Source: Xanthomonas albilineans
Lineage (GTDB): Bacteria > Pseudomonadota > Gammaproteobacteria > Xanthomonadales > Xanthomonadaceae
Assembly (NCBI RefSeq): GCF_002939705.1
Contig: NZ_MDCB01000001.1
Location: 1-64,000, forward strand
Reading direction: 5' to 3'
Length of the DNA: 64,000 nucleotides
Made by a program: the position numbers and the translations under genes. The notes under the pieces are model-generated. The model searched no databases. It saw nothing but the letters and a program-made list of their open reading frames with translations, and was not told the DNA's origin. Positions 1 through 64,000 of this stretch are shown here, piece by piece. Position 1 is the first letter of the stretch. Each line of letters starts with the position of its first letter.

Positions 1-1
1 G

Positions 2-82
2 GGCAAGGTCGGCGAACCGACGCAGCGCAGTGGCCGCCAGGAAGCCTACGAGAACCTGATCAACCAGTATCTGCTGCGTTGA
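2..82 (+). CDS. C-terminal end of a truncated upstream protein
   Basis: An open frame enters from the left edge and ends at TGA 80-82, giving 26 residues that finish YENLINQYLLR. Codon use fits a GC-rich coding region. The fragment is too short to identify. It lies 93 bases before a sugar porter, so a carbohydrate enzyme in the same operon is possible but unproven. Confidence 0.5.
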   Translation, partial: GKVGEPTQRSGRQEAYENLINQYLLR

Positions 83-175
83 TGCGGTGTGCTGCGGTGG
101 CCGGTGCGCCGCCGCAGCGTCATGCTGTTTTCCCCGCGCCGGCTGTCTCCTTCTTGCATGCCATCAGGTGAATCC

Positions 176-1603
176 ATGTCCAGTGTTTCGATCGATCGCC
201 ACGCCGACGCGGGCGAGAACACCCGCCTCATCATCCTGATCAGTTGCGTTGCCACCATCGGCGGCTTTCTGTTCGGCTTCGATAGCGGTGTCATCAACGG
301 CACCGTCGACGGCCTAAGGCAGACGTTCCAGTCCAGTTCCGCCGGTACCGGTTTCGAGGTCGCCTCGATGCTGCTTGGCTGCGCGGTTGGCGCGTTCCTC
401 GCCGGCTCGTTGGCCGATCGCTGGGGGCGGCGCACGGTGTTGATCGTCTCTGCGGCGCTGTTCCTGTTGTCGGCGTTGGGGGCCGGTGCGGCGCATAACT
501 CGCTGCTGTTCGTGTGCGCGCGGATGATGGGCGGCTTCGCCGTCGGGGCGGCCAGTGTGATGTCGCCGGCCTATATCGCCGAGGTCGCTTCGGCGCGCTA
601 CCGCGGGCGTCTGGCCACCGTGCAGCAGATCGCCATCATCGGTGGTCTGTTCTGCGCTTTTCTCAGTAATTACCTGTTGGCCAAGGCCGCTGGCGTTTCT
701 ACCCAGGCGCTGTGGCTGGAGCAGCCGGCGTGGCGTTGGATGTTCTGGATGCAGGCGCTGCCATCGGCGGCCTTTCTGCTGCTGTTGCTGGTGATTCCGG
801 AAAGCCCGCGCTTTCTGGTGGTGAAGGGCCGCCGCGAGCAAGCTTTGACTGTGCTGACGCGGCTGTATGGCGCCAGTACGGCGCAGACCAAGCTGACCGA
901 GATCTCCGCTTCGTTGTCGGCCGACCTGCACAAGCCGCGGCTGTCGGACCTGATCAGCCAGGTCACCGGCAAGATCCGGCCGATCGTGTGGGTCGGCATC
1001 GGTCTGGCGACTTTCCAGCAGTTGGTCGGTATCAATGTGGTGTTCTACTACGGCGCGGTGCTGTGGCAGGCGGTGGGTTTTTCCGAGAGCGACGCACTGC
1101 TGATCAACGTGCTGTCCGGCGCGCTGAGTATCGGTGCCTGCCTGATCACCGTCGTGTTGATCGACAAGATCGGGCGCAAGCCGCTGCTGTGGATCGGTTC
1201 GGCAGGCATGGCGTTGGCGTTGGCGTTGGTCACCATCGCCTTCGCCAGTGCCTCGCTGGATGCGGCCGGCAAGCTGGCGATGTCCCCGGGCATGGGCCGG
1301 TTGGCGCTGGTTGCGGCCAATGTCTACGTGGTCTTCTTCAACATGTCCTGGGGACCGGTGATGTGGGTGATGCTGGGCGAGATGTTCCCCAACCAGATCC
1401 GTGGCTCGGGCCTGGCGGTGGCCGGTGCCGCGCAATGGACGTCCAACTTCGCGATCACCGTGACCTTCCCGGTTCTGCTTGGCAGCATCGGCTTGGCCGG
1501 CGCCTACGGTATTTACAGCGTCGCCGCGTTCCTGTCGGTGTTTTTCGTGCTCAAGTACGTGTACGAGACCAAGGGCAAGGAACTGGAGCAGATGCAGGGC
1601 TGA
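176..1603 (+). CDS. Sugar porter family MFS transporter
   Basis: This 475-residue integral membrane protein should import a monosaccharide by proton symport across the inner membrane. It shows the sugar-porter signatures: GFLFGFDSGVING in TM1, DRWGRR after TM2, PESPRFLVVKGR before the central loop, and GRKPLL in the C-terminal half, with about twelve hydrophobic segments. The ATG at 176 is preferred because residues from an upstream start would be Arg-rich and unlike the family. The substrate (glucose, xylose or another sugar) cannot be decided. Confidence 0.88.
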   Translation: MSSVSIDRHADAGENTRLIILISCVATIGGFLFGFDSGVINGTVDGLRQTFQSSSAGTGFEVASMLLGCAVGAFLAGSLADRWGRRTVLIVSAALFLLSALGAGAAHNSLLFVCARMMGGFAVGAASVMSPAYIAEVASARYRGRLATVQQIAIIGGLFCAFLSNYLLAKAAGVSTQALWLEQPAWRWMFWMQALPSAAFLLLLLVIPESPRFLVVKGRREQALTVLTRLYGASTAQTKLTEISASLSADLHKPRLSDLISQVTGKIRPIVWVGIGLATFQQLVGINVVFYYGAVLWQAVGFSESDALLINVLSGALSIGACLITVVLIDKIGRKPLLWIGSAGMALALALVTIAFASASLDAAGKLAMSPGMGRLALVAANVYVVFFNMSWGPVMWVMLGEMFPNQIRGSGLAVAGAAQWTSNFAITVTFPVLLGSIGLAGAYGIYSVAAFLSVFFVLKYVYETKGKELEQMQG

Positions 1604-1610
1604 CCCCGGT

Positions 1611-1670
1611 GCCGGCGCGTGCGAGGCGCGCCGGCGTCACCGGGAGCGGCGCGCGTATCGTGCGCGCCGC
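1611..1670. terminator. Twin hairpins between convergent genes
   Basis: Two perfect 9-bp stems stand side by side: GCCGGCGCG (1611-1619) with CGCGCCGGC (1627-1635), and GCGGCGCGC (1646-1654) with GCGCGCCGC (1662-1670). They fill the gap between the porter and the convergent S53 protease, so a bidirectional terminator is the natural reading. There is no strong T-tract. Confidence 0.55.
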
Positions 1671-1677
1671 GTCCGAC

Positions 1678-3456
1678 TCAATGCGACTGCAGGTAGCGGC
1701 TAAAGGCGAGCATGTCCACGCTGCCCCAGCCGGACGCATAGTCCCAACCCGGGCCGGCGCTGTAGCCGTCGCGATACATGCCGTTGTCGCCGATTAGGAC
1801 GTCGTACTTGCTGTTCGCGTTCTTGGCATAGTCATACAACGCCGGGCCGACGAAGCCCACCCGGTTGCCATTGACTTGCAGGACCCGTGCGAGCAGGCCG
1901 GCGAAGGTTGGCGCCGCGGCGCTGGTCCCGTAGGCATAGGTGCTGACCTCGGTCCCGTAGGTGTTGCCAGTCTGCAGAACATATGCACTGCTGTCGCCCG
2001 AGCCGTTGAAGCTGACGTCGGGCACCGCGCGGTAGCCATTGGCGACCATGTTCGGGATTACGCGCTTCTGCCAGCTCGGTGCTCTGTACATCTTGCTGAG
2101 CCCGCCCTGGGTGATGCCGTAGTTGCGATGAGCGTTCCAGACTACCTCCTCGCCATACGTGGTGGGGGCGCCGGCCGGGGTGCGCAGCTCGGTTGCGCCG
2201 ACCGCGATCACGTACGGGCTGGAGGCTGGGAAGGCGACTTCGCGCTGTTCCGGATGGTTCGTTAGGTCCGGATAGTAGGGCGGAGTGGAAGTGGAGCTCA
2301 GCGGCATATAGATGCCGTCGTCGCCGCTGGAGAACACGAAGTTCTGGCCATTGCTCACCGCCTGGTTCAGCGCCGCATTCACCGCCTGCAAGGTGTCCTG
2401 ATAGACCTGTGCTTCCGAACCATAGATCGAGACGCTGATCACCCGCGCCTGGTCGTCGTCGGCCGCGCGCTGCATGCCGTCGATGATGCTCTTCCAGGAA
2501 AAGTCTGGCACGTTGTAAATGATCAGCGTTTTCAGTCCGCCGGACGTGCCGATCAGCAACTGGGTGTCAATATCCCACTCGATGTCGGCCGAGAGGGAGC
2601 CGGTCGGTCGGTAGCCGGGCGAGGCAGGATCGCCGGTCTGCACCACGCGCACCATCGTGTGCAGGTTGTGCTGCGCCTGGAAGCTGGCCAGGTGCCGCAA
2701 GGTCTCGCCCATGTTACCGACCGCGATGATCGCTGCGGTGGTGCTGGTCGCCGCCGGCAGGCTGGCAGCGTCGTACAGGATGGGCAGGTCTTCCACCTGG
2801 TGCGTCACCGGCACTAGGTCCGGCGTCGCCTGCGTTGCCGCTTGCGTCGATGCGATGGTCTGCATGGCCTGCTGTGTGGTGATCTTCGGCGTCGCCGCGT
2901 TGCGTATGTTGTCCAAACCGAGTACGCCGGCCACACTGCCGGCCAACGCGGCCGGCACCTTGGCCGCCCCATCGTTGACGTAGTAACGCTGGCCGTTATC
3001 GGTGTAGCTGCGGATCGCGGTGTCGAACGCGGTTTGGATCGCGGCTACGCTCGCCTTGGCCTGCAGCAGCCTGCCGTTGCCGGCCACGCGGACGTCGCTG
3101 ATGCCCTTGCCTAGCAGATAGTCCTTGACCCGTTGTACGTCGGTGACGTTCGGCATCGCGAGGGCTTTTACTCGTGCGCGCAGTGTGGGATCGCTCACGA
3201 CCTGCGCAGTCAGTGCTGCGGTGGCCCGTTGCAGCGCCGCCTGGTCTGTGGGGTGCAGCAGGATACTGATCTCCAAAGTGGCGTCCAATGGCGCCGGCGT
3301 CAGTGACTGGTTCGGTTGCGCGATGGGATGACCGGCGACTACTTGGCTGGCGGTCGCGGTGGCGACCCAGTCGTTGCCAGGCATGGCAGCAGCGTTGGCA
3401 ATGCTGCTGCACAGTGCGATGGCCAGCAGGGTTCTACGAAATGCGGGGAGATGCAT
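1678..3456 (-). CDS. Secreted S53 serine-carboxyl peptidase (sedolisin/xanthomonalisin-like)
   Basis: A 592-residue endopeptidase, probably exported and active at acidic pH. Residues 1-25 form a signal peptide. A pro-kumamolisin-type activation domain follows to about residue 190. The catalytic domain shows the sedolisin Glu-Asp pair in ADIEWDIDTQ, the oxyanion Asp in SSGDDGIY and the nucleophile Ser in GTSAAAPTFAG. The C-terminus (DYASGWGSVD) matches the calcium-site end of the family. It is transcribed alone and faces the amidase gene across a 240-base AT-rich promoter region. Its likely role is extracellular protein degradation. Confidence 0.92.
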   Translation of the reverse strand: MHLPAFRRTLLAIALCSSIANAAAMPGNDWVATATASQVVAGHPIAQPNQSLTPAPLDATLEISILLHPTDQAALQRATAALTAQVVSDPTLRARVKALAMPNVTDVQRVKDYLLGKGISDVRVAGNGRLLQAKASVAAIQTAFDTAIRSYTDNGQRYYVNDGAAKVPAALAGSVAGVLGLDNIRNAATPKITTQQAMQTIASTQAATQATPDLVPVTHQVEDLPILYDAASLPAATSTTAAIIAVGNMGETLRHLASFQAQHNLHTMVRVVQTGDPASPGYRPTGSLSADIEWDIDTQLLIGTSGGLKTLIIYNVPDFSWKSIIDGMQRAADDDQARVISVSIYGSEAQVYQDTLQAVNAALNQAVSNGQNFVFSSGDDGIYMPLSSTSTPPYYPDLTNHPEQREVAFPASSPYVIAVGATELRTPAGAPTTYGEEVVWNAHRNYGITQGGLSKMYRAPSWQKRVIPNMVANGYRAVPDVSFNGSGDSSAYVLQTGNTYGTEVSTYAYGTSAAAPTFAGLLARVLQVNGNRVGFVGPALYDYAKNANSKYDVLIGDNGMYRDGYSAGPGWDYASGWGSVDMLAFSRYLQSH

Positions 3457-3545
3457 GGGCGTGACTCGCTGTGGGAAAGACAGCTTCAGTCACGCATGTA
3501 ATACGATTCGATGTCAGTGCGAACTTGTCTACGACCCCGTAGAAT

Positions 3546-3588
3546 TTTGTGATGATGGCGGATGAGCTGCATCCAACATAGTCACAAA
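3546..3588. promoter_or_regulatory. Inverted repeat in divergent promoter region
   Basis: TTTGTGA (3546-3552) and TCACAAA (3582-3588) form a perfect 7-bp inverted repeat with a 29-base spacer, between the divergent protease and amidase genes. The half-sites resemble CRP/Clp half-sites, but the spacer is far longer than the 6 bases of a classical site. The AT-rich stretch just downstream (3600-3640) could hold promoter elements. Confidence 0.25.
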
Positions 3589-3713
3589 GACAGCGGCATG
3601 TATTTATGTTACTTTATAACAATTATAAAATAATGGGTTGCCTTCGTGCCTGCTCGTTGCGTTGCGTGTGCCGTATTCGTCTACGTTGAACCCATGCTAT
3701 GCCCAGGTCTGGT

Positions 3714-4907
3714 ATGAATCGCCGTGAGTGGCTGGGCTTGGCCGGCGCGGGCGCGGCGATGCTGTGGATGCCGGGATTCGCGCGCGCCGCGGTGCCGCGG
3801 GTATCGGCTTGCGTGCTGGAAACCGCGTCGGGGCGTCTGCAACTGCGTCTGCAGCTGGATGCTGTCGTGGACTACCGCGTGTTCGCGCTGTCTGCACCGG
3901 AACGATTGGTCGTCGATCTGGCTGGTGTCGATGCGATGCCGCCGCCGATCGCGATGTCGGCACAGGACAGTGTGGTCGCTGCAATCCGCAGTGGTACGCA
4001 GCACAATGGCCTACGCTTGGTATTGGACCTGCGCCAGCCGGTGGCGGCCCACGCGCACTGGGACGCGACCGCACCCGATACCCCTGCGCAATTGTTGCTG
4101 GATCTAGGGCCGGCTTCTTCCGCGGCGGACACCGTCGCCGATACGGCAGCGCAGGCAGCCGCTACGGTTGCGCCGCCGCCGCGTAGCGCCATCGTCGTGA
4201 CCTCGCGGCCACGCGTGGTTGCTATCGACGCCGGCCACGGCGGCAAGGATCCGGGTGCGGTCAGTGCCGATGCGCGCTACGAGAAGCATGTGGCGATGGG
4301 CGTGGCGGGGCGCCTGTACCAGGCGTTGCAGGCCGATCCACGCTACCGACCGACGCTGATCCGCAGCGACGACCGTTTCGTGCCGTTGCACGAGCGGGTG
4401 GTGATTGCGCATCAGCGCAATGCCGATCTGTTCGTATCCATCCATGCCGACGCCGCCCCCAATCGCAGCGCCCAGGGAGCCTCGGTCTACGCCCTGTCGG
4501 AGAATGGCTCCAGTTCCGCGCTGGCGCGCTGGATCGCCGACAGCGAGAACAGTGCCGACCGCTATGCCAGTGCCGCCGAACGTTATCTACGGCAGAAGGA
4601 CCCGGTGTTGTCCAAGGTGTTGGTGGATCTGTCGATGAGTGGCACCATCGCGTCCAGCCTGCAGTTCGGCAAAACCATGCTCGGGCGCCTGCAACAGGTG
4701 ACTCGTCTGCACCAAGACGAAGTCGGACAGGCCGGTTTCGCCGTGCTCAAGTCACCGGACATCCCGTCGCTGCTGGTCGAAACTGGCTTCATGAGCAACC
4801 AGGATGATTGCAGGCGCTTGATCACGGATCGTCATCAGGACGAATTGGCGCAATCGTTGCTCCTGGGGATCGACGACTATTTCCAGGCTTTCCCATTGCA
4901 TGCCTGA
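3714..4907 (+). CDS. amiC: N-acetylmuramoyl-L-alanine amidase (AmiC type)
   Basis: A periplasmic zinc amidase of 397 residues that cleaves the peptide from peptidoglycan during daughter-cell separation. It starts with a twin-arginine-like signal (NRREWLGLAGAG), which favours the ATG at 3714 over the one at 3699. An AMIN domain covers about residues 30-130. The amidase_3 domain follows a linker and has the zinc ligands in AIDAGHGGKDPG, the Glu of YEKHV, the His of SIHADAAPN and the catalytic Glu of LLVETGFMSN. No LysM is visible. AmiC and AmiB are hard to separate by eye. Confidence 0.85.
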   Translation: MNRREWLGLAGAGAAMLWMPGFARAAVPRVSACVLETASGRLQLRLQLDAVVDYRVFALSAPERLVVDLAGVDAMPPPIAMSAQDSVVAAIRSGTQHNGLRLVLDLRQPVAAHAHWDATAPDTPAQLLLDLGPASSAADTVADTAAQAAATVAPPPRSAIVVTSRPRVVAIDAGHGGKDPGAVSADARYEKHVAMGVAGRLYQALQADPRYRPTLIRSDDRFVPLHERVVIAHQRNADLFVSIHADAAPNRSAQGASVYALSENGSSSALARWIADSENSADRYASAAERYLRQKDPVLSKVLVDLSMSGTIASSLQFGKTMLGRLQQVTRLHQDEVGQAGFAVLKSPDIPSLLVETGFMSNQDDCRRLITDRHQDELAQSLLLGIDDYFQAFPLHA

Positions 4908-4958
4908 GCCGCTGCCGCTGTCGCCGATGGCTCCTTTTTTCCAAACTGCCAAGAACCG

Positions 4959-5894
4959 ATGAACCTGCCGATCCGCTTGCCGTTGCCCGATGTCGCCACC
5001 GACGAACCTTCTGCGATCGCCGCGCCGCTGCGCTGGGTGGGCATGGATGGCATTGCCATGCCGATTCGCTTTGACGAAGGCCAGAGCAGCGCACCGCTGG
5101 CCGCGCTGGCTGCGCTGTACGTCGATCTGCCATCGACCCAGGCCAAGGGCATCCACATGTCGCGCCTATACCGTTTGCTGGATGCGCATGCGCAGCAGCC
5201 GCTGACCCCGTCGCGGTTGGCACAGCTGCTGCGCGAGATGGTCGATAGCCATGCCGACTGCGCTTCCACAGCCGCGCGGCTGTCGTTGCGTAGCAGCCTG
5301 CTGCGGCGTAGTCCGGCCCTGCGTAGCGAAGGCTTGGCCGGGTGGAAGGCGTATCCGCTGCGGATCGATTCGGAGTTTTGCCAGGGGATGGTTCGCATCA
5401 CGTTGGGCGTGGAGGTGTTGTATTCCTCCACCTGTCCGTGTTCTGCGGCGCTGGCGCGGCAGCTGCTCAGCGAGGCGTTCTTGCGCGATCATGCCGAGCA
5501 GGTTTTGCTGCCGCGCGAGGCGGTTGCCGACTGGCTCGCACAGTATGGTAGTTACGCCACCCCGCACAGTCAGCGGAGTGTGGCGGCGGTGCAGGTCGGC
5601 GTCTCCACACTTGCCTTGGGCTTTGACGTGGAGGCCCTGATCGACCTGGTCGAGCAGGCGCTGGCCACGCCGGTACAGGCGGCGGTGCGGCGTGCCGACG
5701 AACAGGAGTTCGCCCGCCGTAATGGCGCCAACCTGATGTACGTGGAGGATGCCGCTCGGCGCTTGCAGCAGGCGCTGGGCGCACGCCATGCGGATGTACA
5801 GGTGCAGGTCCGTCATCTGGAGAGCCTGCATGCGCACGATGCGGTGGCCGAGGCCGCGCTGACGTCGAGCAGACCTGTCGAGGCGATGCGCTGA
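4959..5894 (+). CDS. folE2: GTP cyclohydrolase FolE2 (type IB)
   Basis: A 311-residue enzyme converting GTP to dihydroneopterin triphosphate, the first step of folate synthesis. FolE2 proteins use varied divalent metals and often work under zinc limitation. The conserved Cys motif in YSSTCPCSAALARQLL and the C-terminal YVEDAARRLQQAL region are diagnostic. It sits 51 bases after the amidase and before a strong terminator. folK lies 1.6 kb further on, but in a separate unit. Confidence 0.92.
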   Translation: MNLPIRLPLPDVATDEPSAIAAPLRWVGMDGIAMPIRFDEGQSSAPLAALAALYVDLPSTQAKGIHMSRLYRLLDAHAQQPLTPSRLAQLLREMVDSHADCASTAARLSLRSSLLRRSPALRSEGLAGWKAYPLRIDSEFCQGMVRITLGVEVLYSSTCPCSAALARQLLSEAFLRDHAEQVLLPREAVADWLAQYGSYATPHSQRSVAAVQVGVSTLALGFDVEALIDLVEQALATPVQAAVRRADEQEFARRNGANLMYVEDAARRLQQALGARHADVQVQVRHLESLHAHDAVAEAALTSSRPVEAMR

Positions 5895-5939
5895 TCCAGT
5901 GAACCGGCAAGTTCGGCAGATGCCGACCGCGTAGACACA

Positions 5940-5968
5940 AAACCCCGCCGAGGCGGGGTTTTCTTTTG
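5940..5968. terminator. Rho-independent terminator after folE2
   Basis: A GC stem, AACCCCGCC with GGCGGGGTT around a 2-base loop, is preceded by an A-run and followed by TTCTTTT. It can serve folE2 on the plus strand and tRNA-Glu on the minus strand. Confidence 0.85.
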
Positions 5969-5995
5969 ACGCATCGGCGGCAGATCAGGCGAAAA

Positions 5996-6070
5996 TGGCG
6001 CTCCCTAGGGGGCTCGAACCCCTGTTTTAGCCTTGAGAGGGCCATGTCCTAACCACTAGACGAAGGGAGC
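5996..6070 (-). tRNA. tRNA-Glu (anticodon CTC)
   Basis: The reverse complement folds as a 75-base cloverleaf. Acceptor GCTCCCT pairs with AGGGAGC, the anticodon loop is CTCTCAA giving anticodon CTC, the T arm is AGGGG TTCGAGC CCCCT, and CCA is encoded (TGG at 5996-5998). The sequence closely follows bacterial tRNA-Glu. Confidence 0.95.
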
Positions 6071-6096
6071 GTTTGGTCGCGCGATTGCAGCGCGCT

Positions 6097-6125
6097 AGTA
6101 TATGGGCCACGCCGCCCTTCGGCAA
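6097..6125 (-). promoter_or_regulatory. Promoter of tRNA-Glu
   Basis: On the minus strand, TTGCCG (6125-6120) and TATACT (6102-6097) are spaced by exactly 17 bases. They place the transcript start near 6090, about 20 bases before the mature tRNA end. The promoter lies inside the region that a long pcnB reading frame would use, which argues for a later pcnB start. Confidence 0.7.
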
Positions 6126-6150
6126 TCCTGCAACCCGATACGGAAGCGCC

Positions 6151-7518
6151 ATCATCAATCCGCCAGTTCCACCGCCGTTCACCCCGTGCGTGATCCCACG
6201 CGATCAGCACACGATCTCGCGCAAGGACATCAGCCCCAACGCTCTGCGCGTGCTGTATAGGTTGCGCGAAGCCGGTTTCGGCGCCTATCTGGTTGGCGGC
6301 GCGGTCCGCGATTTGCTGGTCCAGTGGCAGCCAAAGGATTTCGATGTCGCCACCGACGCCACCCCCGAGCAGGTCAAGCAGCTTTTTCGCAACTGCCGTT
6401 TGATCGGGCGGCGCTTCCGTCTGGCGCACGTGGTCTATGGCCGCGAAATCATCGAGGTCGCTACCTTCCGCGCAAATGTTGACGACGGCAGCGGCGACCG
6501 CGAGCTCGACAATGGTCGTTTGGTTCGCGACAACGTTTACGGCAGCATCGAGGACGACGCGCTCCGCCGCGATTTCACCTGCAATGCCTTGTATTACGCC
6601 ATCGAGGATTTCTCGGTGCGCGACTACACCGGTGGCTTCGAGGACGTGCAGGCGCGGCTGATGAAGTTGATCGGCGATCCCGAGCAGCGCTATCGCGAGG
6701 ATCCGGTGCGTATGTTGCGCGCGGTGCGGCTGGCGGCCAAGCTCGGTTTCCAGATCGATGCCGGTACCGCCGAACCGATCCCGCGTCTGGCGGGGTTACT
6801 GGCCGAAGCGGCGCCAGCGCGGCTGTTCGAGGAGGTACTCAAGCTGTTTCTGTCCGGCCACGGCGTGGCTAGCTTCGAAGGACTGGAGCGGCACGGCTTG
6901 CTTGCCGCGCTGTTTCCGGAAAGTACAGCGGCGCTGCATTCCAACCGCAGTGGTGCGTTACGACGGATGTTGATCGATGGTCTTCGCAACACCGATACGC
7001 GGGTTGCTAACGACGAACCGGTGTCGCCGGCGTTCTTGTTCGCGTTGCTATTGTGGCCAGCCTACTGCCGCGCGCTGATGACCCTGCAAAAGCAAGGCAT
7101 GCAGACGGAAGAGGCCCAGCGCCGTGCCGCCGACCGGGTGACCTTGCATCAATTGGGGACCGTGGCGCTGCCGCGGCGCTTTTCGCTGCCGATGCAGGAA
7201 ATCTGGTTGTTGCAATCGCGTTTCAGCTCGCGTCAGCGCAAGCGGGTGATGCGGACGCTGTCGCACCCGCGTTTCCGTGCCGCGTTCGATTTTCTGATCG
7301 TGCGCCAATCCGCTTCCGACGAGCACGCTGCCGATATCGCGTATTGGCGCGAACTGCAACAACAGCCGGGTTACGCGCCGCCACCGCGCGGCTTCGATCC
7401 GGAGATCGACTATGTCGGCGACGAACTGCCCTTGGCACCACCGGCCGATAGCGAAGAAACTCCCAAGCGCCGTCGGCGTCGTCGGCGGCGTCCGGATGCC
7501 GCCGCTCCCGTCGAGTGA
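6151..7518 (+). CDS. pcnB: Poly(A) polymerase I
   Basis: Adds 3' poly(A) tails to RNA, promoting decay. The nucleotidyltransferase core shows LVGGAVRDLL and KDFDVATDATPEQVK, then the RRDFTCNAL motif and the family's C-terminal domain. The tail is Arg-rich (KRRRRRRRRPDA), an RNA-binding feature of PcnB. The frame is open back to an ATG at 6073, but that lies over the tRNA-Glu promoter. A GGAAG sits 7 bases before an ATC at 6154, with another ATC at 6151, and a GTG at 6190 lacks a ribosome site. The start given is therefore provisional. It overlaps folK. Confidence 0.9.
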   Translation: MINPPVPPPFTPCVIPRDQHTISRKDISPNALRVLYRLREAGFGAYLVGGAVRDLLVQWQPKDFDVATDATPEQVKQLFRNCRLIGRRFRLAHVVYGREIIEVATFRANVDDGSGDRELDNGRLVRDNVYGSIEDDALRRDFTCNALYYAIEDFSVRDYTGGFEDVQARLMKLIGDPEQRYREDPVRMLRAVRLAAKLGFQIDAGTAEPIPRLAGLLAEAAPARLFEEVLKLFLSGHGVASFEGLERHGLLAALFPESTAALHSNRSGALRRMLIDGLRNTDTRVANDEPVSPAFLFALLLWPAYCRALMTLQKQGMQTEEAQRRAADRVTLHQLGTVALPRRFSLPMQEIWLLQSRFSSRQRKRVMRTLSHPRFRAAFDFLIVRQSASDEHAADIAYWRELQQQPGYAPPPRGFDPEIDYVGDELPLAPPADSEETPKRRRRRRRRPDAAAPVE

Positions 7519-8024
7519 GCGCGGGTGCCGTTGCCCCTGTCCATGCCTGCATTGGCTTAGGTGGCAACCTCGGCGACGCTGTGGCGACACTACGCGCGGG
7601 ATTGGCCGCATTGGACACGCTGCCGCAAACGCGCCTGCTATGTGCCTCGCAGTTGTACCGAAGCCCAGCCTGGGGCAATCAGGCGCAGCCGGATTTCATC
7701 AATGCCGCCGCGCTGGTGTCAACCGGGCTATCGGCTTCGGCGTTATTGCAGGCTCTGCTTGCGTTGGAAACCCGGCATGGCCGGCAGCGCCATCCGGCCG
7801 AGCGCTGGGGGCCGCGTACCCTGGACTTGGATCTGTTGCTGTACGCTGAGGCGGTGATCGACCTTCCTGGGCTGCAGGTGCCGCATCCGTTCCTGCACGC
7901 GCGTGGTTTCGCGCTGCTGCCGCTGGCCGAGATCGCTGCCGGGGTGACGATTCCCGGCCATGGCACGGTGCGCGAAGCATGCGAGCGCATCGACACCAGC
8001 GCAATCGTGCCAATCGGTAGATAA
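7515..8024 (+). CDS. folK: 2-amino-4-hydroxy-6-hydroxymethyldihydropteridine pyrophosphokinase
   Basis: A 169-residue folate enzyme transferring pyrophosphate from ATP to 6-hydroxymethyl-7,8-dihydropterin. It shows the family features [10 protein letters not shown] near the N-terminus, [20 protein letters not shown], and [10 protein letters not shown] with the metal-binding Asp pair. It starts at a GTG overlapping the pcnB stop (GTGA), indicating translational coupling, and ends 31 bases before panB. Confidence 0.93.
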
Positions 8025-8055
8025 TGGTCGGCTCATTACCGCCGCACATGAGCTT

Positions 8056-8874
8056 ATGAGCAGCCACGCCGACAGCAAGCCCTGGACCGTTCCCGCCCTG
8101 GCCGATGCCAAGCGCCGCCAGCAGAAGCTGGTGATGTTGACGGCCTACGATGCCGGCTTCGCCCGCGTGTTCGACGCCAGTGGCGTGGACATGATCCTGA
8201 TCGGCGATTCGCTGGGCATGGTGGTGCAGGGCCACGATTCGACCCTTCCTGTCAGTGTGGACGATATCGCCTACCACACCGCGGCGGTGGCGCGGGTGTT
8301 GCAACGGGCGCTGCTGGTCGCCGACCTGCCGTTCCAGTCCGATGCCACGCCCGAACGTGCCTTGGATGCGGCGACACGGCTGTTGCAGGCCGGGGCGGAA
8401 ATGGTCAAGTTGGAAGGTGCCGGTTACAAGCTCGAGGTGATCCGTTTCCTTAGCGAACGCGATATCCCGGTCTGCGCGCATCTGGGGCTGACCCCGCAAT
8501 CGGTGTTGACCTTCGGCGGTTATAAGGTACAGGGCCGCGAGGCCGCCGCCGCCGCCAAACTGCGCGAGGATGCCAACGCCGTGGCTGCCGCCGGCGCCGC
8601 GCTGGTGGTGCTGGAATGCGTGCCGTCGCCGCTGGCCGCACGCATCACCGCCGAGCTGACCATTCCCACGATCGGCATCGGCGCCGGCCCCGGGTGCGAC
8701 GGCCAGGTGTTGGTGATGCACGACTTTCTCGGTCTGGACAGCGGTCACCGCCGTCCGCGCTTCGTCAAGGATTTCCTGGCCGAAGGCGGCTCTGTCGCCG
8801 GTGCGGCGCGCGCGTATGCCGAGGCGGTACGCGCCGGGACTTTCCCCGACGCCGAACACGCCTACGCCCAATGA
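8056..8874 (+). CDS. panB: 3-methyl-2-oxobutanoate hydroxymethyltransferase
   Basis: Transfers a hydroxymethyl group from methylene-tetrahydrofolate to ketoisovalerate, giving ketopantoate for coenzyme A synthesis. Its 272 residues include [32 protein letters not shown], the catalytic Glu in HLGLTPQSV and the [14 protein letters not shown] loop. The ATG at 8056 gives the usual family length. The stop overlaps the panC start (ATGA). Confidence 0.96.
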
Positions 8875-9710
8875 TCCAGACCATCACCGAACTGGCGAGC
8901 TTGCGAGCGGTCGTCAGTGATTGGAAGCGGCAGGGCCTGCGCGTGGCCTTTGTCCCGACCATGGGCAATCTGCACCCGGGGCATTTCTCGCTGGTGACCT
9001 TGGCCCGGCAGCAGGCCGACCGCGTGGTGTCCAGCGTGTTCGTCAATCCGACCCAGTTCGGGCCAAACGAGGACTTCACCCGCTACCCGCGCACGCCCGA
9101 GGCCGACACCAGCGGGCTGTACCAAGCCGGTTGCGACGTACTGTGGCTGCCGACCGTGGAGAGCATGTATCCCTTGGGCGTGGAGCTGGCCTTGCGTATG
9201 CATACCCCGGGTGTGAGCGAGGTGCTGGAAGGCGCGTGCCGTCCCGGTCATTTCGATGGCGTCTGCACGGTGGTCGCGCGTCTGTTCAACCAGGTGCAGC
9301 CTGACTTGGCCGTGTTCGGCAAAAAGGATTATCAACAACTGGCGGTGATCCGGCAGATGGTCGCCGACCTCGCATTCCCGATCCAGATCATCGGCGGGGC
9401 CATCGTGCGCGATGCCGACGGCCTGGCGATGAGCTCGCGTAACCAGTATCTGTCCGCCGAGGAGCGGCCGCGCGCGGCGCACATCCACCGCACCCTGCAG
9501 GCGATGCGCGAGGGCCATCTGGCCGGGCTTGCGCGCGCGCAGGTGGAGGCGGCGGCGGCCGCGCAGTTGCAGGCGGTTGGTTTCGAGGTGGATTACACGG
9601 TGCTGCGCCGGCCCGACCTGAGCGAACCGCAGGATCGGGCCGGCCCGCGCGTGGCGCTGATCGCCGCGCGCCTGGGGCGGACCCGGTTGATCGACAACCT
9701 GGAGTTCTGA
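8871..9710 (+). CDS. panC: Pantothenate synthetase
   Basis: Condenses pantoate and beta-alanine using ATP. The 279-residue protein carries the adenylate-forming motifs [16 protein letters not shown] and [15 protein letters not shown], then [12 protein letters not shown] and MSSRNQYLS. It is translationally coupled to panB by a 4-base overlap. panD follows 95 bases later with its own leader. Confidence 0.96.
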
Positions 9711-9805
9711 GCCGTTGGCCGCCAGGCTACTGCGGCGAGGAGCGGACGCCGCCGCACCCCTCGACTGCTAAACTGCACGCCTTTCCTGACCGCAGTGCCG
9801 TCCGC

Positions 9806-10186
9806 ATGCAACTGAGCCTGTTGAAAACCAAGATCCATCGCGCCACCGTCACCCATTCCGAACTCAACTACGAAGGATCGGTCGCGATCGACGGACTGCT
9901 GCTGGATGCCACCGGGATTCGCGAGTTCGAGCAGGTGCATATCTGGGACGTCACCAACGGCGCGCGCCTGAGCACCTACGCGATCCGTGCCGACGAGGGT
10001 AGTGGCATCATCTCGCTCAACGGTGGCGCGGCACGCCATGTGCAGGTCGGCGATCTCGTCATCATCGCTGCCTTCGCCAGCATGAGCGAGGAAGAGGCCG
10101 CGCGCTTCCAGCCGACTCTGGTGTACGTGGACGGCAACAACGCGATTACTCACACCAACCACAGCATTCCAAAGCAGGCCGCATGA
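9806..10186 (+). CDS. panD: Aspartate 1-decarboxylase (pyruvoyl)
   Basis: Makes beta-alanine from aspartate for pantothenate. The 126-residue proenzyme has the self-cleavage site Gly24-Ser25 in NYEGSVAID; Ser25 becomes the pyruvoyl cofactor. [14 protein letters not shown] and the [14 protein letters not shown] region match the family. The stop overlaps the pgi ATG, so the two genes are coupled. Confidence 0.96.
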
Positions 10187-11697
10187 CACAGTCCACCGGT
10201 TTCGACGCACTGCTCTCCCACGCCCAGCGCCTGCGCGGGGCGCGCCTTCCCGAACTGCTCGCGGCCGAACCTGGCCGTGCCGATGCCTTGGCCCTGCAGG
10301 TCGGGCCGCTGTACTTCAATTTCGCCCGGCAAAAATACGACCGCGCGGCGCTGCAGGCGTTGTTGGCGCTGGCTGCCGAGCACGATGTCGCCGGTGCGTT
10401 CCAGCGCCTGTTCCGCGGTGAAACGGTCAATGTCACCGAGGGCCGCGCCGCGTTGCACACGGCCTTGCGCGGCGATCTCACCGATGCGGCGGTGGCCAGC
10501 CAGGCGCACGCCAGCGCGCGCCAGGTGCAGCAGCGCATGAGTGCGCTGATTGCCGCGTTGGCCCAGACCGAGGTCACCGACATCGTCAGCGTCGGCATCG
10601 GCGGTTCCGACCTGGGGCCGCGTCTGGTCGCCGATGCGTTGCGTCCGGTCAGCGGCGCTCGCTTCCGTGTGCATTTCGTGTCCAACGTGGACGGCGCGGC
10701 GATGCAGCGCACGCTTGCCACGCTGGACCCGGCGCGTACCGCCGGCGTGCTGATTTCCAAGACCTTTGGTACGCAGGAAACCCTGCTCAACGGGCAAATC
10801 CTGCGTGATTGGCTCGGTGGCAGCGAGCGCCTGTACGCGGTCAGTGCCAATCCCGAGCGTGCGGCCAAGGCGTTCGACATCGCCGCCGGACGCGTGCTGC
10901 CGATGTGGGATTGGGTCGGTGGCCGCTATTCGTTGTGGTCGGCGGTTGGTTTCCCCATCGCGCTGGCGATCGGTGCCGATGCGTTCGAGCAATTGCTGGC
11001 CGGCGCGGCGCAGTTCGACGATCACGCCTTGAACGCGCCGTTGCAGCAGAACGTGGCGGTACTGCATGCCTTGACCACGCTGTGGAACCGCAACGTGCTC
11101 GGTCATGCGACGCAGGCGGTGATGACCTACGACCAGCGGCTGGCATTGTTGCCGGCGTATCTGCAGCAGTTGGTGATGGAGAGCCTGGGCAAGCGCGTGC
11201 GTCTGGACGGCAGTTCGGTCCAGTCCGACACCGTGCCGGTGTGGTGGGGCGGTGCGGGGACCGATGTGCAGCACAGCTTCTTCCAGGCGCTGCACCAGGG
11301 CACCAGCATCGTGCCGGCCGACTTCATCGGCTGCGTGCGCAGCGACGACCCGTATACCGTCAACCACCAAGCCTTGCTGGCCAACCTGCTGGCGCAGACC
11401 GAGGCGCTGGCCAACGGGCAGGGCAGCGACGATCCGGCCCGCGACTACCCCGGTGGCCGTCCGAGCACGCTGATCCTGCTTGATGCGTTGACCCCGCAAG
11501 CGTTGGGTGCGCTGATCGCGATGTACGAACACAGCGTGTACGTGCAATCGGTGATCTGGGGGATCAACGCGTTCGACCAGTTCGGCGTGGAACTAGGCAA
11601 GCAGTTGGCCAGCCAATTGTTGCCGGCGTTGCAAGGCAAAGCCACCGAGGTCGCCGACCCGGTGACACGCGCGGTGCTAGCGCGCTTGCGCGGCTGA
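10183..11697 (+). CDS. pgi: Glucose-6-phosphate isomerase
   Basis: Interconverts glucose 6-phosphate and fructose 6-phosphate in the cytoplasm. The 504-residue protein has the sugar-phosphate site [21 protein letters not shown], the catalytic Glu in [10 protein letters not shown], the His in [12 protein letters not shown] and the C-terminal Lys region [13 protein letters not shown]. It overlaps panD by four bases and is followed by a terminator-like hairpin. Confidence 0.96.
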
Positions 11698-11776
11698 GCG
11701 TTTCTTGCAGTGTAGGGTGGTTTCGGTCCACCTGAGGGCCGCATGTGGCGTTACCTGTGACTTGGTGCCAATCTTG

Positions 11777-11799
11777 AGTGGGCGATCAACTCGCCCACT
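11777..11799. terminator. Hairpin after pgi
   Basis: A perfect 9-bp stem, AGTGGGCGA with TCGCCCACT around TCAAC, is followed by GTTTGTG. It lies between pgi and the convergent minus-strand gene, and may end transcription from both sides. Confidence 0.6.
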
Positions 11800-11833
11800 G
11801 TTTGTGTGTGGATTTCGGCTTGCTCCCTGTTTA

Positions 11834-12688
11834 TTACAAGAACTTCATATGGACGTTGTCGTCGTTCTGGCGTGCCTCGACAAATTTCTGGTGTTCGACC
11901 AGTAGAGTGTCCATTTTCTTGACAGCCGATTGCGCAATCGTAAGAGCCATCTTATCTCCCAGAATTGTGGCGATGGCATGCAGCGCCTGGGCGAACAGAT
12001 ACAACCCGACGGCTTCCATGTAGGCCGCATCTGACCTTATTTTCGCCGAGCGATAGGCGTGCTTGCCTCTTTGCAGGTCAGGCGCCCCCTGTTCGCAGAG
12101 CAGGAAATTTTGCGCGCCGGCGGCCAATAGCTGTGTGGCGTTTGCCGCCGACGCCATCACCGGGTGAATCCAGCGACCGACTTCTGCGGCATCGGCCCGG
12201 GCTCCCAGGTCGGGCCAGTGGGGAGCATCGGCGTACCAAGAGGTCTTGCGGCTGTCGGATGCCAATCTATTTGCCCATTGGCTGGCGAGGGTATCTTCCG
12301 GTTGCGCCACCTGCCATGCCTTGAAGCGGGCGATCTGGGCGTCGATATGGTGTCGCAATGCGGCCGCGATGCGATCTCCCTCCTGGTCGCCAAGCAGATA
12401 GAGGACGTCGACCGCCATCTCAATGCTGCCCTGTGCCAGTATCTGGGCTCCAAAATCGTGTTTGTCCGTTAACGCCCGCATCGCTGCCGCATGGGTATCG
12501 GCCAATGCTTCGAGGCCGAACCACGCATAGATCAGGGTGGCTGTCATCTTCCCCGTGGTCTGTAACTGCCGTGTGCCTTGTACGAGTTTGGCTTGGCAGG
12601 TCTGCATCACTGGGAGTTGACGCTGGCGCAGCGTCATCAGGGTGGCGGCATTCACCTGCAATTGGGCAGTCTTTCGTTTATTGAACAA
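11834..12688 (-). CDS. Unknown 284-residue helical protein next to the T4SS effector
   Basis: No signal peptide or membrane segment is visible, and the sequence is largely helix-forming. The region ILAQGSIEMAVDVLYLLGD has the look of DUF5677-type proteins of unknown function, but this is a weak impression. It ends the minus-strand unit that starts at virD4, 50 bases downstream of the effector gene. It could be an accessory, chaperone or cytoplasmic protection factor for the effector, or be unrelated. No catalytic motif is recognised. Confidence 0.7.
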   Translation of the reverse strand: MFNKRKTAQLQVNAATLMTLRQRQLPVMQTCQAKLVQGTRQLQTTGKMTATLIYAWFGLEALADTHAAAMRALTDKHDFGAQILAQGSIEMAVDVLYLLGDQEGDRIAAALRHHIDAQIARFKAWQVAQPEDTLASQWANRLASDSRKTSWYADAPHWPDLGARADAAEVGRWIHPVMASAANATQLLAAGAQNFLLCEQGAPDLQRGKHAYRSAKIRSDAAYMEAVGLYLFAQALHAIATILGDKMALTIAQSAVKKMDTLLVEHQKFVEARQNDDNVHMKFL

Positions 12689-12738
12689 GGCACAGTCTCC
12701 GTGTGTTGGGTTCAGTGGCGCTTATGCGATCCGTCTCG

Positions 12739-14931
12739 CTATCGGCCATACGACTGTTGTTGCTGCTGCCGCATTGCCGTCAACTCTGCTTCCTTTACCT
12801 GCTGCTGGGTCTGCACTTGCTGGAGCGTGGATTGCACCGATGGAGCTGGTTCGCGCAGGTCCAGCATGAAGTGGTTATAAGGGACATCGAGATTGCAGCC
12901 ATAGAGCGTATCGCCCTTGACCGCGAAATCGTTTTTCCCTTCTGTTGTCATTCCTTGGAGCGCCATCTTGCCGACGAGCTGGTGCATGCGCTCCTCGGAC
13001 ATCGACACGCCCCTGTTATCTATGGTGGCCTTGGTCTGAGCGTAGAGCGCGTGCAGCGGGGACGTGGGGCTGCTGTAGGGTTCCAACGCCTTGGGTGCGG
13101 GCTGCTGTTGTGCAGGGGGCTGGTCGGGGCGAGGCGGGGCCGAGTGCTGGGTTATGGCATCGCTAGAACGGGAAGGCGCAGGCTGAGCGTGATCGGCCAA
13201 ATAGCGGTCGGGGGCGAGGTGCTGCGCCTTCTGCCGCGCGGCGAACTGGGCATGCGTTTGCAGTGCTTCGAGCGTGCCAGGGTCGGCGATGCCGGTGGGC
13301 TCGCGGCCAGCCAAACGCTGAAAATCCTCCACCGCCTGTTGGGTGCGCGGGCCGTAGTCCTTGTCGTCCTGGATCGCGTTGCCATCGCGGTCGGTGACGC
13401 CGAGGGTCTGCAAGTGTTGCTGCAAGGCTTGCACCGCAGCGCCGCGGTCACCGGGCTCCAGGGACTGTGTCGTTGTCAGCGAGAGGTGGGATGGTTTCGA
13501 CGTCGCCGGGGTATGTGGCACATGGCTCGCTGTTTGCCCGCCCACAACCGGAGTCTCGTGTCGTGCGGCATTCTGTGAGTGCGTCGCGTCTGGGATGCCG
13601 GGGGGAGAGTGATCTGGCGTGGCCCCACGCGCAGGTGTGCCTTGGTGTGGCGTGCCGGCGTCATGGCCGTGGTGCGTGTGCGCCGATGCAGGGCTGTGGT
13701 GGTGAAGCGAGGGATGGGTGACGTGCAGCAGGCTGTGGGTCTGGCCGTTGCGGTTGAGATTGAGGTCGAGGGTGCCGTCGCGATTTTGAGCCAGGGCAAG
13801 TTCGCTGCGCGACACCTCGGACCACTGGCCACCGACGAAGGCGCGTCCGTGTCCATCCCGATCCCATTGCACGAAGTCCTTGCCTTCGGCGTAGAAACCA
13901 CGGGAGTTGGATTTGGCGGGGTTGCCGTAATTGTGGGAACCGCCGTGTTCGAGGGCTTCTACAAACGCCTTCCCTTGGACAGGATCGACAAAGAGGGCTT
14001 TTACCGTGGCGTATTGCTCGGCGAGATGGGGACGTTTGGGGTCGGCGTGGAGTTGCGTGGGATCGACCAGGGGATTCGCCATGACCGCCTGCCAGTGGGC
14101 GTGCAGAGGGTTGTGTTCGTTAACACGTCGAATAGCATTGAGCGTTTCGGCACCAGATAATGCTGCTTCATGACCAGTTCGCATGTATTCTGGGAAGGAA
14201 TTTATCTTATTATTTATTTCGGAAAGGCTTCTTATTTTATTGCTTTCTATATCTTCAAGAATTCCTGAGGTGTGCTTTGATCCAACAATAAGGGCTGGGC
14301 TTTGATTGTATGCCTTTGCCAAAGATGAGAAAATTTTTATCTGTTCTTCGGTTGTTGCATTTTTATATGGGGCGGTATTTTTTAAGCGGCTTCCGATAGT
14401 GTTAATTAAAATTTCAACCTGCTTGACGTCTTGTTTATGGGCGAAGCTTTTCCCATCATCGGTTGAAAGGTAAATATTTAGGTGTGATTTTAATGTTTTA
14501 TCTATATCGTCGCCAGTGGCAGGCAAGAGGCTGCTTGGGATTTGCGATCCGTGATGTTCTTGTATATAGTTCTTGTTGTGAACATCATAATATGAGTCGC
14601 GAATGTGATGTCCATCTCGGCCTAGGCTGGATGCAAGAAGCGAAGCATCATCCTCTTTCAATATCCAATCTGGATGATTAGCCGCAGCCCATGTTTGAAA
14701 TGAATTTACAAGATTTATGGCAATATCTTTGTGGGCGCCAAAGTCAGTTTGCATTTCACCTATCGTGTATCCACTATTGCCAATTGGCTCCAGCATTTCT
14801 AAGCCATTTTCCTTGTTTTTAACTATATTGCCGCAGAAGTTAAGTTGATAAGCGATATCAGAACCTTCTGAGCTAACGCCGATTGCATAATATGCGGCGG
14901 CACGCATTTCTTCATCTGTTAAAACTGGCAT
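12739..14931 (-). CDS. Putative type IV secretion effector (X-Tfe) with peptidoglycan-binding domain
   Basis: A 730-residue protein, probably injected into rival bacteria by a Xanthomonas-type T4SS. The N-terminal 300 residues contain GYTIGEMQTDFG and SSLGRDGHHIRDSY and may be a cell-wall hydrolase, but no known family is assigned. A His/Pro-rich linker (about 400-490) leads to a PG_binding_1 domain (LEPGDRGAAVQALQQHLQ to LEALQ). The C-terminal 115 residues look like the XVIPCD secretion domain: TSPLHALYAQTKATID and a Gln-rich tail. The 5' half is visibly AT-rich against a GC-rich 3' half, which suggests domain shuffling. A small exported protein lies just upstream. Confidence 0.78.
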   Translation of the reverse strand: MPVLTDEEMRAAAYYAIGVSSEGSDIAYQLNFCGNIVKNKENGLEMLEPIGNSGYTIGEMQTDFGAHKDIAINLVNSFQTWAAANHPDWILKEDDASLLASSLGRDGHHIRDSYYDVHNKNYIQEHHGSQIPSSLLPATGDDIDKTLKSHLNIYLSTDDGKSFAHKQDVKQVEILINTIGSRLKNTAPYKNATTEEQIKIFSSLAKAYNQSPALIVGSKHTSGILEDIESNKIRSLSEINNKINSFPEYMRTGHEAALSGAETLNAIRRVNEHNPLHAHWQAVMANPLVDPTQLHADPKRPHLAEQYATVKALFVDPVQGKAFVEALEHGGSHNYGNPAKSNSRGFYAEGKDFVQWDRDGHGRAFVGGQWSEVSRSELALAQNRDGTLDLNLNRNGQTHSLLHVTHPSLHHHSPASAHTHHGHDAGTPHQGTPARGATPDHSPPGIPDATHSQNAARHETPVVGGQTASHVPHTPATSKPSHLSLTTTQSLEPGDRGAAVQALQQHLQTLGVTDRDGNAIQDDKDYGPRTQQAVEDFQRLAGREPTGIADPGTLEALQTHAQFAARQKAQHLAPDRYLADHAQPAPSRSSDAITQHSAPPRPDQPPAQQQPAPKALEPYSSPTSPLHALYAQTKATIDNRGVSMSEERMHQLVGKMALQGMTTEGKNDFAVKGDTLYGCNLDVPYNHFMLDLREPAPSVQSTLQQVQTQQQVKEAELTAMRQQQQQSYGR

Positions 14932-14969
14932 AATCCATTACCTCTTCCTGTAAGGGTTGAATCTAAATT

Positions 14970-15425
14970 TCAACTGGTGCATTTGCCATCTTTAATTACG
15001 ACTTTCCCGTTGACCGTTGGGTGTAACAAGAGATATTTTTCAAATTCACGTCCGTTTTTGCCAATCGTCAGCTTGTACCATATCAGGTCTTTCCCTTGGC
15101 GAACAAAATAATCACTAGATTCGGATTCGTAATCAGGACAGATTGGATGATCTGAATTTTCATCATCTCCACAATAATTTACGAATAGCTTTCCACTTTT
15201 GATGTTTCCTTTGAGTTTTCCAGAAACTCCGGACCCTCTTGTGCTTCCATTGCTCCATTTTCCGTCCACTTGATTTTTTTTCTGGGTCAATTCAATTGAT
15301 GCCACCTGCTGAGGGCCGCAGGTTTGTTCATAAACCCATTTCCCATCGAATTTATTATCCTTGGCGAATGCTTGGGTGAGAAATCCAATCGAAATTAATG
15401 GAATTAAGTAAGTGAAATGTTTCAT
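14970..15425 (-). CDS. Small exported protein, probable immunity factor (X-Tfi)
   Basis: A 151-residue protein with a Sec signal peptide (residues 1-21, ending TQAFA) and no lipobox. The mature part has four Cys, compatible with disulfides, and a Lys/Asp-rich beta-type sequence beginning KFDGKWVYEQTCG. No family is recognised. Its gene is AT-rich, starts behind a GGAG, and lies 38 bases upstream of the effector gene. Effector/periplasmic-immunity pairs of this layout are typical for X-Tfe/X-Tfi, so immunity against the neighbouring toxin is inferred. Confidence 0.65.
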   Translation of the reverse strand: MKHFTYLIPLISIGFLTQAFAKDNKFDGKWVYEQTCGPQQVASIELTQKKNQVDGKWSNGSTRGSGVSGKLKGNIKSGKLFVNYCGDDENSDHPICPDYESESSDYFVRQGKDLIWYKLTIGKNGREFEKYLLLHPTVNGKVVIKDGKCTS

Positions 15426-15621
15426 TTTTTATCTCCGTAAATTTTATCAGTTTCCAATTTGATGAATTATAATTTTTCGGATTGGTGCGTGCATTGCATT
15501 ATTCTGGTCTCATTCGCGGTAGATTTTTGATGTGCTGGAGGCATGGTTTCTGCTTGCAATGGCTTTAAATAAGTTGTCGAAATTTTTGGCACATTGCGAT
15601 GGATGCCGTCGATCCATGTGT

Positions 15622-17418
15622 TCACTCCCCATCCTTGCTCGCCTCGGGCGGCGGATCGCGTACCACGTTTATCGGCACAATCTCCACCGGCGGCAGGATG
15701 CGCTGCTTGAAGAAAGCATCCTTGAAGAACCAGTTCTTCTTGCAGCGGATCGGTTTGCATCCTTCCAGGAATAGCAGCGCGTCATCGCTGGGTAGTTCCT
15801 TGAGTTCCTGCGGTAGCATCAACGCGCGTTTTTCTTCGGTGTAGTGGATGTTGTAGCTGCTGCCTTGCGCGCCGCCGCCCTGAGAGCGGTGCTTGCGGCG
15901 GATGGTCTTGAACCCCAATTGCTCGCTGTAGGCATTGGCGTCTGTCTGTTCGTGCGGGGTGTAGACCACGCTGCCGGCGTGGTTGGTGGTGAAGTTCTGG
16001 GCGTCGTGCTCGCCGTAGACCGAGCGCAGTTGGGCGTTGCTCTGGATGATGCACAGGTCGCGCACCCCATAGCTGGCCGAGATCGAAATCCGCTTGGCCC
16101 ACACGTCCACGCGCCCCATCGCGGTGAATTCGTCCATCAGCATCAACATCTGGTACTTGAGTGCGGGCTCATCACCCAGTTGCTTGTCCAGATTGTTGCC
16201 GATTACGGTGCTGAAGAAGATGTTCAACAACTTGCCGCTCTCGTCGAGTTTCTGCGCGGGAATGACCGTGTAAATGGTGGTTTTCCGCTTGCGGATGGCG
16301 GTGACGTCGAAGTCGGTGGCATTGGTGGCCGCCGCCAGGGTCGGATTGAGGAACTGCTGCAATGGCGCCTGCATGGTGGCGACCACGCTGGAAAAGGTCT
16401 GCTCGGCCATCCCGATCAGGTTACGCAGGGTGGTACGGGTCTGCTCACTGATGAAGGAGAATTCCTGCTGGCCTGAGGCCGAGAGCCAGGTTCCGACGAT
16501 TTCCTTGATGCTCTGGCTCCCCGCACCGGAGGAGAGCCGCAGGATGCGTTCAAAGCTTGGAAATCTAGGGTCCACGTTGGGATCGAGAGGCGCTTGGAGG
16601 TCGAGCTTGCCTTGTGCGTCAGCTCCTGGGAAACCCTTGCGCTCCATGTCCTCCCATTTTTCAAACATGAAGGAGGCGAAGGCGACGAAGATGGCGCGGG
16701 CTTGGGTCGCCCAGAATGGGTCCTTTCCGGGTGCGTCGGGGTAGAGGATGGCGGCGATGGTTTGCAGGTCGGCGATGTACTGGCTGGGCCTGACAAAGGA
16801 CAGCGGATTGAATCGGTGGGTTTTGCCATCGGTGGCATACGGGGCGAACTTGTAAATGCGCTGTCCCTGCGCAGCGCGCCAGCCGCTGGTTTCCTTGAAC
16901 AATTCGCCCTTGATGTCGAGCACGCACATCGAGTGCTCGTAGGTCAGCAGCACCGGAATGGCAATGCAGGTGGTTTTACCGCTGCGGGTGGGGGCCACCA
17001 CCATCACGTGGAGCGCACCGTTGATGTAGAGGTGGTGTCTGCGATACTTGCCGATAATGATGCTTTCGGGTTTTTTCTCCAACAGGCCTGCGCGCTTCAT
17101 GTCGTGCAGGTTGGCAAAACCGGCATCGCCATGCAGTGACTCATTCCGGCGACTTAATCGGAGCAGCATGACGTTCAACGGCAGCCACACGATGAAGGTC
17201 AGGCCGAAACCCAGTATGCCGCCGAGTTTGATTTTCATCGCGTATGGTTGGACCTGCGGCAGGCCCAAGGCGCGGACATATTGGAGATAGGTGTTCCACT
17301 CGAGCGGGATGTTGAGCTTGAGCAGCATTAAGGTGATGTAGCCGGACAAGTACAGGCCAGCGAATGCGGCGAGCAGAAGCAAGACCAGGGCGGTTCCGAA
17401 ACGGGCCTTCATTCCCAT
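15622..17418 (-). CDS. virD4: VirD4-family type IV coupling protein
   Basis: A 598-residue inner-membrane ATPase that recruits substrates to the T4SS. Two transmembrane segments occupy residues 10-90. The nucleotide-binding domain shows Walker A in VVAPTRSGKTTCIAIP and Walker B in MLMLMDEFTAMG, with the all-alpha domain between them (KWEDMERKGF region). In Xanthomonas this protein binds XVIPCD effectors. Here it heads a unit with a probable immunity and effector pair. No virB genes are within the window, and a GH3 gene lies directly upstream on the other strand. Confidence 0.93.
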   Translation of the reverse strand: MGMKARFGTALVLLLLAAFAGLYLSGYITLMLLKLNIPLEWNTYLQYVRALGLPQVQPYAMKIKLGGILGFGLTFIVWLPLNVMLLRLSRRNESLHGDAGFANLHDMKRAGLLEKKPESIIIGKYRRHHLYINGALHVMVVAPTRSGKTTCIAIPVLLTYEHSMCVLDIKGELFKETSGWRAAQGQRIYKFAPYATDGKTHRFNPLSFVRPSQYIADLQTIAAILYPDAPGKDPFWATQARAIFVAFASFMFEKWEDMERKGFPGADAQGKLDLQAPLDPNVDPRFPSFERILRLSSGAGSQSIKEIVGTWLSASGQQEFSFISEQTRTTLRNLIGMAEQTFSSVVATMQAPLQQFLNPTLAAATNATDFDVTAIRKRKTTIYTVIPAQKLDESGKLLNIFFSTVIGNNLDKQLGDEPALKYQMLMLMDEFTAMGRVDVWAKRISISASYGVRDLCIIQSNAQLRSVYGEHDAQNFTTNHAGSVVYTPHEQTDANAYSEQLGFKTIRRKHRSQGGGAQGSSYNIHYTEEKRALMLPQELKELPSDDALLFLEGCKPIRCKKNWFFKDAFFKQRILPPVEIVPINVVRDPPPEASKDGE

Positions 17419-17954
17419 GTTGACGATCCTTTATTCAATCCATTTTGGTGGTTCGCACCATGCGTTTTTCAGCGTGGTGCGCTCAATTGGACCATATCAT
17501 CATCTTGGCCCGATCCATGGTGTAGGGGGGGCTGGTTCACTTCTCAAGTTATGACCTGGGTCGGTGAACTTGCCGCTGAGCTTGACCTGTTCCGAGTCCA
17601 GACACGGTCAACGTCGATGCAGGTCGCGCTGCATGCCCCCTTTGCGTGCCCGGTCTGACCGCTTTTGCACGCGCCGTCCTGTCCACGCTTCGCGCCAAGC
17701 TGCATCGCGCACGCGCGCAGTCTACAAATTCGTCCATATTGCGACGCAACAAAAAGCGCGGGAGTGTCGCTGGTGCAGCCACCGCCGCCGCGCATGCGAA
17801 GGCGGCGTAGAACAGCCAAAGCGGATATTTCATCGCTATAGCGTCAGTCGATATCCATCGACAACCACGGCATATCGCGTGGCACGGTTGACAGCCTCGG
17901 GGCGATTCGGGAAGCGTAGGCGTCGGTCGCGCATCGCGGTGGGCGAGGCGGCCG
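17419..17954. other. 536-base gap between virD4 and the GH3 gene
   Basis: This is the divergent region of virD4 and the GH3 gene. It contains one weak minus-strand frame (17549-17833) beginning MKYPLWLFYAAFACAAAVAA, which reads like a signal peptide but continues with an Arg-rich, shadow-like sequence and has no ribosome site. It is either a remnant of a small secreted protein or chance. No RNA gene or repeat was seen. Confidence 0.5.
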
Positions 17955-17963
17955 TTGTCTGGC

Positions 17964-20579
17964 ATGCGTTCGCCGTTCCTGGGAGGGAGTTGCTTGGATA
18001 CACAGTTTGCTGGCGCGATCGCGCCGCTTCGTCATGCGTTGGCCGTGGGGGTGCTGGCCCTGGGGGTTGTGGCGGCTGGACGTTCTTCGGCCGCTGCTCC
18101 GGCACCGGCTATGACCGCCGCTACGCCAGTGATCCATCCGGCGCTGTGGCCGTCACCGGCCTGGCCGTTGCCGGAAGACCCGGCGCTGGAGGCGCGCCTG
18201 ACCAAGCTGATGGCGCAGATGACGCTGGAGCAGAAGGTCGGGCAGATCGTGCAGGGCGATATCGCCAGCATGACTCCTGAGGATGTGCGCAAGTATCACA
18301 TCGGCTCGGTGCTGGCCGGTGGCAACTCCGATCCCGGCGGCAAGTACGACGCCAGTCCGGCGCAGTGGCTGGCGTTGGCCGATGCGTATTACACCGCATC
18401 GATGGAAAAGACCGGCTCCGGCCCGGCGATCCCGATCATCTTCGGCATCGATGCCGTGCACGGGCAGAGCAATATCGTCGGCGCCACGCTGTTCCCGCAC
18501 AACATCGGTCTTGGCGCCACCCGCGACCCGGAGCTGATACGCAAGATCGGCGAAGTCACCGCCGCCGAGACCCGCACCACCGGCATGGAGTGGACCTTCG
18601 CGCCGACCGTGGCGGTGCCGCAGGACGACCGCTGGGGCCGCACCTACGAGGGCTATTCGGAATCGCCGGAGGTGGTGTCCAGTTTTGCCGGCAAGATGGT
18701 CGAGGGTTTGCAAGGCGTGCCTGGCCAGCCGGGTTTCCTCGATGGCAGCCACGTGATCTCCTCGGTGAAGCATTTCCTCGGCGATGGCGGCACCACCGAC
18801 GGCAAGGATCAGGGCGATACCCGGGTCAGCGAGCTGCAGTTGCGCGACATCCACGGTGCGGGCTATCCACCGGCGATTGCCGCTGGCGCGCAGTCGGTGA
18901 TGGCCTCGTTCAATAGTTTCAACGGCGTCAAGATGCACGGCAACAAGGTGATGCTGACCGACGTGCTGAAGGGGCAGATGCATTTCGGTGGGTTCGTGGT
19001 CGGCGACTGGAACGGCCATGGTCAGGTTCCCGGTTGTCGCAACGACGATTGTCCGGCGGCGTTCAACGCCGGCGTGGACATGCTGATGGCGCCAGATAGT
19101 TGGAAGGGGTATTACGAAAGTGCGCTGAAGGCGGTGAAGTCCGGCGAGATTCCGATGGCGCGGCTGGATGATGCGGTGCGGCGGATTTTGCGGGTGAAGC
19201 TGCGGCTGGGCCTGTTCGAGGCCGGCAAGCCGTCGCAGCGCCCGCTCGGCGGCAAGTTCGAACTGCTCGGCGCGCCCGCGCATCGTGCAGTGGCGCGTCA
19301 GGCGGTACGCGAGTCGCTGGTGCTCTTGAAGAACCAGAACCACCTGCTACCGCTCAAGCCGCAGACTCGGCTCCTGGTCGTTGGCGATGGCGCCAACGAC
19401 ATGGGTAAGCAATGCGGCGGTTGGACCCTGAACTGGCAGGGCACCGGCACCAAGCGCGCCGACTATCCGCATGCCACGACCATCTGGGAGGGGCTGCGGG
19501 AACAGATCCAGGCTGCCGGTGGCAGCGCCGAGTTGGCGATCGACGGCAAGTATACGAATAAGCCTGATGTGGCGGTGGTGGTGTTTGGCGAAAATCCCTA
19601 CGCCGAGTTCCAGGGCGACATCGCCACGCTGCTGTACAAACCCGGCGACGACAGCGATCTGCAACTGATCAAAAAGCTCAAAGCCGATGGTATTCCGGTC
19701 GTGGCGGTGTTCCTGAGCGGACGTCCGTTGTGGGTGAACCGCGAGATCAACGCCGCCGATGCGTTCGTCGCTGCCTGGTTGCCGGGATCGGAAGGTGGCG
19801 GCATTGCCGATGTGCTGCTGCGCAAACCCGATGGGCAGCTTCAGTACGATTTCCACGGCAAGCTCAGCTATTCCTGGCCGCGTTCGGCGGTGCAGTACGC
19901 CAACAATGTCGGGCAGAAAAACTATAACCCGCAGTTCGCATTCGGTGAGGGCCTGACTTATGCCGACAAGGGCGATCTGAACCGTCTTTCCGAAGTTTCC
20001 GGCGTGTCCGGCGCGCAGGCGGTGGGCGGGGTGTACTTCGAACGCGGCAAGCCCGCGGCGGGCATCAACCTGATCCTGCAAGGTGGTACGCAGGCCAATC
20101 TGCCGGCAGCGACGGTGCCGGTGGCGCTGGCCGACGGCGCGCTGAAGGTCACCGCGATCGACTACAAGGCGCAGGAGGACGCACGTCGCTTCGTCTGGTC
20201 GGGCAAGGGTAAGGCCGCGTTGGCGCTGGTGCTGCCCAGGCCGCTGGATGTCTCGCGTGAGAGCAATGGCGATCTGCAATTGATTCTGACCATGAAAGTG
20301 GATGCGCCGCCGGCTGGCGCCACTAGCATCGGTGTGAATTGTGGTCATGGTTGCGCGGCACAGGTGCCATGGGGCAAGGCGTTGGCCGCGTGGCCCAAGG
20401 GCGAATGGCACACGCTGGGAGTACCGCTGAAGTGCTTCGCGGTCGCCGGTGCGGACCTCGCCAAACTCGAGCGGCTTCCCGTGATCGAGAGCGATGCCGC
20501 ATTGGATCTTTCGGTCTCGCGAATTGCGCTGGGTTCCAGCAACGACGCGCAGCGCATGCTCGATTGTCCGTTGCGTTGA
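17964..20579 (+). CDS. Secreted exo-beta-glucosidase, glycoside hydrolase family 3
   Basis: An exported GH3 enzyme of about 870 residues, expected to release glucose from beta-glucans or cello-oligosaccharides. After the signal region, the N-terminal barrel shows IIFGIDAVHGQSN and SSVKHFLGDGGTTDGKDQG, and the nucleophile Asp in GFVVGDWNGH. The second domain follows from ALKPQTRLLVVGDGANDMG, with an extra C-terminal beta domain. A TTG at 17994 has the better ribosome site (GGAGGGAG) and gives a signal peptide of normal length, so the ATG at 17964 is uncertain. A sugar symporter follows. Confidence 0.9.
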   Translation: MRSPFLGGSCLDTQFAGAIAPLRHALAVGVLALGVVAAGRSSAAAPAPAMTAATPVIHPALWPSPAWPLPEDPALEARLTKLMAQMTLEQKVGQIVQGDIASMTPEDVRKYHIGSVLAGGNSDPGGKYDASPAQWLALADAYYTASMEKTGSGPAIPIIFGIDAVHGQSNIVGATLFPHNIGLGATRDPELIRKIGEVTAAETRTTGMEWTFAPTVAVPQDDRWGRTYEGYSESPEVVSSFAGKMVEGLQGVPGQPGFLDGSHVISSVKHFLGDGGTTDGKDQGDTRVSELQLRDIHGAGYPPAIAAGAQSVMASFNSFNGVKMHGNKVMLTDVLKGQMHFGGFVVGDWNGHGQVPGCRNDDCPAAFNAGVDMLMAPDSWKGYYESALKAVKSGEIPMARLDDAVRRILRVKLRLGLFEAGKPSQRPLGGKFELLGAPAHRAVARQAVRESLVLLKNQNHLLPLKPQTRLLVVGDGANDMGKQCGGWTLNWQGTGTKRADYPHATTIWEGLREQIQAAGGSAELAIDGKYTNKPDVAVVVFGENPYAEFQGDIATLLYKPGDDSDLQLIKKLKADGIPVVAVFLSGRPLWVNREINAADAFVAAWLPGSEGGGIADVLLRKPDGQLQYDFHGKLSYSWPRSAVQYANNVGQKNYNPQFAFGEGLTYADKGDLNRLSEVSGVSGAQAVGGVYFERGKPAAGINLILQGGTQANLPAATVPVALADGALKVTAIDYKAQEDARRFVWSGKGKAALALVLPRPLDVSRESNGDLQLILTMKVDAPPAGATSIGVNCGHGCAAQVPWGKALAAWPKGEWHTLGVPLKCFAVAGADLAKLERLPVIESDAALDLSVSRIALGSSNDAQRMLDCPLR

Positions 20580-20769
20580 TTGGCGGATCTGTGGCGCCGG
20601 CGTGGGTGCTCAACCTCGCCGGATGCGAACATTGCCGCATCGCCGATGATGTTCAACGCGTGCGATGCTGCCGCACAGGGTGAGAAAGGCGTGATAGTCA
20701 GGAGCGCTGCCCGTGCGGGCGGCGTCGTACTCAACGATGCGACAGGGCCGAGGCTCGTAGGAGAACGCC

Positions 20770-22332
20770 ATGGGTTTGGCGAGGTTGGATGTAGCGATCG
20801 TGCTGGTGTACTTGGCGGGCATCTTCGTGCTTGCGCAGTGGGTGTCGCGGGAGAAAGCCGGGCATCGCAAGAGTGCCGAGGATTACTTCCTGGCGGGCAA
20901 GACCTTGCCGTGGTGGGCGATTGGCGCTTCGCTGATAGCAGCGAACATTTCTGCCGAGCAGATCATCGGCATGGCCGGCTCCGGCTATGCGATCGGCCTG
21001 GCAATCGCTTCCTACGAATGGATGGCGGCGCTGACCTTGTTGATCGTCGGCAAGTTCTTCCTGCCGGTGTTTCTACGCAATGGCATCTACACCATGCCGC
21101 AGTTCCTGGAACAACGCTACGGCAAGTGGATCCGCACGCTGATGGCGGTGTTCTGGCTGCTGCTGTACGTGTTCGTCAACTTGACCTCGATCCTGTGGTT
21201 GGGATCGATCGCGGTGAGCCAGGTTACCGGCATGGACCAGACTCTGGCGCTGGCTTTGATCGGTGTGTTCGCTCTTGTCTATCAGTTGTACGGTGGCCTC
21301 AAGGCGGTGGCGCTGACCGACATCGTGCAGGTCACCTTGCTGGTGCTGGGCGGTTTGCTGGTCGCCGGGCTGACCCTGTCGCGTATCGGCGATGGTGCTG
21401 GCGTGCTGGCCGGCTTCAAGCATCTATGGAGCGCGCATCCGGAACACTTCCACATGATCCTGTCCAGGGACAATCCCTTCTACAAGGATCTGCCGGGCTT
21501 GAGCGTGCTGTTCGGCGGACTGTGGGTGATGAACATCAGCTACTGGGGCTTCAATCAGTACATCATCCAGCGCGCATTGGCGGCCCAGAACATCGGCCAA
21601 GCGCAGAAAGGCATCGTGTTCGCCGCCTTCTTGAAGCTGTTGATGCCGGCGGTGGTGGTGGTGCCGGGTATCGCCGCGGTGGTGCTGGCGCCGGCTCTGG
21701 CTAAACCCGACCAAGCCTATCCGACCATGATGCAACTGTTGCCCAGCGGCATGCTCGGCCTAGTGTTCGCCGCGTTGGTGGCGGCGATCGTGGCCTCGCT
21801 GGCATCGAAGATCAATTCGGTGGCAACCATCTTCACTTTGGACTTCTACGCCAAGCTCCGCCCGCAAGCCGACCAGAAACGCTTGGTGCGCGTTGGCCGG
21901 TTTGCCGCCGTGTCGTCGGTGTTGATCGGTCTTCTCGCCGCGCGCCCGCTGTTGGGTAATTTCGACCAGGGTTTCCAGTTCATCCAGGAGTTCACCGGCT
22001 TTTTTACCCCCGGCGTGGTGGTGATCTTCATGCTGGGCTTGTTCTGGAAGCGTGCCAACGAGGCAGGTGCGCTGAGTGCGGCGGTCGGTTCTGTTCTGTT
22101 GTCGGTCGTGTTGAAAAAACTGTGGCCGCAACTGCCGTTTATGGACCGCATCGGATTGGTGTTCGTGCTGTCGCTGCTGTCGGCGGTGCTGGTGTCGCTA
22201 CTGACTCCCCAGGCGCCAGCGCGAGACTTGATCCGCACCGACGACGTGCGCTATGCCACCGCGCTCGGCTTCAAGCTCGGTGCCACGGTGGTAATCACGA
22301 TTCTGATTGCGCTCTACGCGGTGTTCTGGTGA
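20770..22332 (+). CDS. Sodium:solute symporter, SglT-like sugar transporter
   Basis: A 520-residue inner-membrane SSS-family symporter with about 14 hydrophobic segments. SAEQIIGMAGSGYAIGLAIA in TM1-2 and MQLLPSGMLGLVFAALVAAI in the later helices match sodium/glucose-galactose types. It starts at an ATG behind AGGAG (20760-20764), 190 bases after the GH3 gene. Uptake of the glucose released by that enzyme is the simplest link, but the substrate is inferred. Confidence 0.9.
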   Translation: MGLARLDVAIVLVYLAGIFVLAQWVSREKAGHRKSAEDYFLAGKTLPWWAIGASLIAANISAEQIIGMAGSGYAIGLAIASYEWMAALTLLIVGKFFLPVFLRNGIYTMPQFLEQRYGKWIRTLMAVFWLLLYVFVNLTSILWLGSIAVSQVTGMDQTLALALIGVFALVYQLYGGLKAVALTDIVQVTLLVLGGLLVAGLTLSRIGDGAGVLAGFKHLWSAHPEHFHMILSRDNPFYKDLPGLSVLFGGLWVMNISYWGFNQYIIQRALAAQNIGQAQKGIVFAAFLKLLMPAVVVVPGIAAVVLAPALAKPDQAYPTMMQLLPSGMLGLVFAALVAAIVASLASKINSVATIFTLDFYAKLRPQADQKRLVRVGRFAAVSSVLIGLLAARPLLGNFDQGFQFIQEFTGFFTPGVVVIFMLGLFWKRANEAGALSAAVGSVLLSVVLKKLWPQLPFMDRIGLVFVLSLLSAVLVSLLTPQAPARDLIRTDDVRYATALGFKLGATVVITILIALYAVFW

Positions 22333-22366
22333 GTGCTGTCCGGCGAGGGGCGGTGGCGCCACGCGC

Positions 22367-24154
22367 TCACGCGCCGTGCCAGGGTGTTGCCAGCCACGCG
22401 TCCAGCGCGGCGGCCGACATTGGCTTTGCGATCCAGTAACCCTGGCCTTCGTCGCAGCCCCAGTCGCGCAGCATCTGGTACACGGTTTCGCTCTCGATGC
22501 CCTCGGCCACGACCTGCTGGCCGAAGTCGTGGCCGAGACGGATCATCGCTGGTACCAGCACGCTGTCGCTGCGGCTCGCGGGCAATGTGCGGATGAACGA
22601 TTGGTCGATCTTCAGGGCGTGGGCGGGGATGCTTTTGAGGTAACCGAGGTTGCTGTAGCCGGTGCCGAAGTCGTCGATGGCGATTTTCACCCCGAGTGCG
22701 CTGATTTGTTGCAGTTGTTCGGCGACCCGTTGCGGATGGCGGATCATCGCGCTTTCGGTGAACTCGATTTCGATGGCGCCCGGTGCAAGTGCGTGCTGTG
22801 CCAGCAGGCTACGCAGGTTGGTGATGAAATCCGCTTGCTCCAGATCCACTGCCGACACGTTCAACGACACGGCGAAGCGATGTCCACGCTGTTGCCACAG
22901 CGCGGCCTGGGCGATACCGGTTTGCAGCACCCAGGCGGTGATCTGCGGCATCAGCGCGGTCTTCTCTGCCAGTGGAATGAAATTATTGGGCGCGACCGCC
23001 CCCAGCAGCGGATGCTCCCAACGCAGCAGCGCTTCCACTCCGGTGCAGGCACCGCTGTGCATGCTTACTCGCGGTTGGTAGTGCAGGCTCAGTTGGCCGT
23101 GTGCGCTCAGCGCTTCCGGAAGCGCGGCCAGGATCCGGAATGCGCTGCGCTGGTTGGCGTCATGGCTGAGTTCGTACAGGCTCCAGCGCAGGCCGCGCTG
23201 GCGTGCCATATCCACGGCGGTCGTCAGTGAGCGCAGGGTATGGTTGGCGCTCAGTCCGCCGTCCAGGTAGACCGCGCCGAGCGAGGGGGTGGCCACGTGC
23301 GGGATACCCTGGTGTTCGATCGCCAAGGTGAAGGCGTCGCAGACTCGATCGCACCATTGCGCCAGCTTGTCCTCGTCGCTGCCTTCGATCACGAACACGA
23401 ACGTGGTGGTGTCGATGCGATAGAGCGGTATCCCATCCAGTGCCTGCACCAGCCGGTCGCGTGAGGACAGCAGGTAACCTTCGGCGTATTCCCATCCCAG
23501 CGCCTTGACCATCTCGCGGAAGTACTTGGTTCCGCACACGTCCACTGCCACGGCGGTGTTGTGCTGCTGCGTGCCTTGCAGCGAGAGCCACATGGTCAGG
23601 TCTTCGTTGAAACGCAGGCGGTTGGGCAGTTGGGTGAGCGGGTCGATGAATCCGGCGTTGCGCAGGGCGTCGATGCGGATCATCAGGATGTCGCGCAGGT
23701 CTTCCAGGGTCTTACGCGACGACTCGTCGAAGTCCTGGCGCGGTTCGGTGTCGACCACGCACAACGCGCCCAGATTGGCGCCGTCGGCCATCAATAGGGG
23801 GGCCCCGGCATAAAAACGCACGAATGGCGGTCCGGTCACCAGCGCGCTGTCGCGAAAACGCGGATCCTCGCGGGCGTCGAGGACCACCAGTAGTTCCGTA
23901 CTCTGGATCGTGTATGCGCAGAACGCCTGGCTGCGCGGGGTTTCTGCGGTGTCCACACCGATTTTGGACTTGAACCACTGGCGCCGCTCGTCGACCAGCG
24001 ACACCATCGCGATCGGCACCTTCAGGTGACGCGCGGCCAATTGCGTGATCAGGTCGAAGACGAGGTCCGCCGGGGTGTCCAGCAGGCAGAGTTGCTGCAG
24101 GACATTCAGTCGTGTTGGTTCGTCCAGCAGCGTGGGGGGAGGGAAGATGGACAT
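22367..24154 (-). CDS. GAF-GGDEF-EAL protein, probable cyclic-di-GMP phosphodiesterase
   Basis: A 595-residue cytoplasmic signalling protein. A GAF sensor domain covers roughly residues 20-155, followed by a GGDEF-like domain whose signature has decayed (RIDTTTFVFVIEG where RxGGDEF is expected), so no cyclase activity is predicted. The EAL domain from about 335 keeps EALLRWEHP, NVSAVDLEQ, EFTESAMI, KIAIDDFGTGYSNLGYL and the later GIES, so it should hydrolyse c-di-GMP. The GGDEF part may sense GTP. It is monocistronic. Confidence 0.92.
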   Translation of the reverse strand: MSIFPPPTLLDEPTRLNVLQQLCLLDTPADLVFDLITQLAARHLKVPIAMVSLVDERRQWFKSKIGVDTAETPRSQAFCAYTIQSTELLVVLDAREDPRFRDSALVTGPPFVRFYAGAPLLMADGANLGALCVVDTEPRQDFDESSRKTLEDLRDILMIRIDALRNAGFIDPLTQLPNRLRFNEDLTMWLSLQGTQQHNTAVAVDVCGTKYFREMVKALGWEYAEGYLLSSRDRLVQALDGIPLYRIDTTTFVFVIEGSDEDKLAQWCDRVCDAFTLAIEHQGIPHVATPSLGAVYLDGGLSANHTLRSLTTAVDMARQRGLRWSLYELSHDANQRSAFRILAALPEALSAHGQLSLHYQPRVSMHSGACTGVEALLRWEHPLLGAVAPNNFIPLAEKTALMPQITAWVLQTGIAQAALWQQRGHRFAVSLNVSAVDLEQADFITNLRSLLAQHALAPGAIEIEFTESAMIRHPQRVAEQLQQISALGVKIAIDDFGTGYSNLGYLKSIPAHALKIDQSFIRTLPASRSDSVLVPAMIRLGHDFGQQVVAEGIESETVYQMLRDWGCDEGQGYWIAKPMSAAALDAWLATPWHGA

Positions 24155-24256
24155 GCTGATTTAGCGGCCTTGGGGGAGAGGGCTTGAGGAACGATGGACG
24201 GGTAGGAGGCGCAGCGTTCATGCAAGGCGCTGAAGCGCCGATGCGGACCGCACGGT

Positions 24257-24817
24257 TTAGCGGGGGGGATCACGATTGGGGCTGGGGCGCTTGGCGAGTT
24301 TGCGTTGCAACGAGCGCCGGTGCATGCCGAGCAGGCGTGCGGCGGCGGAGACGTTACCGCCGGTTTCGTGCATGGCCTGCTGGATGTGTTCCCATTGCAA
24401 GCGGCTGAGCGGGGTCATCGCGTCAGGTACGTCGTCGTCGTCCTCGTTGTCCTCTGCCTCCAGGCCGAGCGCGCGCAGGATCATCGGCACGGTCGCCGGT
24501 TTGGGCAGATAGTCGTCGGCGCCGAGCTTGATCGCTTCCACCGCAGTGGCGATGCTGGCGTAACCGGTGACCAGCAGAATGCGCATGTCGGAGCGAATCG
24601 CGCGCAACGGCTGAATCAGTGCCAGGCCGGATTCGTCGCCGAGCTTGAGGTCGATCAGCGCGTAATCCGGGGGGCTGGCTGCGGCCAGCATCAATGCCAT
24701 CACACTACTCTCGGCCGTGAGGGTTTCCAGGCCGCGGCGGGCCAGGGTGCGTTGCAGGGTGCGCAGATACAACGGATCGTCGTCGACCAGTAGGCCTAGT
24801 GGGGTGTCGGTGGTCAT
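24257..24817 (-). CDS. RegA/PrrA/ActR-type response regulator
   Basis: A 186-residue regulator with a receiver domain (DDDP acidic pocket, phospho-acceptor Asp in YALIDLKLGDESG, Lys in YLPKPATV) and a Fis-type helix-turn-helix (ETGGNVSAAARLLGMHRRSLQRKL). This is the RegA layout known from redox-responsive regulation of energy metabolism. The ATG at 24817 is preferred because it overlaps the kinase stop and starts the receiver domain directly. Confidence 0.9.
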   Translation of the reverse strand: MTTDTPLGLLVDDDPLYLRTLQRTLARRGLETLTAESSVMALMLAAASPPDYALIDLKLGDESGLALIQPLRAIRSDMRILLVTGYASIATAVEAIKLGADDYLPKPATVPMILRALGLEAEDNEDDDDVPDAMTPLSRLQWEHIQQAMHETGGNVSAAARLLGMHRRSLQRKLAKRPSPNRDPPR

Positions 24818-26046
24818 GCGGAGGTCTCCAGAGCGAGCAGCGGCAGACGAAATCCGACCCGGGTACCGTGACCGTGCGCGGGCTGTGTCCACAGTTCCCC
24901 GCCCAGGCGCTCGATGGTCGCATGCGACAGCGCCAAGCCGACGCCCATGCTGTCGGGCTTGCCGCTACGGAACAGGGTGGCAGGCAGCCCGACCTGCTTG
25001 GCGTCGAAGCCGCCGCCATAATCGCGCACCTCGCCGATCAATTCGCTGCCGGTGACGTGTACGTTCAGGTCCACTTGTGGCTGACCGGTGCGTTCGCCGG
25101 CGTCGGCGGCATTGTTCAGTAGCACTTGCAACAAGTGGCCGATTGCGCTTTCCATGCGCAGTTGTAAAGGCGCATCGTCGTTGCGGTGCAGTTGCACGGT
25201 CGGCCGCACCAGTTGCCATTGATGCAGGACGTGCGCCAGCGAGACCATCCCCCCGCCTGCCCGTTGAGCCGGTGCAGCCAGTGCCAGCACCCGCTCTCGG
25301 CACTGCACCAGCAGTTGCCGCAGCGTGTCCAGATCCTCGCGTAGTTCCGGCTGCATGCTCTGCTCGGCGATATCGTCGGTGAGCAGGGTCATGGTCGCCA
25401 GCGGCGTGTTCAATTCGTGCGCGACCGAGGCGGCATGGGTGGCCAGGGCCACGATGCCCTCGTTGCGGGTAAAGCGCTCACGCAACAGCGCCAGTTCGCG
25501 TTCGCGTGCGCGCATGGCCATCGCCAGACGGGTGGAAAACACCAGCACCACCACGGTGGACAGCAGGAAGTTGGCTGCCATTCCCCAGCGCTGTAGGTCC
25601 AGCACCTGATACGGACCGCGCGGCAGTGGCAGCCCGAACAGCGCGCTGACCGCGTAGCCGCTCATACAGGCCAGTGCCACCGCCAAGGCCCAGCGCAGCG
25701 GCAAGGCCAGTGCCGCCAGTGCGATCAACACCAGGAACAGGGAGCCGAAGGCGTTGCCGATGCCCCCGCTCCAGCCGACCATCCAGGTCAGTACGGTGAT
25801 ATCCACCAAAATGTGGCTAAATGCCGTGGCCGGCGTGGCCGCGGCGGTATGGCGCAGGCGTAACTGCGCATACAGGTTGAACAGCGCCAGTACGGCAACG
25901 CCGGCCCACAACGGCGCTTGCGGCAACAGCAAGCGCATCGGCCAGGTCGCCAGGAGGATCGTCGCTGCCTGCCCGGCGGTGGCCAGCCAGCGCAGGCTGC
26001 ACAGGGTGCGTAGGAAGGAAGCGTCGGTGGAGTCCATGTCATGCAT
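24814..26046 (-). CDS. RegB/PrrB/ActS-type redox sensor histidine kinase
   Basis: A 410-residue membrane kinase with about six transmembrane segments (residues 20-180), then an H-box THAASVAHELNTPLATM, the redox-type Cys in LRQLLVQCRERVLAL, and an ATPase domain with a G-box (GVGLALSHATIERLGGEL). RegB proteins bind quinone at GGxxNPF between TM3 and TM4; here the motif reads GGIGNAF, with Pro replaced. It overlaps its regulator gene by four bases and is divergent from ispG. Confidence 0.9.
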   Translation of the reverse strand: MHDMDSTDASFLRTLCSLRWLATAGQAATILLATWPMRLLLPQAPLWAGVAVLALFNLYAQLRLRHTAAATPATAFSHILVDITVLTWMVGWSGGIGNAFGSLFLVLIALAALALPLRWALAVALACMSGYAVSALFGLPLPRGPYQVLDLQRWGMAANFLLSTVVVLVFSTRLAMAMRARERELALLRERFTRNEGIVALATHAASVAHELNTPLATMTLLTDDIAEQSMQPELREDLDTLRQLLVQCRERVLALAAPAQRAGGGMVSLAHVLHQWQLVRPTVQLHRNDDAPLQLRMESAIGHLLQVLLNNAADAGERTGQPQVDLNVHVTGSELIGEVRDYGGGFDAKQVGLPATLFRSGKPDSMGVGLALSHATIERLGGELWTQPAHGHGTRVGFRLPLLALETSA

Positions 26047-26163
26047 CGTATGCGCCGGGAGCGGTGCGTCTTGTGATTACCGGTTGCGGTACGCGCCGTT
26101 TCGCTGAATCGCCGGCATCTTGGGAGTGGGGCGGCCCCCCGCCTTGCAGGCTAAAATGTCGGC

Positions 26164-27429
26164 ATGTCCGACCCTGTCAGCCGTTCCGCCCCTTCCGCCG
26201 ACGCCGCGCCCGGCCCGCGCCGCCTGACCCAACCGGTCCGCATCGGCGGCGTCACCATGGGCGCTGGTGCGCCGGTCGTGGTGCAGTCGATGACCAATAC
26301 CGACACCGCCGACGTGGCCGCCTCGGTCAAGCAGGTGGCGGAGTTGTGGCGCGCCGGTTCGGAGCTGGTGCGGTTGACGGTCAACAATCCCGAATCGGCC
26401 GCGGCGATCCCGCGTATCGTCGACAAGTTGCGGATGATGGGCATCGAGGTGCCGTTGATCGGCGACTTTCACTACAACGGTCACCAGTTGCTGGCCGCTG
26501 AGCCAGCCTGCGCGCAGGCCTTGGCCAAGTACCGGATCAACCCCGGTAATGTCGGTTTCGGCAAGAAGAAGGACACCCAATTCGCGCAGTTGATCGAATT
26601 TGCGCTGAAGTACGACAAGCCGGTGCGCATCGGCGCCAACTGGGGTTCGCTCGACCAGGCGTTGGCGACGCAACTGATGGACGAGAACTCGCGCCGCGCG
26701 GTGCCCTGGGATGCTGCGCGGGTGCTGCGCGAGGCGCTGATCCGTTCGGCGCTGGATTCGGCCGAGCGCGCCGTGGAGCTGGGCATGGGCCGCGACCGCA
26801 TCGTGCTCAGCTGCAAGGTCAGCGGGGTGCAGGAGTTGATCGCGGTGTATCGCGACCTGGCGCAGCGTTCGGATTTTGCTCTGCACCTGGGCCTGACCGA
26901 GGCCGGCATCGGCAGCAAGGGCATCGTGGCGTCCAGCGCGGCACTGGCAGTCTTGTTGCAGGAAGGCATCGGCGACACCATCCGCATCTCGTTGACTCCG
27001 GAGCCGGGACAGTCGCGCACGCAGGAGGTGATTGTTGCCCAGGAGCTGCTGCAGACCACCGGTCAGCGTGCCTTCACCCCGCTGGTCACCGCCTGCCCAG
27101 GTTGCGGCCGTACCACTTCCGAGTTCTTCCAGGAACTAGCCAGAGTGGTGCAGAACCATGTGCGTGCAAAGATGCCTGAGTGGAAGATTCAGCATCCCGG
27201 CGCGGAGAACATGACCCTGGCGGTGATGGGCTGCGTGGTCAATGGGCCGGGCGAGTCGCGTCATGCCAACATCGGCATCTCCCTGCCCGGCACCGGTGAG
27301 GCGCCGGCGGCGCCGGTGTTCATCGATGGAGAAAAAACCGTCACCTTGCGTGGCGAGAACATCGCCCAAGAGTTCGTTGCGTTGATCGACGATTACGTCG
27401 AGCGCACCTATGTGCGTCGCGTTGGGTGA
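26164..27429 (+). CDS. ispG: 4-hydroxy-3-methylbut-2-enyl diphosphate synthase
   Basis: The penultimate enzyme of the MEP isoprenoid pathway, an iron-sulfur protein of 421 residues. The N-terminal barrel shows [14 protein letters not shown] and [14 protein letters not shown]. The C-terminal half carries the 4Fe-4S Cys ligands in [13 protein letters not shown] and [10 protein letters not shown]. The N-terminus has a short Ser/Pro/Ala extension. It is transcribed alone. Confidence 0.96.
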
Positions 27430-27445
27430 ATCCCCTGTCGGGAAC

Positions 27446-27470
27446 GCCGCCAGTCCGTGTCGTTGGCGGC
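27446..27470 (+). terminator. Weak hairpin after ispG
   Basis: GCCGCCA (27446-27452) pairs with TGGCGGC (27464-27470) across an 11-base loop, 16 bases after the ispG stop. There is no T-run, so a terminator role is tentative. Confidence 0.4.
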
Positions 27471-27602
27471 ACAAGTTCATCTGGTTCCGCGTTCTGCAGC
27501 ACACGGTTCTAGGCCAATGCAGTGTGCATGATTTGGCGTGTATCGGTCGCGTCCGGTTGAGAGCTGTTTGTGCGGTGATGGTAGCATTGTGCCTACGTGG
27601 GG

Positions 27603-29486
27603 TTAGGCAGCCTGCAGGCGCTCGCGTACCTGATCCAATGCCAGGCTGATCTTGTGCGCGAATCCGCCTTCGCCATGGTGCAGCATCACCAGTTTTCCAA
27701 GCGCGCGGGTCATCGCGACATAAAGAAGTTTTGCATCCAATTGCCTGCGTTGTTCGTCATCCGGCCCGTGCTGGCCTATTTCGCAGATGCCGGGAATGAA
27801 CACGGTGTCGAATTCGAGCCCCTTACTCGAATGCATCGTCATCACTTTCACGCGCGGTGCGCCCTCGAACAGGTTGCATTTGCTGCCCTCGTCGGCAAGT
27901 GCGACCGGGATCTGCGCCTGTAGCAGGCGCTCGGCGATCAATTTCGCCAGCTGTCTGCTACGGCAAAGCACTGCAAAATCGTCGATGCCTACGCCTTTGC
28001 CGATGGCATTGCTGATGTGCGCGGCGATGTGCCCGGCCTCGTCCCAGATGTTCCGACAACGCAGTAGTTGTGGCAGTGGCCCACGACGTCCGGCGCTCTC
28101 TGGTGCGATGACCGGGACGTGGTCTTCATCCGTGTCGTGGTTTTCGAGCAACTCGCGGGCGAACGCTTTGGCTGTCGCCAGCACTTCGAGGGAGTTGCGG
28201 TAGTTCAGGCGCAGGATGGTCGTGCGTCCCTGGGCCTGGATGCCGACACTGGCGAAGGTGAACTTGCGTTTGCGTCCATTCTCATAAAGTGACTGCGCGT
28301 CGTCGTAGAGCACGAGCAGCGAGTTGGTGTCCGGATCGACCATTTGCACGATCAACTGGAACCATTCGGGTTGGAAATCGTGTCCTTCGTCGATTAGCAC
28401 GGCGGCGTATTGGCCGCGCGGAATGGCGTTGGCGTGGAGGCCATCGATCACGCATTGCACCAGTGCGTCCGCGGCGGCCTGTGCAGTTGCAGTGTCTGCC
28501 GCGGGACGCAGCACCTTGAAGGTGTCCAATTGCAGGCGGCACCAGCCGTGGAAGTGTGCCACCACGATCCGGTCGTGCACATTCGTGTCCGCGACGATCT
28601 GCCGCAGCCGTCCGGCCAGGGTCTTGTTGTAGCACAGCACGAGCACGGGCTTGACATGACGGCGTGCCAGTTCCACGCAACGATAGCCAAGGATCATGGT
28701 CTTGCCCGAACCAGCAACGCCGTGGATAACGCGATGCCCATCGCCCAGCGAGCGCGCCAGTTGTTCCTGCTGCAAATCCATGATCTTGATCAGGTCAGGG
28801 ATTTCGGCAAGCAACGAAGGTGTTTCCGGCGTGCTGTCGAACATGCCGGCTTGAACCGGAATGCGCAGTTCGGGAAACAGATGCCAACGGATGCGGTCGA
28901 TCTGGGCAGGCGATAGTTTGCAGGCAAACTGCACCGTGAACATGCCCCAGAGCCGTTTACGGAAAGCTTCGGGGTCGACCGATTGGCTCATCTCGTCGCT
29001 GCACAGCACGCTGGCCGAGGGAATGACGCGCTGCAACTGCGCCTCATCGAACTGGCGGCGGGTGATATTGCTCAGGACCACGCCCCATCCCCAGGGTATG
29101 AGCAGCTTGCCGGCGCGTGGGGTGTTGTCGGGATGGCGCAGTGCCGGGTCGTGTTGCAGCAGTTTGCACAGTTCACGGGCGCACTCGCGCGCCTGACGTA
29201 GCGGGTTGGCGATGACGTTGGGGCCGCGTTCGGTTTTCAGGACGACCTTGTCGGGGTCGATCCGCTCAAACGATCCCAATGTCCAGTCCTTGACTTCCAG
29301 AACCAGAAGGCCTTGCTGTGGATGTAGAACGATAAAATCGGGAGACCGTTGCAGGGGGCCGAGCGACGCCTCGTACCAGCACACAGCCTCGGTGTCTAGC
29401 TTCTCCGCAAGGCGTTGTGCGAGGCGTCGTTCGCCGGGTTCCATCCGCGCCGAACACGAGGAAAAGCTGGGGAGTAGTTCGGCCAT
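27603..29486 (-). CDS. NERD-domain UvrD/Rep-type helicase
   Basis: A 627-residue DNA-dependent ATPase. The N-terminal NERD (nuclease-related) domain spans about residues 15-125, with DFIVLHPQQGLLVLEVKDW as its restriction-nuclease-like core. The superfamily 1 helicase follows: Walker A in GVAGSGKTMILGYR, Walker B in VLIDEGHDFQPEW, motif III/IV around LYDDAQSLYENGRKRK, and motif V/VI in MTMHSSKGLEFDTVFIPG and LLYVAMTRAL. Such proteins act in repair or in phage defence. It stands alone with no recognised partner. Confidence 0.9.
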   Translation of the reverse strand: MAELLPSFSSCSARMEPGERRLAQRLAEKLDTEAVCWYEASLGPLQRSPDFIVLHPQQGLLVLEVKDWTLGSFERIDPDKVVLKTERGPNVIANPLRQARECARELCKLLQHDPALRHPDNTPRAGKLLIPWGWGVVLSNITRRQFDEAQLQRVIPSASVLCSDEMSQSVDPEAFRKRLWGMFTVQFACKLSPAQIDRIRWHLFPELRIPVQAGMFDSTPETPSLLAEIPDLIKIMDLQQEQLARSLGDGHRVIHGVAGSGKTMILGYRCVELARRHVKPVLVLCYNKTLAGRLRQIVADTNVHDRIVVAHFHGWCRLQLDTFKVLRPAADTATAQAAADALVQCVIDGLHANAIPRGQYAAVLIDEGHDFQPEWFQLIVQMVDPDTNSLLVLYDDAQSLYENGRKRKFTFASVGIQAQGRTTILRLNYRNSLEVLATAKAFARELLENHDTDEDHVPVIAPESAGRRGPLPQLLRCRNIWDEAGHIAAHISNAIGKGVGIDDFAVLCRSRQLAKLIAERLLQAQIPVALADEGSKCNLFEGAPRVKVMTMHSSKGLEFDTVFIPGICEIGQHGPDDEQRRQLDAKLLYVAMTRALGKLVMLHHGEGGFAHKISLALDQVRERLQAA

Positions 29487-29597
29487 CGTCGCTTCCCCCT
29501 GAAATCGCTACTTGGGGGCAGAGCTTAGTGCTGCGCCGATGCGATGCGGTAAACAAATGCCCGGCGATACCTGATGCGATCTGTGCCGCAAAGGGGG

Positions 29598-30506
29598 CTA
29601 TGCGTCGAGCGTGGCCGTGGCGCTATTTTTCCGATTTGCCGCGCGCCGCGCCAGCAGCGCCTCGCGATGGGCGATGTAGGCGTTGGCAGCGAGGATGATC
29701 GCCGCGCCCAGCACCGTCCAGCGGTCCGGCGATTCGCCGAACAGCCACCAGCCGAATAACGTCACCAGCGGCAATTGGATGAAGCTGATCGGGGTCAGGG
29801 CCGAGACCTCGCCCAGGCGTAGCGCGCGTGTCCAGAGCAATTGCCCCAGTGTGCCGAACAGGCCGGTTGCCAGCAGCCACAACCAGGCGATGCCATGCGG
29901 CCACTGCCAGGCGAACAGCGCCGGCAGCAGCGACATCGGCAGCCAGAACGCATAGGTGTAGAACACGACGGTGTTGGCGGTATCGACCCGCGCCAGTTGC
30001 TTGATCTGGATGGCGACCAATGCACTCATCAGCGCGGCCAACACCGCGACCAGGGTGCCCGCGCTGAAGTTAGTGGCGCCGGGGCGGACGATCATCAGCA
30101 CCCCGATGAAGCCGCACAGCACGGCCAGCCAGCGACGCAGACGCACGATCTCGCCCAGCCACAGTGCCGCGGCTAGGGTGACGAACAACGGGGTGGAATA
30201 GGAGAGGGCGATCGCCTGCGATAACGGGAGATGGCCGATCGCCCAAAACCCGGCCAGCATCGACACCAAGCCGATCGCCGTGCGCAGCAGGTAGCGCGGC
30301 AACTGTGTCGTGCGTGGCAGCGGCCGGCCTGGACGCAGCAGTATCGGCAGCAGAAACAGCAGGCCGAACAGGTTGCGGAAGAAGGCGATTTCCACCGTCG
30401 CTAGCTGCGCCGATGCTAACCGGATGGCAACCACCATCAACCCGAAGGCCATGGTGCTGGCCAGCATCAGGGCCGCCGCGCGCAGCGGTGTGGGTACGCT
30501 TACCAC
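29598..30506 (-). CDS. EamA/DMT-family metabolite exporter
   Basis: About 302 residues with ten hydrophobic segments in two EamA repeats, e.g. [15 protein letters not shown] at the start and [11 protein letters not shown]-like joins between repeats ([33 protein letters not shown]). It should export a small metabolite across the inner membrane. A GTG at 30506 overlaps the murB stop, suggesting coupling; an ATG 13 codons later is possible. The substrate is unknown. Confidence 0.85.
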
Positions 30507-31540
30507 TGTGCGCCGACGATGCGCGGTTCCGGTTCCAGGATCACCCCGAAACGTTCGCGTACCGAAGCGGAGATCCGCCTTGCCAGCGCCAGCAATTCCG
30601 TGCCGCTGGCGTGTCCATGGTTGACCAGCACCAGGGCATGCGTGGCGGACACCGCGGCATCGCCGTCGCGGTGGCCTTTCCAGCCGCAGGCCTCGATCAA
30701 CCAGGCGGCCGAGAGCTTGCGCTGCATCTGGTCGTCGCTGTGGAACACCGGAAGCTCCGGATGCGCGTGCTGCAGCGCCTGCACCTGCTCTAGCGGCAGC
30801 ACTGGATTCTTGAAGAAGCTTCCGGCGTTGCCGAGGACTTCGGGATCGGGCAGCTTGCGCCGACGAAGGTTGATGACTGCTTGGGCCACGTCGGGCGCGC
30901 TCGGCGTGGTGATGCCCATCGCCTCCAGTTCCTCGGCGATGCCTGCGTAGTCCATGCGCAGCGCATGCAGGCGCGGTAGCCTGAATTCCACCGCGACGAT
31001 CAAATAACGGTCGGGCTGGCGCTTGAACAGACTGTCGCGGTAGCCGAATTCGCATGCCGCTGTATCCAGCCGCACGAAGCGCGCATCGGCACGGTCGTAG
31101 GCTTCCACGACGTGGATGAACTCTTCGACCTGCGCGCCGTAGGCGCCGATATTCTGGATCGGTGCGGCACCGACCGTGCCGGGGATCAGAGCCAGATTTT
31201 CCAGGCCGGACAGACCCTGTCCCAGCGACCACACCACCAACTCGTGCCAGCCCGTGCCAGCGCCGGCGCGGACGATGGCGTAATCGGCGCGATGTTCCAG
31301 TGTGTCGATGCTGCGGTTGCCGAAGGCCAACACCACGCCGGGCGCATCGCTGGCGAACAACACGTTGCTGCCGCTGCCCAGCGGCAACAGCGTTGCGCCG
31401 GACAGTTGCGGTGCCAGCAGTGCCTCCGGCAACGCCTCGGGGGTGTAGATCTGCAGTAGCCACGGCGCCTGCGCGGTAACGTGGAAGGTGTTGAGCGCCT
31501 GCAGCGGCGCGTTGGCGGTAAGCGACCAAGCGTTGCTCAT
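30500..31540 (-). CDS. murB: UDP-N-acetylenolpyruvoylglucosamine reductase
   Basis: FAD enzyme making UDP-N-acetylmuramate for peptidoglycan. Its 346 residues include the FAD-binding [14 protein letters not shown] and [26 protein letters not shown], then the catalytic Ser in [11 protein letters not shown] and the Glu region of the C-terminal domain (type I, with YRDSLFK). The ATG at 31540 overlaps the pyrD stop. Confidence 0.95.
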
Positions 31541-32592
31541 GGTGCGGCTACCGATCCAGGGCTGGGGGCTTCGCGGCGTCGGCGTATCGCTTCGACGCAT
31601 TCGCCGATCAGTTCCGGTCCGCGGAACACCAGTCCGCTGTAGCACTGAACCAGTGTCGCGCCGGCTGCCATCTTCGCTGCGGCGTCGGCACCGCAGAGGA
31701 TCCCGCCGACCCCGATCAGCGGGATCGCCTCGGGTAGGCGTGCGCGCAGTCGGCGTTGCACCAGTGTCGATTGTTCCAGCAGCGGCGCCCCGGACAGGCC
31801 GCCGCTTTCGCCGCCGAGCGGCGCGTGTTCCAGGCCAGGCCGGGCGATGGTGGTGTTGGTGGCGATCACCCCGTCCACCTGCAGGTCCGACAATACCCGG
31901 GCCGCCGCATCGATGTCGCTGTCGCTCAGATCCGGCGCGACCTTCACCAGCATCGGCACGCGTCTGCCATGGCGCGCGCTCAGCGTTTCCTGCGCTTCGC
32001 GCAGCCGTGCGATCAAGTGTCGCAGCGCTTGCTCTTCCTGCAGTTCGCGTAAGCCGGCGGTGTTGGGCGAGGAGATGTTGATCGTGACATAGTCGGCAAG
32101 CGCATAGACCTTTTCCAGGCAATGCAGGTAGTCGGCCACGGCGTCTTCGTTCGGTGTGTCCTTGTTTTTCCCGATGTTGATCCCGAGCAGGCCGCGCTGG
32201 CGGCGCGCGCGCGCGACGTTGCGCACCAAGGCGTCCACTCCAAGGTTGTTGAAGCCCAGGCGGTTGATGACGGCCTGCTGTTGCGGTAGACGGAACATGC
32301 GCGGTTTGGGATTGCCAGCCTGCGGCCGTGGGGTGATGGTGCCGACCTCGACGAAACCGAAGCCCAGCGCCAGCAGCGCATCGATGTGCTCGCCGTTCTT
32401 GTCCAGGCCCGCTGCCAACCCGACCGGATTGGGAAACGTCAGGCCGAAGGCTTGCGTGGGTATCGGCGCGATCGCTGGCGCCAACAGGGGGGTCGTGCCG
32501 GTGCGATAGGCTAGTTCGAGCGCGCGCAGGCCCAGGGTATGGGCGCGCTCGGCATCGAGGGCGAACAGAAACGGTCGAGCGAGTGAATACAT
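31537..32592 (-). CDS. pyrD: Dihydroorotate dehydrogenase (quinone), class 2
   Basis: Membrane-associated FMN enzyme of pyrimidine synthesis. The 351-residue protein starts with the class 2 hydrophobic helix ([18 protein letters not shown]). [44 protein letters not shown], the catalytic Ser in that motif, [12 protein letters not shown] and [12 protein letters not shown] are all present. It overlaps murB by four bases. Confidence 0.96.
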
Positions 32593-32603
32593 GGCGATGC
32601 AGC

Positions 32604-33377
32604 TTAGTTTAGCGTCCCGGCAAAAGCGCGGGTGTGGTAATGGATTTCGACCGTGCCATCGACCTGGTGTTGGTCGAACAGCGCGCGCAGCGCTTCCAGC
32701 ATGGGCGCATGGCGCGGATGTTCGGGCAGTGGCGCGTATGAGGACGACAGCAAGCGTCCGCGCAGGAAGTCGAAATTCATGCGTTGCAGATTGGGGAACT
32801 GCGCACTGTCGCGCAGGCCAGCACCGAACCAGCGATGCATCGTCGCATCGTCCGGGTGGCGTTCGGAGACGGCGCTGTAGTCGGTGCCGTAGTCGAGCAG
32901 CAGTTGTTCGTAGCCTTGCAGAAACGGCGTTGCGTCGAGTAGGCGCGTGTTCCAATACACCAGCGCCAAGCCACCAGGACGTAGCACCCGTGCCCATTCG
33001 CGGCGCACGGCCACTGGATCGAACCAGTGGAATGCCTGTGCGGCGCTGATCAGCTCGATGCTGGCGTCGGCCAGGGTGGTGGCCTCGGCGCTGCCGTCGA
33101 TTGCGCGAAATCCCGGTGTCTTGTGCAGCATCTTCTCGGCGGCGCGACGCATCGCCGCGTTCGGCTCCACGGCCAGGGTGGGGTGCCCGGCGCGCAGGAA
33201 CATGCGGGTGGAGATGCCAGTGCCTGCGCCGATATCGGCCACCAGCGCCGTCGGTGCCACGCCCAGAGTGCCGTGCACCCAGGCCATCAGTGCCGGTGGG
33301 TAATCCGGGCGATAGCGCACGTAGTCGTCGACGCGGTTGCTGAAGCGGTGTTGTGGATCGGTGGCGTCGATGTTCAT
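32604..33377 (-). CDS. Class I SAM-dependent methyltransferase
   Basis: A 257-residue cytoplasmic protein with motif I in [18 protein letters not shown], an acidic residue after beta-2 (LAVEPNAAM), [25 protein letters not shown] as the post-II/III region, and a C-terminal part related to the Methyltransf_11 group. The substrate is unknown. It follows the DUF4190-like gene with a 4-base overlap and precedes pyrD. Confidence 0.85.
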
Positions 33378-33664
33378 GCGTGCGTACTCGCGAACCAGGC
33401 TAACCCGCCGAAGAACAGCAAGAACGCCAGTATGGTCAGCAGCGCGATGACCGCGAGCACCACCGCGCTCCACCCCAGCACCAATCCACCCACCGCCAGG
33501 CCATCGCCCTCAAAACGCTGCGGATTGCGGCGGATTTCCGCGCGCGCCATGTGTCCGGTGATGATCGCGCTCAGGCTGCCGATCAGCGGCATCAAGGTCC
33601 AACCGAGGATGCCGGCGACCAGGCTGACCACGGCCAGGGAGTTCGTTTCGCGTATCTGATTCAT
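33374..33664 (-). CDS. Small DUF4190-type membrane protein
   Basis: A 96-residue protein with two hydrophobic segments ([20 protein letters not shown] and a longer C-terminal one) around a short loop [12 protein letters not shown]. This is the usual pattern of DUF4190, a family of unknown function. It overlaps the methyltransferase start by four bases. Confidence 0.85.
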
Positions 33665-33736
33665 CGGTGTCGCTCCTTTGCTGGTGAAGATGGAAGAGAT
33701 GTGTGTTCGTGCGTTAAGAAGGCTGCGTTCGCGCTG

Positions 33737-35269
33737 TCACAGGTCGAATTTGATGCCCTGTGCTAGCGGCAGTGAATCGGAGTAATTGATGGTGTTGGTC
33801 TGCCGGCGCATGTACACCTTCCACGCGTCCGAGCCGGACTCGCGGCCGCCGCCGGTGTCCTTCTCGCCGCCGAAGGCGCCGCCGATCTCGGCGCCGGAGG
33901 TGCCGATGTTGACGTTGGCGATGCCGCAGTCGCTGCCGGCCGCAGACAGGAAGGTCTCTGCCGCTTTCAGATTTTGGGTGAAGATCGAGGAAGACAGCCC
34001 TTGCGGCACGCCGTTCTGCATGTCGATGGCTTCCTGGAGGGTGGTGTATTTCATCACGTACAGGATCGGGGCGAAGGTTTCGTGCTGCACGATGGCGTCG
34101 GTGTTCTTCAGTCCGCTGACGATCGTCGGCAGCACGAAGTTGCCAGGACGCTCCAGTGCGGTGCCGCCGGTTTCGATGGTGCCACCGGCGGCCTTGGCCT
34201 TGGCGATCGACGCCAGGAATTGTGTGACCGCGCTGCGGCTGTTCAACGGCCCCATCAGATTCGCAGGGTCTGTCGGGTCGCCGATCTTGCCTTCGACCTG
34301 TTTGTACGCCTTGACCAGCGTTGCCAGTACGGTGTCGTAAATAGCGGCATGCACGATCAATCGACGTGTGCTGGTGCAGCGCTGACCGGCGGTACCGACC
34401 GCACCGAATACGATGGCCGGGATCGCCAACTTCAAGTCTGCACTCTCATCGAGAATGATCGCGTTGTTGCCGCCCAGTTCCAGCAGGCAGCGGCCCAGCC
34501 GCCGCGCGCACGTCTCGGCGACGCGGCGCCCGACCTGGGTGGAGCCGGTGAAGCTGATCAGCGGGACGCGGCTGTCCTCGACCAGGCGTTCGGATAGCGC
34601 CGTGCCGGCGTCGTTGATCAGGAAGAAGATGTCCGGGAAGCCGGCATTGCGCAGTGCCGCGTTGCAGATCTTCATCGAGGCGATCGCGGTCAGGGGCGTT
34701 TTATTGGATGGCTTCCAGATGCAGATGTCGCCGCAGATCGCTGCCAGGAAGGCGTTCCAGCTCCACACCGCAACCGGGAAGTTGAATGCGCTGATGATGC
34801 CGACCAAGCCGAGCGGTTGGTACTGTTCGTACATACGGTGGCCGGGACGCTCCGAATGCAGCGTGTAGCCGTACAGCATGCGGCTTTGCCCGACCGCGAA
34901 GTCGGCGATGTCGATCATTTCCTGCACTTCGCCGTCGCCTTCGGGCTTGCTCTTGCCCATCTCCAGCGCGACCAGCGACCCCAGTGAGTCCTTGTGCGCA
35001 CGCAGCGCTTCGCCGCACAGTCGCACCGCCTCGCCGCGGCGCGGGGCCGGCGTGCTGCGCCACAGCTTGAACGCGGCTTGCGCACGGGCGATCACGGTCT
35101 CGTAGTCCGCGTCTGTGGTCGCCTGTACTTCGGCGATGAGCGCATTGCTGGATGGATTCAACGGTTGCAGTATGCCGGCGCCTGTGGCGCTGGACCACTC
35201 GCCGTTGCCGAGATAGGTGCCGGCGTTGGATGCGGCCAGGCCGAGCGCCTTCAGCAAATCAGCGGACAT
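33737..35269 (-). CDS. amaB: Aldehyde dehydrogenase, ALDH7 type (aminoadipate semialdehyde dehydrogenase)
   Basis: NAD-dependent oxidation of alpha-aminoadipate semialdehyde in lysine breakdown is the usual role of this subfamily. The 510-residue protein has [37 protein letters not shown], the catalytic Glu in [10 protein letters not shown] and the nucleophile Cys in [13 protein letters not shown]. The ATG at 35269 matches family length. It is transcribed alone, and the island begins just upstream of it. Confidence 0.88.
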
Positions 35270-35460
35270 GGAATCTCCTGGAAAATCGAGGCGACAGGGA
35301 CGGCAACTGTAAGCGTGGAGCGCGAGGTGTGACCAAATTGTCATTTTAGCAGACTGGGCTTAGCCGCCCCGTTTCGGCTTGCTCGGCGTGTGGCACGCTC
35401 AAAAAGCGATGGCCATGCCTTATAAGACCCTTGTAGTGGTCTACGGACGGCCTATCGCAC

Positions 35461-35930
35461 ATGTCTGCAAGCGCGCTCCAAACGCTGCGAGAGTTGTATC
35501 CGCAGCGCTACGCACATCGGTCCGAAGAAGTGGCCCATGTGCTTCGTGGTCAGAGCACCAGGGGCGTCGTGCAGCGCGTTCGCGAAGGGGATGCAGTCAG
35601 GGCGCTACCCATTGGCCCGCAAGATCGACGGATTGATCCAGATGCCGCTTGAAGCGTTGGCCGAGATCTTGGATCCAGCGCCAGCGACTCAGCCGGTCAC
35701 CCCGCCATCACCCCACCATCACCCCTTCATCCTCGCGGCGACGATCCGCCATTGGGTCGCGTTTGAGCTTCGTGCGTGCGGCAGGCTTCTGGGAGCAAGT
35801 GATGGGGGTCATTGGCGAGCAGGAATTGGCCGATGAGCTGGCTGAGGTCGCGGCGCGAGTGCTGAGAGAGCTTCGCTATGGGGAAGCGAAGGCTAGGGCG
35901 AGTCGTCAGCGTGATAACCTCTCCGTCTAA
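35461..35930 (+). pseudogene. Frameshifted remnant of a small phage-like or mobile-element protein
   Basis: One protein can be followed through three frames. It runs from MSASALQTLRELYPQRYAH to VVQRVREG, then RYPLARKIDGLIQMPLEAL in the next frame, then RAAGFWEQVMGVIGEQELADEL to the stop. The breaks fall near 35590 and 35785. Each segment has natural composition, so a decayed gene is more likely than three chance frames. No family is recognised; its small size and position suggest a phage or integrative-element origin. Confidence 0.6.
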
Positions 35931-36415
35931 GGAGGGAGATCGACCCTTCTTTGATTTCCGGGCGGTTTGCAGTTTCTTTCTAGCAGCTCGCGAAGCAACA
36001 CCCAGTAGCTTGCTTAATCTCAGCGGCACATGCGCGAACGATGAAGAATGAGCTCGTGCGCTTGCAAGCAGCCGGCTCGTATCTGCTGCGCGGGGCACAT
36101 GGGGTGAGGAAGTCTCGTTAGACTTTCGCTTGCTGCGATGGTCGAGTCGTGCCGCGAAGTCTCACTGTTCTCGCTTGGATCCATTTCGGTTGACGGACCG
36201 GTCGAAGGTCAGGCTGCCTCCATTTGCCACCCATGCTTACTCGGAATCTTGGAATAGAAGTCTCGGCGCTTAGCTGTGCTCTATTTCACTCGCGTGTGGA
36301 CTATGGCCACGGTTCCGTTCCTTGCAGGATTGACAGCCACTGCCTGTGCAAGCATTCTTCCGCTAGATGGCATTCGCGTTATCTGAATAGGCGTGCACAT
36401 GGAGGTGATTACTTG
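35931..36415. other. 485-base gap upstream of the XRE gene
   Basis: No convincing gene. The minus-strand frame across 35727-36098 overlaps the remnant and looks like a shadow. The region probably holds the promoter of the XRE gene, but no clear elements were seen. Confidence 0.5.
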
Positions 36416-36757
36416 ATGGCTTCAATCGCAGAACGCATCCGCTTAGCCCGCAATGATCGAGGCCTCTCTCAAACGGAACTATCAAGACTCCTTGGCGTCA
36501 ATCGCGCAACGGTTGGACACTGGGAAAGTGGCGAAAGCTTTGCGCCCAACCTTCAACATCTTCATTCGCTTAGTCTTGTACTGGAAGTCACGATCGACTG
36601 GCTCACCAGTGGTGATGAAGAAGCATCCCGAGCGGCTTCTCCGAACACTTCAAGATCTCATCTCGAAGGCAGAATGCTCGACCTCTCTAAGCACCTTCCC
36701 GTTTCATTCCTGGCCAGTGTTGTCGCGCTGTTGGAGAAAGCTGAGTTCTATCTCTAA
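36416..36757 (+). CDS. XRE-family transcriptional regulator upstream of the RiPP-like operon
   Basis: A 113-residue protein with an N-terminal helix-turn-helix: ERIRLARNDRGLSQTELSRL, then VNRATVGHWESGESF, then IDWLTSGDEE, as in Cro/CI-type repressors. The C-terminal 45 residues (LEGRMLDLSKHLPVSFLASV) have no known family. The ATG at 36416 follows GGAGGTG at 36401-36407, a strong ribosome site. It lies 151 bases before the first precursor gene on the same strand, so control of that operon is plausible; an inherited phage repressor is the alternative. Confidence 0.82.
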   Translation: MASIAERIRLARNDRGLSQTELSRLLGVNRATVGHWESGESFAPNLQHLHSLSLVLEVTIDWLTSGDEEASRAASPNTSRSHLEGRMLDLSKHLPVSFLASVVALLEKAEFYL

Positions 36758-36813
36758 GGCGAGCCGATGTGGTGCTTCTGTCGCTGCTGTGCGCAGCACA
36801 GCAAGGGGTTTGA

Positions 36814-36840
36814 TTGACACTTCCAACTGGCTTTACATTA
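36814..36840 (+). promoter_or_regulatory. Candidate promoter of the RiPP-like operon
   Basis: A consensus -35 TTGACA (36814-36819) lies in the gap before the first precursor gene. The -10 is weak; TACATT (36834-36839) is closer than the ideal spacing. This fits a regulated promoter but is only a candidate. Confidence 0.35.
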
Positions 36841-36908
36841 GGGGGGCGAGTGAGGCCGAAGTCAAAGGGTTTCATCGCATAACCCTCAATGTCAAAGGAA
36901 GGAATGAA

Positions 36909-37205
36909 ATGAGCAAGAGCATCACCAACAAGGCGATCTCGTCCTTGGCCCTGATCATCGCCGGTGCAGCCGGGTCGGCCTCAGCTTCGGAAGCGCCCTC
37001 GGTCGCTACTCACAATCTCGAATCGTCTACGGCAATCAATGCCGATCTCGACAGTCTGCGCATGGCTGAGTTCGCTTCACCCGAGTCGCTTCTGGCCGCC
37101 GCAGATGGTCACCATTCTGATTCGATTGGCTCGCATCATCACCACACCATTGCCAGCACAGATGGCGTGAAAGTGGCTGACACAGCCTCGCGCTTCGATG
37201 TTTGA
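36909..37205 (+). CDS. RiPP-like precursor peptide 1 (signal-type leader, His-rich block)
   Basis: A 98-residue peptide. Residues 5-26 form a hydrophobic, Sec-like leader ending in an Ala-Ser-Ala site (GSASA). After a variable stretch come RMAEF, then LLAAADGHHSDSIGSHHHH at 61-79, then TIAS, a spacer and the C-terminus RFDV. The ribosome site AAAGGAAGGA is strong. A paralogue follows directly and shares the leader type, MxEF, the His block and RFDV. It lies upstream of a putative peptide-modifying enzyme, a methyltransferase and permeases. The function and the modified residues are inferred; the His/Asp block could bind metal. Confidence 0.82.
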   Translation: MSKSITNKAISSLALIIAGAAGSASASEAPSVATHNLESSTAINADLDSLRMAEFASPESLLAAADGHHSDSIGSHHHHTIASTDGVKVADTASRFDV

Positions 37206-37246
37206 TTGTTCGCTGCCATTTTTCATTAAAGGACCAATCGCTCGCT

Positions 37247-37558
37247 ATGAATGACCATCGCAATCTCACCAAAACCCTCTCCGCGCTGACATTGCTCGTT
37301 GTGGGCTCAACCGCAGGCGTTGCCATGGCTGGAATGAATGCGGACCCGAGCGCCAACGCTGCGCTTGAAACCGCTGTGTCGTTGACCTCACTTAACGATC
37401 TGGCGATGGATGAGTTCGACCAAGCTGCAAGGGCCAACAATCTTTTGGTCGCCGCTGATGGCCATCACGACGACTCCATCGGCTCGCATCACCATCATGC
37501 CATCGCCTCGGCAACGACGGCCTATCGCGAGGCCGAATCGGGTCGCTTCGACGTTTAA
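37247..37558 (+). CDS. RiPP-like precursor peptide 2 (paralogue)
   Basis: A 103-residue paralogue of the preceding peptide. The hydrophobic leader (TLSALTLLVVGSTAGVAMA) has a signal-peptidase-like AMA end near residue 28. It has MDEF at 54-57, AADGHHDDSIGSHHHH at 69-84, AIAS, and the C-terminus RFDV. Within the 20-codon block shared with peptide 1, 18 amino acids agree but 12 of those use different codons, so the protein sequence has been selectively kept. It starts 41 bases after peptide 1 at an ATG behind AAAGGA. Confidence 0.82.
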   Translation: MNDHRNLTKTLSALTLLVVGSTAGVAMAGMNADPSANAALETAVSLTSLNDLAMDEFDQAARANNLLVAADGHHDDSIGSHHHHAIASATTAYREAESGRFDV

Positions 37559-37570
37559 TTTCAGCGTGAT

Positions 37571-37599
37571 CGCCGAGGGGGCATGGGGTCCCCTCGGCG
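37571..37599 (+). terminator. Hairpin between precursor genes and modification genes
   Basis: A perfect 10-bp stem, CGCCGAGGGG (37571-37580) with CCCCTCGGCG (37590-37599), and a 9-base loop. It has no T-run, so partial termination or 3'-end stabilisation of the precursor mRNA is likelier than full termination. This would let the peptides be made in excess over the enzymes. Confidence 0.6.
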
Positions 37600-37630
37600 T
37601 GAGTCAAGACTGCTCAGGGAGTGAGGTGCT

Positions 37631-38872
37631 ATGAATGCTGTATTGGATAGCCAAAGCGTTGAAATTAGTCGTCCACTTTGCCTCATGGAACTCACCACGG
37701 CGTCTGTTCATACCGATGAGGTGATGGAGGGCATCATGTGGGCGCGGTTGAACCGCATGCGCATGCGTCTCCAGGAGGTGTTGAAGGGGCGAGGTGCCGA
37801 AACTTTTCTCGAAGCGATCTATCAGCTTTATATATCTATTCCGCCAGACCGCCAGGCGCGTCTGCTTCTAAGCTCAGAATTTTGCGAATGCTACCTGGCC
37901 ATTGAAGCTGCACAGCGCAAAATCAGCACTGGAAGGTCTGATCAACAAGATGTCTGGGAATTGGCGCGAAATTTTTCGCTTCTCTACGACCTGGTTTGTC
38001 GCGAACATGCCATTGACGAGCTGAGCAAAGGTCGTGTGAGCAAGTATCTGGCTGAGTCGCGCCAGTGGCAGGTTTACAGTCCCCTTGGTGACACTTATGC
38101 CAATCGATCAAGTGCGGGCAGCTGGAATCTTGAGAAGGTTCCAAGTGTGGGTGAGTGCATTGCGGTTGACTTTGATAGTCCCGTTGCTACGAACTACGAG
38201 CCGCGATCAGGTGTGCTAAGTCAGGCCTACTTGCCGCTCGACGATTCCGAACGCAGTGCGGTGCGCACGAAAATCGCCGAAAGTCTGCGTTTGATCGACG
38301 AATCGGAGCCGCTTTATGGCTTGATCATCCGGAATTTCGTCAGGCGCATCGTTGTGCGCAAGTCGCAAGAGCGATCTGATCAAGGCCCTAAGCACTACGG
38401 GTCCGAGCATGTTCCACGGCAGCCCGGTTCGCTCAGACTACTCAACATCCATCGGGATGAACTCAGCGTCGAAGCGTGCATGGAGAGCTTAATGCACGAG
38501 AGCACGCATAATTTCCTCGCTGCTTGGGAGATTGCTCACGGCTTTTTCGTCGCCAACGACTACAAGCATCGCGTAGTTTCTCCTTGGTCTGGAAATCAGA
38601 TCCCGAATTCCTCGTTCATTCACGCGGTCTTTGTTTACTACATCTGCCACCGTCTTCTGAGAAGTCATCTGGCAAGATCAAAGGACCTTGCTGAAAGTGC
38701 GGTTGCACATGTCCACAAGCGATTGGCAGTTTGTGCGTCGGGATTTCTCATTCAGCAACCTCTGAGCCAGCGCCTGATGTCCACGGCACCGCTAAACTAC
38801 GACATTGGCAGCATGGTCGACATGATGCAGTCAGACATGCAGCGCCAATACGGATATGAGGCAGCGGTATGA
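37631..38872 (+). CDS. HExxH-motif protein, putative peptide beta-hydroxylase
   Basis: A 413-residue cytoplasmic protein without signal peptide. Its C-terminal half has H289-E-S-T-H293 in SLMHESTHNFLAAWE, followed about 40 residues later by SPWSGNQIPNSSFIHAVFVYY. That arrangement of HExxH, Pro/Gly-rich loop and a downstream His resembles the HEXXH-motif putative peptide-modification family, some members of which are 2-oxoglutarate-dependent peptide beta-hydroxylases. A zinc protease is the alternative. The N-terminal half (about 250 residues) is unassigned and may bind the leader. It starts 72 bases after the precursors and overlaps the next gene by four bases. Confidence 0.75.
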   Translation: MNAVLDSQSVEISRPLCLMELTTASVHTDEVMEGIMWARLNRMRMRLQEVLKGRGAETFLEAIYQLYISIPPDRQARLLLSSEFCECYLAIEAAQRKISTGRSDQQDVWELARNFSLLYDLVCREHAIDELSKGRVSKYLAESRQWQVYSPLGDTYANRSSAGSWNLEKVPSVGECIAVDFDSPVATNYEPRSGVLSQAYLPLDDSERSAVRTKIAESLRLIDESEPLYGLIIRNFVRRIVVRKSQERSDQGPKHYGSEHVPRQPGSLRLLNIHRDELSVEACMESLMHESTHNFLAAWEIAHGFFVANDYKHRVVSPWSGNQIPNSSFIHAVFVYYICHRLLRSHLARSKDLAESAVAHVHKRLAVCASGFLIQQPLSQRLMSTAPLNYDIGSMVDMMQSDMQRQYGYEAAV

Positions 38873-39750
38873 ACGCAAGGACTGTCGTGCTTTACTCAGA
38901 TCGGAACGACCCGGTTGCATTGAAGGCACTCGATAAGGCGAGCGCAGAGATTGCTTGCATCCATGTTGACCAGTTGATTCCGCTCTTGGGCCGCCAAGAT
39001 TGGCCCAAGGTGCTCGACATGACGACAACAGCGGATATCGAAGCAGTGTTTTCGGGCGCTAAAATCATCAACCGTGCCTTCACCCTATCTGGCACTGAGC
39101 TTTCATCTTGCTTGTCCGCCTGGGGCGTCGATGAGTGCTGGTTTCATATCCGCTTACAAGATCTATTGAAGCTTGGAAGAAGCGTATCGTATGACACCGG
39201 AGTTAGAGGCGTGTCGCGCTCGCTGCTCCCGCTGAACGCGCAATGGTTTGAGATGAGGCGCTCTTTGCCTGATCTGCTAACTCCCGCTTTCGAGTATGGC
39301 TTTGGCTACGAGCATCCTGACATCTCAGCTTTGGCGTCTCCGTTGCAAAAATCGGTGTGGTCGCTCTTCGATTGGAAAGTGGAACGACAGTTGAGTCCTG
39401 ATGAGGCCAAGCGACATCAGTTCTTCGTGGAGGCCCCGCGTGGCGTGCCATTGATCGCTTATTTTGCGGGGGATGCTTTGGAGGTACTTTGGCCCCGAGA
39501 GCGCGTAGGTGTGGACCTTGGGCAGGTCAGGGAAGTGGTTGGCGCTGCCAGACGCGTTTTCTGTGCTGAGGCTGGTGAAGTGCTGCTCTATGCAGAAGAC
39601 CAAGCGTTGCGCTTTTATGCGTTTTCACCCCATCTACTCTCGGTGGCAGAAGAGCCCACATTCCAAGTGATGCTGAGCAATTGGCTGTTGCCCCCTCATT
39701 TTGACGCTGTAAGGAGCCTCGCCGATGCTGCGCCTCGGATCATCCATTGA
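38869..39750 (+). CDS. Unrecognised 293-residue protein of the RiPP-like operon
   Basis: A soluble protein with no signal peptide or clear catalytic motif. The first 40 residues (TVVLYSDRNDPVALKALDKA, then IACIHVDQLI) look like a Rossmann-type start, as in the pre-ATP domain of ATP-grasp peptide ligases; KIINRAF and FFVEAPRGVPLIAYFAGDAL recall parts of that fold. The glycine-rich and metal sites of a true ATP-grasp were not found, so this is only a hint. It overlaps the HExxH gene by 4 bases and the methyltransferase by 26, so it belongs to the operon. Confidence 0.7.
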   Translation: MNARTVVLYSDRNDPVALKALDKASAEIACIHVDQLIPLLGRQDWPKVLDMTTTADIEAVFSGAKIINRAFTLSGTELSSCLSAWGVDECWFHIRLQDLLKLGRSVSYDTGVRGVSRSLLPLNAQWFEMRRSLPDLLTPAFEYGFGYEHPDISALASPLQKSVWSLFDWKVERQLSPDEAKRHQFFVEAPRGVPLIAYFAGDALEVLWPRERVGVDLGQVREVVGAARRVFCAEAGEVLLYAEDQALRFYAFSPHLLSVAEEPTFQVMLSNWLLPPHFDAVRSLADAAPRIIH

Positions 39751-40519
39751 GCAGCTTCTTCGAATTCGGGAGGAGATGGGTTGGCTTTACGGAAGCGAAG
39801 ATCTCTGCGTATTGCTTTACAGCTTGGTCAAGCGAGAAAAGCCGGCCATGGTCGTGGAGCTTGGAACAGGGCTGGGGGTTTCTACGGCTTGGATAGCGGC
39901 CGCGATGAAGGAGGCCGGAAGGGGTGTTTTGCACACCTATGACAACGGGTCTCATTACATCAGTGAGCCTTCAAAGAAGTTCCTCAGTGGTCTGTCTGAA
40001 CCCCTGAACTCGTTTGCAAACCTGCGAGATGGCTTGGATGGCTTCAATGCCTTCATCGGAAGTTTGCTGTCGTGGGTGGGGGCGGAGGAGCATGTGGTTG
40101 TTCACCTGGGCGATATCGCGATGGGTGAAGTGGCATCGGATGATGCGTTTCAATCGGGGGTCGACATGGTGTTCTCGGACTTCAATCACTCGCCTGAGAG
40201 CATCCAGGCGTTGCTTGGCGCTTTTCTTCCGGTCATGCGGGAGACCTCGTCTATTTTCATTGATAGCGCTTCAACGCATCGGCTGAGCTACCTGGCACTT
40301 GAAAAGATTGTGGAGCATCTTAACCAGGGGCGATTGCCCGCAGGGCTCACCAAGGGGCTGGATGAGCTTGGCGTTCAGCACCTCGAAACAAGGGTGAGGC
40401 GCTCGTCGTTTCGCCTCATGCACCTGACCGAAACGAGCGATCGCGCTCAAAACAGCACTGCCTGGGTGAGGATCGAGCCCATCGATATTCAGGCAGCGGG
40501 TGTGAAATTTTTCCACTAG
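39725..40519 (+). CDS. SAM-dependent methyltransferase of the RiPP-like operon
   Basis: A 264-residue class I methyltransferase. Motif I is MVVELGTGLGVSTAWIAAAM, motif II region is LHTYDNGSHY, and VDMVFSDFNHSPESI is the acidic strand-4 motif. The layout matches the Methyltransf_24/O-methyltransferase group. Its substrate is presumably the precursor peptide, for instance a carboxylate, hydroxyl or imidazole, but this is inferred only from the operon. The start lies within the preceding gene; its stop directly abuts the first permease ATG. Confidence 0.8.
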   Translation: MLRLGSSIEQLLRIREEMGWLYGSEDLCVLLYSLVKREKPAMVVELGTGLGVSTAWIAAAMKEAGRGVLHTYDNGSHYISEPSKKFLSGLSEPLNSFANLRDGLDGFNAFIGSLLSWVGAEEHVVVHLGDIAMGEVASDDAFQSGVDMVFSDFNHSPESIQALLGAFLPVMRETSSIFIDSASTHRLSYLALEKIVEHLNQGRLPAGLTKGLDELGVQHLETRVRRSSFRLMHLTETSDRAQNSTAWVRIEPIDIQAAGVKFFH

Positions 40520-41839
40520 ATGCAGGGTGCAATGTTTAGCTACTACCTGACTTTGGCAAAGCAAAACATCTTGGCGTCAAAGGTGATGACCCTGGCGCTG
40601 GCGGTTGCACTTGCTTTGGGTGTTGGTGCAAGCATGACAATGCTCACGGTAGTTCGGGTGCTGTCATGGGACCCCATGCCAGGTCGCAGCACTCACTTGT
40701 TTCACCCCTACTTCGATCCTTTGCCTCGCTCTTATGAAGCGAAAGCCTCGCTCGATCCCCGCAACTCAGTGAGTTGGGTCGATGCCAAAGAGATCATGCG
40801 CAGACTTCCGGCACCGTCGAGCGCTGCCATGGCCACAGGTCACCTGCTTGTGGCGGCACAGAATGGGGTAGATGCGCCATTTTTTGTTGATGGCCAGTAT
40901 GCAACCCCCGACATTTTTGGCATGTTTGGGATTGATCTGATCCAGGGTAGATCTTGGACCGAAGACGAGGAGCTGTCACGAGCTGCGCTAGTGGTGATCA
41001 GTGAGTCTTTTAGAAAACGCCTCGGGCAAGCGGGTGAAGTCGGAAAAATCCTGCAATTGGGTTCAAAAGCGTTTCGCATCGTGGGCATTTCGCGCAACTG
41101 GGCACCGATGCCGCGCTTCCACACTGATCTGCAAAAGGATACTTTCAGGGGGCAAGACGATTTCTTCATTCCCCTCCACACAGCAATTGACGACAGGCTC
41201 AGTGTCAGTTCGAGCATGTTCTCGTGGGAGCAGGGCGAGGAGTCCAATAAGATGGAAAGCCCCTCAACCGCTTGGTTGCAATTTTGGGTCTATCTTGAAG
41301 ATCGGGCCGCGCAACAACGCTATGCGGAGCAGCTCCAAAGCTATGTGGAGCAGCAAGCAAATAGTGGCCGCTTTGAGCGGCGCAGCCCAGCTCGCTTGGA
41401 AGGGCTTGAAGCTTTTCTGATCCGGCGTCAGGTGGTGCCAGATGATGTGAAGCTCCAATTGGCATTGGCCATTGGCTTCTTGATTGTCTGCATGGTCAAC
41501 ATCTGCGCGCTGCTCTTTTCACGTTTCATTCGGCGAACCCATGAAGTGGCGGTGCGACGGGCGCTGGGGGCTCGCAGGATCGATATCTTGGCGCAGCTTT
41601 GCACCGAAGCGCTCCTGATCGGGGTGCTCGGAGGGCTAGGCGCACTGGTCGTCTGTCAAGTTGGGCTATCGGTGGTTAGAGCGCAGCCGGAAGACTACGC
41701 GGCGTTAGCGCACCTGGATCCGACCATGGTGGCAGCAACCTTGGCTTTCGCCTGCCTATCGAGCCTCGCCGCTGCCGCGCTACCGGCCTTCCGAACCGCT
41801 TCTGGTCGAACAGCCATGCAAATCAAGGTTGCAGAATGA
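40520..41839 (+). CDS. FtsX/MacB-type ABC permease 1
   Basis: A 439-residue inner-membrane protein with the four-helix MacB/FtsX plan: TM1 at about 20-45, a large periplasmic domain (about 50-300, including RIVGISRNWAPMP as in MacB_PCD), then three C-terminal helices with the RFIRRTHEVAVRRALGARRI coupling motif. No ATP-binding domain is fused or encoded nearby. The ATG at 40532 (MFSYYL) is an alternative start. It is paired with a second permease, as in heterodimeric FtsX-type exporters. Confidence 0.88.
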   Translation: MQGAMFSYYLTLAKQNILASKVMTLALAVALALGVGASMTMLTVVRVLSWDPMPGRSTHLFHPYFDPLPRSYEAKASLDPRNSVSWVDAKEIMRRLPAPSSAAMATGHLLVAAQNGVDAPFFVDGQYATPDIFGMFGIDLIQGRSWTEDEELSRAALVVISESFRKRLGQAGEVGKILQLGSKAFRIVGISRNWAPMPRFHTDLQKDTFRGQDDFFIPLHTAIDDRLSVSSSMFSWEQGEESNKMESPSTAWLQFWVYLEDRAAQQRYAEQLQSYVEQQANSGRFERRSPARLEGLEAFLIRRQVVPDDVKLQLALAIGFLIVCMVNICALLFSRFIRRTHEVAVRRALGARRIDILAQLCTEALLIGVLGGLGALVVCQVGLSVVRAQPEDYAALAHLDPTMVAATLAFACLSSLAAAALPAFRTASGRTAMQIKVAE

Positions 41840-43083
41840 GCATCTCTGAGATCCCGGTCATTGCGCGCAGCCTCAGACGGCATCGGTTTATTTCTGCTAT
41901 TTTTCTCTTGCAGATCATCATCACCACGGCGGTCATTAGCAATGTTTCCTCATTGCTGGCTGATCGGGTTGAACTTCTGACCTACCAGACAGGACTGGGT
42001 GAAGGGGGGCTTGGCATTGTCGAGACCGAGTTCCTCGGTGAAGGAAGCGATGACGCACGGCCCAAGGTGCTTGCTGATTTGCAGCGCATTCGCGAGGTGC
42101 CAGGAGTTCAAAATGTCGCCGCCGTTGAAGCGCTGCCATTGAGTCAAAACAACTGGACCGTTGGCATCACCAACAAGCTTCCAGACCGAAACGATCTTCG
42201 CGGTGTGATTGAAGCAGAGCCATCCGTTTATAGCGTTTCACCCGGTGCACTGCAAACGCTTGGCATCGCACTTTCGGCTGGACGCGATTTCTCGCCTGAT
42301 GCCTATGTTCCCATGGTCGCGAGCAATGACTACTCAGGGCTTTATGACGCGGGTGAGGTCATCATCTCAAAGGCCTTAGCGCAGGCGCTGTTTCCAGGAG
42401 AGAGTGCGCTTGGTAGGGCGATCTTTGTCGATGGCAAGCATCCGGTTCACATCGTAGGCGTTGCTGACCATTTGTCCCGCCCGCTTCTGGGAAGCGGTCA
42501 AGGCAATGATGTGTCGATGCTCTTGCCGTTGGTTCCGGATGCCAAGCGTGTGATTTATGCTATCCGAAGTGACCCCGATCGATTGAACAGTGTGCTGAGC
42601 GATGCAGAGGCAGGGATCCGAGCCCTGGATCGAAATCGAATGACTCCTCGGGTCATGAGCTACGAGGCGCTTCGCCACGGCTACTTCCGGCGTGATCGAA
42701 TGATGGCTTACCTCTTTCTCGCAGCTGGCGCCTCATTAGTGGTAGTCACTGGGATTGGAGTCTACGGCTTGGTGAGCTTTTGGGTTCGCCAGCGCTACCG
42801 ATACATCGGGATTCGTCGATCGCTGGGCGCGCGCTCCATCGACATCAGTCGGTATTTCATGACGGAGAACATGCTTTTAACGGTCGTGGGTGCGGGAGTC
42901 GGGAGCGGTCTGGCGGCGGCATTGAGCATGTGGGTCTCCGCTCACTACGGTGCCCCGAAGCTGCCTGGCGCATTCCTCATCGCTGGCTTTGTTTTGGTTT
43001 GCGCGCTTGGTCAGCTTGCCGCCTGGCTCCCTGCTCGCAAGGCAGCAAAGACTGCGCCCGTGGTCACGATGAGATCCGTATAG
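41836..43083 (+). CDS. FtsX/MacB-type ABC permease 2
   Basis: A 415-residue partner of the preceding permease, overlapping it by four bases. It has TM1 near 20-40, a periplasmic domain with VHIVGVADHLSRP, and three C-terminal helices including RQRYRYIGIRRSLGARSID as the ATPase-coupling motif. No MacA-like adaptor, ATPase or outer-membrane channel follows, so the transporter must borrow these from elsewhere. It ends the operon. Confidence 0.88.
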   Translation: MSISEIPVIARSLRRHRFISAIFLLQIIITTAVISNVSSLLADRVELLTYQTGLGEGGLGIVETEFLGEGSDDARPKVLADLQRIREVPGVQNVAAVEALPLSQNNWTVGITNKLPDRNDLRGVIEAEPSVYSVSPGALQTLGIALSAGRDFSPDAYVPMVASNDYSGLYDAGEVIISKALAQALFPGESALGRAIFVDGKHPVHIVGVADHLSRPLLGSGQGNDVSMLLPLVPDAKRVIYAIRSDPDRLNSVLSDAEAGIRALDRNRMTPRVMSYEALRHGYFRRDRMMAYLFLAAGASLVVVTGIGVYGLVSFWVRQRYRYIGIRRSLGARSIDISRYFMTENMLLTVVGAGVGSGLAAALSMWVSAHYGAPKLPGAFLIAGFVLVCALGQLAAWLPARKAAKTAPVVTMRSV

Positions 43084-43330
43084 AAAGCGTTATAGTGTTT
43101 ATTTAGTCAGGATTGATGACTAAATGTGATCTTATGATCTTTAGTTATTTTCAATTATCGCTAACCAGAAATTAGTTGCGAGATGTGAGACACCGTCCCA
43201 GGGACTCGCGCGGCAGCAATCCTCTCCGAAGCGCAAATGCATGCGAACGAGCGGGGAGGTGCAGTGCTTTTTTGGGGCGCCTTGACGAATGCCCCGACTG
43301 CCTTAGCCTGGATGTTCACAAAGGAGACAT
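43084..43330. other. Gap after the RiPP-like operon
   Basis: The first 90 bases are AT-rich and could hold a promoter or the operon's end, without a clear terminator. A strong ribosome site (AAAGGAGACAT) directly precedes the next gene. Confidence 0.4.
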
Positions 43331-43600
43331 ATGAACGGAGAAAGCAAAGCGTTAATCCAAGCGGCGATGCACATTAAAGACCATGCGGCCATCATCCAAC
43401 TGGTCCAGGCGGCGGAAGATCCATCGCGCTTTGCATGGGAGATCTTGGATCTGGCGGTCGAAGCCAGGGACGAGCCGCTCGTCGATGCTTTGCTCCCGCA
43501 CTTGAACAGCGTCTCGCATAGTTATCCTCTCATTCGGGCAGTGCAGCGCGGAACAGCATCGATTTTGAAGAAGCTGATCCGTTTGACCGAGCCGAACCTA
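43331..43600 (+). pseudogene. Ankyrin-like protein truncated by an IS element
   Basis: The first 90 residues read like helix-turn-helix repeats of an ankyrin type (KDHAAIIQLVQAAEDPS, VEARDEPLVDALLPHLN, YPLIRAVQRGTASILKKLI). The frame then runs into the terminal sequence of an IS5-type element at about 43601 and stops at 43648 with foreign residues. The start is intact, with a strong ribosome site. The rest of the gene is missing from the other side of the IS fragment. Confidence 0.6.
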
Positions 43601-43981
43601 GAGCGTGTTATGAACTTTGAAGTAGAGATGCCGCATTTCCGAGCATGAGGATGGTGAAAACGACGAAGTGAAGTCCTGCCAGTGTTTCAGGCAAGCGTTC
43701 GTCGTCACGGGCCAAGCTTCGGAACCGATTGAGCCAACCGAAACTGCGTTCCACGACCCAGCGATGCGGCAGCAGCACAAAGCCCTTCTTGGCCTCCGGC
43801 AGCTTCACGAAGTGCAGTTCGATGCCTTCCTCCCGCGCAGCTTCGGCCGGGTCTTTGCCGGTGTAGCCTTGATCGACGAAGGCGAGCTTCACCGTTTCGC
43901 CGGTGACATACTGGACTTCCTGCGCCAGCGAGCGCACCTGGGCCCGCTCCTGCTCGTTGGCCGGCGTGACCTGCCGACGCC
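43601..43981 (-). mobile_element. IS5-family element fragment (3' part)
   Basis: The element end is taken as GAGCGTGTTATGAACTTT at 43601, preceded by CTA, a possible TNA target. On the minus strand the transposase C-terminus is readable from [19 protein letters not shown] to the stop at 43608, including [17 protein letters not shown] and [19 protein letters not shown], typical of the DDE domain of IS5-group transposases. The similarity breaks at about 43981, so the 5' two thirds and the other terminal repeat are gone. It cannot move by itself. Confidence 0.85.
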
Positions 43982-43989
43982 TTCATCCC

Positions 43990-44378
43990 CCGTTAAAACG
44001 AGCATAATACTTTCAGCTTTGATAACAAGCTGTATGATGCACGAAACGAATATAACACGAGCACTTTCCAATTCATCCCGCAGAGGTCTGGGAAATACCA
44101 GATGGGCGCATCAGCCTACTTCGCACCAAGTACTGAGTCGCAGCATCCTGATGCTGTTGTATGTAAATGGCTCAGAGGCTGTGCGCATCAGTGAGGTCTC
44201 GCTGTATGGCAGCATTGCGCCAGCACCCGGTGCCGGCGGCATGAGTGGCGGAGTAACGGTTGTACAGCTATCCGCAGGCGACGTAGTCACAATCACGGCC
44301 TACTCAAACTCTGTCGGCAGCTACACCATCAAGAGCTATCCATTCGCCACATACTTCACTGCTGATCGAATTGCCTAG
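43990..44378 (+). pseudogene. Broken C1q-like domain protein (phage-type)
   Basis: Two frames join into one gC1q-like beta domain. FDNKLYDARNEYNTSTFQF and RSGKYQMGASAYFAPSTES are read in one frame from 44018. Then LYVNGSEAVRISEVSLYG to AGDVVTITAYSNSVGSYTI and YFTADRIA follow in another, with the break near 44155. The order (F-strand start, GxYxxxxS, LYVNG, LxAGDxVxI, final YFxxxxI) matches C1q domains common on phage tail proteins. The upstream part is missing at the IS boundary. Confidence 0.65.
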
Positions 44379-44462
44379 AGGCTGATCGTGCCGGGTAGGG
44401 AAACCCTGACACAATGACGCGGCGACCACTGATTGAGCCGGGGAGCCAGTCCCTGACAGCAA

Positions 44463-44486
44463 AAACCCCGCCGGAGCGGGGTTCTT
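44463..44486. terminator. Terminator-like hairpin
   Basis: AAACCCCGCC and GGAGCGGGGTT form a strong GC stem with a short loop, preceded by an A-run that acts as the T-run for the minus strand. It lies 5 bases beyond the stop of the minus-strand HTH gene. Confidence 0.75.
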
Positions 44487-44490
44487 GCTG

Positions 44491-44949
44491 TTAGACGGTC
44501 TGTTTCCAGCGACGCCCTTCTTCCTGGAAAATCATCATTTGTTCGTGATGCTCTTGATCAAGGCTGTTTAGTGTTTCAATCAGCCTACGCACATGAACAT
44601 TGTTGTTGAAGTGACCCTTAAGCAACACTCTCAGCATTCGGTCTGCAGGTCCAGAAATTTTGGCTTTTGCTTTCTCCCAAGTCGCCAAGGTCTGCACATT
44701 CACATCCAAGGCCGCAGCAAGCGCGATCTGCGACATCTGCATTTCTTTTCGCAGGAATCGAATCTCAGTGCTGGAGAGCTTGCGTGGCTTCATGGTTAGA
44801 GCAAGTGCAAGAGCCTTGTGCAGCCCATCCACGTCCTCAATTGCAACGCCATCGCCATACGGCGTCTTGTGCACGGTGAAGCCATTGCGCAGCCAAACGT
44901 TGCGCAATCCGGATTCCGTGTAGTGATACATTCCCTCGGTGTTCTTCAT
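44491..44949 (-). CDS. HTH antitoxin-like protein
   Basis: A 152-residue protein. An N-terminal part (MYHYTESGLRNVWLRNGF) precedes an XRE-type helix-turn-helix: LSSTEIRFLRKEMQMSQIAL, then LDVNVQTLATWEKAKAKI. This layout is common in antitoxins of the HigA/MqsA kind. It is encoded after the DUF4258 protein with a 4-base overlap, the usual coupling of a toxin-antitoxin pair, here toxin first. Autoregulation at the upstream palindrome is likely. Confidence 0.8.
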   Translation of the reverse strand: MKNTEGMYHYTESGLRNVWLRNGFTVHKTPYGDGVAIEDVDGLHKALALALTMKPRKLSSTEIRFLRKEMQMSQIALAAALDVNVQTLATWEKAKAKISGPADRMLRVLLKGHFNNNVHVRRLIETLNSLDQEHHEQMMIFQEEGRRWKQTV

Positions 44950-45272
44950 GATCTGCTAGCCCTGAAAGCAGTGATGACAATGTTCCTGATTCGAGAGTTG
45001 TCGATCGCTACTCCACAACCTATCGTTTCGCCGCATGAGTATCGCTCGACAGTTACCTTCCACATGCCGTAGCGATCCAAAAACGGAGACTCAACAATCC
45101 TTCCCTTCTTGAGGCAGTCAATGACCTGCGTACGCGTGATCTTTCGCTTCTTCATCTGCTTCACGGCGTGCTCCGTGAAGATGACGTTTGCGCTGTTATC
45201 GGCAATCTTCGACATCAGCCGTTTTGCGGCTGCATCGGTCAGCCGGAATGCCACCACTTTCTGCGCTGTCAT
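44946..45272 (-). CDS. DUF4258-type putative toxin
   Basis: About 108 residues. The core NVIFTEHAVKQMKKRKITRT, then VIDCLKKGRIVES and YGMWKVTVER, matches DUF4258, a small RelE/MqsR-like fold often encoded next to HTH antitoxins. A ribonuclease role is inferred. The start could be the ATG at 45272 or a GTG two codons earlier at 45278. A perfect palindrome lies about 30 bases upstream. Confidence 0.75.
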   Translation of the reverse strand: MTAQKVVAFRLTDAAAKRLMSKIADNSANVIFTEHAVKQMKKRKITRTQVIDCLKKGRIVESPFLDRYGMWKVTVERYSCGETIGCGVAIDNSRIRNIVITAFRASRS

Positions 45273-45304
45273 TGGCACCGCCTTGTTCCTAGAGGAAGAC
45301 TATA

Positions 45305-45323
45305 GCCTATAGATTGTATAGGC
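45305..45323. promoter_or_regulatory. Palindromic operator of the toxin-antitoxin-like pair
   Basis: GCCTATA (45305-45311) and TATAGGC (45317-45323) form a perfect 7-bp inverted repeat with a 5-base spacer, in an AT-rich patch of a GC-rich region. It overlaps TATACA/TATAGT-like -10 sequences on the minus strand, so binding there would block the operon's promoter. Confidence 0.6.
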
Positions 45324-45661
45324 AAGTGATCGCCGTCAAGTTCGCACTGCCGTTGGTCCGGAAGTCAGCCTTCGCCTCAAATCCCGGTCCCTGCGATGGC
45401 GCCGCCCCATCCTTGCGGCATCGGCCAAGTTCCCAGGACGCCGTCACAGACTTGAGGCTTGGCATCGTGGGTTCAGGGACAACCATCTGACTTGTTCAGC
45501 TACTTGGCCGGACGCGGCGCCATGATGGCCGCTCAACCCGCGTGGCGCCTGAGCAGCGCCTGGCCGGCACCATTAGGCAGCACTGAGCCAGTGATAGAAT
45601 GGGCCAGGGCGTCAGCACAGAAATAGCACAGCGCTTCCGATAGATGCCCTGAAAGCCTTAT
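45324..45661. other. Gap between TA-like pair and tRNA-Arg
   Basis: No coding feature is supported. Frames crossing this region and the tRNA are shadows. It may hold decayed island-end sequence and the tRNA promoter. Confidence 0.4.
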
Positions 45662-45738
45662 GGCCCCGTAGCTCAGCTGGATAGAGCGGTCCCCTCCTAA
45701 GGGACAGGTCGTGCGTTCAAATCGCGCCGGGGTCACCA
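45662..45738 (+). tRNA. tRNA-Arg (anticodon CCT)
   Basis: A 77-base cloverleaf. Acceptor GGCCCCG pairs with CGGGGTC (one G-T), the D arm is GCTC AGCTGGAT AGAGC, anticodon stem GTCCC/GGGAC encloses loop CTCCTAA, the T arm is GTGCG TTCAAAT CGCGC, and CCA is encoded. Such tRNA genes are frequent integration sites, and this one borders the island. Confidence 0.95.
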
Positions 45739-46187
45739 TCTTTTCCCTTAATGGTTTTTCTGCCCCGCTCTGTGTGGCGGGACGATGCGAATGGAGCGCA
45801 GTTTGCCGCAGTGCGCGCATGGCATCGGGTGCGCAAATGCGTGCGTGTCGTTGGCTTTCATGACCGGAGCTGCAATAACGCCAATTACACCTTGTGCCGA
45901 CGCGGTCTGAGCATCGTCTTGCCTATCCTGTGCGTGTCCGCCAATGCAGCGCCGCACCGCCTTGGCATGCGATCCCGCGTCGCTTCGATCATGGTGGACA
46001 GCACGATGGGCGGGTCGACTGCCGCCACGTGTGCCGCAGATGTCTTGCCTGCACTGCATGGCGAAGACCTGGCAAACACCGCCGATGCATCGGTGGTCCC
46101 GGCTTCGGCGAGGAATACGTCTGGTATGACCGGCCATTCCCGTGCGAGCCTCCAACCACGTGTACGAATGCGAAGCAGGAGTCACTC
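45739..46187. other. 449-base gap after tRNA-Arg
   Basis: Open frames run across this region on both strands (45751-46191 plus, 45748-46185 minus), but neither has a ribosome site or recognisable motif. The minus frame ends in a zinc-knuckle-like HPMPCAHCGKLRSIR, so it could be a remnant. No gene is called. Confidence 0.4.
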
Positions 46188-46469
46188 ATGAGCAGAATGT
46201 TGAAAACGCTACTGATCGGTTCGATTCTGGCGGCCTTGGTCGCCTGCCACCGCGATGACGGCAAGCCCGCTCCAGATCAGGGCGCGGCGCCGCCGCCAAC
46301 AGCCGTCGCCGATGGCAGCCAGGCTGGCGGCACCAGTGGAGAAGCAGCTGGCAAATCCAGCGAAACCGACGCCGGTCAGGGAACGATGCAGCACCAGGAT
46401 GCGACCCAGGGCGGTATGCATCCCACCGATCCGCAGCAACCGCCGCCGACGGATCGCAAGCAGCATTGA
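46188..46469 (+). CDS. Small lipoprotein
   Basis: A 93-residue protein. Its signal peptide ends in the lipobox LAALVAC with Cys20 as the lipidation site. The mature part is a low-complexity Gly/Gln/Pro/Ala and Asp/His chain (GMHPTDPQQPPPTD). The ATG follows GCAGGAG by 6 bases. The function is unknown; an outer-membrane or periplasmic small lipoprotein is likely. Confidence 0.75.
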   Translation: MSRMLKTLLIGSILAALVACHRDDGKPAPDQGAAPPPTAVADGSQAGGTSGEAAGKSSETDAGQGTMQHQDATQGGMHPTDPQQPPPTDRKQH

Positions 46470-46745
46470 CGCCTCCAGCGTCATCCCGGCGGCATCACCA
46501 TCACCATCACCGTTTGCGCGCCCTATGCCGGGACGGCTCGGCTGGGGTGTGCGCGAGAGGCGCAGTCCCTCCAGGCCGGACCCCAGACCTGTGGTGGCCG
46601 CGGGTGTCGGCGGGACATTTCGCCTAGCCTGTAAACGATAGTCGCTTTTGCAACCGTTTCGCTTGGCTGGATGGCGTGCTGGTGACACGTGGACGGGCGG
46701 CTTGACAGCGCCCCGGCGCATGATGTCCTCTTGTAGGCAATGCCT

Positions 46746-46874
46746 ATGGTCTCCGCCCGCATCGTCGCTGTGATCCCGCGTTTGCTTCGGCACGCGGCAG
46801 GGTACGGTGCCGGTATTACCACGGGGATTACCACCCACACCATTGATCCGGTGCGGTCCGTCGTCTTCGCCTAA
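46746..46874 (+). CDS. thrL: thr operon leader peptide
   Basis: A 42-codon frame whose centre reads ITTGITTHTI (46815-46844): five Thr and three Ile codons in ten. Threonine and isoleucine are the two amino acids that control thr operons by attenuation, as in the E. coli leader. It ends at TAA 46872-46874, 88 bases before thrA. Ribosome stalling on the Thr/Ile run would favour an antiterminator. Confidence 0.8.
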   Translation: MVSARIVAVIPRLLRHAAGYGAGITTGITTHTIDPVRSVVFA

Positions 46875-46944
46875 CTGTCGAACACCACGGCCCCGCACCC
46901 GGATCAGGATGCGGGTCACTCCGCAGCCTGAGACGAGCGGGGCC
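46848..46944 (+). promoter_or_regulatory. thr attenuator with competing stems
   Basis: GGCCCCGC (46889-46896) pairs with GCGGGGCC (46937-46944), with an inner stem ACCCG/CGGGT inside. A segment at the leader peptide's end, CCGGTGCGG (46848-46856), can instead pair with CCGCACCCGG (46893-46902) with one bulge, breaking the first stem. This is the antiterminator/terminator alternation expected for attenuation. No long T-run follows the last stem. Confidence 0.6.
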
Positions 46945-46962
46945 TCCACTCCGAGGTCTCCC

Positions 46963-49464
46963 ATGTCGTCCGCCGCCGTCTCGTCTGTCCCAGCACCTGC
47001 GCTCGCCGCGCGTACCGTCGTTCATAAGTTCGGTGGCTCCTCGGTGGCCGATGCCGAGTGCTATCGCCATGTCGCGCAACTGTTGCTGGCGCGTGAAGAT
47101 GGCTTGCAGATCACGGTGGTGTCGGCGATGAAAGGCGTCACCGATGCCTTGATCGAGCTGGCCGAACTGGCGGTGCGCGAAAATGCCGACTGGCGCGAGC
47201 GCTGGCACCAGACCCGTGCCCGGCATCGCGCCGCGGCCGTGGCGTTGCTCGGCGAACACGCCGGCGCCACGGTGGAATGGCTGGATGTGCGTTTCGAACA
47301 TCTGGCCGAGATCCTCGCCGCGTTGGCGGTGATCGGCGAACTGCCGCGCGAAGTGTTGGAGCGCGTCCAGGGTCTGGGTGAGGTGTATTCGGCGCAATTG
47401 CTCGGCGAGCATCTGCGCGCGCTCGGCGAGGACTGCGCGATCCTGGATGCGCGCGAGGTGCTGGTGGTCGATCGTGGTGAACTCGGCGTGGACGTGGACT
47501 GGGACGCCAGCGCACAGCGCCTGGCGCAGTGGCGTGCGCAGCATCCACAGCAGCGGATCGTGGTCACCGGCTTCGTCGCCCGCGACCGTGCCGGACGTAT
47601 CGCCACGCTCGGTCGTAACGGTAGCGATTATTCCGGAGCGATCTTCGCCGCCCTGTTCGATGCCGACGAGTTGCACATCTGGACCGATGTCGACGGCGTG
47701 CTCTCGGCCGACCCGCGCGTGGTGCCCGAAGCGGTGCAACTGGAAACCCTCAGCTACGACGAGGCTTGCGAACTGGCGTACTTCGGCGCCAAGGTGGTGC
47801 ATCCGCAGACCATGTCGCCGGCGATCGAGCGCGGCTTGCCGATCATCATTCGCAATACCTTTCAGCCAGAACACCCCGGGACGCGCATTACCGCCAGCAG
47901 CGCCACCAGCGGACCGATCAAGGGCTTGACCCTGAGTCCGGACTTGGCTGTGCTCAATCTCGAAGGTACTGGCCTGATCGGCGTGCCCGGTACCGCCGAG
48001 CGCGTGTTCGCTGCGCTGCGCAATGCGCGGGTGTCGGTGGTGATGATCTCGCAGGGATCGTCCGAGCATTCGATCTGCTGCGTGGTGCGGCAGCACGAGG
48101 CCGAGCGCGCGCGCAGCGCCGTACTGTCGGCCTTTGCCCATGAACTGGCTGTAGGGCAGGTGCAGCGGGTGCAGATCACAAGCGGGATCAGCGTGTTGGC
48201 AGCGGTCGGCGACGGCATGACCGGGCAGCCTGGCGTGGCCGCGCGTTTGTTCGAATCGCTGGGTCGCGCCCAGGTCAATATCCGTGCCATCGCGCAGGGC
48301 TCGTCGGAGCGCAATATTTCCGTTGCCATCGATAGCGCACACGCGACCAAGGCACTGCGTGCCGCGCATGCCGGCTTCTGGCTGTCGCCGCAGACGTTTT
48401 CGGTCGGTGTGATCGGTCCGGGCAATGTCGGCGCTGCGCTGCTCGACCAATTGCACGCGGCGCAGCCGCAACTGTTGGCCAAGGCCAATCTCGACCTGCG
48501 CCTGCGCGCGATTGCCTCGCGCAGCGCGATGCGGCTGGAAGCGCGTGCCTTCGCCGGCGATTGGCGGCAGGCGCTGGCGGCCGGCAAGCAACCCACCGAT
48601 CTGGATGCGTTCACAGCACATCTGCTTTCGGCGCATCTGCCGCATGTCGTCATCATCGACTGTAGCGGCAGCGCCGACGTTGCCGACCGCTACGCGGCCT
48701 GGCTGGCCGCCGGCATCCATGTGGTGACGCCGAACAAGCAGGCGGGCGCCGGCCCGCTGGCGCGCTTTCACGCGATCCGCGCCGCCGCGCAGAGCAGTGG
48801 TGCGCGTTTCCGCTACGAGGCCACGGTCGGCGCCGGCCTGCCGGTCATCACCACGTTGCGCGATCTGGTCGATACCGGCGACGAAGTCACCGCGATCGAG
48901 GGCATCTTTTCCGGCACGCTGGCTTGGCTGTTCAACAAATACGACGGCAGTGTGCCGTTCTCGCAGTTGGTCAGTCAGGCGCGTGGCATGGGTTATACCG
49001 AGCCCGATCCGCGCGATGACCTGTCCGGCACCGATGTGGCGCGCAAGTTGGTGATCCTGGCGCGCGAGGCCGGGCACGCATTGAGCCTGGAGGATGTGGC
49101 GGTGGAAAGCCTGGTGCCGGAAACGCTGCGCCAAGCCAGCGTGGACGATTTCATGACGCGCTTGCAAGAAGTGGATGCGGCGTTCGCGCAGCGCTTGCAG
49201 GCGGCACGGGCGCGCGGCTGCGTGTTGCGCTACGTAGCGCAGTTGGCGCCGGGACGCGCACCCAGCGTCGGCCTGGTGGAACTGCCGACCGATCATGCTT
49301 TCGCCAATTTGCGCTTGACCGACAACGTGGTCCAGTTCACGACACGCCGTTATTGCGCCAATCCATTGGTGGTGCAAGGCCCCGGCGCTGGCCCGGAAGT
49401 CACCGCTGCGGGCGTGTTCGCCGATTTGCTGCGGGTGGCGGCGGGCGAGGGGGCACGTTTGTGA
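46963..49464 (+). CDS. thrA: Bifunctional aspartokinase / homoserine dehydrogenase I
   Basis: Catalyses the first and third steps from aspartate to threonine. The 833-residue protein has the kinase start [38 protein letters not shown] and the lysine/threonine-type ACT regulatory domains ([37 protein letters not shown]). The dehydrogenase half starts [18 protein letters not shown] and has [12 protein letters not shown] and the catalytic region [30 protein letters not shown]. The ATG at 46963 lies after the attenuator. The stop overlaps thrB. Confidence 0.96.
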
Positions 49465-50429
49465 GCAAGGCGCAAACCGCGCCGACAGGCTCTGCGAATA
49501 TGGGCAACATACCGCAACAGGCACGCGCCTTCGCACCTGCCTCGGTGGCCAATGTGGCGGTGGGCTTCGATCTGCTGGGCTATGCGCTGGAGGGCGTTGG
49601 CGACACGGTCAGCGTGCGTCGCATCGCCGCTCCCGAGGTACGCATTGCCGCGATCCGCGGCACCACCGCGGCGTTGCCGTTGGAGGCGACGCGCAATACC
49701 GCCGGCGTGGCGCTGATCGCGCTGCGCGAGGCGCTGGGTTTGCCATTCGGGTTCGAGCTGGAGATCGACAAGGGGATCCCACTCAGTTCCGGCATGGGCG
49801 GCTCGGCAGCATCGTGCGTGGCGGCGTTGGTGGCGGCCAATGCGCTGTTGGAAGTGCCCTTGTCGCGGGACCAACTCTATCTCTATGCGCTCGATGGCGA
49901 GGCCGTGGCCAGCGGTAGCCGGCATGGCGACAATCTCGGGCCGATGTTCCTCGGCGGTTTGGTGCTGTCCACCTTGCAACGGATGGTGCCGGTACCGGTG
50001 GCGACGGAATGGTACAGCCTGCTGGTGCATCCGGATGCCGTGCTGGAGACGCGCCGCGCGCGTGTGGCGTTGGCCGGCGATTACCAACTCGGCGAATTCG
50101 TCGCACAAAGCGCCAATCTGGCGCTGGTGTTGGCAGGCTGTTATGCCAGCGACGCAGCGCTGGTGCGTGCCGGCCTGCACGACACGCTGATCGAGCCGCG
50201 GCGGGCGTCGTTGATCGTCGGCTTCGATGCGGCCAAGGCTGCCGCGTTGGCCGCCGGTGCGATGGGCGCGGGGATTTCCGGCGCCGGTCCGAGCGTATTC
50301 GCCTGGTTCGCCACCCGCGCTGAGGCCGAGGCGGCGGCACCGGCAGTGCAGGCGGCGTTCGCTGCGGCCGGCTTGGATAGTCAGTATTGGGTGTCGGCGT
50401 TGAACTGCCAGGGTGCCAGGCTGTTGTAG
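49461..50429 (+). CDS. thrB: Homoserine kinase
   Basis: GHMP kinase phosphorylating homoserine, 322 residues. [21 protein letters not shown] near the start, the phosphate-binding [18 protein letters not shown] and [14 protein letters not shown] near the end are the three GHMP motifs. A GTG start overlaps the thrA stop; an ATG 13 codons later (49500) is an alternative. thrC does not follow directly. Confidence 0.95.
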
Positions 50430-50888
50430 CGAGTGCGTGTCTACCGTGCCTTCACCCCTGTCCTGCGGACTGCCGTTACTCCCGAGTAAACACCGGCGGA
50501 CTGACGAGAAGGTGGCTGCAAGGTGAGCGTCAGCCCCCAACGGCGTTGCGTCGGCGTACCCGCCCGCTCGGCAGGCGCCTTGTCGTTTACGCGTTGAGCG
50601 GGTTGAGAATGTGCGGATTGACGTTGCTGCGGATTGCACCGGCTTGATTAAGGTCGATTGTGCGAGGCGGACACAATTCAATTCATCCCATCGGGTTTTG
50701 GCGGCGTGGCTGGCTGTCATTTCGCGATGCGCGCATGATTGTGGCAAAAAACGCACCGTATACGCTGTTTTTACATTGCGCAGCGTATGAATGTATTTTG
50801 AACCTTAAATTGCATGATCGCTGCTGCGCAGCGTGCAAGACGCCCTGGCCGGCAGTCTGGTCAGGCTCCTCGATGAAAGGAGATTGCC
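50430..50888. other. 459-base gap between thrB and the tannase gene
   Basis: No gene or RNA seen. The second half (50730-50860) is more AT-rich and is likely the promoter and leader of the tannase-type gene, which starts behind AAAGGAGATTGCC. Confidence 0.5.
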
Positions 50889-52610
50889 ATGGTTCGTTTA
50901 AGCTGGTCAGGATTACTGCTGCGTGTTGCGGCAGGCGTTGTTTCGTTGTCGGTGGCGGCATCAGCGTCGGCCGCATGCTCGGATTTGCTTAAGTTGACAC
51001 TACCGTCCACGACGATCACCACGGCCGAGGATGTGCCCGCCGGTGACTTTACCGCTCCGGATGGCAGTGTGATCGATAAGCTACCTGCGTTCTGTCGTGT
51101 CGTTGGAGTGTCGCGACCTGTCGACGATTCGCAGATCGGGTTCGAGGTTTGGATTCCGTCGTCGGGCTGGAACCAGAAATACCTGCAGGTCGGCACGATC
51201 GTGTTCGCCGGGACCATCGAATATAAGTCGCTCGGTTTCGCTTTACGGCGTGGTTATGCGACCGCAACCACGGATGGTGGTCACACCGGATCGGTTGGCG
51301 ATGCGACGTTTGCGCTCGGCCACCCGCAGAAGATCATCGACTGGGGCTACCAGGCGCTCGCCGTCACAATCTCGAATGGCAAGTCGGTGGTTTCCGCGTA
51401 TACGCATAGCACACCGCGCTACTCCTACTTTTTCGGTGCTTCCAATGGCGGCCGGGATGCGCTGATTGCGGCGCAGCGCTTTCCGCAGGCCTTCGACGGC
51501 GTGATTGCCGATGCGCCGTCCAACGCCTGGATCCACAACGCGTTCTCTTGGCTATGGTCGGAGGATGCCGAATTCGCCAGTTCGGCTGCAACCATCTCTA
51601 CGGCCAAGCTGCCGGCTATCCAGGCGGCGGCGCTCGCCCAATGCGATGCCAAAGACCACACTGCCGACGGTGTGGTCAATGATCCACGTCGATGCCACTT
51701 CGATCCTAGTGTGTTGTTGTGCTCAGGCGCCGAGACCGACAGTTGTCTCACTGCGCGGCAGATCCAGACCCTCTCGGCGATCCTGGCTGGTCCGGTCGAC
51801 CCGCAGACCGGTCAGCGCATCTACAGTGGATTTGAGCCGTTCGCAGTCGCCACTCCGGGGTTGTGGGACACGTATGTCACCGGCAACGCTGCTGTCCCCG
51901 GCGGCGGCCATTCGATCCTTGCCAACCAGTTCTTCGCGAACATGGTGTTTGGCACCGGTACCGCCTTCGACCATACGCAAGTGAATTTCGGAACCGATGT
52001 CGCCCGCGCCGAACGCACGCCGATCAACGGCCAGTCGCTTGCCAGTGTGATTGACGCTACTTCTCCCGATTTGAGCGGCTTTCGCGCACGCAATGGTAAA
52101 TTGATCCTCTACATCGGTTGGGAAGATGCGGTGATTCCGCCGCGGGGCGCAATCAGCTATTACGAATCGGTCGTCGCCAAGCAAGGCTTGGACAATGGTC
52201 AGACCGACAGCTCCGAGGGCGCTCTTGCGCAGACACAGCAATTCTTCCGTCTGTTTCTGGTTCCAGGCATGGGCCACTTCACTGGTGGGCCTGGTACTTC
52301 TGCCTTCGGTGCGCTCTTTGGACCACCCGGGTTAGCCATTGATCCCCAGCACGATGTGCTGTCCGCGTTGGAAGCATGGGTTGAACATGGCGTCGCACCG
52401 GAGCGCATTGTTGCGGCAAAGTATGTCGGTGACGATCCTACCAAAGGCGTGATCCGCACTCGGCCGCTGTGTCGCTATCCGCAATCCGCGCTCTGGATTG
52501 GTATGGGCAGCACCAACGATGCGCAAAACTTCATCTGTGTGGACGGGCCGCGTGGCGCGTACCTTGATGGTTCGGCTGCGCCTGCGAGCGTGCTGTCGCA
52601 CGGCCGATAA
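50889..52610 (+). CDS. Secreted tannase/feruloyl esterase-family hydrolase
   Basis: A 573-residue exported esterase. The signal peptide ends ASASA near residue 28. The alpha/beta-hydrolase nucleophile Ser is in FFGASNGGRDALIAAQR, the Asp in YIGWEDAVIPPRG and the His in VPGMGHFTGGPG. Cys pairs along the chain (CSDLLKL, CDAKDHTADGVVNDPRRC) match the disulfides of this family. It should release phenolic acids or gallate from plant material. It stands between thrB and thrC, in the same direction, and is bounded by its own leader and terminator. Confidence 0.9.
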   Translation: MVRLSWSGLLLRVAAGVVSLSVAASASAACSDLLKLTLPSTTITTAEDVPAGDFTAPDGSVIDKLPAFCRVVGVSRPVDDSQIGFEVWIPSSGWNQKYLQVGTIVFAGTIEYKSLGFALRRGYATATTDGGHTGSVGDATFALGHPQKIIDWGYQALAVTISNGKSVVSAYTHSTPRYSYFFGASNGGRDALIAAQRFPQAFDGVIADAPSNAWIHNAFSWLWSEDAEFASSAATISTAKLPAIQAAALAQCDAKDHTADGVVNDPRRCHFDPSVLLCSGAETDSCLTARQIQTLSAILAGPVDPQTGQRIYSGFEPFAVATPGLWDTYVTGNAAVPGGGHSILANQFFANMVFGTGTAFDHTQVNFGTDVARAERTPINGQSLASVIDATSPDLSGFRARNGKLILYIGWEDAVIPPRGAISYYESVVAKQGLDNGQTDSSEGALAQTQQFFRLFLVPGMGHFTGGPGTSAFGALFGPPGLAIDPQHDVLSALEAWVEHGVAPERIVAAKYVGDDPTKGVIRTRPLCRYPQSALWIGMGSTNDAQNFICVDGPRGAYLDGSAAPASVLSHGR

Positions 52611-52618
52611 ACGAACGC

Positions 52619-52647
52619 AACGCTCGCGTCTGTTGGACGCGAGCGTT
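52619..52647 (+). terminator. Terminator hairpin after the tannase gene
   Basis: A perfect 12-bp stem, AACGCTCGCGTC with GACGCGAGCGTT around TGTTG, starts 8 bases after the stop codon. It is followed by GGTGGTT, so the T-run is weak, but the stem is strong. Confidence 0.75.
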
Positions 52648-53202
52648 GGTGGTTGCACGCTCGATGGGCCGAGTGTTTTTCATTCCTTGGAAACGGCTCG
52701 CCTCGTGTGGGCCTTGGCCGCAGGTATGGCGGCGCACACCTGCCGACGAGTAGGCGCTGGCCTTACCTCGAGAGCAGCGGGTACACAAAAAAGCTGGGCG
52801 CACGATGCGATCGCCACGCCGCCGACGCAAGAGTCTTCCCCACGGCGACATCGGTGCTGCCCACCCCGATGCCCGCTGCCAGACATGTCGCGACAAAGCC
52901 GTTTCGTGCTGGGCTAAGCGCTCGTTTGTGGCGCGTCTGGCCAGTCCATACCGGCCCTGGGAAAGCCCGTGTCCTCGTCATCTGGTAACGTTCGCAACTG
53001 GCGAGTGTCAGTGACGCATGCGCGACGGCTGTTGGGGCCCGATGGTGGTTCCCGATGGCGGAGCATTCTATTCACTGTGCTCCACAAAAGTGCTTCGAGC
53101 GCCAATCCGATCTTTCCGTTCGCTGTGCCTGCTGTGCAGAGGCAGTGCAGGGCAAAAGCGGTATAAGACCGCCTTGGTTGCGTCTTTTTTTCATGGATCA
53201 CA
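52648..53202. other. Gap before thrC
   Basis: No gene supported; frames here are shadows. Since a strong hairpin precedes it, the region must hold a separate promoter for thrC, but no clear -35/-10 pair was identified. Confidence 0.45.
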
Positions 53203-54504
53203 ATGAACTTCATTTCCACCCGTAACACCGCGCCGGCCGTTTCGCTCAGCCAAGCCATCGCTGCCGGTCTGGCGCCCGATGGCGGCCTTTACGTCCCTGA
53301 GTGCCTGCCGCCAGCACGGGCTTTGACGCCCGGCGCTCGCCTGGCCGAGACCGCCGCAGTGTTGCTGGCGCCGTTTTTTGAGGCCGATGCGCTGGCGCCG
53401 GAATTGCCGGCGCTTTGCGCCGAGGCGTTCGATTTCGCTGCGCCGCTGCAACCGCTGGCCACGCCGGGCGATCACGCCTTGGAGTTGTTCCATGGGCCGA
53501 CCGCCGCGTTCAAGGACTTCGGCGCGCGCTTCCTTGCCGCCTGCCTGACGCGTTTGCGGCGCGACACGGCGACGCCGTTGACCATCCTGGTCGCTACCTC
53601 CGGCGATACCGGTGCCGCGGTCGCGGCCGCGTTCCATCGCCAGCCTGGCTTGCGCGTGGTGGTGTTGTATCCGGATGGCCGCGTGTCACCGCGGCAGGCG
53701 CACCAGTTGGGCTGTTTCGGCGACAACATCCAGGCCCTGCGCGTGGCCGGTTCGTTCGATGACTGCCAGGCGTTGGTCAAGCAGGCCCTCAACGATGCCA
53801 CGCTGCAGGCGCAGGTACCGTTGAGTTCGGCCAACAGCATCAGCCTGGGGCGGCTGTTGCCGCAGATGAGCTATTACGCGCATGCGGCGCTGACCCATCA
53901 CGCCGCGCATGCGCGGTCTCTGAATCTAGTGGTGCCGACCGGCAATCTGGGCAATGCGCTGGCGGCGATTCTGGCGCGCGGGTTGGGCGTGCCGCTGGGC
54001 CAGATCGTGCTGGCAACCAACGCCAATCGTGTATTGCCGGAGTATTTCGCGGGCGCGGCATACGTGGCGCAGTCCAGCATCGCCACGCTCGCCAACGCGA
54101 TGGATGTCGGCGCACCAAGCAATTTCGAACGCTTGCGGTGGTTGTATCGCAGCGACGATGCGGCGCTGCGCATGCAGTTCCGGGCGTATTCGGTGGACGA
54201 TGCGCAGATCCGTCAGGTGATCGGTGAGCGCTTCCGGCGCTATGGCGAAGTGCATTGTCCGCACACCGCGACGGCCTTGCATGTGCTGCAGCAGCTGCGT
54301 GCCGAGGCGGCGCAGGCCGATGCCGGCGATTGGGCGGTGGTGGCGACCGCGCATCCGGCCAAATTCGAGGCGGTGGTGGAGCCATTGATTGGACAGCCGG
54401 TGCCGGTGCCAGCGGCATTGGCCGAGTTGTTACAGCGCCCTGCCTATGCCGAGCCGATTGCAGCGGACTATGCCGGCTTGCGCGCTCGCTTGCTGGCTGG
54501 GTGA
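53203..54504 (+). CDS. thrC: Threonine synthase
   Basis: PLP enzyme making threonine from O-phosphohomoserine, 433 residues. The N-terminal ISTRNTAPAVSLSQAIAAGLAPDGGLYVPE is typical. The PLP-binding Lys is in GPTAAFKDFGARF, followed by VATSGDTGAAVAAAF and the cofactor-phosphate loop VVPTGNLGNALAAI. It is detached from thrAB by 2.8 kb. Confidence 0.95.
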   Translation: MNFISTRNTAPAVSLSQAIAAGLAPDGGLYVPECLPPARALTPGARLAETAAVLLAPFFEADALAPELPALCAEAFDFAAPLQPLATPGDHALELFHGPTAAFKDFGARFLAACLTRLRRDTATPLTILVATSGDTGAAVAAAFHRQPGLRVVVLYPDGRVSPRQAHQLGCFGDNIQALRVAGSFDDCQALVKQALNDATLQAQVPLSSANSISLGRLLPQMSYYAHAALTHHAAHARSLNLVVPTGNLGNALAAILARGLGVPLGQIVLATNANRVLPEYFAGAAYVAQSSIATLANAMDVGAPSNFERLRWLYRSDDAALRMQFRAYSVDDAQIRQVIGERFRRYGEVHCPHTATALHVLQQLRAEAAQADAGDWAVVATAHPAKFEAVVEPLIGQPVPVPAALAELLQRPAYAEPIAADYAGLRARLLAG

Positions 54505-54879
54505 GTCGGCAAGCGCTCACCACCGTGTGCGGACGGGCGATGTGCACCAGCGCAGGCGTCGTGCGTGGCTTGCGGTGGTGCAGTCCAGCGTGTGTGTCGG
54601 CGCTAGTATGGAGTGGGCTGACATCGGTGTGGAGCATCAAGCTGCTGGCCGGGGATTGCTCGACATTTTGAAGCACCCGGCGCAGTGGCCTGCTGGCATG
54701 CCGTGACGTGCACCGCAAGACAGCACGATGCACGTCAGCGATGTGCCTGTGTTGAATCAAATCAGCGGTAGCGAGCCAGATGGCCGTCGCTGCGCCGATG
54801 TCGTTGCTCCTACTGGGCGCACTCGAGGCAACATGTGTTCTGCGAATATGCGACAGGGCACGAATCAGTGCTGAGTTGG
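54505..54879. other. 375-base gap after thrC
   Basis: No gene, tRNA or clear terminator seen; open frames here are extensions of shadows. Confidence 0.4.
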
Positions 54880-55293
54880 TTATTGTTTGATAAGGAGTCT
54901 CATATCGCTGCTGCCCACAACAAGATATAAGTTTTGAACCAGATGATCATAGGTTGCTGAAAGAGGGGTGAAACTTTGAATTTCACTGCCAGCTGCGCAG
55001 TAGATGTTAGACATGGCGTGAAATTCGTCATGATCCCAGATATTGATAGTCAACAACGGGCCGCGTACGCTGGTTCCCGTTGTCAACGGGGTGCAAGAAG
55101 CCCCGAAAGCGGTGTAGGCAAATATGGCTTTGACATTCGGATTGTAATTTAATATGCGTGTGGCAATATATGGCCCTGCAGGTTGTGATTCGTATGGGTC
55201 CGCACCTGCCGATGTGGCGGTGCCGGCGATCATGACAAATACGGCGCATAGCATGACTGTACGTAAATTTTGGAAGCCGGAAAAAATTTTCAT
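54880..55293 (-). CDS. Small exported protein of unknown function
   Basis: About 137 residues with a signal peptide (MKIFSGFQNLRTVMLC to TATSAGA). The mature part is beta-rich with two Cys (GASCTPL and SNIYCAAG) that may form a disulfide, and the sequence LLTINIWDHDEFHAMSN. No family is recognised. The ATG at 55293 gives the more normal signal peptide; another lies two codons upstream at 55299. The surrounding DNA is markedly AT-rich, which suggests acquisition. Confidence 0.65.
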   Translation of the reverse strand: MKIFSGFQNLRTVMLCAVFVMIAGTATSAGADPYESQPAGPYIATRILNYNPNVKAIFAYTAFGASCTPLTTGTSVRGPLLTINIWDHDEFHAMSNIYCAAGSEIQSFTPLSATYDHLVQNLYLVVGSSDMRLLIKQ

Positions 55294-55299
55294 TGTCAT

Positions 55300-56129
55300 C
55301 CTCGTATGGTTGGATTAAGGGTGATATATAAAAATGGTGTGCGAAAGTGCATAACGCCAATGCGGTGTATTGGCGGATAAATTCGTGTTTTCTGCTTGAA
55401 TTAGCGGGATTGCATCTTTACGATATGTGTGCGGGAATATTATTTTTCGATTTTTGTTTATTTTTTCCTTGATTGAAGAGTGCGTGTGCGATATAAGAAT
55501 GGCTGTGAAAATTCACTTCGCGAGTAGGTCGCACTTTGTGTATTGAACAGCATGTTTTATGTTGTGTGATGATTGCGTGCAATATATAAATTTTTCTTCA
55601 CGATATTTTCAAGCGCGGTATTAAAGGCGCGATTTGCAGCACCTTGGAACAGCCGCAGCATGGATGAGCCTGGCAGGCGGCCGGTGTCTGGCAGCGTCTG
55701 CTTCAGGCCCTGTTGAATCAGTCGCGCAGCGGCAGCCGCTGGATGGCCGGATCGTTGAACGCCCTTGTGCCTGGTTTCTTGGAACGCACACGCGGCGCAT
55801 CCGTCTCGAATGTCGGATCGACATTCACTTGACTGATGTGCTCGCTTGTCTGCTTCATCAATGTGCTGCGGCCACTTTGCCTGGTGAAGTGGCTCGTTCT
55901 GACAATCGCGCGTGTCGGACATGGCCCTGGGCGGCATCACTTCGATGCGCAGTGTCCATGGCCGCTTGTCTGCGCAGTCGGAGACCTGCTGAACATGCGC
56001 AATTGCCACGTGGTCGAGGTGAAGGCAACGCCGGCGACAGGTGGACGTCATACGCCATTGCGGTCGTCTGCGTTCGGTGCGGCTAGAATTGGCGTCCCGC
56101 CCACCTCCCGAATCGCAGGAGCTCCACTC
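55300..56129. other. 830-base gap before hisS
   Basis: The first 330 bases are strongly AT-rich and hold the promoter region of the small exported protein. From about 55640 the DNA is GC-rich, with long open frames but no ribosome site or recognised motif, and may be a decayed gene. The hisS frame is open back to 55836, but the residues before 56130 do not belong to the family. Confidence 0.45.
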
Positions 56130-57530
56130 GTGATCAAGCCCCGTACGCCGCCCGGCATCATGGAATTGCTGCCGCGCGAGCAGATCGCGTTCCAGCGCAT
56201 GCTGGACGTCATCCGCCGCAACTATGAGCGGTTCGGGTTCCTGCCGGTGGAGACGCCGGTGTTCGAGTTGTCCGATGTGCTGTTGACCAAGTCCGGTGGC
56301 GAAACCGAGCGCCAAGTGTACTTCGTGCAGTCCACCGGCGCCCTGGCCAATGCCGCGGCCGAAGGCGCGGAGGGGGCGATGCCGGAGTTGGCGCTGCGCT
56401 TCGATTTGACCGTGCCGCTGGCGCGCTACGTGGCCGAACACGAACACGAACTGAGCTTCCCCTTCCGCCGCTACCAGATGCAGCGCGTCTACCGTGGCGA
56501 GCGCGCCCAGCGCGGACGTTTTCGCGAGTTCTACCAGTGCGATATCGATGTGATCGGCAAGGATGCGCTGAGCATTCGCTACGATGCCGAGGTGCTGGCG
56601 GTGATCCACGCGGTGTTTGCCGAGCTGGGCATCGGTGCGTTCGCGGTGCAGTTGAACAATCGCAAGCTGATGCGCGGCTTTTTCCAGAGCCTGGGCGTGG
56701 CCGAGGGTGAGCGCCAGCTTGCGGTGTTGCGCGAGGTCGACAAGCTGGACAAGCGCGGTGCCGACTACGTGCGCGAGACGTTGGCCGGCGAGGGTTTCGG
56801 TATCCCGGCTGCGCAGGTCGAGCAGATTTTGCAGTTCGTCGCGGTGCGTTCCAGGGGGCATGACGATGCGTTGGCGCGGCTGGACGCGTTGGAGGCAGCG
56901 GCCGGTGCCAGTGCGACGCTGCGCGAGGGTGTGGCCGAGTTGCGCGAAGTGTTGGCGCTGGTCAAGGCGCTGGGCGTGCCGGAGCGGGCGTATTGCCTGA
57001 ATTTTTCCATTGCCCGCGGTCTGGACTACTACACCGGCACCGTCTACGAGACCTTGTTGAACGATTACCCGCAGATCGGCTCGATCTGCTCGGGTGGGCG
57101 TTACGAGGATCTGGCCAGCCACTACAGCAAGTCCAGGCTGCCCGGCGTGGGCATCTCCATCGGCCTGACCCGGTTGTTCTGGCAGTTGCGCGAGGCGGGG
57201 CTGATCGATGGCATCGCTTCCAGTAGCGTGCAGGCCATGGTTGCGTTGATGGATGAAGCTAGGTTGGCCGATGCGTTGGATATCGCCCGGCGTTTGCGTG
57301 CCGGTGGGATCAACACCGAAGTGCAGATGGAGCCGAAGAAGGTCGGCAAGCAGTTCCAGTACGCTGCCCGCGCCGGGATCCGCTTCGTGGTGCTGGCGGG
57401 CGAGGACGAATTGGCGCGTGGAGTAGTCGCGGTCAAGGACTTGGTGCGCGAACAGCAGTTCGAGATCGCACGCGAGGATCTGGCCAGCACACTGCTTGTG
57501 GAACTGGAGCAGGCCAAGGTCATGGCGTGA
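56130..57530 (+). CDS. hisS: Histidyl-tRNA synthetase
   Basis: Class II synthetase of 466 residues. Motif 1/2 regions are [20 protein letters not shown] and [21 protein letters not shown] with [13 protein letters not shown]. The histidine-binding signature is [12 protein letters not shown] and motif 3 is [16 protein letters not shown]-terminal anticodon-binding domain follows. The GTG at 56130 has AGGAG 7 bases upstream and begins [14 protein letters not shown], as expected. Confidence 0.93.
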
Positions 57531-57598
57531 GCCATAGCTTTGATCTGCGCTGCACGCCTTTCGTCGCAGACGCCGGCGCGTGTGTTGGCGTGCGCGTA

Positions 57599-58831
57599 TT
57601 ACCGGAGCAGTCCGGCGCGTTGCAGCATGCGTTTGAGGGTGCGCCTTTGCGCGTGGTCGTCGGCGGGCCAGCCCTGTAATTGCGCTTGCACGCGTCCGTC
57701 GCGTATCAGGAAGAAGGTCGGCATAGTCCAGGGGTGCGGTAGCAGCGGCCATTCCGCCGCCGCGTAGATCGGATGCAATGGCATCTGCGGGTGGCGCTGG
57801 TCCCAGGCACGGACGTCGCCCATGTCTTCCGCGCCCGGTGGCAGGCTCAGCCATAGCGCATGGCGGCGGAAGGCCGGGCCGAGTTTGGGGTCGTTGGCGA
57901 TGGCGCGTGCGGCATCGGCTGCGAAGTGGCAGCCGGCGGTGACCAGAATCCGCGGGCGTCGTAGGTCGATGGGTTGCCGTCGCAAGGTCGTGCCGCCGGC
58001 ATCCAGCGACCACAGCGTCGGGCCATGTGCGCCTGGGCCCAGGCGGTCGTCGAAGCGTAGCCAGTGCGGCCAGTCGGCGTCGCCGCCGGTCGCCAGCAGT
58101 CGGCGCGCGTCTTCGGTGCGATGGGCGAGCAATAGCGCGTTGCCGGCGGTGTCCAGTTGCGCGGCGTCGGCCTGGCCGCGATCGCGCAGCAACTCCAGCG
58201 TGCGCAGTTGCGCTTGCAGTCCTGCCGCTGTGGGGTGCAGGGTGTAGGTCGCGACGATGGCACGGTACAACAGTGTGAGCGAGGCGTTGTCCAGTTGCGC
58301 CGCAGCGCTGCGGTCGAAGGCTTCGGGCAGCGCGGCGCGTAGCGATGGCCAGGGGGGGCGGTCTTCGTCTTGTCGCTGGCGCAGGAGGCGATTATATCCG
58401 TTGTAGCGGTGTTCAAATGCGCCGATTGTGGTGGCGGTGTCTACGGCGCGTGCTTGCTTCGCCCAGTGGGGCAGGGTGTCTGCATACTGCGCGGCCCCGA
58501 ATAGTGCGAGGAGTGCGCGCCCTTGTTCGCGTGTGAGTTGCGCTAGATCCTGGGTGTCGAACCCGCTCAGGCCGATGCGGCCGAATACCAGGCCGTCGAT
58601 GAAGCGCTCGCGTGCGCCGGGGGAGAATGCGTCCAGTGGTGTGGGTTCGCCAGCATGCGCGCGCAGGTATGCATCGAGCTGGGATTGCGAACGGATCGGG
58701 AGCTGATTGTTGGCCTCGTCGTTGGTGGTGGCGACAGCCATGGTCGATGGCCGTGTGGCCGGCGGCGTCGGATCCGCGAGTGCGTTCGTCGAGAGAAGCA
58801 GTGCCAGGTGTGCAAGGAGAGGACGATGCAT
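57599..58831 (-). CDS. Exported protein with a thioredoxin-like C-terminal region
   Basis: A 410-residue protein with a signal peptide (to TNALA). The middle is helical and repeat-like. The last 130 residues, from PRILVTAGCHFAADAARAI, have a thioredoxin-like order of strands with TMPTFFLIRDGRVQAQLQGW, where the Pro-containing strand and following turn fit the fold. Only a single Cys stands at the active-site position, so a reductase activity is doubtful. It is convergent with hisS. Confidence 0.75.
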   Translation of the reverse strand: MHRPLLAHLALLLSTNALADPTPPATRPSTMAVATTNDEANNQLPIRSQSQLDAYLRAHAGEPTPLDAFSPGARERFIDGLVFGRIGLSGFDTQDLAQLTREQGRALLALFGAAQYADTLPHWAKQARAVDTATTIGAFEHRYNGYNRLLRQRQDEDRPPWPSLRAALPEAFDRSAAAQLDNASLTLLYRAIVATYTLHPTAAGLQAQLRTLELLRDRGQADAAQLDTAGNALLLAHRTEDARRLLATGGDADWPHWLRFDDRLGPGAHGPTLWSLDAGGTTLRRQPIDLRRPRILVTAGCHFAADAARAIANDPKLGPAFRRHALWLSLPPGAEDMGDVRAWDQRHPQMPLHPIYAAAEWPLLPHPWTMPTFFLIRDGRVQAQLQGWPADDHAQRRTLKRMLQRAGLLR

Positions 58832-58947
58832 GGACGTTGCCGTGGCGGCTATCGTGGCGATGCTAGCGACTCTGCGGCAGCCACGCCAGCCATGGGATGT
58901 TAGTTCCGCCGCGTGGTGAGGGCGGGTCAGCGCGATTGGTCGGGGTT

Positions 58948-58981
58948 TGACATTTGTGCTAACATGCTATTACATTAGCAG
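58948..58981 (+). promoter_or_regulatory. Promoter and palindromic operator of the YerC/TrpR-like gene and his operon
   Basis: TTGACA (58948-58953) and TTACAT (58971-58976) have 17 bases between them. The inverted repeat TGCTAA (58958-58963) / TTAGCA (58976-58981) spans the -10 and ends one base before the ATG at 58983. A repressor here would block transcription. The predicted start coincides with the ATG, so the mRNA is probably leaderless. Confidence 0.6.
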
Positions 58982-58982
58982 A

Positions 58983-59282
58983 ATGAAACAGCGCCCCGCC
59001 TCCGTAGCAGACCGTGACAGCGCCGCCGCGTTCAAGGCGCTGGCGCGCACGCTCGCCCAGCTGGACAGGCCGCAGGACGTCGCTGCGTTTCTGCAGGACT
59101 TGTGTACGCCGGCCGAGCTGGAGGCAATGGCAGACCGTTGGCGCGTGGTGCCTTTGCTACTCAAGGGCCTGCCCTACCGCGAGATCCATGAACTGACCCA
59201 GGTCAGCGTGACCACGATCGGTCGCGTTGCGCGGACCCTCGAATACGGCGCTGGCGGCTATGCCGCGGCGCTACGCCGGTAG
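58983..59282 (+). CDS. YerC/TrpR-family regulator at the head of the his operon
   Basis: A 99-residue helical DNA-binding protein. FLQDLCTPAELEAMADRWRV and LLLKGLPYREIHELTQVSVT with TIGRVARTL match the Trp-repressor superfamily of the YerC/YecD type. It directly precedes hisG on the same strand (36 bases), so it is a good candidate for the histidine-pathway repressor. The ATG has no ribosome site before it. Confidence 0.85.
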   Translation: MKQRPASVADRDSAAAFKALARTLAQLDRPQDVAAFLQDLCTPAELEAMADRWRVVPLLLKGLPYREIHELTQVSVTTIGRVARTLEYGAGGYAAALRR

Positions 59283-59318
59283 ACGGCGCGCCCTTCTGCT
59301 TCCCACTGAGATGCCCTG

Positions 59319-60233
59319 ATGAGTGTTTCCCTGGCAGCGCCGGCACGCGACCGGCTGCGTATCGCGATCCAGAAAAGCGGCCGCCTGGCCGAGCCGGCAC
59401 GTGCGGTGCTGGCCGCCTGCGGACTGAGCTGGCGCGAGAGTCGCGACAAGTTGTTCTGCTATGGCGAGTCGTTGCCGGTGGATCTGCTGCTGGTGCGCGA
59501 CGACGATATTCCTGGGCTGATCGCCGATGGCGTGTGCGACTTCGGGATTGTTGGTCGCAACGAATTGGACGAACAGGCCGGCGAACGCCGTCGCAATGGT
59601 CTGCCCGACGCCTACCGTGCGCTGCGCGGGCTGCACTTCGGCCAATGCCGGCTGATGCTGGCGGTGCCGGAGCAGTGGGAATGGAGCGGCCCGCAGCAGG
59701 TGCAGGGCAAGCGGATCGCCACCAGCTATCCGGCGGTGCTGGCCGATTGGTTGGAGGCGCGCGGCATCGAGGCGCAAGTGGTGGAACTGTCCGGCTCGGT
59801 GGAGATCGCGCCGCGCCTGGGTACCGCCGACCTGATCTGCGATCTGGTGTCCAGCGGCGCGACCCTGGCCGCTAACCAGCTCAAGCCTGTGGAAACTTTG
59901 TTGGACAGCGAGGCGGTGCTGGCCGGGCCGGTGCGCGAACCAGCCGACGCTCGTGCTGGGTTGGCGGCGATGTTGCTGCGCCGGCTCGACGGCGTCCTCA
60001 AGTTGCGCGACAGCAAGTTGCTGATGTTCCGTGCCGCGCGCGACCGGGTTGCCGACTTGACCCGGTTGCTGCCCGATGCCGACCCGCTGGTGCAGTTGCC
60101 CGGCGATGTGGATGAACCATTGCAGTTGCAGACGATGTGTCACGGCGCGATTACCTGGCAGCGCATGGAAGAATTGGAGCGTGCGGGTGCGCAGGGCTTG
60201 ATGGTGTTGACGGTGGAGCGCTCGCTCGCATGA
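59319..60233 (+). CDS. hisG: ATP phosphoribosyltransferase
   Basis: First step of histidine synthesis, 304 residues, long form. [44 protein letters not shown], and [21 protein letters not shown] are family regions. The C-terminal domain (about 225-304) is the feedback-inhibition domain of long HisG. It overlaps hisD by four bases. Confidence 0.95.
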
Positions 60234-61525
60234 ATCGATTGGATTGGAATGCGCTCGACGCGCAGGCCCGCACCCAGGCCTTGACCCGACCGGTGCAAGC
60301 CGTCGCTGCGCAGACCCGCGCGACGGTGGCGCAACTGCTTGAGCAGGTGCGCGCGGATGGCGATGTGGCGTTGCAGGAAATCACCGCGCGCCTGGATGGC
60401 GTGGTGCTGCAGCAGTTCGAGGTCGGTGCCGACGAATTCGTCGCGGCCGAGGCGGCGGTACCGGCGGCGTTGCGCGAGGCGCTGCTGCAGGCGATGACGC
60501 GGATCACCGCCTTCCACCGCGCCGGCGTGGCTCAGCCGTATGCCGTGGAGACCGCGCCTGGGGTCGTCTGCGAGCGGGTGGTGCGGCCGATCGGTCGGGT
60601 CGGCCTGTACGTGCCGGCCGGTAGCGCACCGCTGCCGTCCACGGCGTTGATGCTGTGCGTACCGGCGGCATTGGCCGGTTGCCGCGAGGTGGTGTTGTGT
60701 ACGCCACCGCGCGCCGATGGCTCGGCTGATCCGGCGGTGCTGGTCGCGGCGCGACTGAGCGGAGTGGATCGCGTGTTCAAGCTCGGCGGTGCGCAGGCCA
60801 TTGCCGCGATGGGCTTCGGGACCGCTTCGGTGCCTTCGTGCGACAAGTTGTTCGGCCCTGGCAACAGCTACGTCACCGAGGCCAAGCGGCAGGTGGCGCA
60901 GGCCGGCGCGGCGGCGATCGACATGCCGGCCGGCCCGTCCGAGGTGTTGGTGATCGCCGATGCCGGCGCCGATCCGGCGTTCGTCGCCGCCGATCTGTTG
61001 TCGCAGGCCGAACACGGTCCGGATTCGCAGGTCGTGCTGCTGTCCGACAGCGGGGCGTTGATCGATGCGGTGGAGGACGAGCTGGAACGGCAATTGGCGA
61101 CGCTGCCGCGCGCGGCGATCGCCCGCCAGGCGCTGGCCGCGTCGCGACTGATCCAGGTCGGCACGCTCGAGGAGGCCTTCGCGATCAGTAATCGCTATGC
61201 GCCCGAGCACCTGATTCTGGCGCTGCGCGCGCCGCGCGATTGGTTGGAACGGGTCGAGGCGGCCGGCTCGGTGTTCCTCGGCGACTACACCCCCGAGGCC
61301 CTGGGCGACTACTGCAGTGGCACCAACCATGTGCTGCCGACCAGCGGCGCGGCGCGGGCCTACAGCGGGATCAGCGTTGCCAGCTTCCAGAATTTCGTCA
61401 GCGTGCAGAGCGCCAGCCAGGCCGGTATCGCCGCGATCGGCGCTTGCGCGGTGCTGATGGCGCGTGCCGAAGGCCTGGACGCGCACGCCAACGCGGTGGC
61501 GTTACGCATGGAGAAGGCGGGATGA
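60230..61525 (+). CDS. hisD: Histidinol dehydrogenase
   Basis: Zinc enzyme for the last two steps of histidine synthesis, 431 residues. [51 protein letters not shown], the metal-binding [10 protein letters not shown] and [13 protein letters not shown] are present. The start at 60230 overlaps hisG, and the stop overlaps hisC. Confidence 0.96.
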
Positions 61526-62622
61526 GCGCCTCCACCGATTCCGCTGGGCTGCTGGCGCTGGTGCGCCCGGACTTGCGTGACTTCACTGGCTATTCCTCAG
61601 CGCGCAGTAGCGCAGTGCAGGGTGAGGTCTGGCTCAACGCTAACGAATCGGCCTGGGCCAACCTGGCCGACCGCGATGCCGACAACCGCCGCTATCCGGA
61701 CCCGCAGCCGCCGCAGTTGCGTGCGGCGCTGGCCGCGTTGTACGGCTGTGCGCCGGAACAACTGCTGATCGGTCGCGGCAGCGACGAGGCGATCGACTTG
61801 CTGCTGCGCGCGCTATGCGAGCCGGGCCGCGATGCGATCGTCATCACGCCGCCCGTCTTCGGCATGTATGCGGTGTGTGCCCGGATGCAGAACGCGCGCG
61901 TGGTCGAGGTGCCGCTGTGCGATGCAGCGGACGGACTGCACGCCGATCTCGATGCGGTCGTGGACGCGGCACTGAGCCAGAGAGCCAAACTGGTGTTCCT
62001 GTGTTCGCCAGGTAATCCTGGCGGCGCGGCCATCGCCTTGGACGACATCGCCCTCGCCGCGCAACGCTTGCAGGATCGTGCCTTGCTGGTGGTGGACGAA
62101 GCCTACGGCGAGTTTTCCGATCAGCCCTCGGCGACCACGTTGCTGGCGCGTCAGCCGAATGTGGCGGTGTTGCGGACCTTGTCCAAGGCGCACGCGCTGG
62201 CGGCGGCGCGGATCGGCTGCTTGATCGCCGATCCAGCGCTGATTGCGGTGCTGCGGCGTTGCCAGGCGCCGTATCCGATCCCGGCGCCGTGCCTGCATCT
62301 GGCGCTGGCCGCGTTGCAGCCCGAGCCGCTGCGGCAGACCGCGCTGCGCGTGGCCGAGGTACGCGAGGAACGCACGCGCATGCAGGCCGCACTGGCCATG
62401 CTGCCGGGTGTGCGCCGGGTCTATCCATCGCAAGGCAACTTCCTGCTGTTGCGTTTCGACGATGCCGAGGGTGCGTTACAGGCCTTGCTGGCGGCCGGCG
62501 TGGTGGTGCGCGACCAGCGTGCCGCAGCCGGGTTGGGCGATGCCTTGCGCATCACCCTCGGTACGCCGGAACAGAATCAGCGCGTCCTTGATGCCTTGCG
62601 GGCGTGGAGGGCGGCGGCATGA
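61522..62622 (+). CDS. hisC: Histidinol-phosphate aminotransferase
   Basis: PLP transaminase, 366 residues. [12 protein letters not shown] near the start, [18 protein letters not shown], the Asp/Tyr in [14 protein letters not shown] and the PLP Lys in [17 protein letters not shown] identify it. It overlaps both hisD and hisB by four bases or fewer, showing tight coupling. Confidence 0.96.
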
Positions 62623-63692
62623 CCCCGATCCTGTTCGTGGACCGCGACGGTACGCTGATCGAGGAGCCGGCCGATTTCCAGATCGACGCCTACGAGAAGC
62701 TGCGTTTCGTGCAGGGCGTGATCCCGGCGCTGCTGAAGCTGCGCGATGCCGGCTATCAGTTCGTCATCGTCACCAATCAGGATGGCCTGGGCAGCGCGAC
62801 GTATCCGCAGGCCGCGTTCGATGGTCCGAACGACTTGATGCTGCAGATCTTCGCCAGCCAAGGGATTGAATTTCGCGAGGTGCTGATCGACCGCAGTTGG
62901 CCGGCCGACAATGCGCCCACGCGCAAGCCCGGCATCGGCCTGATGCTGACGTACTTGCAGGACCGCAGCATCGATTGGGCGCGTTCGGCGATGGTCGGTG
63001 ACCGCGTGACCGATATCCAGTTCGCGGAAAATCTGCATATCCGCGGCTTCCAGTTGCGCACCGCGCAGTTCGGCGGCGATTGGGAGTGGGCCGGCATCGC
63101 CCATGCATTGGCCGATGCGCCGCGCCGCGCCAGGGTGCAGCGCGACACCAAGGAAACCCGGATCGCGGTGGAACTGGATCTGGACTTGGTACGCGATCCG
63201 CATTGTGCCACCGGCCTGCCGTTCTTCGATCATATGCTCGAACAGATCGGCAAGCACGGCGGCTTCGCCCTGGACGTGCATGCCGAGGGCGATCTGCACA
63301 TCGACGAACACCACACCATCGAAGACACCGGTCTGGCCCTAGGACAAGCGCTGCGTCAGGCACTGGGCGACAAGCGTGGCATCGGGCGCTACGGCTTCAC
63401 TTTGCCGATGGACGAGACCCTGGCCAGCGCCGCACTGGACTTCAGCGGGCGTCCTTATTTCGTATTCGAAGGGGAATTCAAGCGCGAGCGGGTTGGCGAT
63501 ATGCCCACCGAACTGGTGCCGCATTTCTTCCGCTCGCTGTGCGACGCGGCCGGTTTGAATCTGCACCTGAGCGTGCGTGGCGACAACGATCATCACAAGA
63601 TCGAAGCCTGCTTCAAGGCCTTGGCGCGTGCGTTGCGCCAGGCCGTGCGCCGCGATGGCGCGGCGCTGCCTTCGACCAAGGGCGTGCTGTGA
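62619..63692 (+). CDS. hisB: Bifunctional histidinol-phosphatase / imidazoleglycerol-phosphate dehydratase
   Basis: A 357-residue fusion. The N-terminal HAD phosphatase has [24 protein letters not shown] and [12 protein letters not shown]. The C-terminal dehydratase has the manganese-binding motifs [23 protein letters not shown] and [14 protein letters not shown]. The ATG at 62619 overlaps the hisC stop. The fused form is usual in gamma-proteobacteria. Confidence 0.96.
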
Positions 63693-63750
63693 GCGCGCGT
63701 GCGACGCCGATGCAGCGCACACCGCACGGTGCCCGTGCGTGGAGGCGGCG

Positions 63751-64000
63751 ATGAGCACGGTGGCCTTGATCGACGCGGGCGGCGCCAACCTCGGTTCGGT
63801 GCGTTATGCATTGGAACGCCTGGCAGTGGAGCCGCGACTGGTAAGCGACGCGGCGGGCCTGCAGGGCGCGTCACGGGTGATCCTGCCCGGCGTCGGCGCC
63901 GCGCCGCAGGCGATGGCGCGGCTGCGCGCGCAGGGCCTGATCGAACCGCTGCGCATGTTGCAGGTGCCGTTGCTCGGCATCTGTTTGGGGATGCAGTTGC
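63751..64000 (+). CDS. hisH: Imidazole glycerol phosphate synthase, glutamine amidotransferase subunit (partial)
   Basis: The first 83 residues of HisH: VALIDAGGANLGSVRYALER, RVILPGVGAAPQAMARL and the start of the nucleophile region LLGICLGMQL with its Cys. HisH supplies ammonia to HisF. The gene runs off the right edge. It starts 58 bases after hisB behind GGAGGCGGCG, so it is part of the operon. Confidence 0.93.
   Translation, partial: MSTVALIDAGGANLGSVRYALERLAVEPRLVSDAAGLQGASRVILPGVGAAPQAMARLRAQGLIEPLRMLQVPLLGICLGMQL

What the first reader, a model, noticed from the sequence alone, without database searches (positions are those of the whole stretch)
36416..43083. Candidate undescribed RiPP-like system with His-rich secretory precursors
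Seen: one strand carries an XRE gene, two paralogous small peptides with signal-type leaders and a shared His/Asp block, an HExxH protein, an unrecognised protein, a SAM methyltransferase and two FtsX permeases; from the enzyme onward every junction overlaps or abuts. Known: HExxH-motif proteins of this look occur as peptide-modifying enzymes near RiPP precursors. Inferred: the peptides are modified at the His/Asp block, exported and perhaps bind metal, by analogy with metal-binding bufferin-type RiPPs. The combination does not match a class I can name.
Basis: partly seen in the sequence, partly recalled or inferred. Interest (0 to 1): 0.92.

Follow-up and report, generated by a model that had tools for sequence, protein, structure and literature searches.

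The report
Secreted His-rich peptides with hydroxylase operon
A conserved operon in Xanthomonas and its relatives appears to make small secreted peptides whose histidine/aspartate core is probably oxidised by an unusual iron enzyme before export, which would make it a new family of modified bacterial peptides, although no chemistry has been tested.

Summary
The genes are present in the stated order, both peptide genes are under strong purifying selection, and the block recurs in other genomes. By sequence and (weak) predicted model the 413-aa HExxH protein falls with the alpha-ketoglutarate (aKG)-HExxH peptide hydroxylases; the model's top PDB matches are ChlB-HExxH (8s5f) and SjiH (22ob). The 293-aa protein matches no library, yet lies downstream of the HExxH gene in all 18 loci that run on past it, and the two diverge in step.

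The precursors share a Sec-type signal, a variable core, and a C-terminus ending in F-x-[V/I] in 27 of 27. Four core types occur: His/Asp (this window, with a methyltransferase), Cys-containing, poly-Gln, and His/Trp/Tyr/Asp. The last came from a locus newly found with the 293-aa profile in another family of the order. Apart from one viral contig of unknown host, the system was found only in the window's order.

Most likely it is a RiPP family (ribosomally made, post-translationally modified peptides) whose core is beta-hydroxylated in the cytosol, then Sec-exported and handled by a MacB/FtsX-like permease pair. Metal binding is a reasonable guess, untested. It is not a bufferin: the operon has no MNIO or DUF2063 match and the window's precursors have no Cys.

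The parts
36416..36757 (+). XRE/Cro-type regulator (113 aa), probable operon regulator
   Evidence: HTH_3 E 3.8e-13; a homologue is linked to the cluster in L009, L011, L012, L017, L037-L042, sometimes divergently oriented; no match in L018/L010, whose copy region holds an N run, nor in the loci with other cores
36909..37205 (+). precursor peptide 1 (98 aa): Sec-type signal, leader with DSLRMAEF, core GHHSDSIGSHHHH, C-terminal RFDV
   Evidence: dN/dS 0.088 against L017
37107..37148 (+). His/Asp core of precursor 1 (residues 67-80)
   Evidence: 0 nonsynonymous and 6 synonymous differences against L017
37191..37202 (+). C-terminal RFDV of precursor 1
   Evidence: 27 of 27 family precursors end F-x-[V/I]
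37247..37558 (+). precursor peptide 2 (103 aa): Sec-type signal, leader with DLAMDEF, core GHHDDSIGSHHHH, C-terminal RFDV
   Evidence: dN/dS 0.115 against L017
37460..37501 (+). His/Asp core of precursor 2 (residues 72-85)
   Evidence: 0 nonsynonymous and 1 synonymous difference against L017
37544..37555 (+). C-terminal RFDV of precursor 2
37571..37599 (+). G+C-rich hairpin between last precursor gene and enzyme gene, no T tract; probable attenuator or mRNA stabiliser
   Evidence: dG -34.3 for the 72-base gap; 0 of 200 dinucleotide shuffles as stable
37631..38872 (+). HExxH protein (413 aa), proposed Fe(II)/aKG-dependent peptide beta-hydroxylase
38495..38509 (+). HESTH motif (residues 289-293)
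   Evidence: H289, E290, S291 and H293 invariant in the 19 family members aligned
38869..39750 (+). 293-aa protein of unrecognised family; proposed obligate partner of the HExxH enzyme
   Evidence: no NCBIfam match, nothing above a Pfam cut-off, no PADLOC match, chance matches only in PDB sequences; downstream of the HExxH gene in 18 of 18 loci that continue, with one small gene between them in L014
39725..40519 (+). class I SAM methyltransferase; present only with the His/Asp core type
   Evidence: PF13578 E 2.7e-14; found in 11 of 18 complete loci, all 11 with the His/Asp core; interrupted in L018 and with an altered end in L017
40520..41839 (+). FtsX/MacB-type permease a (ADOP first-half-like)
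   Evidence: PF12704 E 1.9e-20, PF02687 E 2.9e-10; TIGR03434 positions 10-400, below cut-off
41836..43083 (+). FtsX/MacB-type permease b (ADOP second-half-like); no ABC ATPase among the operon proteins
   Evidence: PF02687 E 2.1e-16, PF12704 E 9.2e-12; TIGR03434 positions 410-801, below cut-off

Best explanation
This is a RiPP operon. Inferred pathway: XRE controls transcription, and the hairpin behind the precursor genes keeps precursor levels above enzyme levels. In the cytosol the HExxH protein, an Fe(II)/aKG oxygenase, probably complexed with the 293-aa protein, binds the precursor through the leader helix (DxLxMxEF) and/or the C-terminal F-x-V tag and beta-hydroxylates Asp and/or His residues of the core GHHxDSIGSHHHH. 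The methyltransferase adds methyl groups, probably to the core. The product keeps its Sec signal, is exported by Sec and cut by signal peptidase, and in the periplasm is taken up by the MacB/FtsX-like permease pair, with an ATPase supplied from elsewhere; some relatives have an adjacent M3 peptidase that could trim it. Most likely function of the His/Asp type: binding a transition metal. Shown: gene content, order, selection, co-occurrence, enzyme family resemblance, precursor architecture. Inferred: every chemical, transport and functional step. Rough odds: RiPP modified by this enzyme 0.8; hydroxylation as the chemistry 0.7; metal binding 0.45.
Confidence: 0.72

Rival explanations
1. Same RiPP pathway, but the product is an antibacterial or signalling peptide; the FtsX pair exports it or gives self-protection, and metal binding is incidental.
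For: MacB/FtsX-family transporters handle peptides and toxins in the periplasm, such as the Sec-exported enterotoxin STII (PMC8277102 passages); another aKG-HExxH cluster makes antibiotics (biphenomycins, PMC12707348 passages); the distribution is patchy, 3 of 20 and 12 of 91 genomes in two genera.
Against: The His/Asp core is nearly invariant between genera (17 of 20 match GHH(H)xDS[IF]GSHHHH) and without amino-acid change between the species compared, unlike a core under diversifying selection; no immunity or toxin gene was recognised among the operon proteins.
Confidence: 0.3
2. The HExxH protein is a zinc metalloprotease that cleaves the secreted peptides or their leaders; no oxidation occurs.
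For: HExxH is the classic zincin motif; PflC shows hydrolysis when the leader is absent (PMC12636437 abstract and section 13 read).
Against: Sequence and model fall with aKG-HExxH oxygenases; positions R243, N272, E300 and SPW shared with the radical-SAM-adjacent relatives extend beyond the protease motif; by eye the protein has no signal-like start while its substrates do.
Confidence: 0.1
3. The peptides are unmodified His-rich periplasmic metal chaperones; the downstream genes serve another substrate.
For: The His-rich, probably secreted, conserved core by itself would explain metal binding.
Against: Sister loci keep the HExxH protein and 293-aa protein but swap the core for Cys-containing, poly-Gln or aromatic ones while keeping the signal and the F-x-[V/I] end; a fixed enzyme pair with variable cores and fixed tag is RiPP behaviour.
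Confidence: 0.07
4. It is a bufferin/MNIO-type system.
For: Sec-type signal on the precursors, shared with bufferins (PMC12452194 section 4).
Against: No MNIO (PF05114) or DUF2063 match among the operon proteins; no Cys in the window's peptides.
Confidence: 0.03

Closest known systems
aKG-HExxH peptide beta-hydroxylases: ChlB-HExxH (8s5f), BpmH/BipH, PflC/PosC, PesO
   Same: HExxH motif, TIGR04267 similarity, predicted fold, a small precursor encoded next to the enzyme; reported targets include Asp, His and Gln
   Different: No radical SAM or MNIO match in the operon; new companion (293-aa family); precursors carry Sec-type signals and an F-x-[V/I] end; methyltransferase and FtsX pair
pfl/pos cluster of Pseudomonas (PflA/PosA, PflC/PosC)
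   Same: Stand-alone HEXXH enzyme; consecutive Gln core (compare L014); conserved C-terminal tetrapeptide (ARMD there, RFDV here)
   Different: NHLP-type leader, MNIO-nitroreductase and GNAT there; Sec-type signal, 293-aa protein and FtsX pair here; oxidative removal of the tail untested here
Bufferins and oxazolins (MNIO-modified, Sec-exported metal-binding RiPPs)
   Same: Precursors with Sec-type signals; predicted periplasmic product; possible metal binding
   Different: Different enzyme superfamily and partner, no Cys in the window's core
MacAB-TolC export of Sec-translocated peptides (STII)
   Same: MacB/FtsX-type permease, proposed to act on a peptide first moved by Sec
   Different: Split permease pair resembling halves of ADOP permeases, with no ATPase, MacA or TolC among the operon proteins

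Membership tests
aKG-HExxH-type peptide beta-hydroxylase (TIGR04267) | profile match | tested here: inconclusive
   E 2.7e-8, 34.0 bits against curated cut-off 40; three sister enzymes 30.1-37.0 bits; published Os1350 E 9.3e-8 (PMC7726476 passages)
aKG-HExxH-type peptide beta-hydroxylase (TIGR04267) | HExxH motif and conserved SPW region | tested here: met
   invariant in 19 aligned members; H289, E290, H293 and SPW also shared by the two L015 relatives. That SPW is typical of the family is my reading of these relatives, not of a paper
aKG-HExxH-type peptide beta-hydroxylase (TIGR04267) | ChlB-HExxH-like fold | tested here: met
aKG-HExxH-type peptide beta-hydroxylase (TIGR04267) | Fe(II)/aKG-dependent hydroxylation of a precursor | not testable with these tools
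   needs co-expression and mass spectrometry
RiPP (general) | conserved precursor gene beside modifying enzyme genes | tested here: met
   precursor upstream of and nearest to the HExxH gene in 19 of 19 loci examined
RiPP (general) | enzymatic modification of the core | not testable with these tools
   no chemistry available
Bufferin | MNIO enzyme and DUF2063 partner | tested here: not met
   no Pfam or NCBIfam match among the nine proteins scanned; the rest of the genome was not searched for them
Bufferin | Cys-containing core | tested here: not met
   0 Cys in both window precursors
Bufferin | Sec signal on precursor | tested here: met
   hydrophobic stretch, positive n-region and A-x-A type site in both window precursors; no dedicated predictor was run
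Graspetide ATP-grasp ligase (considered for the 293-aa protein) | ATP-grasp profile similarity | tested here: inconclusive
   hhalign against five ATP-grasp ligases: probability 1.0% and 0.3%, about as low as the comparisons with unrelated families

The most novel reading that the evidence does not exclude
A new RiPP class in which one conserved pair, a stand-alone aKG-HExxH oxygenase and a previously unknown partner protein, oxidises interchangeable cores (His/Asp, Cys/His, poly-Gln, aromatic/His/Asp) guided by a C-terminal F-x-[V/I]-COOH tag, on precursors that are then exported by Sec; in the His/Asp type the product would be a hydroxylated, methylated His metallophore, and the tag may be removed oxidatively as ARMD is by PosC.
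Probability: 0.4. Interest if true: 0.8.

Novelty: new variant of a known kind. Interest (0 to 1): 0.68.

Why it matters
If true, it adds a family of Sec-exported RiPPs that does not use MNIO enzymes, gives aKG-HExxH enzymes a recurrent partner of unknown fold, and offers a natural experiment in which enzyme pair and tag stay fixed while the core changes. That would make substrate recognition by HExxH oxygenases directly testable and could reveal a cysteine-free, histidine-based metal-binding peptide.

Tried and rejected
ATP-grasp origin of the 293-aa protein: suspected by eye; profile-profile comparison with five ATP-grasp ligases gave 1.0% and 0.3%, much like comparisons with unrelated families (0.1-0.2%); dropped. 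In one search one row of the methyltransferase control (L041) was read out of frame, so that control is unreliable; the HExxH control is not affected. AlphaFold model of that protein: pLDDT 37.6 from three near-identical rows, not searched. PDB sequence searches with either profile gave only chance matches, and none for the methyltransferase. Viral contigs: one HExxH relative, no 293-aa or precursor relatives. Plasmids: distant HExxH proteins in two Rhizobium records; none for precursor 1 or the 293-aa protein. Phages: none for the HExxH protein. Outside the order: phylum draw 3 of 398, all own family; class draw with the single protein 3 of 369, one a distant HExxH protein (G329) not followed; class draw with the 293-aa profile 1 of 185, the own genome. 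These profile searches scored only the best few first-look candidates per genome (4, 8, 12-13), so misses are possible. M3 peptidase: beside 4 of the 11 complete His/Asp loci (L011, L017, L040, L041), searched only within the stretches held; no hit in the own genome; treated as accessory. PADLOC: HTH hits for XRE and two weak partial hits (methyltransferase, permease a), nothing for the HExxH or 293-aa protein. Hairpin test: 11 of 16 stretches had at most 4 of 200 shuffles as stable; L012, L037, L038, L040, L042 did not (8 to 90 of 200); L045 (ambiguous base) and L061 were not shuffled. In some searches a missing match does not show absence. Novelty searches of the held library listed no paper whose title or shown abstract start describes this operon; only listings were seen for most, and the library lacks most subscription papers. 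An early alignment of the 293-aa family held one row out of frame and was replaced; two rows of the precursor alignment (L040:11916-12200, L041:12200-12484) start one codon after the Met.
Full report
WHAT IS THERE. The species of the window was not established. From the enzyme onward the junctions are overlap 4, overlap 26, abut, overlap 4; the gaps XRE-peptide 1, peptide 1-peptide 2 and peptide 2-enzyme are 151, 41 and 72 bases.

THE PEPTIDES ARE GENES. Compared with X. hortorum (L017), dN/dS is 0.088 and 0.115 for the two peptides, against 0.075, 0.122 and 0.100 for the HExxH, 293-aa and FtsX-b genes in the same comparison. The 14-residue core has 0 nonsynonymous changes in both pairs (with 6 and 1 synonymous), and again 0 in the two L040/L041 pairs (5 and 0 synonymous). 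Architecture: a positively charged n-region, hydrophobic stretch and A-x-A type site, then a leader with a DxLxMxEF-like motif, then GHHxDSIGSHHHH, then a variable spacer, then RFDV. No dedicated signal-peptide predictor was available.

CONSERVATION OF THE MODULE. I examined 19 loci: the window, L009 (viral contig of unknown host, cut by the contig end), L011, L012, L013, L014, L017, L018, L037-L046 and L061. Second fetches of the same place (for example L010 for L018) were not counted. A precursor is the nearest gene upstream of the HExxH gene in 19 of 19. The 293-aa gene lies downstream of it in 18 of 18 that continue, directly so except in L014, where a small signal-bearing gene (8696-9097; weak PDZ match) lies between. 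An FtsX pair follows in 17 of 18; none was found in the stretch of L014. The methyltransferase is present in 11 of 18, all with the His/Asp core (in L018 interrupted by a stop; in L017 aligned over 235 of 264 residues only), and in 0 of 7 with other cores. The loci found with profiles ring partly by construction, since their sequences or close kin are in the profile; L061 was new when found.

FOUR CORE TYPES, ONE TAIL. His/Asp: 20 precursors in 12 loci, up to three per locus; 17 of 20 match GHH(H)xDS[IF]GSHHHH, the exceptions being the third paralogues of L038 and L039, and L009. Cys type: CTxYSSGGT[HK]C in L013 and L043-L046. Poly-Gln: twelve Gln in a row in L014. His/Trp/Tyr/Asp: HVDVDTGDGHWHYDP in L061. 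27 of 27 end F-x-[V/I] and 24 of 27 end F-[D/N]-V. The precursors of L013, L014 and L061 were picked by eye from the open frames upstream of the enzyme; the others by similarity. In a tree of the enzyme the 12 His/Asp members form one supported group (95/99); the five Cys-type members group at 80/99, and several branches are long, so deeper order is unsure.

A NEW LOCUS. After the pattern was set, the profile of the 293-aa protein was run on 200 genomes of the order and hit 4: three already known and G1277, of another family. The fetched DNA holds FtsX pair, 293-aa protein, HExxH protein and an 88-aa peptide with a signal-like start and the end SFDV, as expected, with a -41.7 kcal/mol fold of the gap after its stop codon.

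DISTRIBUTION. HExxH relatives: 7 of 297 genomes of the family, 3 of 20 Xanthomonas, 12 of 91 of a second genus, 7 with the His/Asp and 5 with the Cys core, 1 of 20 of a third, 3 of 369 in the class with the single protein, 3 of 398 in the phylum, all in the same family. 293-aa protein: 6 of 297 in the family, all among the 7 HExxH genomes; the seventh, G253, has two distant HExxH proteins beside a radical SAM gene. In the class draw the 293-aa profile hit 1 of 185, the own genome. The profile searches scored only a few first-look candidates per genome, so absence is not proven. Pairwise distances of HExxH and 293-aa proteins correlate at r 0.96 over 17 loci; shared species history contributes to this.

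THE 293-AA PROTEIN. No match in NCBIfam or Pfam at the limits used, except one chance hit under cut-off for a relative, none in PADLOC, chance matches in PDB sequences. Its model is unusable and an ATP-grasp suspicion failed. I propose a substrate-presenting partner because it was found with the HExxH gene in every complete locus, but this is inference.

HAIRPIN. The stretch after the last precursor stop folds with a strong stem in the 17 loci drawn and in L061; in L038 and L039 the clearest stem lies further from the stop. In the 16 stretches tested against 200 dinucleotide shuffles (first 75 bases at most), 11 had at most 4 as stable and 5 (L012, L037, L038, L040, L042) did not. It probably sets precursor above enzyme levels; inference.

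EXPORT. MacB-family transporters take substrates from the periplasm, and MacAB-TolC exports the Sec-delivered peptide STII (PMC8277102, passages). The FtsX pair resembles the two halves of ADOP-family permeases (TIGR03434, below cut-off); no ABC ATPase was found among the operon proteins. An M3 peptidase (PF01432; signal-like start by eye) lies beside the operon in L011, L017, L040 and L041 but was not found in the own genome.

COMPARISON AND NOVELTY. Sec signals are described as highly unusual in bacterial RiPP precursors and their use shown experimentally only for bufferins (PMC12452194, section 4 read); bufferins need an MNIO enzyme, a DUF2063 partner and Cys, none of which was found in the window's operon or peptides. 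The known aKG-HExxH clusters that I could read about (Chl, Bpm/Bip, Pfl/Pos, Pes) have radical SAM, MNIO or other neighbours. The ChlB paper itself was not held. The literature searches named under Tried and rejected listed no description of this combination. I therefore file it as a new variant of a known kind: a new Sec-type RiPP family built on an aKG-HExxH enzyme. Calling it a new class would need the chemistry.

Noticed in passing
L018:10089-10889 (X. sp. GPE 39): The methyltransferase gene is interrupted by an in-frame stop, and the only precursor found there looks like a hybrid of peptide 1 (start) and peptide 2 (end), as if two paralogues recombined across the shared core.
   Followed up: partly
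L017:10089-10856 (X. hortorum): The methyltransferase aligns with the window's over 235 of 264 residues only and ends 211 bases before the permease gene; its end may be altered.
   Followed up: no
L017:13648-15450, L011:1442-3457, L041:13170-15086, L040:12886-14748: An M3 peptidase with a signal-like start sits beside the operon in four His/Asp loci: a candidate periplasmic trimming protease.
   Followed up: partly
L038:13464-13769 and L039:12961-13266: A third precursor paralogue with one Cys in a divergent core (HNHSDSLD[TS]CHPHH) lies beyond the divergently oriented XRE gene.
   Followed up: no
L015:7271-11057 (G253): A separate cluster in the same family: radical SAM protein, two HExxH proteins and a small putative precursor, ChlB-like but with the domains on separate genes.
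   Followed up: partly
window 43608-43937 and L017:6017-6997: A transposase fragment lies just downstream of the operon in the window, and a transposase gene lies between XRE and the precursors in X. hortorum, suggesting mobility or decay nearby.
   Followed up: partly
window 43331-43648: Short ankyrin-like open frame just downstream of the operon (Ank_2 E 8.6e-4, below the curated cut-off).
   Followed up: no
L037:3134-5830: A protein with an X-Tfes XVIPCD domain (PF20410, E 2e-12) lies next to the operon in one relative.
   Followed up: no
L009: The start of a His/Asp-type operon (XRE, precursor, HExxH gene) lies at the end of a 41.7-kb IMG/VR contig, possibly host DNA beside a prophage.
   Followed up: no
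L014:8696-9097: A small gene with a signal-like start, a weak PDZ match and a Pro-rich end lies between the HExxH gene and the 293-aa gene in the poly-Gln locus.
   Followed up: partly

What the first reader, a model, noticed from the sequence alone, without database searches (positions are those of the whole stretch)
36416..43083. Candidate undescribed RiPP-like system with His-rich secretory precursors
Seen: one strand carries an XRE gene, two paralogous small peptides with signal-type leaders and a shared His/Asp block, an HExxH protein, an unrecognised protein, a SAM methyltransferase and two FtsX permeases; from the enzyme onward every junction overlaps or abuts. Known: HExxH-motif proteins of this look occur as peptide-modifying enzymes near RiPP precursors. 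Inferred: the peptides are modified at the His/Asp block, exported and perhaps bind metal, by analogy with metal-binding bufferin-type RiPPs. The combination does not match a class I can name.
Basis: partly seen in the sequence, partly recalled or inferred. Interest (0 to 1): 0.92.

Follow-up and report, generated by a model that had tools for sequence, protein, structure and literature searches.

The report
Secreted-peptide modification cluster with ATP-grasp-fold partner
A small gene cluster in a Xanthomonas-type bacterium appears to make short secreted peptides and chemically modify them with an unusual iron enzyme that travels with a second protein shaped like a peptide-stapling enzyme, a pairing we did not find described.

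The parts
36416..36757 (+). XRE-family (HTH_3) regulator, possibly of the cluster
   Evidence: Pfam HTH_3 3.8e-13; homologue near the cluster in 4 of 13 relatives, in L023 on the other strand
36909..37205 (+). Precursor peptide 1: signal-type leader with an A-x-A-type site, core DGHHSDSIGSHHHH, C-terminal FDV
   Evidence: dN/dS 0.087
37247..37558 (+). Precursor peptide 2: paralogue, core DGHHDDSIGSHHHH, C-terminal FDV
   Evidence: dN/dS 0.114
37571..37599 (+). 12-bp RNA hairpin between precursor 2 and the first enzyme
   Evidence: fold and background; an 11-14 bp stem after the last precursor gene in 12 of 13 loci including this one; none between the two peptide genes
37631..38872 (+). Alpha-ketoglutarate HExxH-type peptide oxygenase (predicted)
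38869..39750 (+). ATP-grasp-fold protein, probably without ligase activity; partner of the HExxH enzyme
39725..40519 (+). SAM-dependent methyltransferase (Methyltransf_24), possibly O-methylating the hydroxylated core
   Evidence: Pfam 2.7e-14; in 7 of 13 relatives; 46%-identical homologue near two TauD/TfdA oxygenases in an NRPS cluster
40520..41839 (+). FtsX/MacB-type permease 1 (ADOP-like half); no ABC ATPase found in the cluster
41836..43083 (+). FtsX/MacB-type permease 2 (ADOP-like half)

Best explanation
A RiPP-like cluster. Precursors with Sec-type signal leaders are made in excess, because an RNA hairpin after the last precursor gene stops or protects the transcript (inferred). In the cytoplasm, the ATP-grasp-fold protein, without the ligase metal motif, binds the precursor (leader or conserved C-terminal F-x-V; inferred) and presents the core to the HExxH Fe(II)/alpha-ketoglutarate oxygenase, which beta-hydroxylates core residues (here His/Asp of HHxDSIGSHHHH; inferred from the fold and from characterised relatives). 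Where present, the methyltransferase caps a hydroxyl or carboxyl group (inferred). The peptide leaves by Sec, is cut at A-x-A, and is passed on, released or guarded against by the paired FtsX permeases (inferred). Shown here: cluster conservation, enzyme-partner pairing, a fusion, predicted folds, precursor anatomy, hairpin. Not shown: any chemistry, export or function.
Against: The window enzyme scores 34 bits, below the TIGR04267 cut-off of 40. The ATP-grasp call rests on a predicted model: profile comparison with 9 RimK and 4 MvdD-type sequences found nothing, although those two profiles find each other at 97.5% probability, E 4.8e-12, so the miss is informative. Other ATP-grasp families score nearly as high as graspetide ligases. 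Four clusters with enzyme and partner lack the methyltransferase, two lack the permeases. L025 has no hairpin, nor has the junction between the window's two peptide genes. Signal peptides were judged by lenient rules, not by SignalP. Residue-level superposition of active sites was not possible.
Confidence: 0.6

Rival explanations
1. The ATP-grasp-fold protein is still an active ligase by an altered site, so the product is a graspetide-like peptide (ester/amide links between Asp and Ser/Thr or other neighbours) that is also hydroxylated.
For: Closest folds are graspetide ligases; cores contain Asp and Ser; published graspetide clusters include hydroxylases (PMC13097080, passages).
Against: No [DE]xN at the last hairpin in 27 of 27; E[VI]N anywhere in 2 of 27 and [DE]xN in the last 80 residues in 3 of 27, against 9 of 9 RimK and 4 of 4 MvdD-type on both; poly-Gln and CTSYSSGGTHC cores offer few acid donors.
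Confidence: 0.13
2. The HExxH protein is a metallopeptidase that trims secreted signalling peptides, as in a pheromone system with an XRE regulator.
For: HExxH motif; XRE gene next to small exported-looking peptides.
Confidence: 0.06
3. On function: the product is an antibacterial or competitive peptide, and the FtsX pair (with no ATPase) is export or self-immunity.
For: Low-GC segment, patchy distribution, varied cores with a conserved leader type and tail.
Against: No activity data; the His-rich core is conserved across Xanthomonas and Stenotrophomonas, unlike a fast-changing toxin.
Confidence: 0.3
4. On function: the product is a periplasmic or secreted metal buffer or metallophore.
For: HHxDSIGSHHHH cores; bufferins show that Sec-exported, oxidatively modified metal binders exist (PMC12452194, passages).
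Against: Other cores in the same architecture have one or no His (L030 poly-Gln, L032 CTFYDNGGTHC).
Confidence: 0.25

Closest known systems
ChlB rSAM-HExxH enzyme (ChlH domain, PDB 8s5f)
   Different: No radical SAM domain in the window enzyme or among the eight operon proteins; different precursors; paired with an ATP-grasp-fold protein
PflC/PosC and PesO clusters (pfl, pos, pes)
   Same: Stand-alone alpha-ketoglutarate HExxH enzyme beside a precursor (PMC12636437; PMC13060819)
   Different: Those clusters have MNIO enzymes; the terms ATP-grasp and signal peptide do not occur in the two main texts
Bufferins (MNIO-modified)
   Same: Sec-signal precursors of an iron oxidative enzyme (PMC12452194, passages)
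   Different: No MNIO here; the window peptides have no Cys
Graspetide ATP-grasp ligases (PsnB, MdnC, AMdnB)
   Same: Nearest solved folds of the 293-aa protein
   Different: No E-x-N at the last hairpin, no sequence similarity detected to 4 MvdD-type proteins
ADOP/MacB-type permeases
   Same: MacB_PCD+FtsX domains, ADOP halves
   Different: Split in two genes; no ABC ATPase found in the cluster or its fetched flanks

Membership tests
Alpha-ketoglutarate HExxH-type peptide hydroxylase | Score above the TIGR04267 curated cut-off | tested here: not met
   34 bits against 40 for the window protein; 42 of 44 homologues match at E<=0.001
Alpha-ketoglutarate HExxH-type peptide hydroxylase | Characteristic fold with HExxH | tested here: met
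Alpha-ketoglutarate HExxH-type peptide hydroxylase | Fe/alpha-ketoglutarate-dependent hydroxylation | not testable with these tools
   needs biochemistry
RiPP | Genetically encoded precursor next to a modifying enzyme, conserved | tested here: met
   12 of 13 relatives, precursor ORFs picked by eye
RiPP | Post-translational modification of the core | not testable with these tools
   needs mass spectrometry
Graspetide | ATP-grasp-fold protein next to a precursor | tested here: met
   (predicted model, fold only)
Graspetide | Intact ATP-grasp metal motif E-x-N | tested here: not met
   0 of 27 at the last hairpin; controls RimK 9 of 9 and MvdD-type 4 of 4, searched over the whole protein and over the last 80 residues; on those wider tests this family has 2 and 3 of 27
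Graspetide | Sequence similarity to MvdD-type ligases | tested here: not met
   hhalign probability 0.4%; control RimK against MvdD-type 97.5%
Bufferin | MNIO (DUF692) enzyme in the operon | tested here: not met
   none among eight operon proteins
Bufferin | Sec signal peptide on the precursor | tested here: inconclusive
   hydrophobic stretch and A-x-A-like site in 32 of 32, K/R in 31 of 32, by lenient rules; no SignalP

The most novel reading that the evidence does not exclude
A distinct RiPP class: Sec-exported precursors with a variable core and a conserved F-x-V-type C-terminus, hydroxylated by a stand-alone alpha-ketoglutarate HExxH enzyme whose obligate partner is a graspetide-ligase-like fold without ligase chemistry, reused for substrate recognition and perhaps for holding the precursor back from Sec until it is modified.
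Probability: 0.47. Interest if true: 0.82.

Novelty: new variant of a known kind. Interest (0 to 1): 0.72.

Why it matters
It would add a class of secreted RiPPs without MNIO, show that a peptide-ligase fold can serve as a recognition subunit for an unrelated oxygenase, and extend the HExxH hydroxylases to clustered His/Asp and Cys/Tyr cores. It makes a general question testable: how a signal-bearing precursor is modified before Sec takes it. The Phe at -3 and the enzyme-partner pair also give a genome-mining handle.

Tried and rejected
Sequence-level proof of the ATP-grasp assignment: hhalign against 9 RimK and 4 MvdD-type sequences gave no alignment, while those two sets find each other (97.5%). 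A PDB profile search found nothing at E<=10; Pfam gave only single-member matches with E above 0.1. So it is a fold-only claim. After adding this control I lowered the best explanation from 0.62 to 0.60 and the novel case from 0.50 to 0.47.

ABC ATPase for the FtsX pair: three Walker-A ORFs were seen in the 13 stretches compared (window flanks and 12 relatives; L029 not included). They are a Mg-chelatase, RsgA and an AAA-family ATPase; none recurs between loci.

Plasmid carriage: in the plasmid collection no record holds the cluster. Two Rhizobium plasmids have an HExxH gene whose annotated neighbour is a radical SAM gene; I did not look for the partner there. L029 (G253) likewise has a radical SAM neighbour and was counted as a miss. 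One viral-contig scan gave one locus, L020, cut off at the contig end.

tRNA-based integration: tRNA-Arg at 45662-45738 borders the low-GC segment, but no 14-base copy of it was found elsewhere in the window.

A known RNA family at the hairpin: the only Rfam match in 35000-46000 was the tRNA. The consensus scan did not list the hairpin as a terminator; I see no T-run after it.

Paper searches: 'SjiH' returned unrelated papers. For a published description; judged by titles, abstracts and the passages I read. Of the two papers with HExxH, ATP-grasp and RiPP, in one the HEXXH motif belongs to a protease, the other I saw only as an abstract on cyanophycin. The library holds open-licence PMC papers only.
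Full report
What is there. The + strand at 36416-43083 carries an XRE gene, two paralogous peptide genes, an HExxH gene, a 293-residue protein, a methyltransferase and two MacB/FtsX permeases, with overlapping or abutting junctions from the enzyme onward. The window genome has 3.68 Mb in 148 contigs. A 99%-identical copy of the 293-aa protein lies on a 3.79 Mb contig, and the close relative L003 is labelled Xanthomonas sp. GPE 39, 'Xal'. I infer Xanthomonas albilineans but did not test it.

A separate segment. GC is 0.50-0.58 in 500-base windows from 36.0 to 45.5 kb and about 0.62-0.67 on either side. DNA similarity to X. hortorum (L002) and GPE 39 (L031) stops at 43094-43095, at the end of the last gene. 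A transposase fragment, an HTH/DUF4258 pair and a tRNA-Arg follow. That the segment is mobile is my inference. The cluster is rare: HExxH relatives in 6 of 297 genomes of the family, 10 of 398 of the order, 5 of 233 of the related family f12 and 3 of 398 of the phylum.

Enzyme and partner belong together. In two searches of 398 order genomes (apparently the same draw, judging by the handles listed), the enzyme is found in 10 and the partner in 9; all 9 are shared and adjacent. The exception, G253, has a radical SAM neighbour (L029). Of 12 handles with the enzyme, 11 have the partner, in G173 only a partial match. In G484 (L028) one 724-aa frame carries both (enzyme 57-434, partner 450-706), beside a second separate pair.

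Relatives compared. Thirteen distinct loci (L003 and L031 are one): L002, L020, L022-L030, L031, L032. tblastn finds the partner in 11 of 13 (misses: L020, whose contig ends, and L029), the methyltransferase in 7, both permeases in 9, XRE in 4. A precursor-like ORF was picked by eye in 12 of 13 (none recognised in L029). The methyltransferase looks interrupted in L002 and L031.

Precursors. They share a hydrophobic leader with an A-x-A-type site, a variable core and a C-terminus with Phe at -3 (mostly FDV or FNV; also FII, FIV, FKV, FEV, FTI, FDA). Cores: HHxDSIGSHHHH (Xanthomonas, Stenotrophomonas), HHDDDSFGQHHHH (L024), CDEDHNWLGGDHRHGC (L025, the contig of Dyella caseinilytica by name and length), GDGHWHYDP (L026, likewise Frateuria sp. 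Soil773), CTSYSSGGTHCGHYS (L027), CTFYDNGGTHCSFYS (L032), DETVDYTYCVGKYD (L028), poly-Gln (L030), HHVDEIHHHH (L020). In 32 distinct sequences tabulated, all have Phe at -3 and an A-x-A-like site by a lenient rule, and 31 have a K/R before the hydrophobic stretch; the exception is a shorter call of the L026 peptide. Fifteen of the 32 come from the clusters; 17 came only from the profile search, so for them the shared tail is partly by selection. Between the window and X. hortorum dN/dS is 0.087 and 0.114 for the peptides.

A hairpin after the last precursor gene. In the 60 bases after its stop, 12 of 13 loci (window included; L029 has none to test) have a perfect 11-14 bp stem, G-T pairs allowed, beginning within 16 bases. 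In random 60-mers of the same loci so long a stem occurs in 0 to 8 of about 400. L025 has none. In L028 the next gene is the methyltransferase, elsewhere the HExxH enzyme. The junction between the window's two peptide genes has no hairpin (z +1.1). Stem sequences differ between genera. Folding z-scores of 12 junctions (L028 not folded) range from -6.1 to -0.9, the weakest being L023 (-0.9) and L020 (-1.1). The function is inferred: partial termination or RNA stabilisation giving excess precursor.

Methyltransferase and permeases. The methyltransferase's only homologue found in the plasmid collection (46% identity, 94% coverage) lies near two TauD/TfdA oxygenases in a Janthinobacterium NRPS cluster, which hints at O-methylation of a hydroxylated residue. 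The permeases resemble the halves of ADOP, and no ABC ATPase was found nearby.

Function. Unknown. The conserved pieces are leader type, tail, enzyme and partner; the core varies, so metal binding may fit the His-rich members but not the class. Bufferins have Sec-signal precursors modified by an iron enzyme, and their authors suggest that a partner protein masks the signal peptide until modification (PMC12452194, passages). The ATP-grasp-fold protein could play that role here, which is my inference.

Novelty. Judged by titles, abstracts and passages, none of the papers listed by the searches describes this pairing. A graspetide survey mentions truncated, inactive ATP-grasp proteins in one branch, and the words HEXXH and FtsX do not occur in its main text (PMC8939145, passages). 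Other papers seen only as passages: PMC13252029, PMC13097080, PMC13039773. I rate it a new variant of a known kind.

Noticed in passing
L031:10372-10743 (GPE 39): One precursor gene in place of two: DNA similarity jumps from window 37172 to 37513 at one point, as if the two tandem peptide genes had recombined at their shared His/Asp block.
   Followed up: partly
L002:10095-11064 and L031:7410-8210: The methyltransferase gene looks interrupted in two Xanthomonas relatives, while enzyme, partner and permeases are matched over their full length.
   Followed up: no
window 36000-45500: Low-GC segment holding the cluster, an ORF with a weak ankyrin match (43331-43648), a transposase fragment (43608-43937) and an HTH/DUF4258 pair (44491-45278), bordered by tRNA-Arg(CCT) at 45662-45738.
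   Followed up: partly
L029 (G253), about 7969-11247: Radical SAM gene (PF04055) beside an HExxH-type match, with a further match nearby: a different cluster type.
   Followed up: partly
L060 and L061: Rhizobium plasmids carry adjacent radical SAM and HExxH genes, in L061 within a conjugative transfer region.
   Followed up: no
L053:4142-8760: Janthinobacterium plasmid NRPS cluster with two TauD/TfdA oxygenases near a homologue of the window's methyltransferase.
   Followed up: no
L027, L032 and P0095-P0098, P0101-P0104: A second core family, roughly C-T-x-Y-x-x-G-G-T-H-C, in Stenotrophomonas and Luteibacter; no methyltransferase match in the L027 and L032 stretches.
   Followed up: partly
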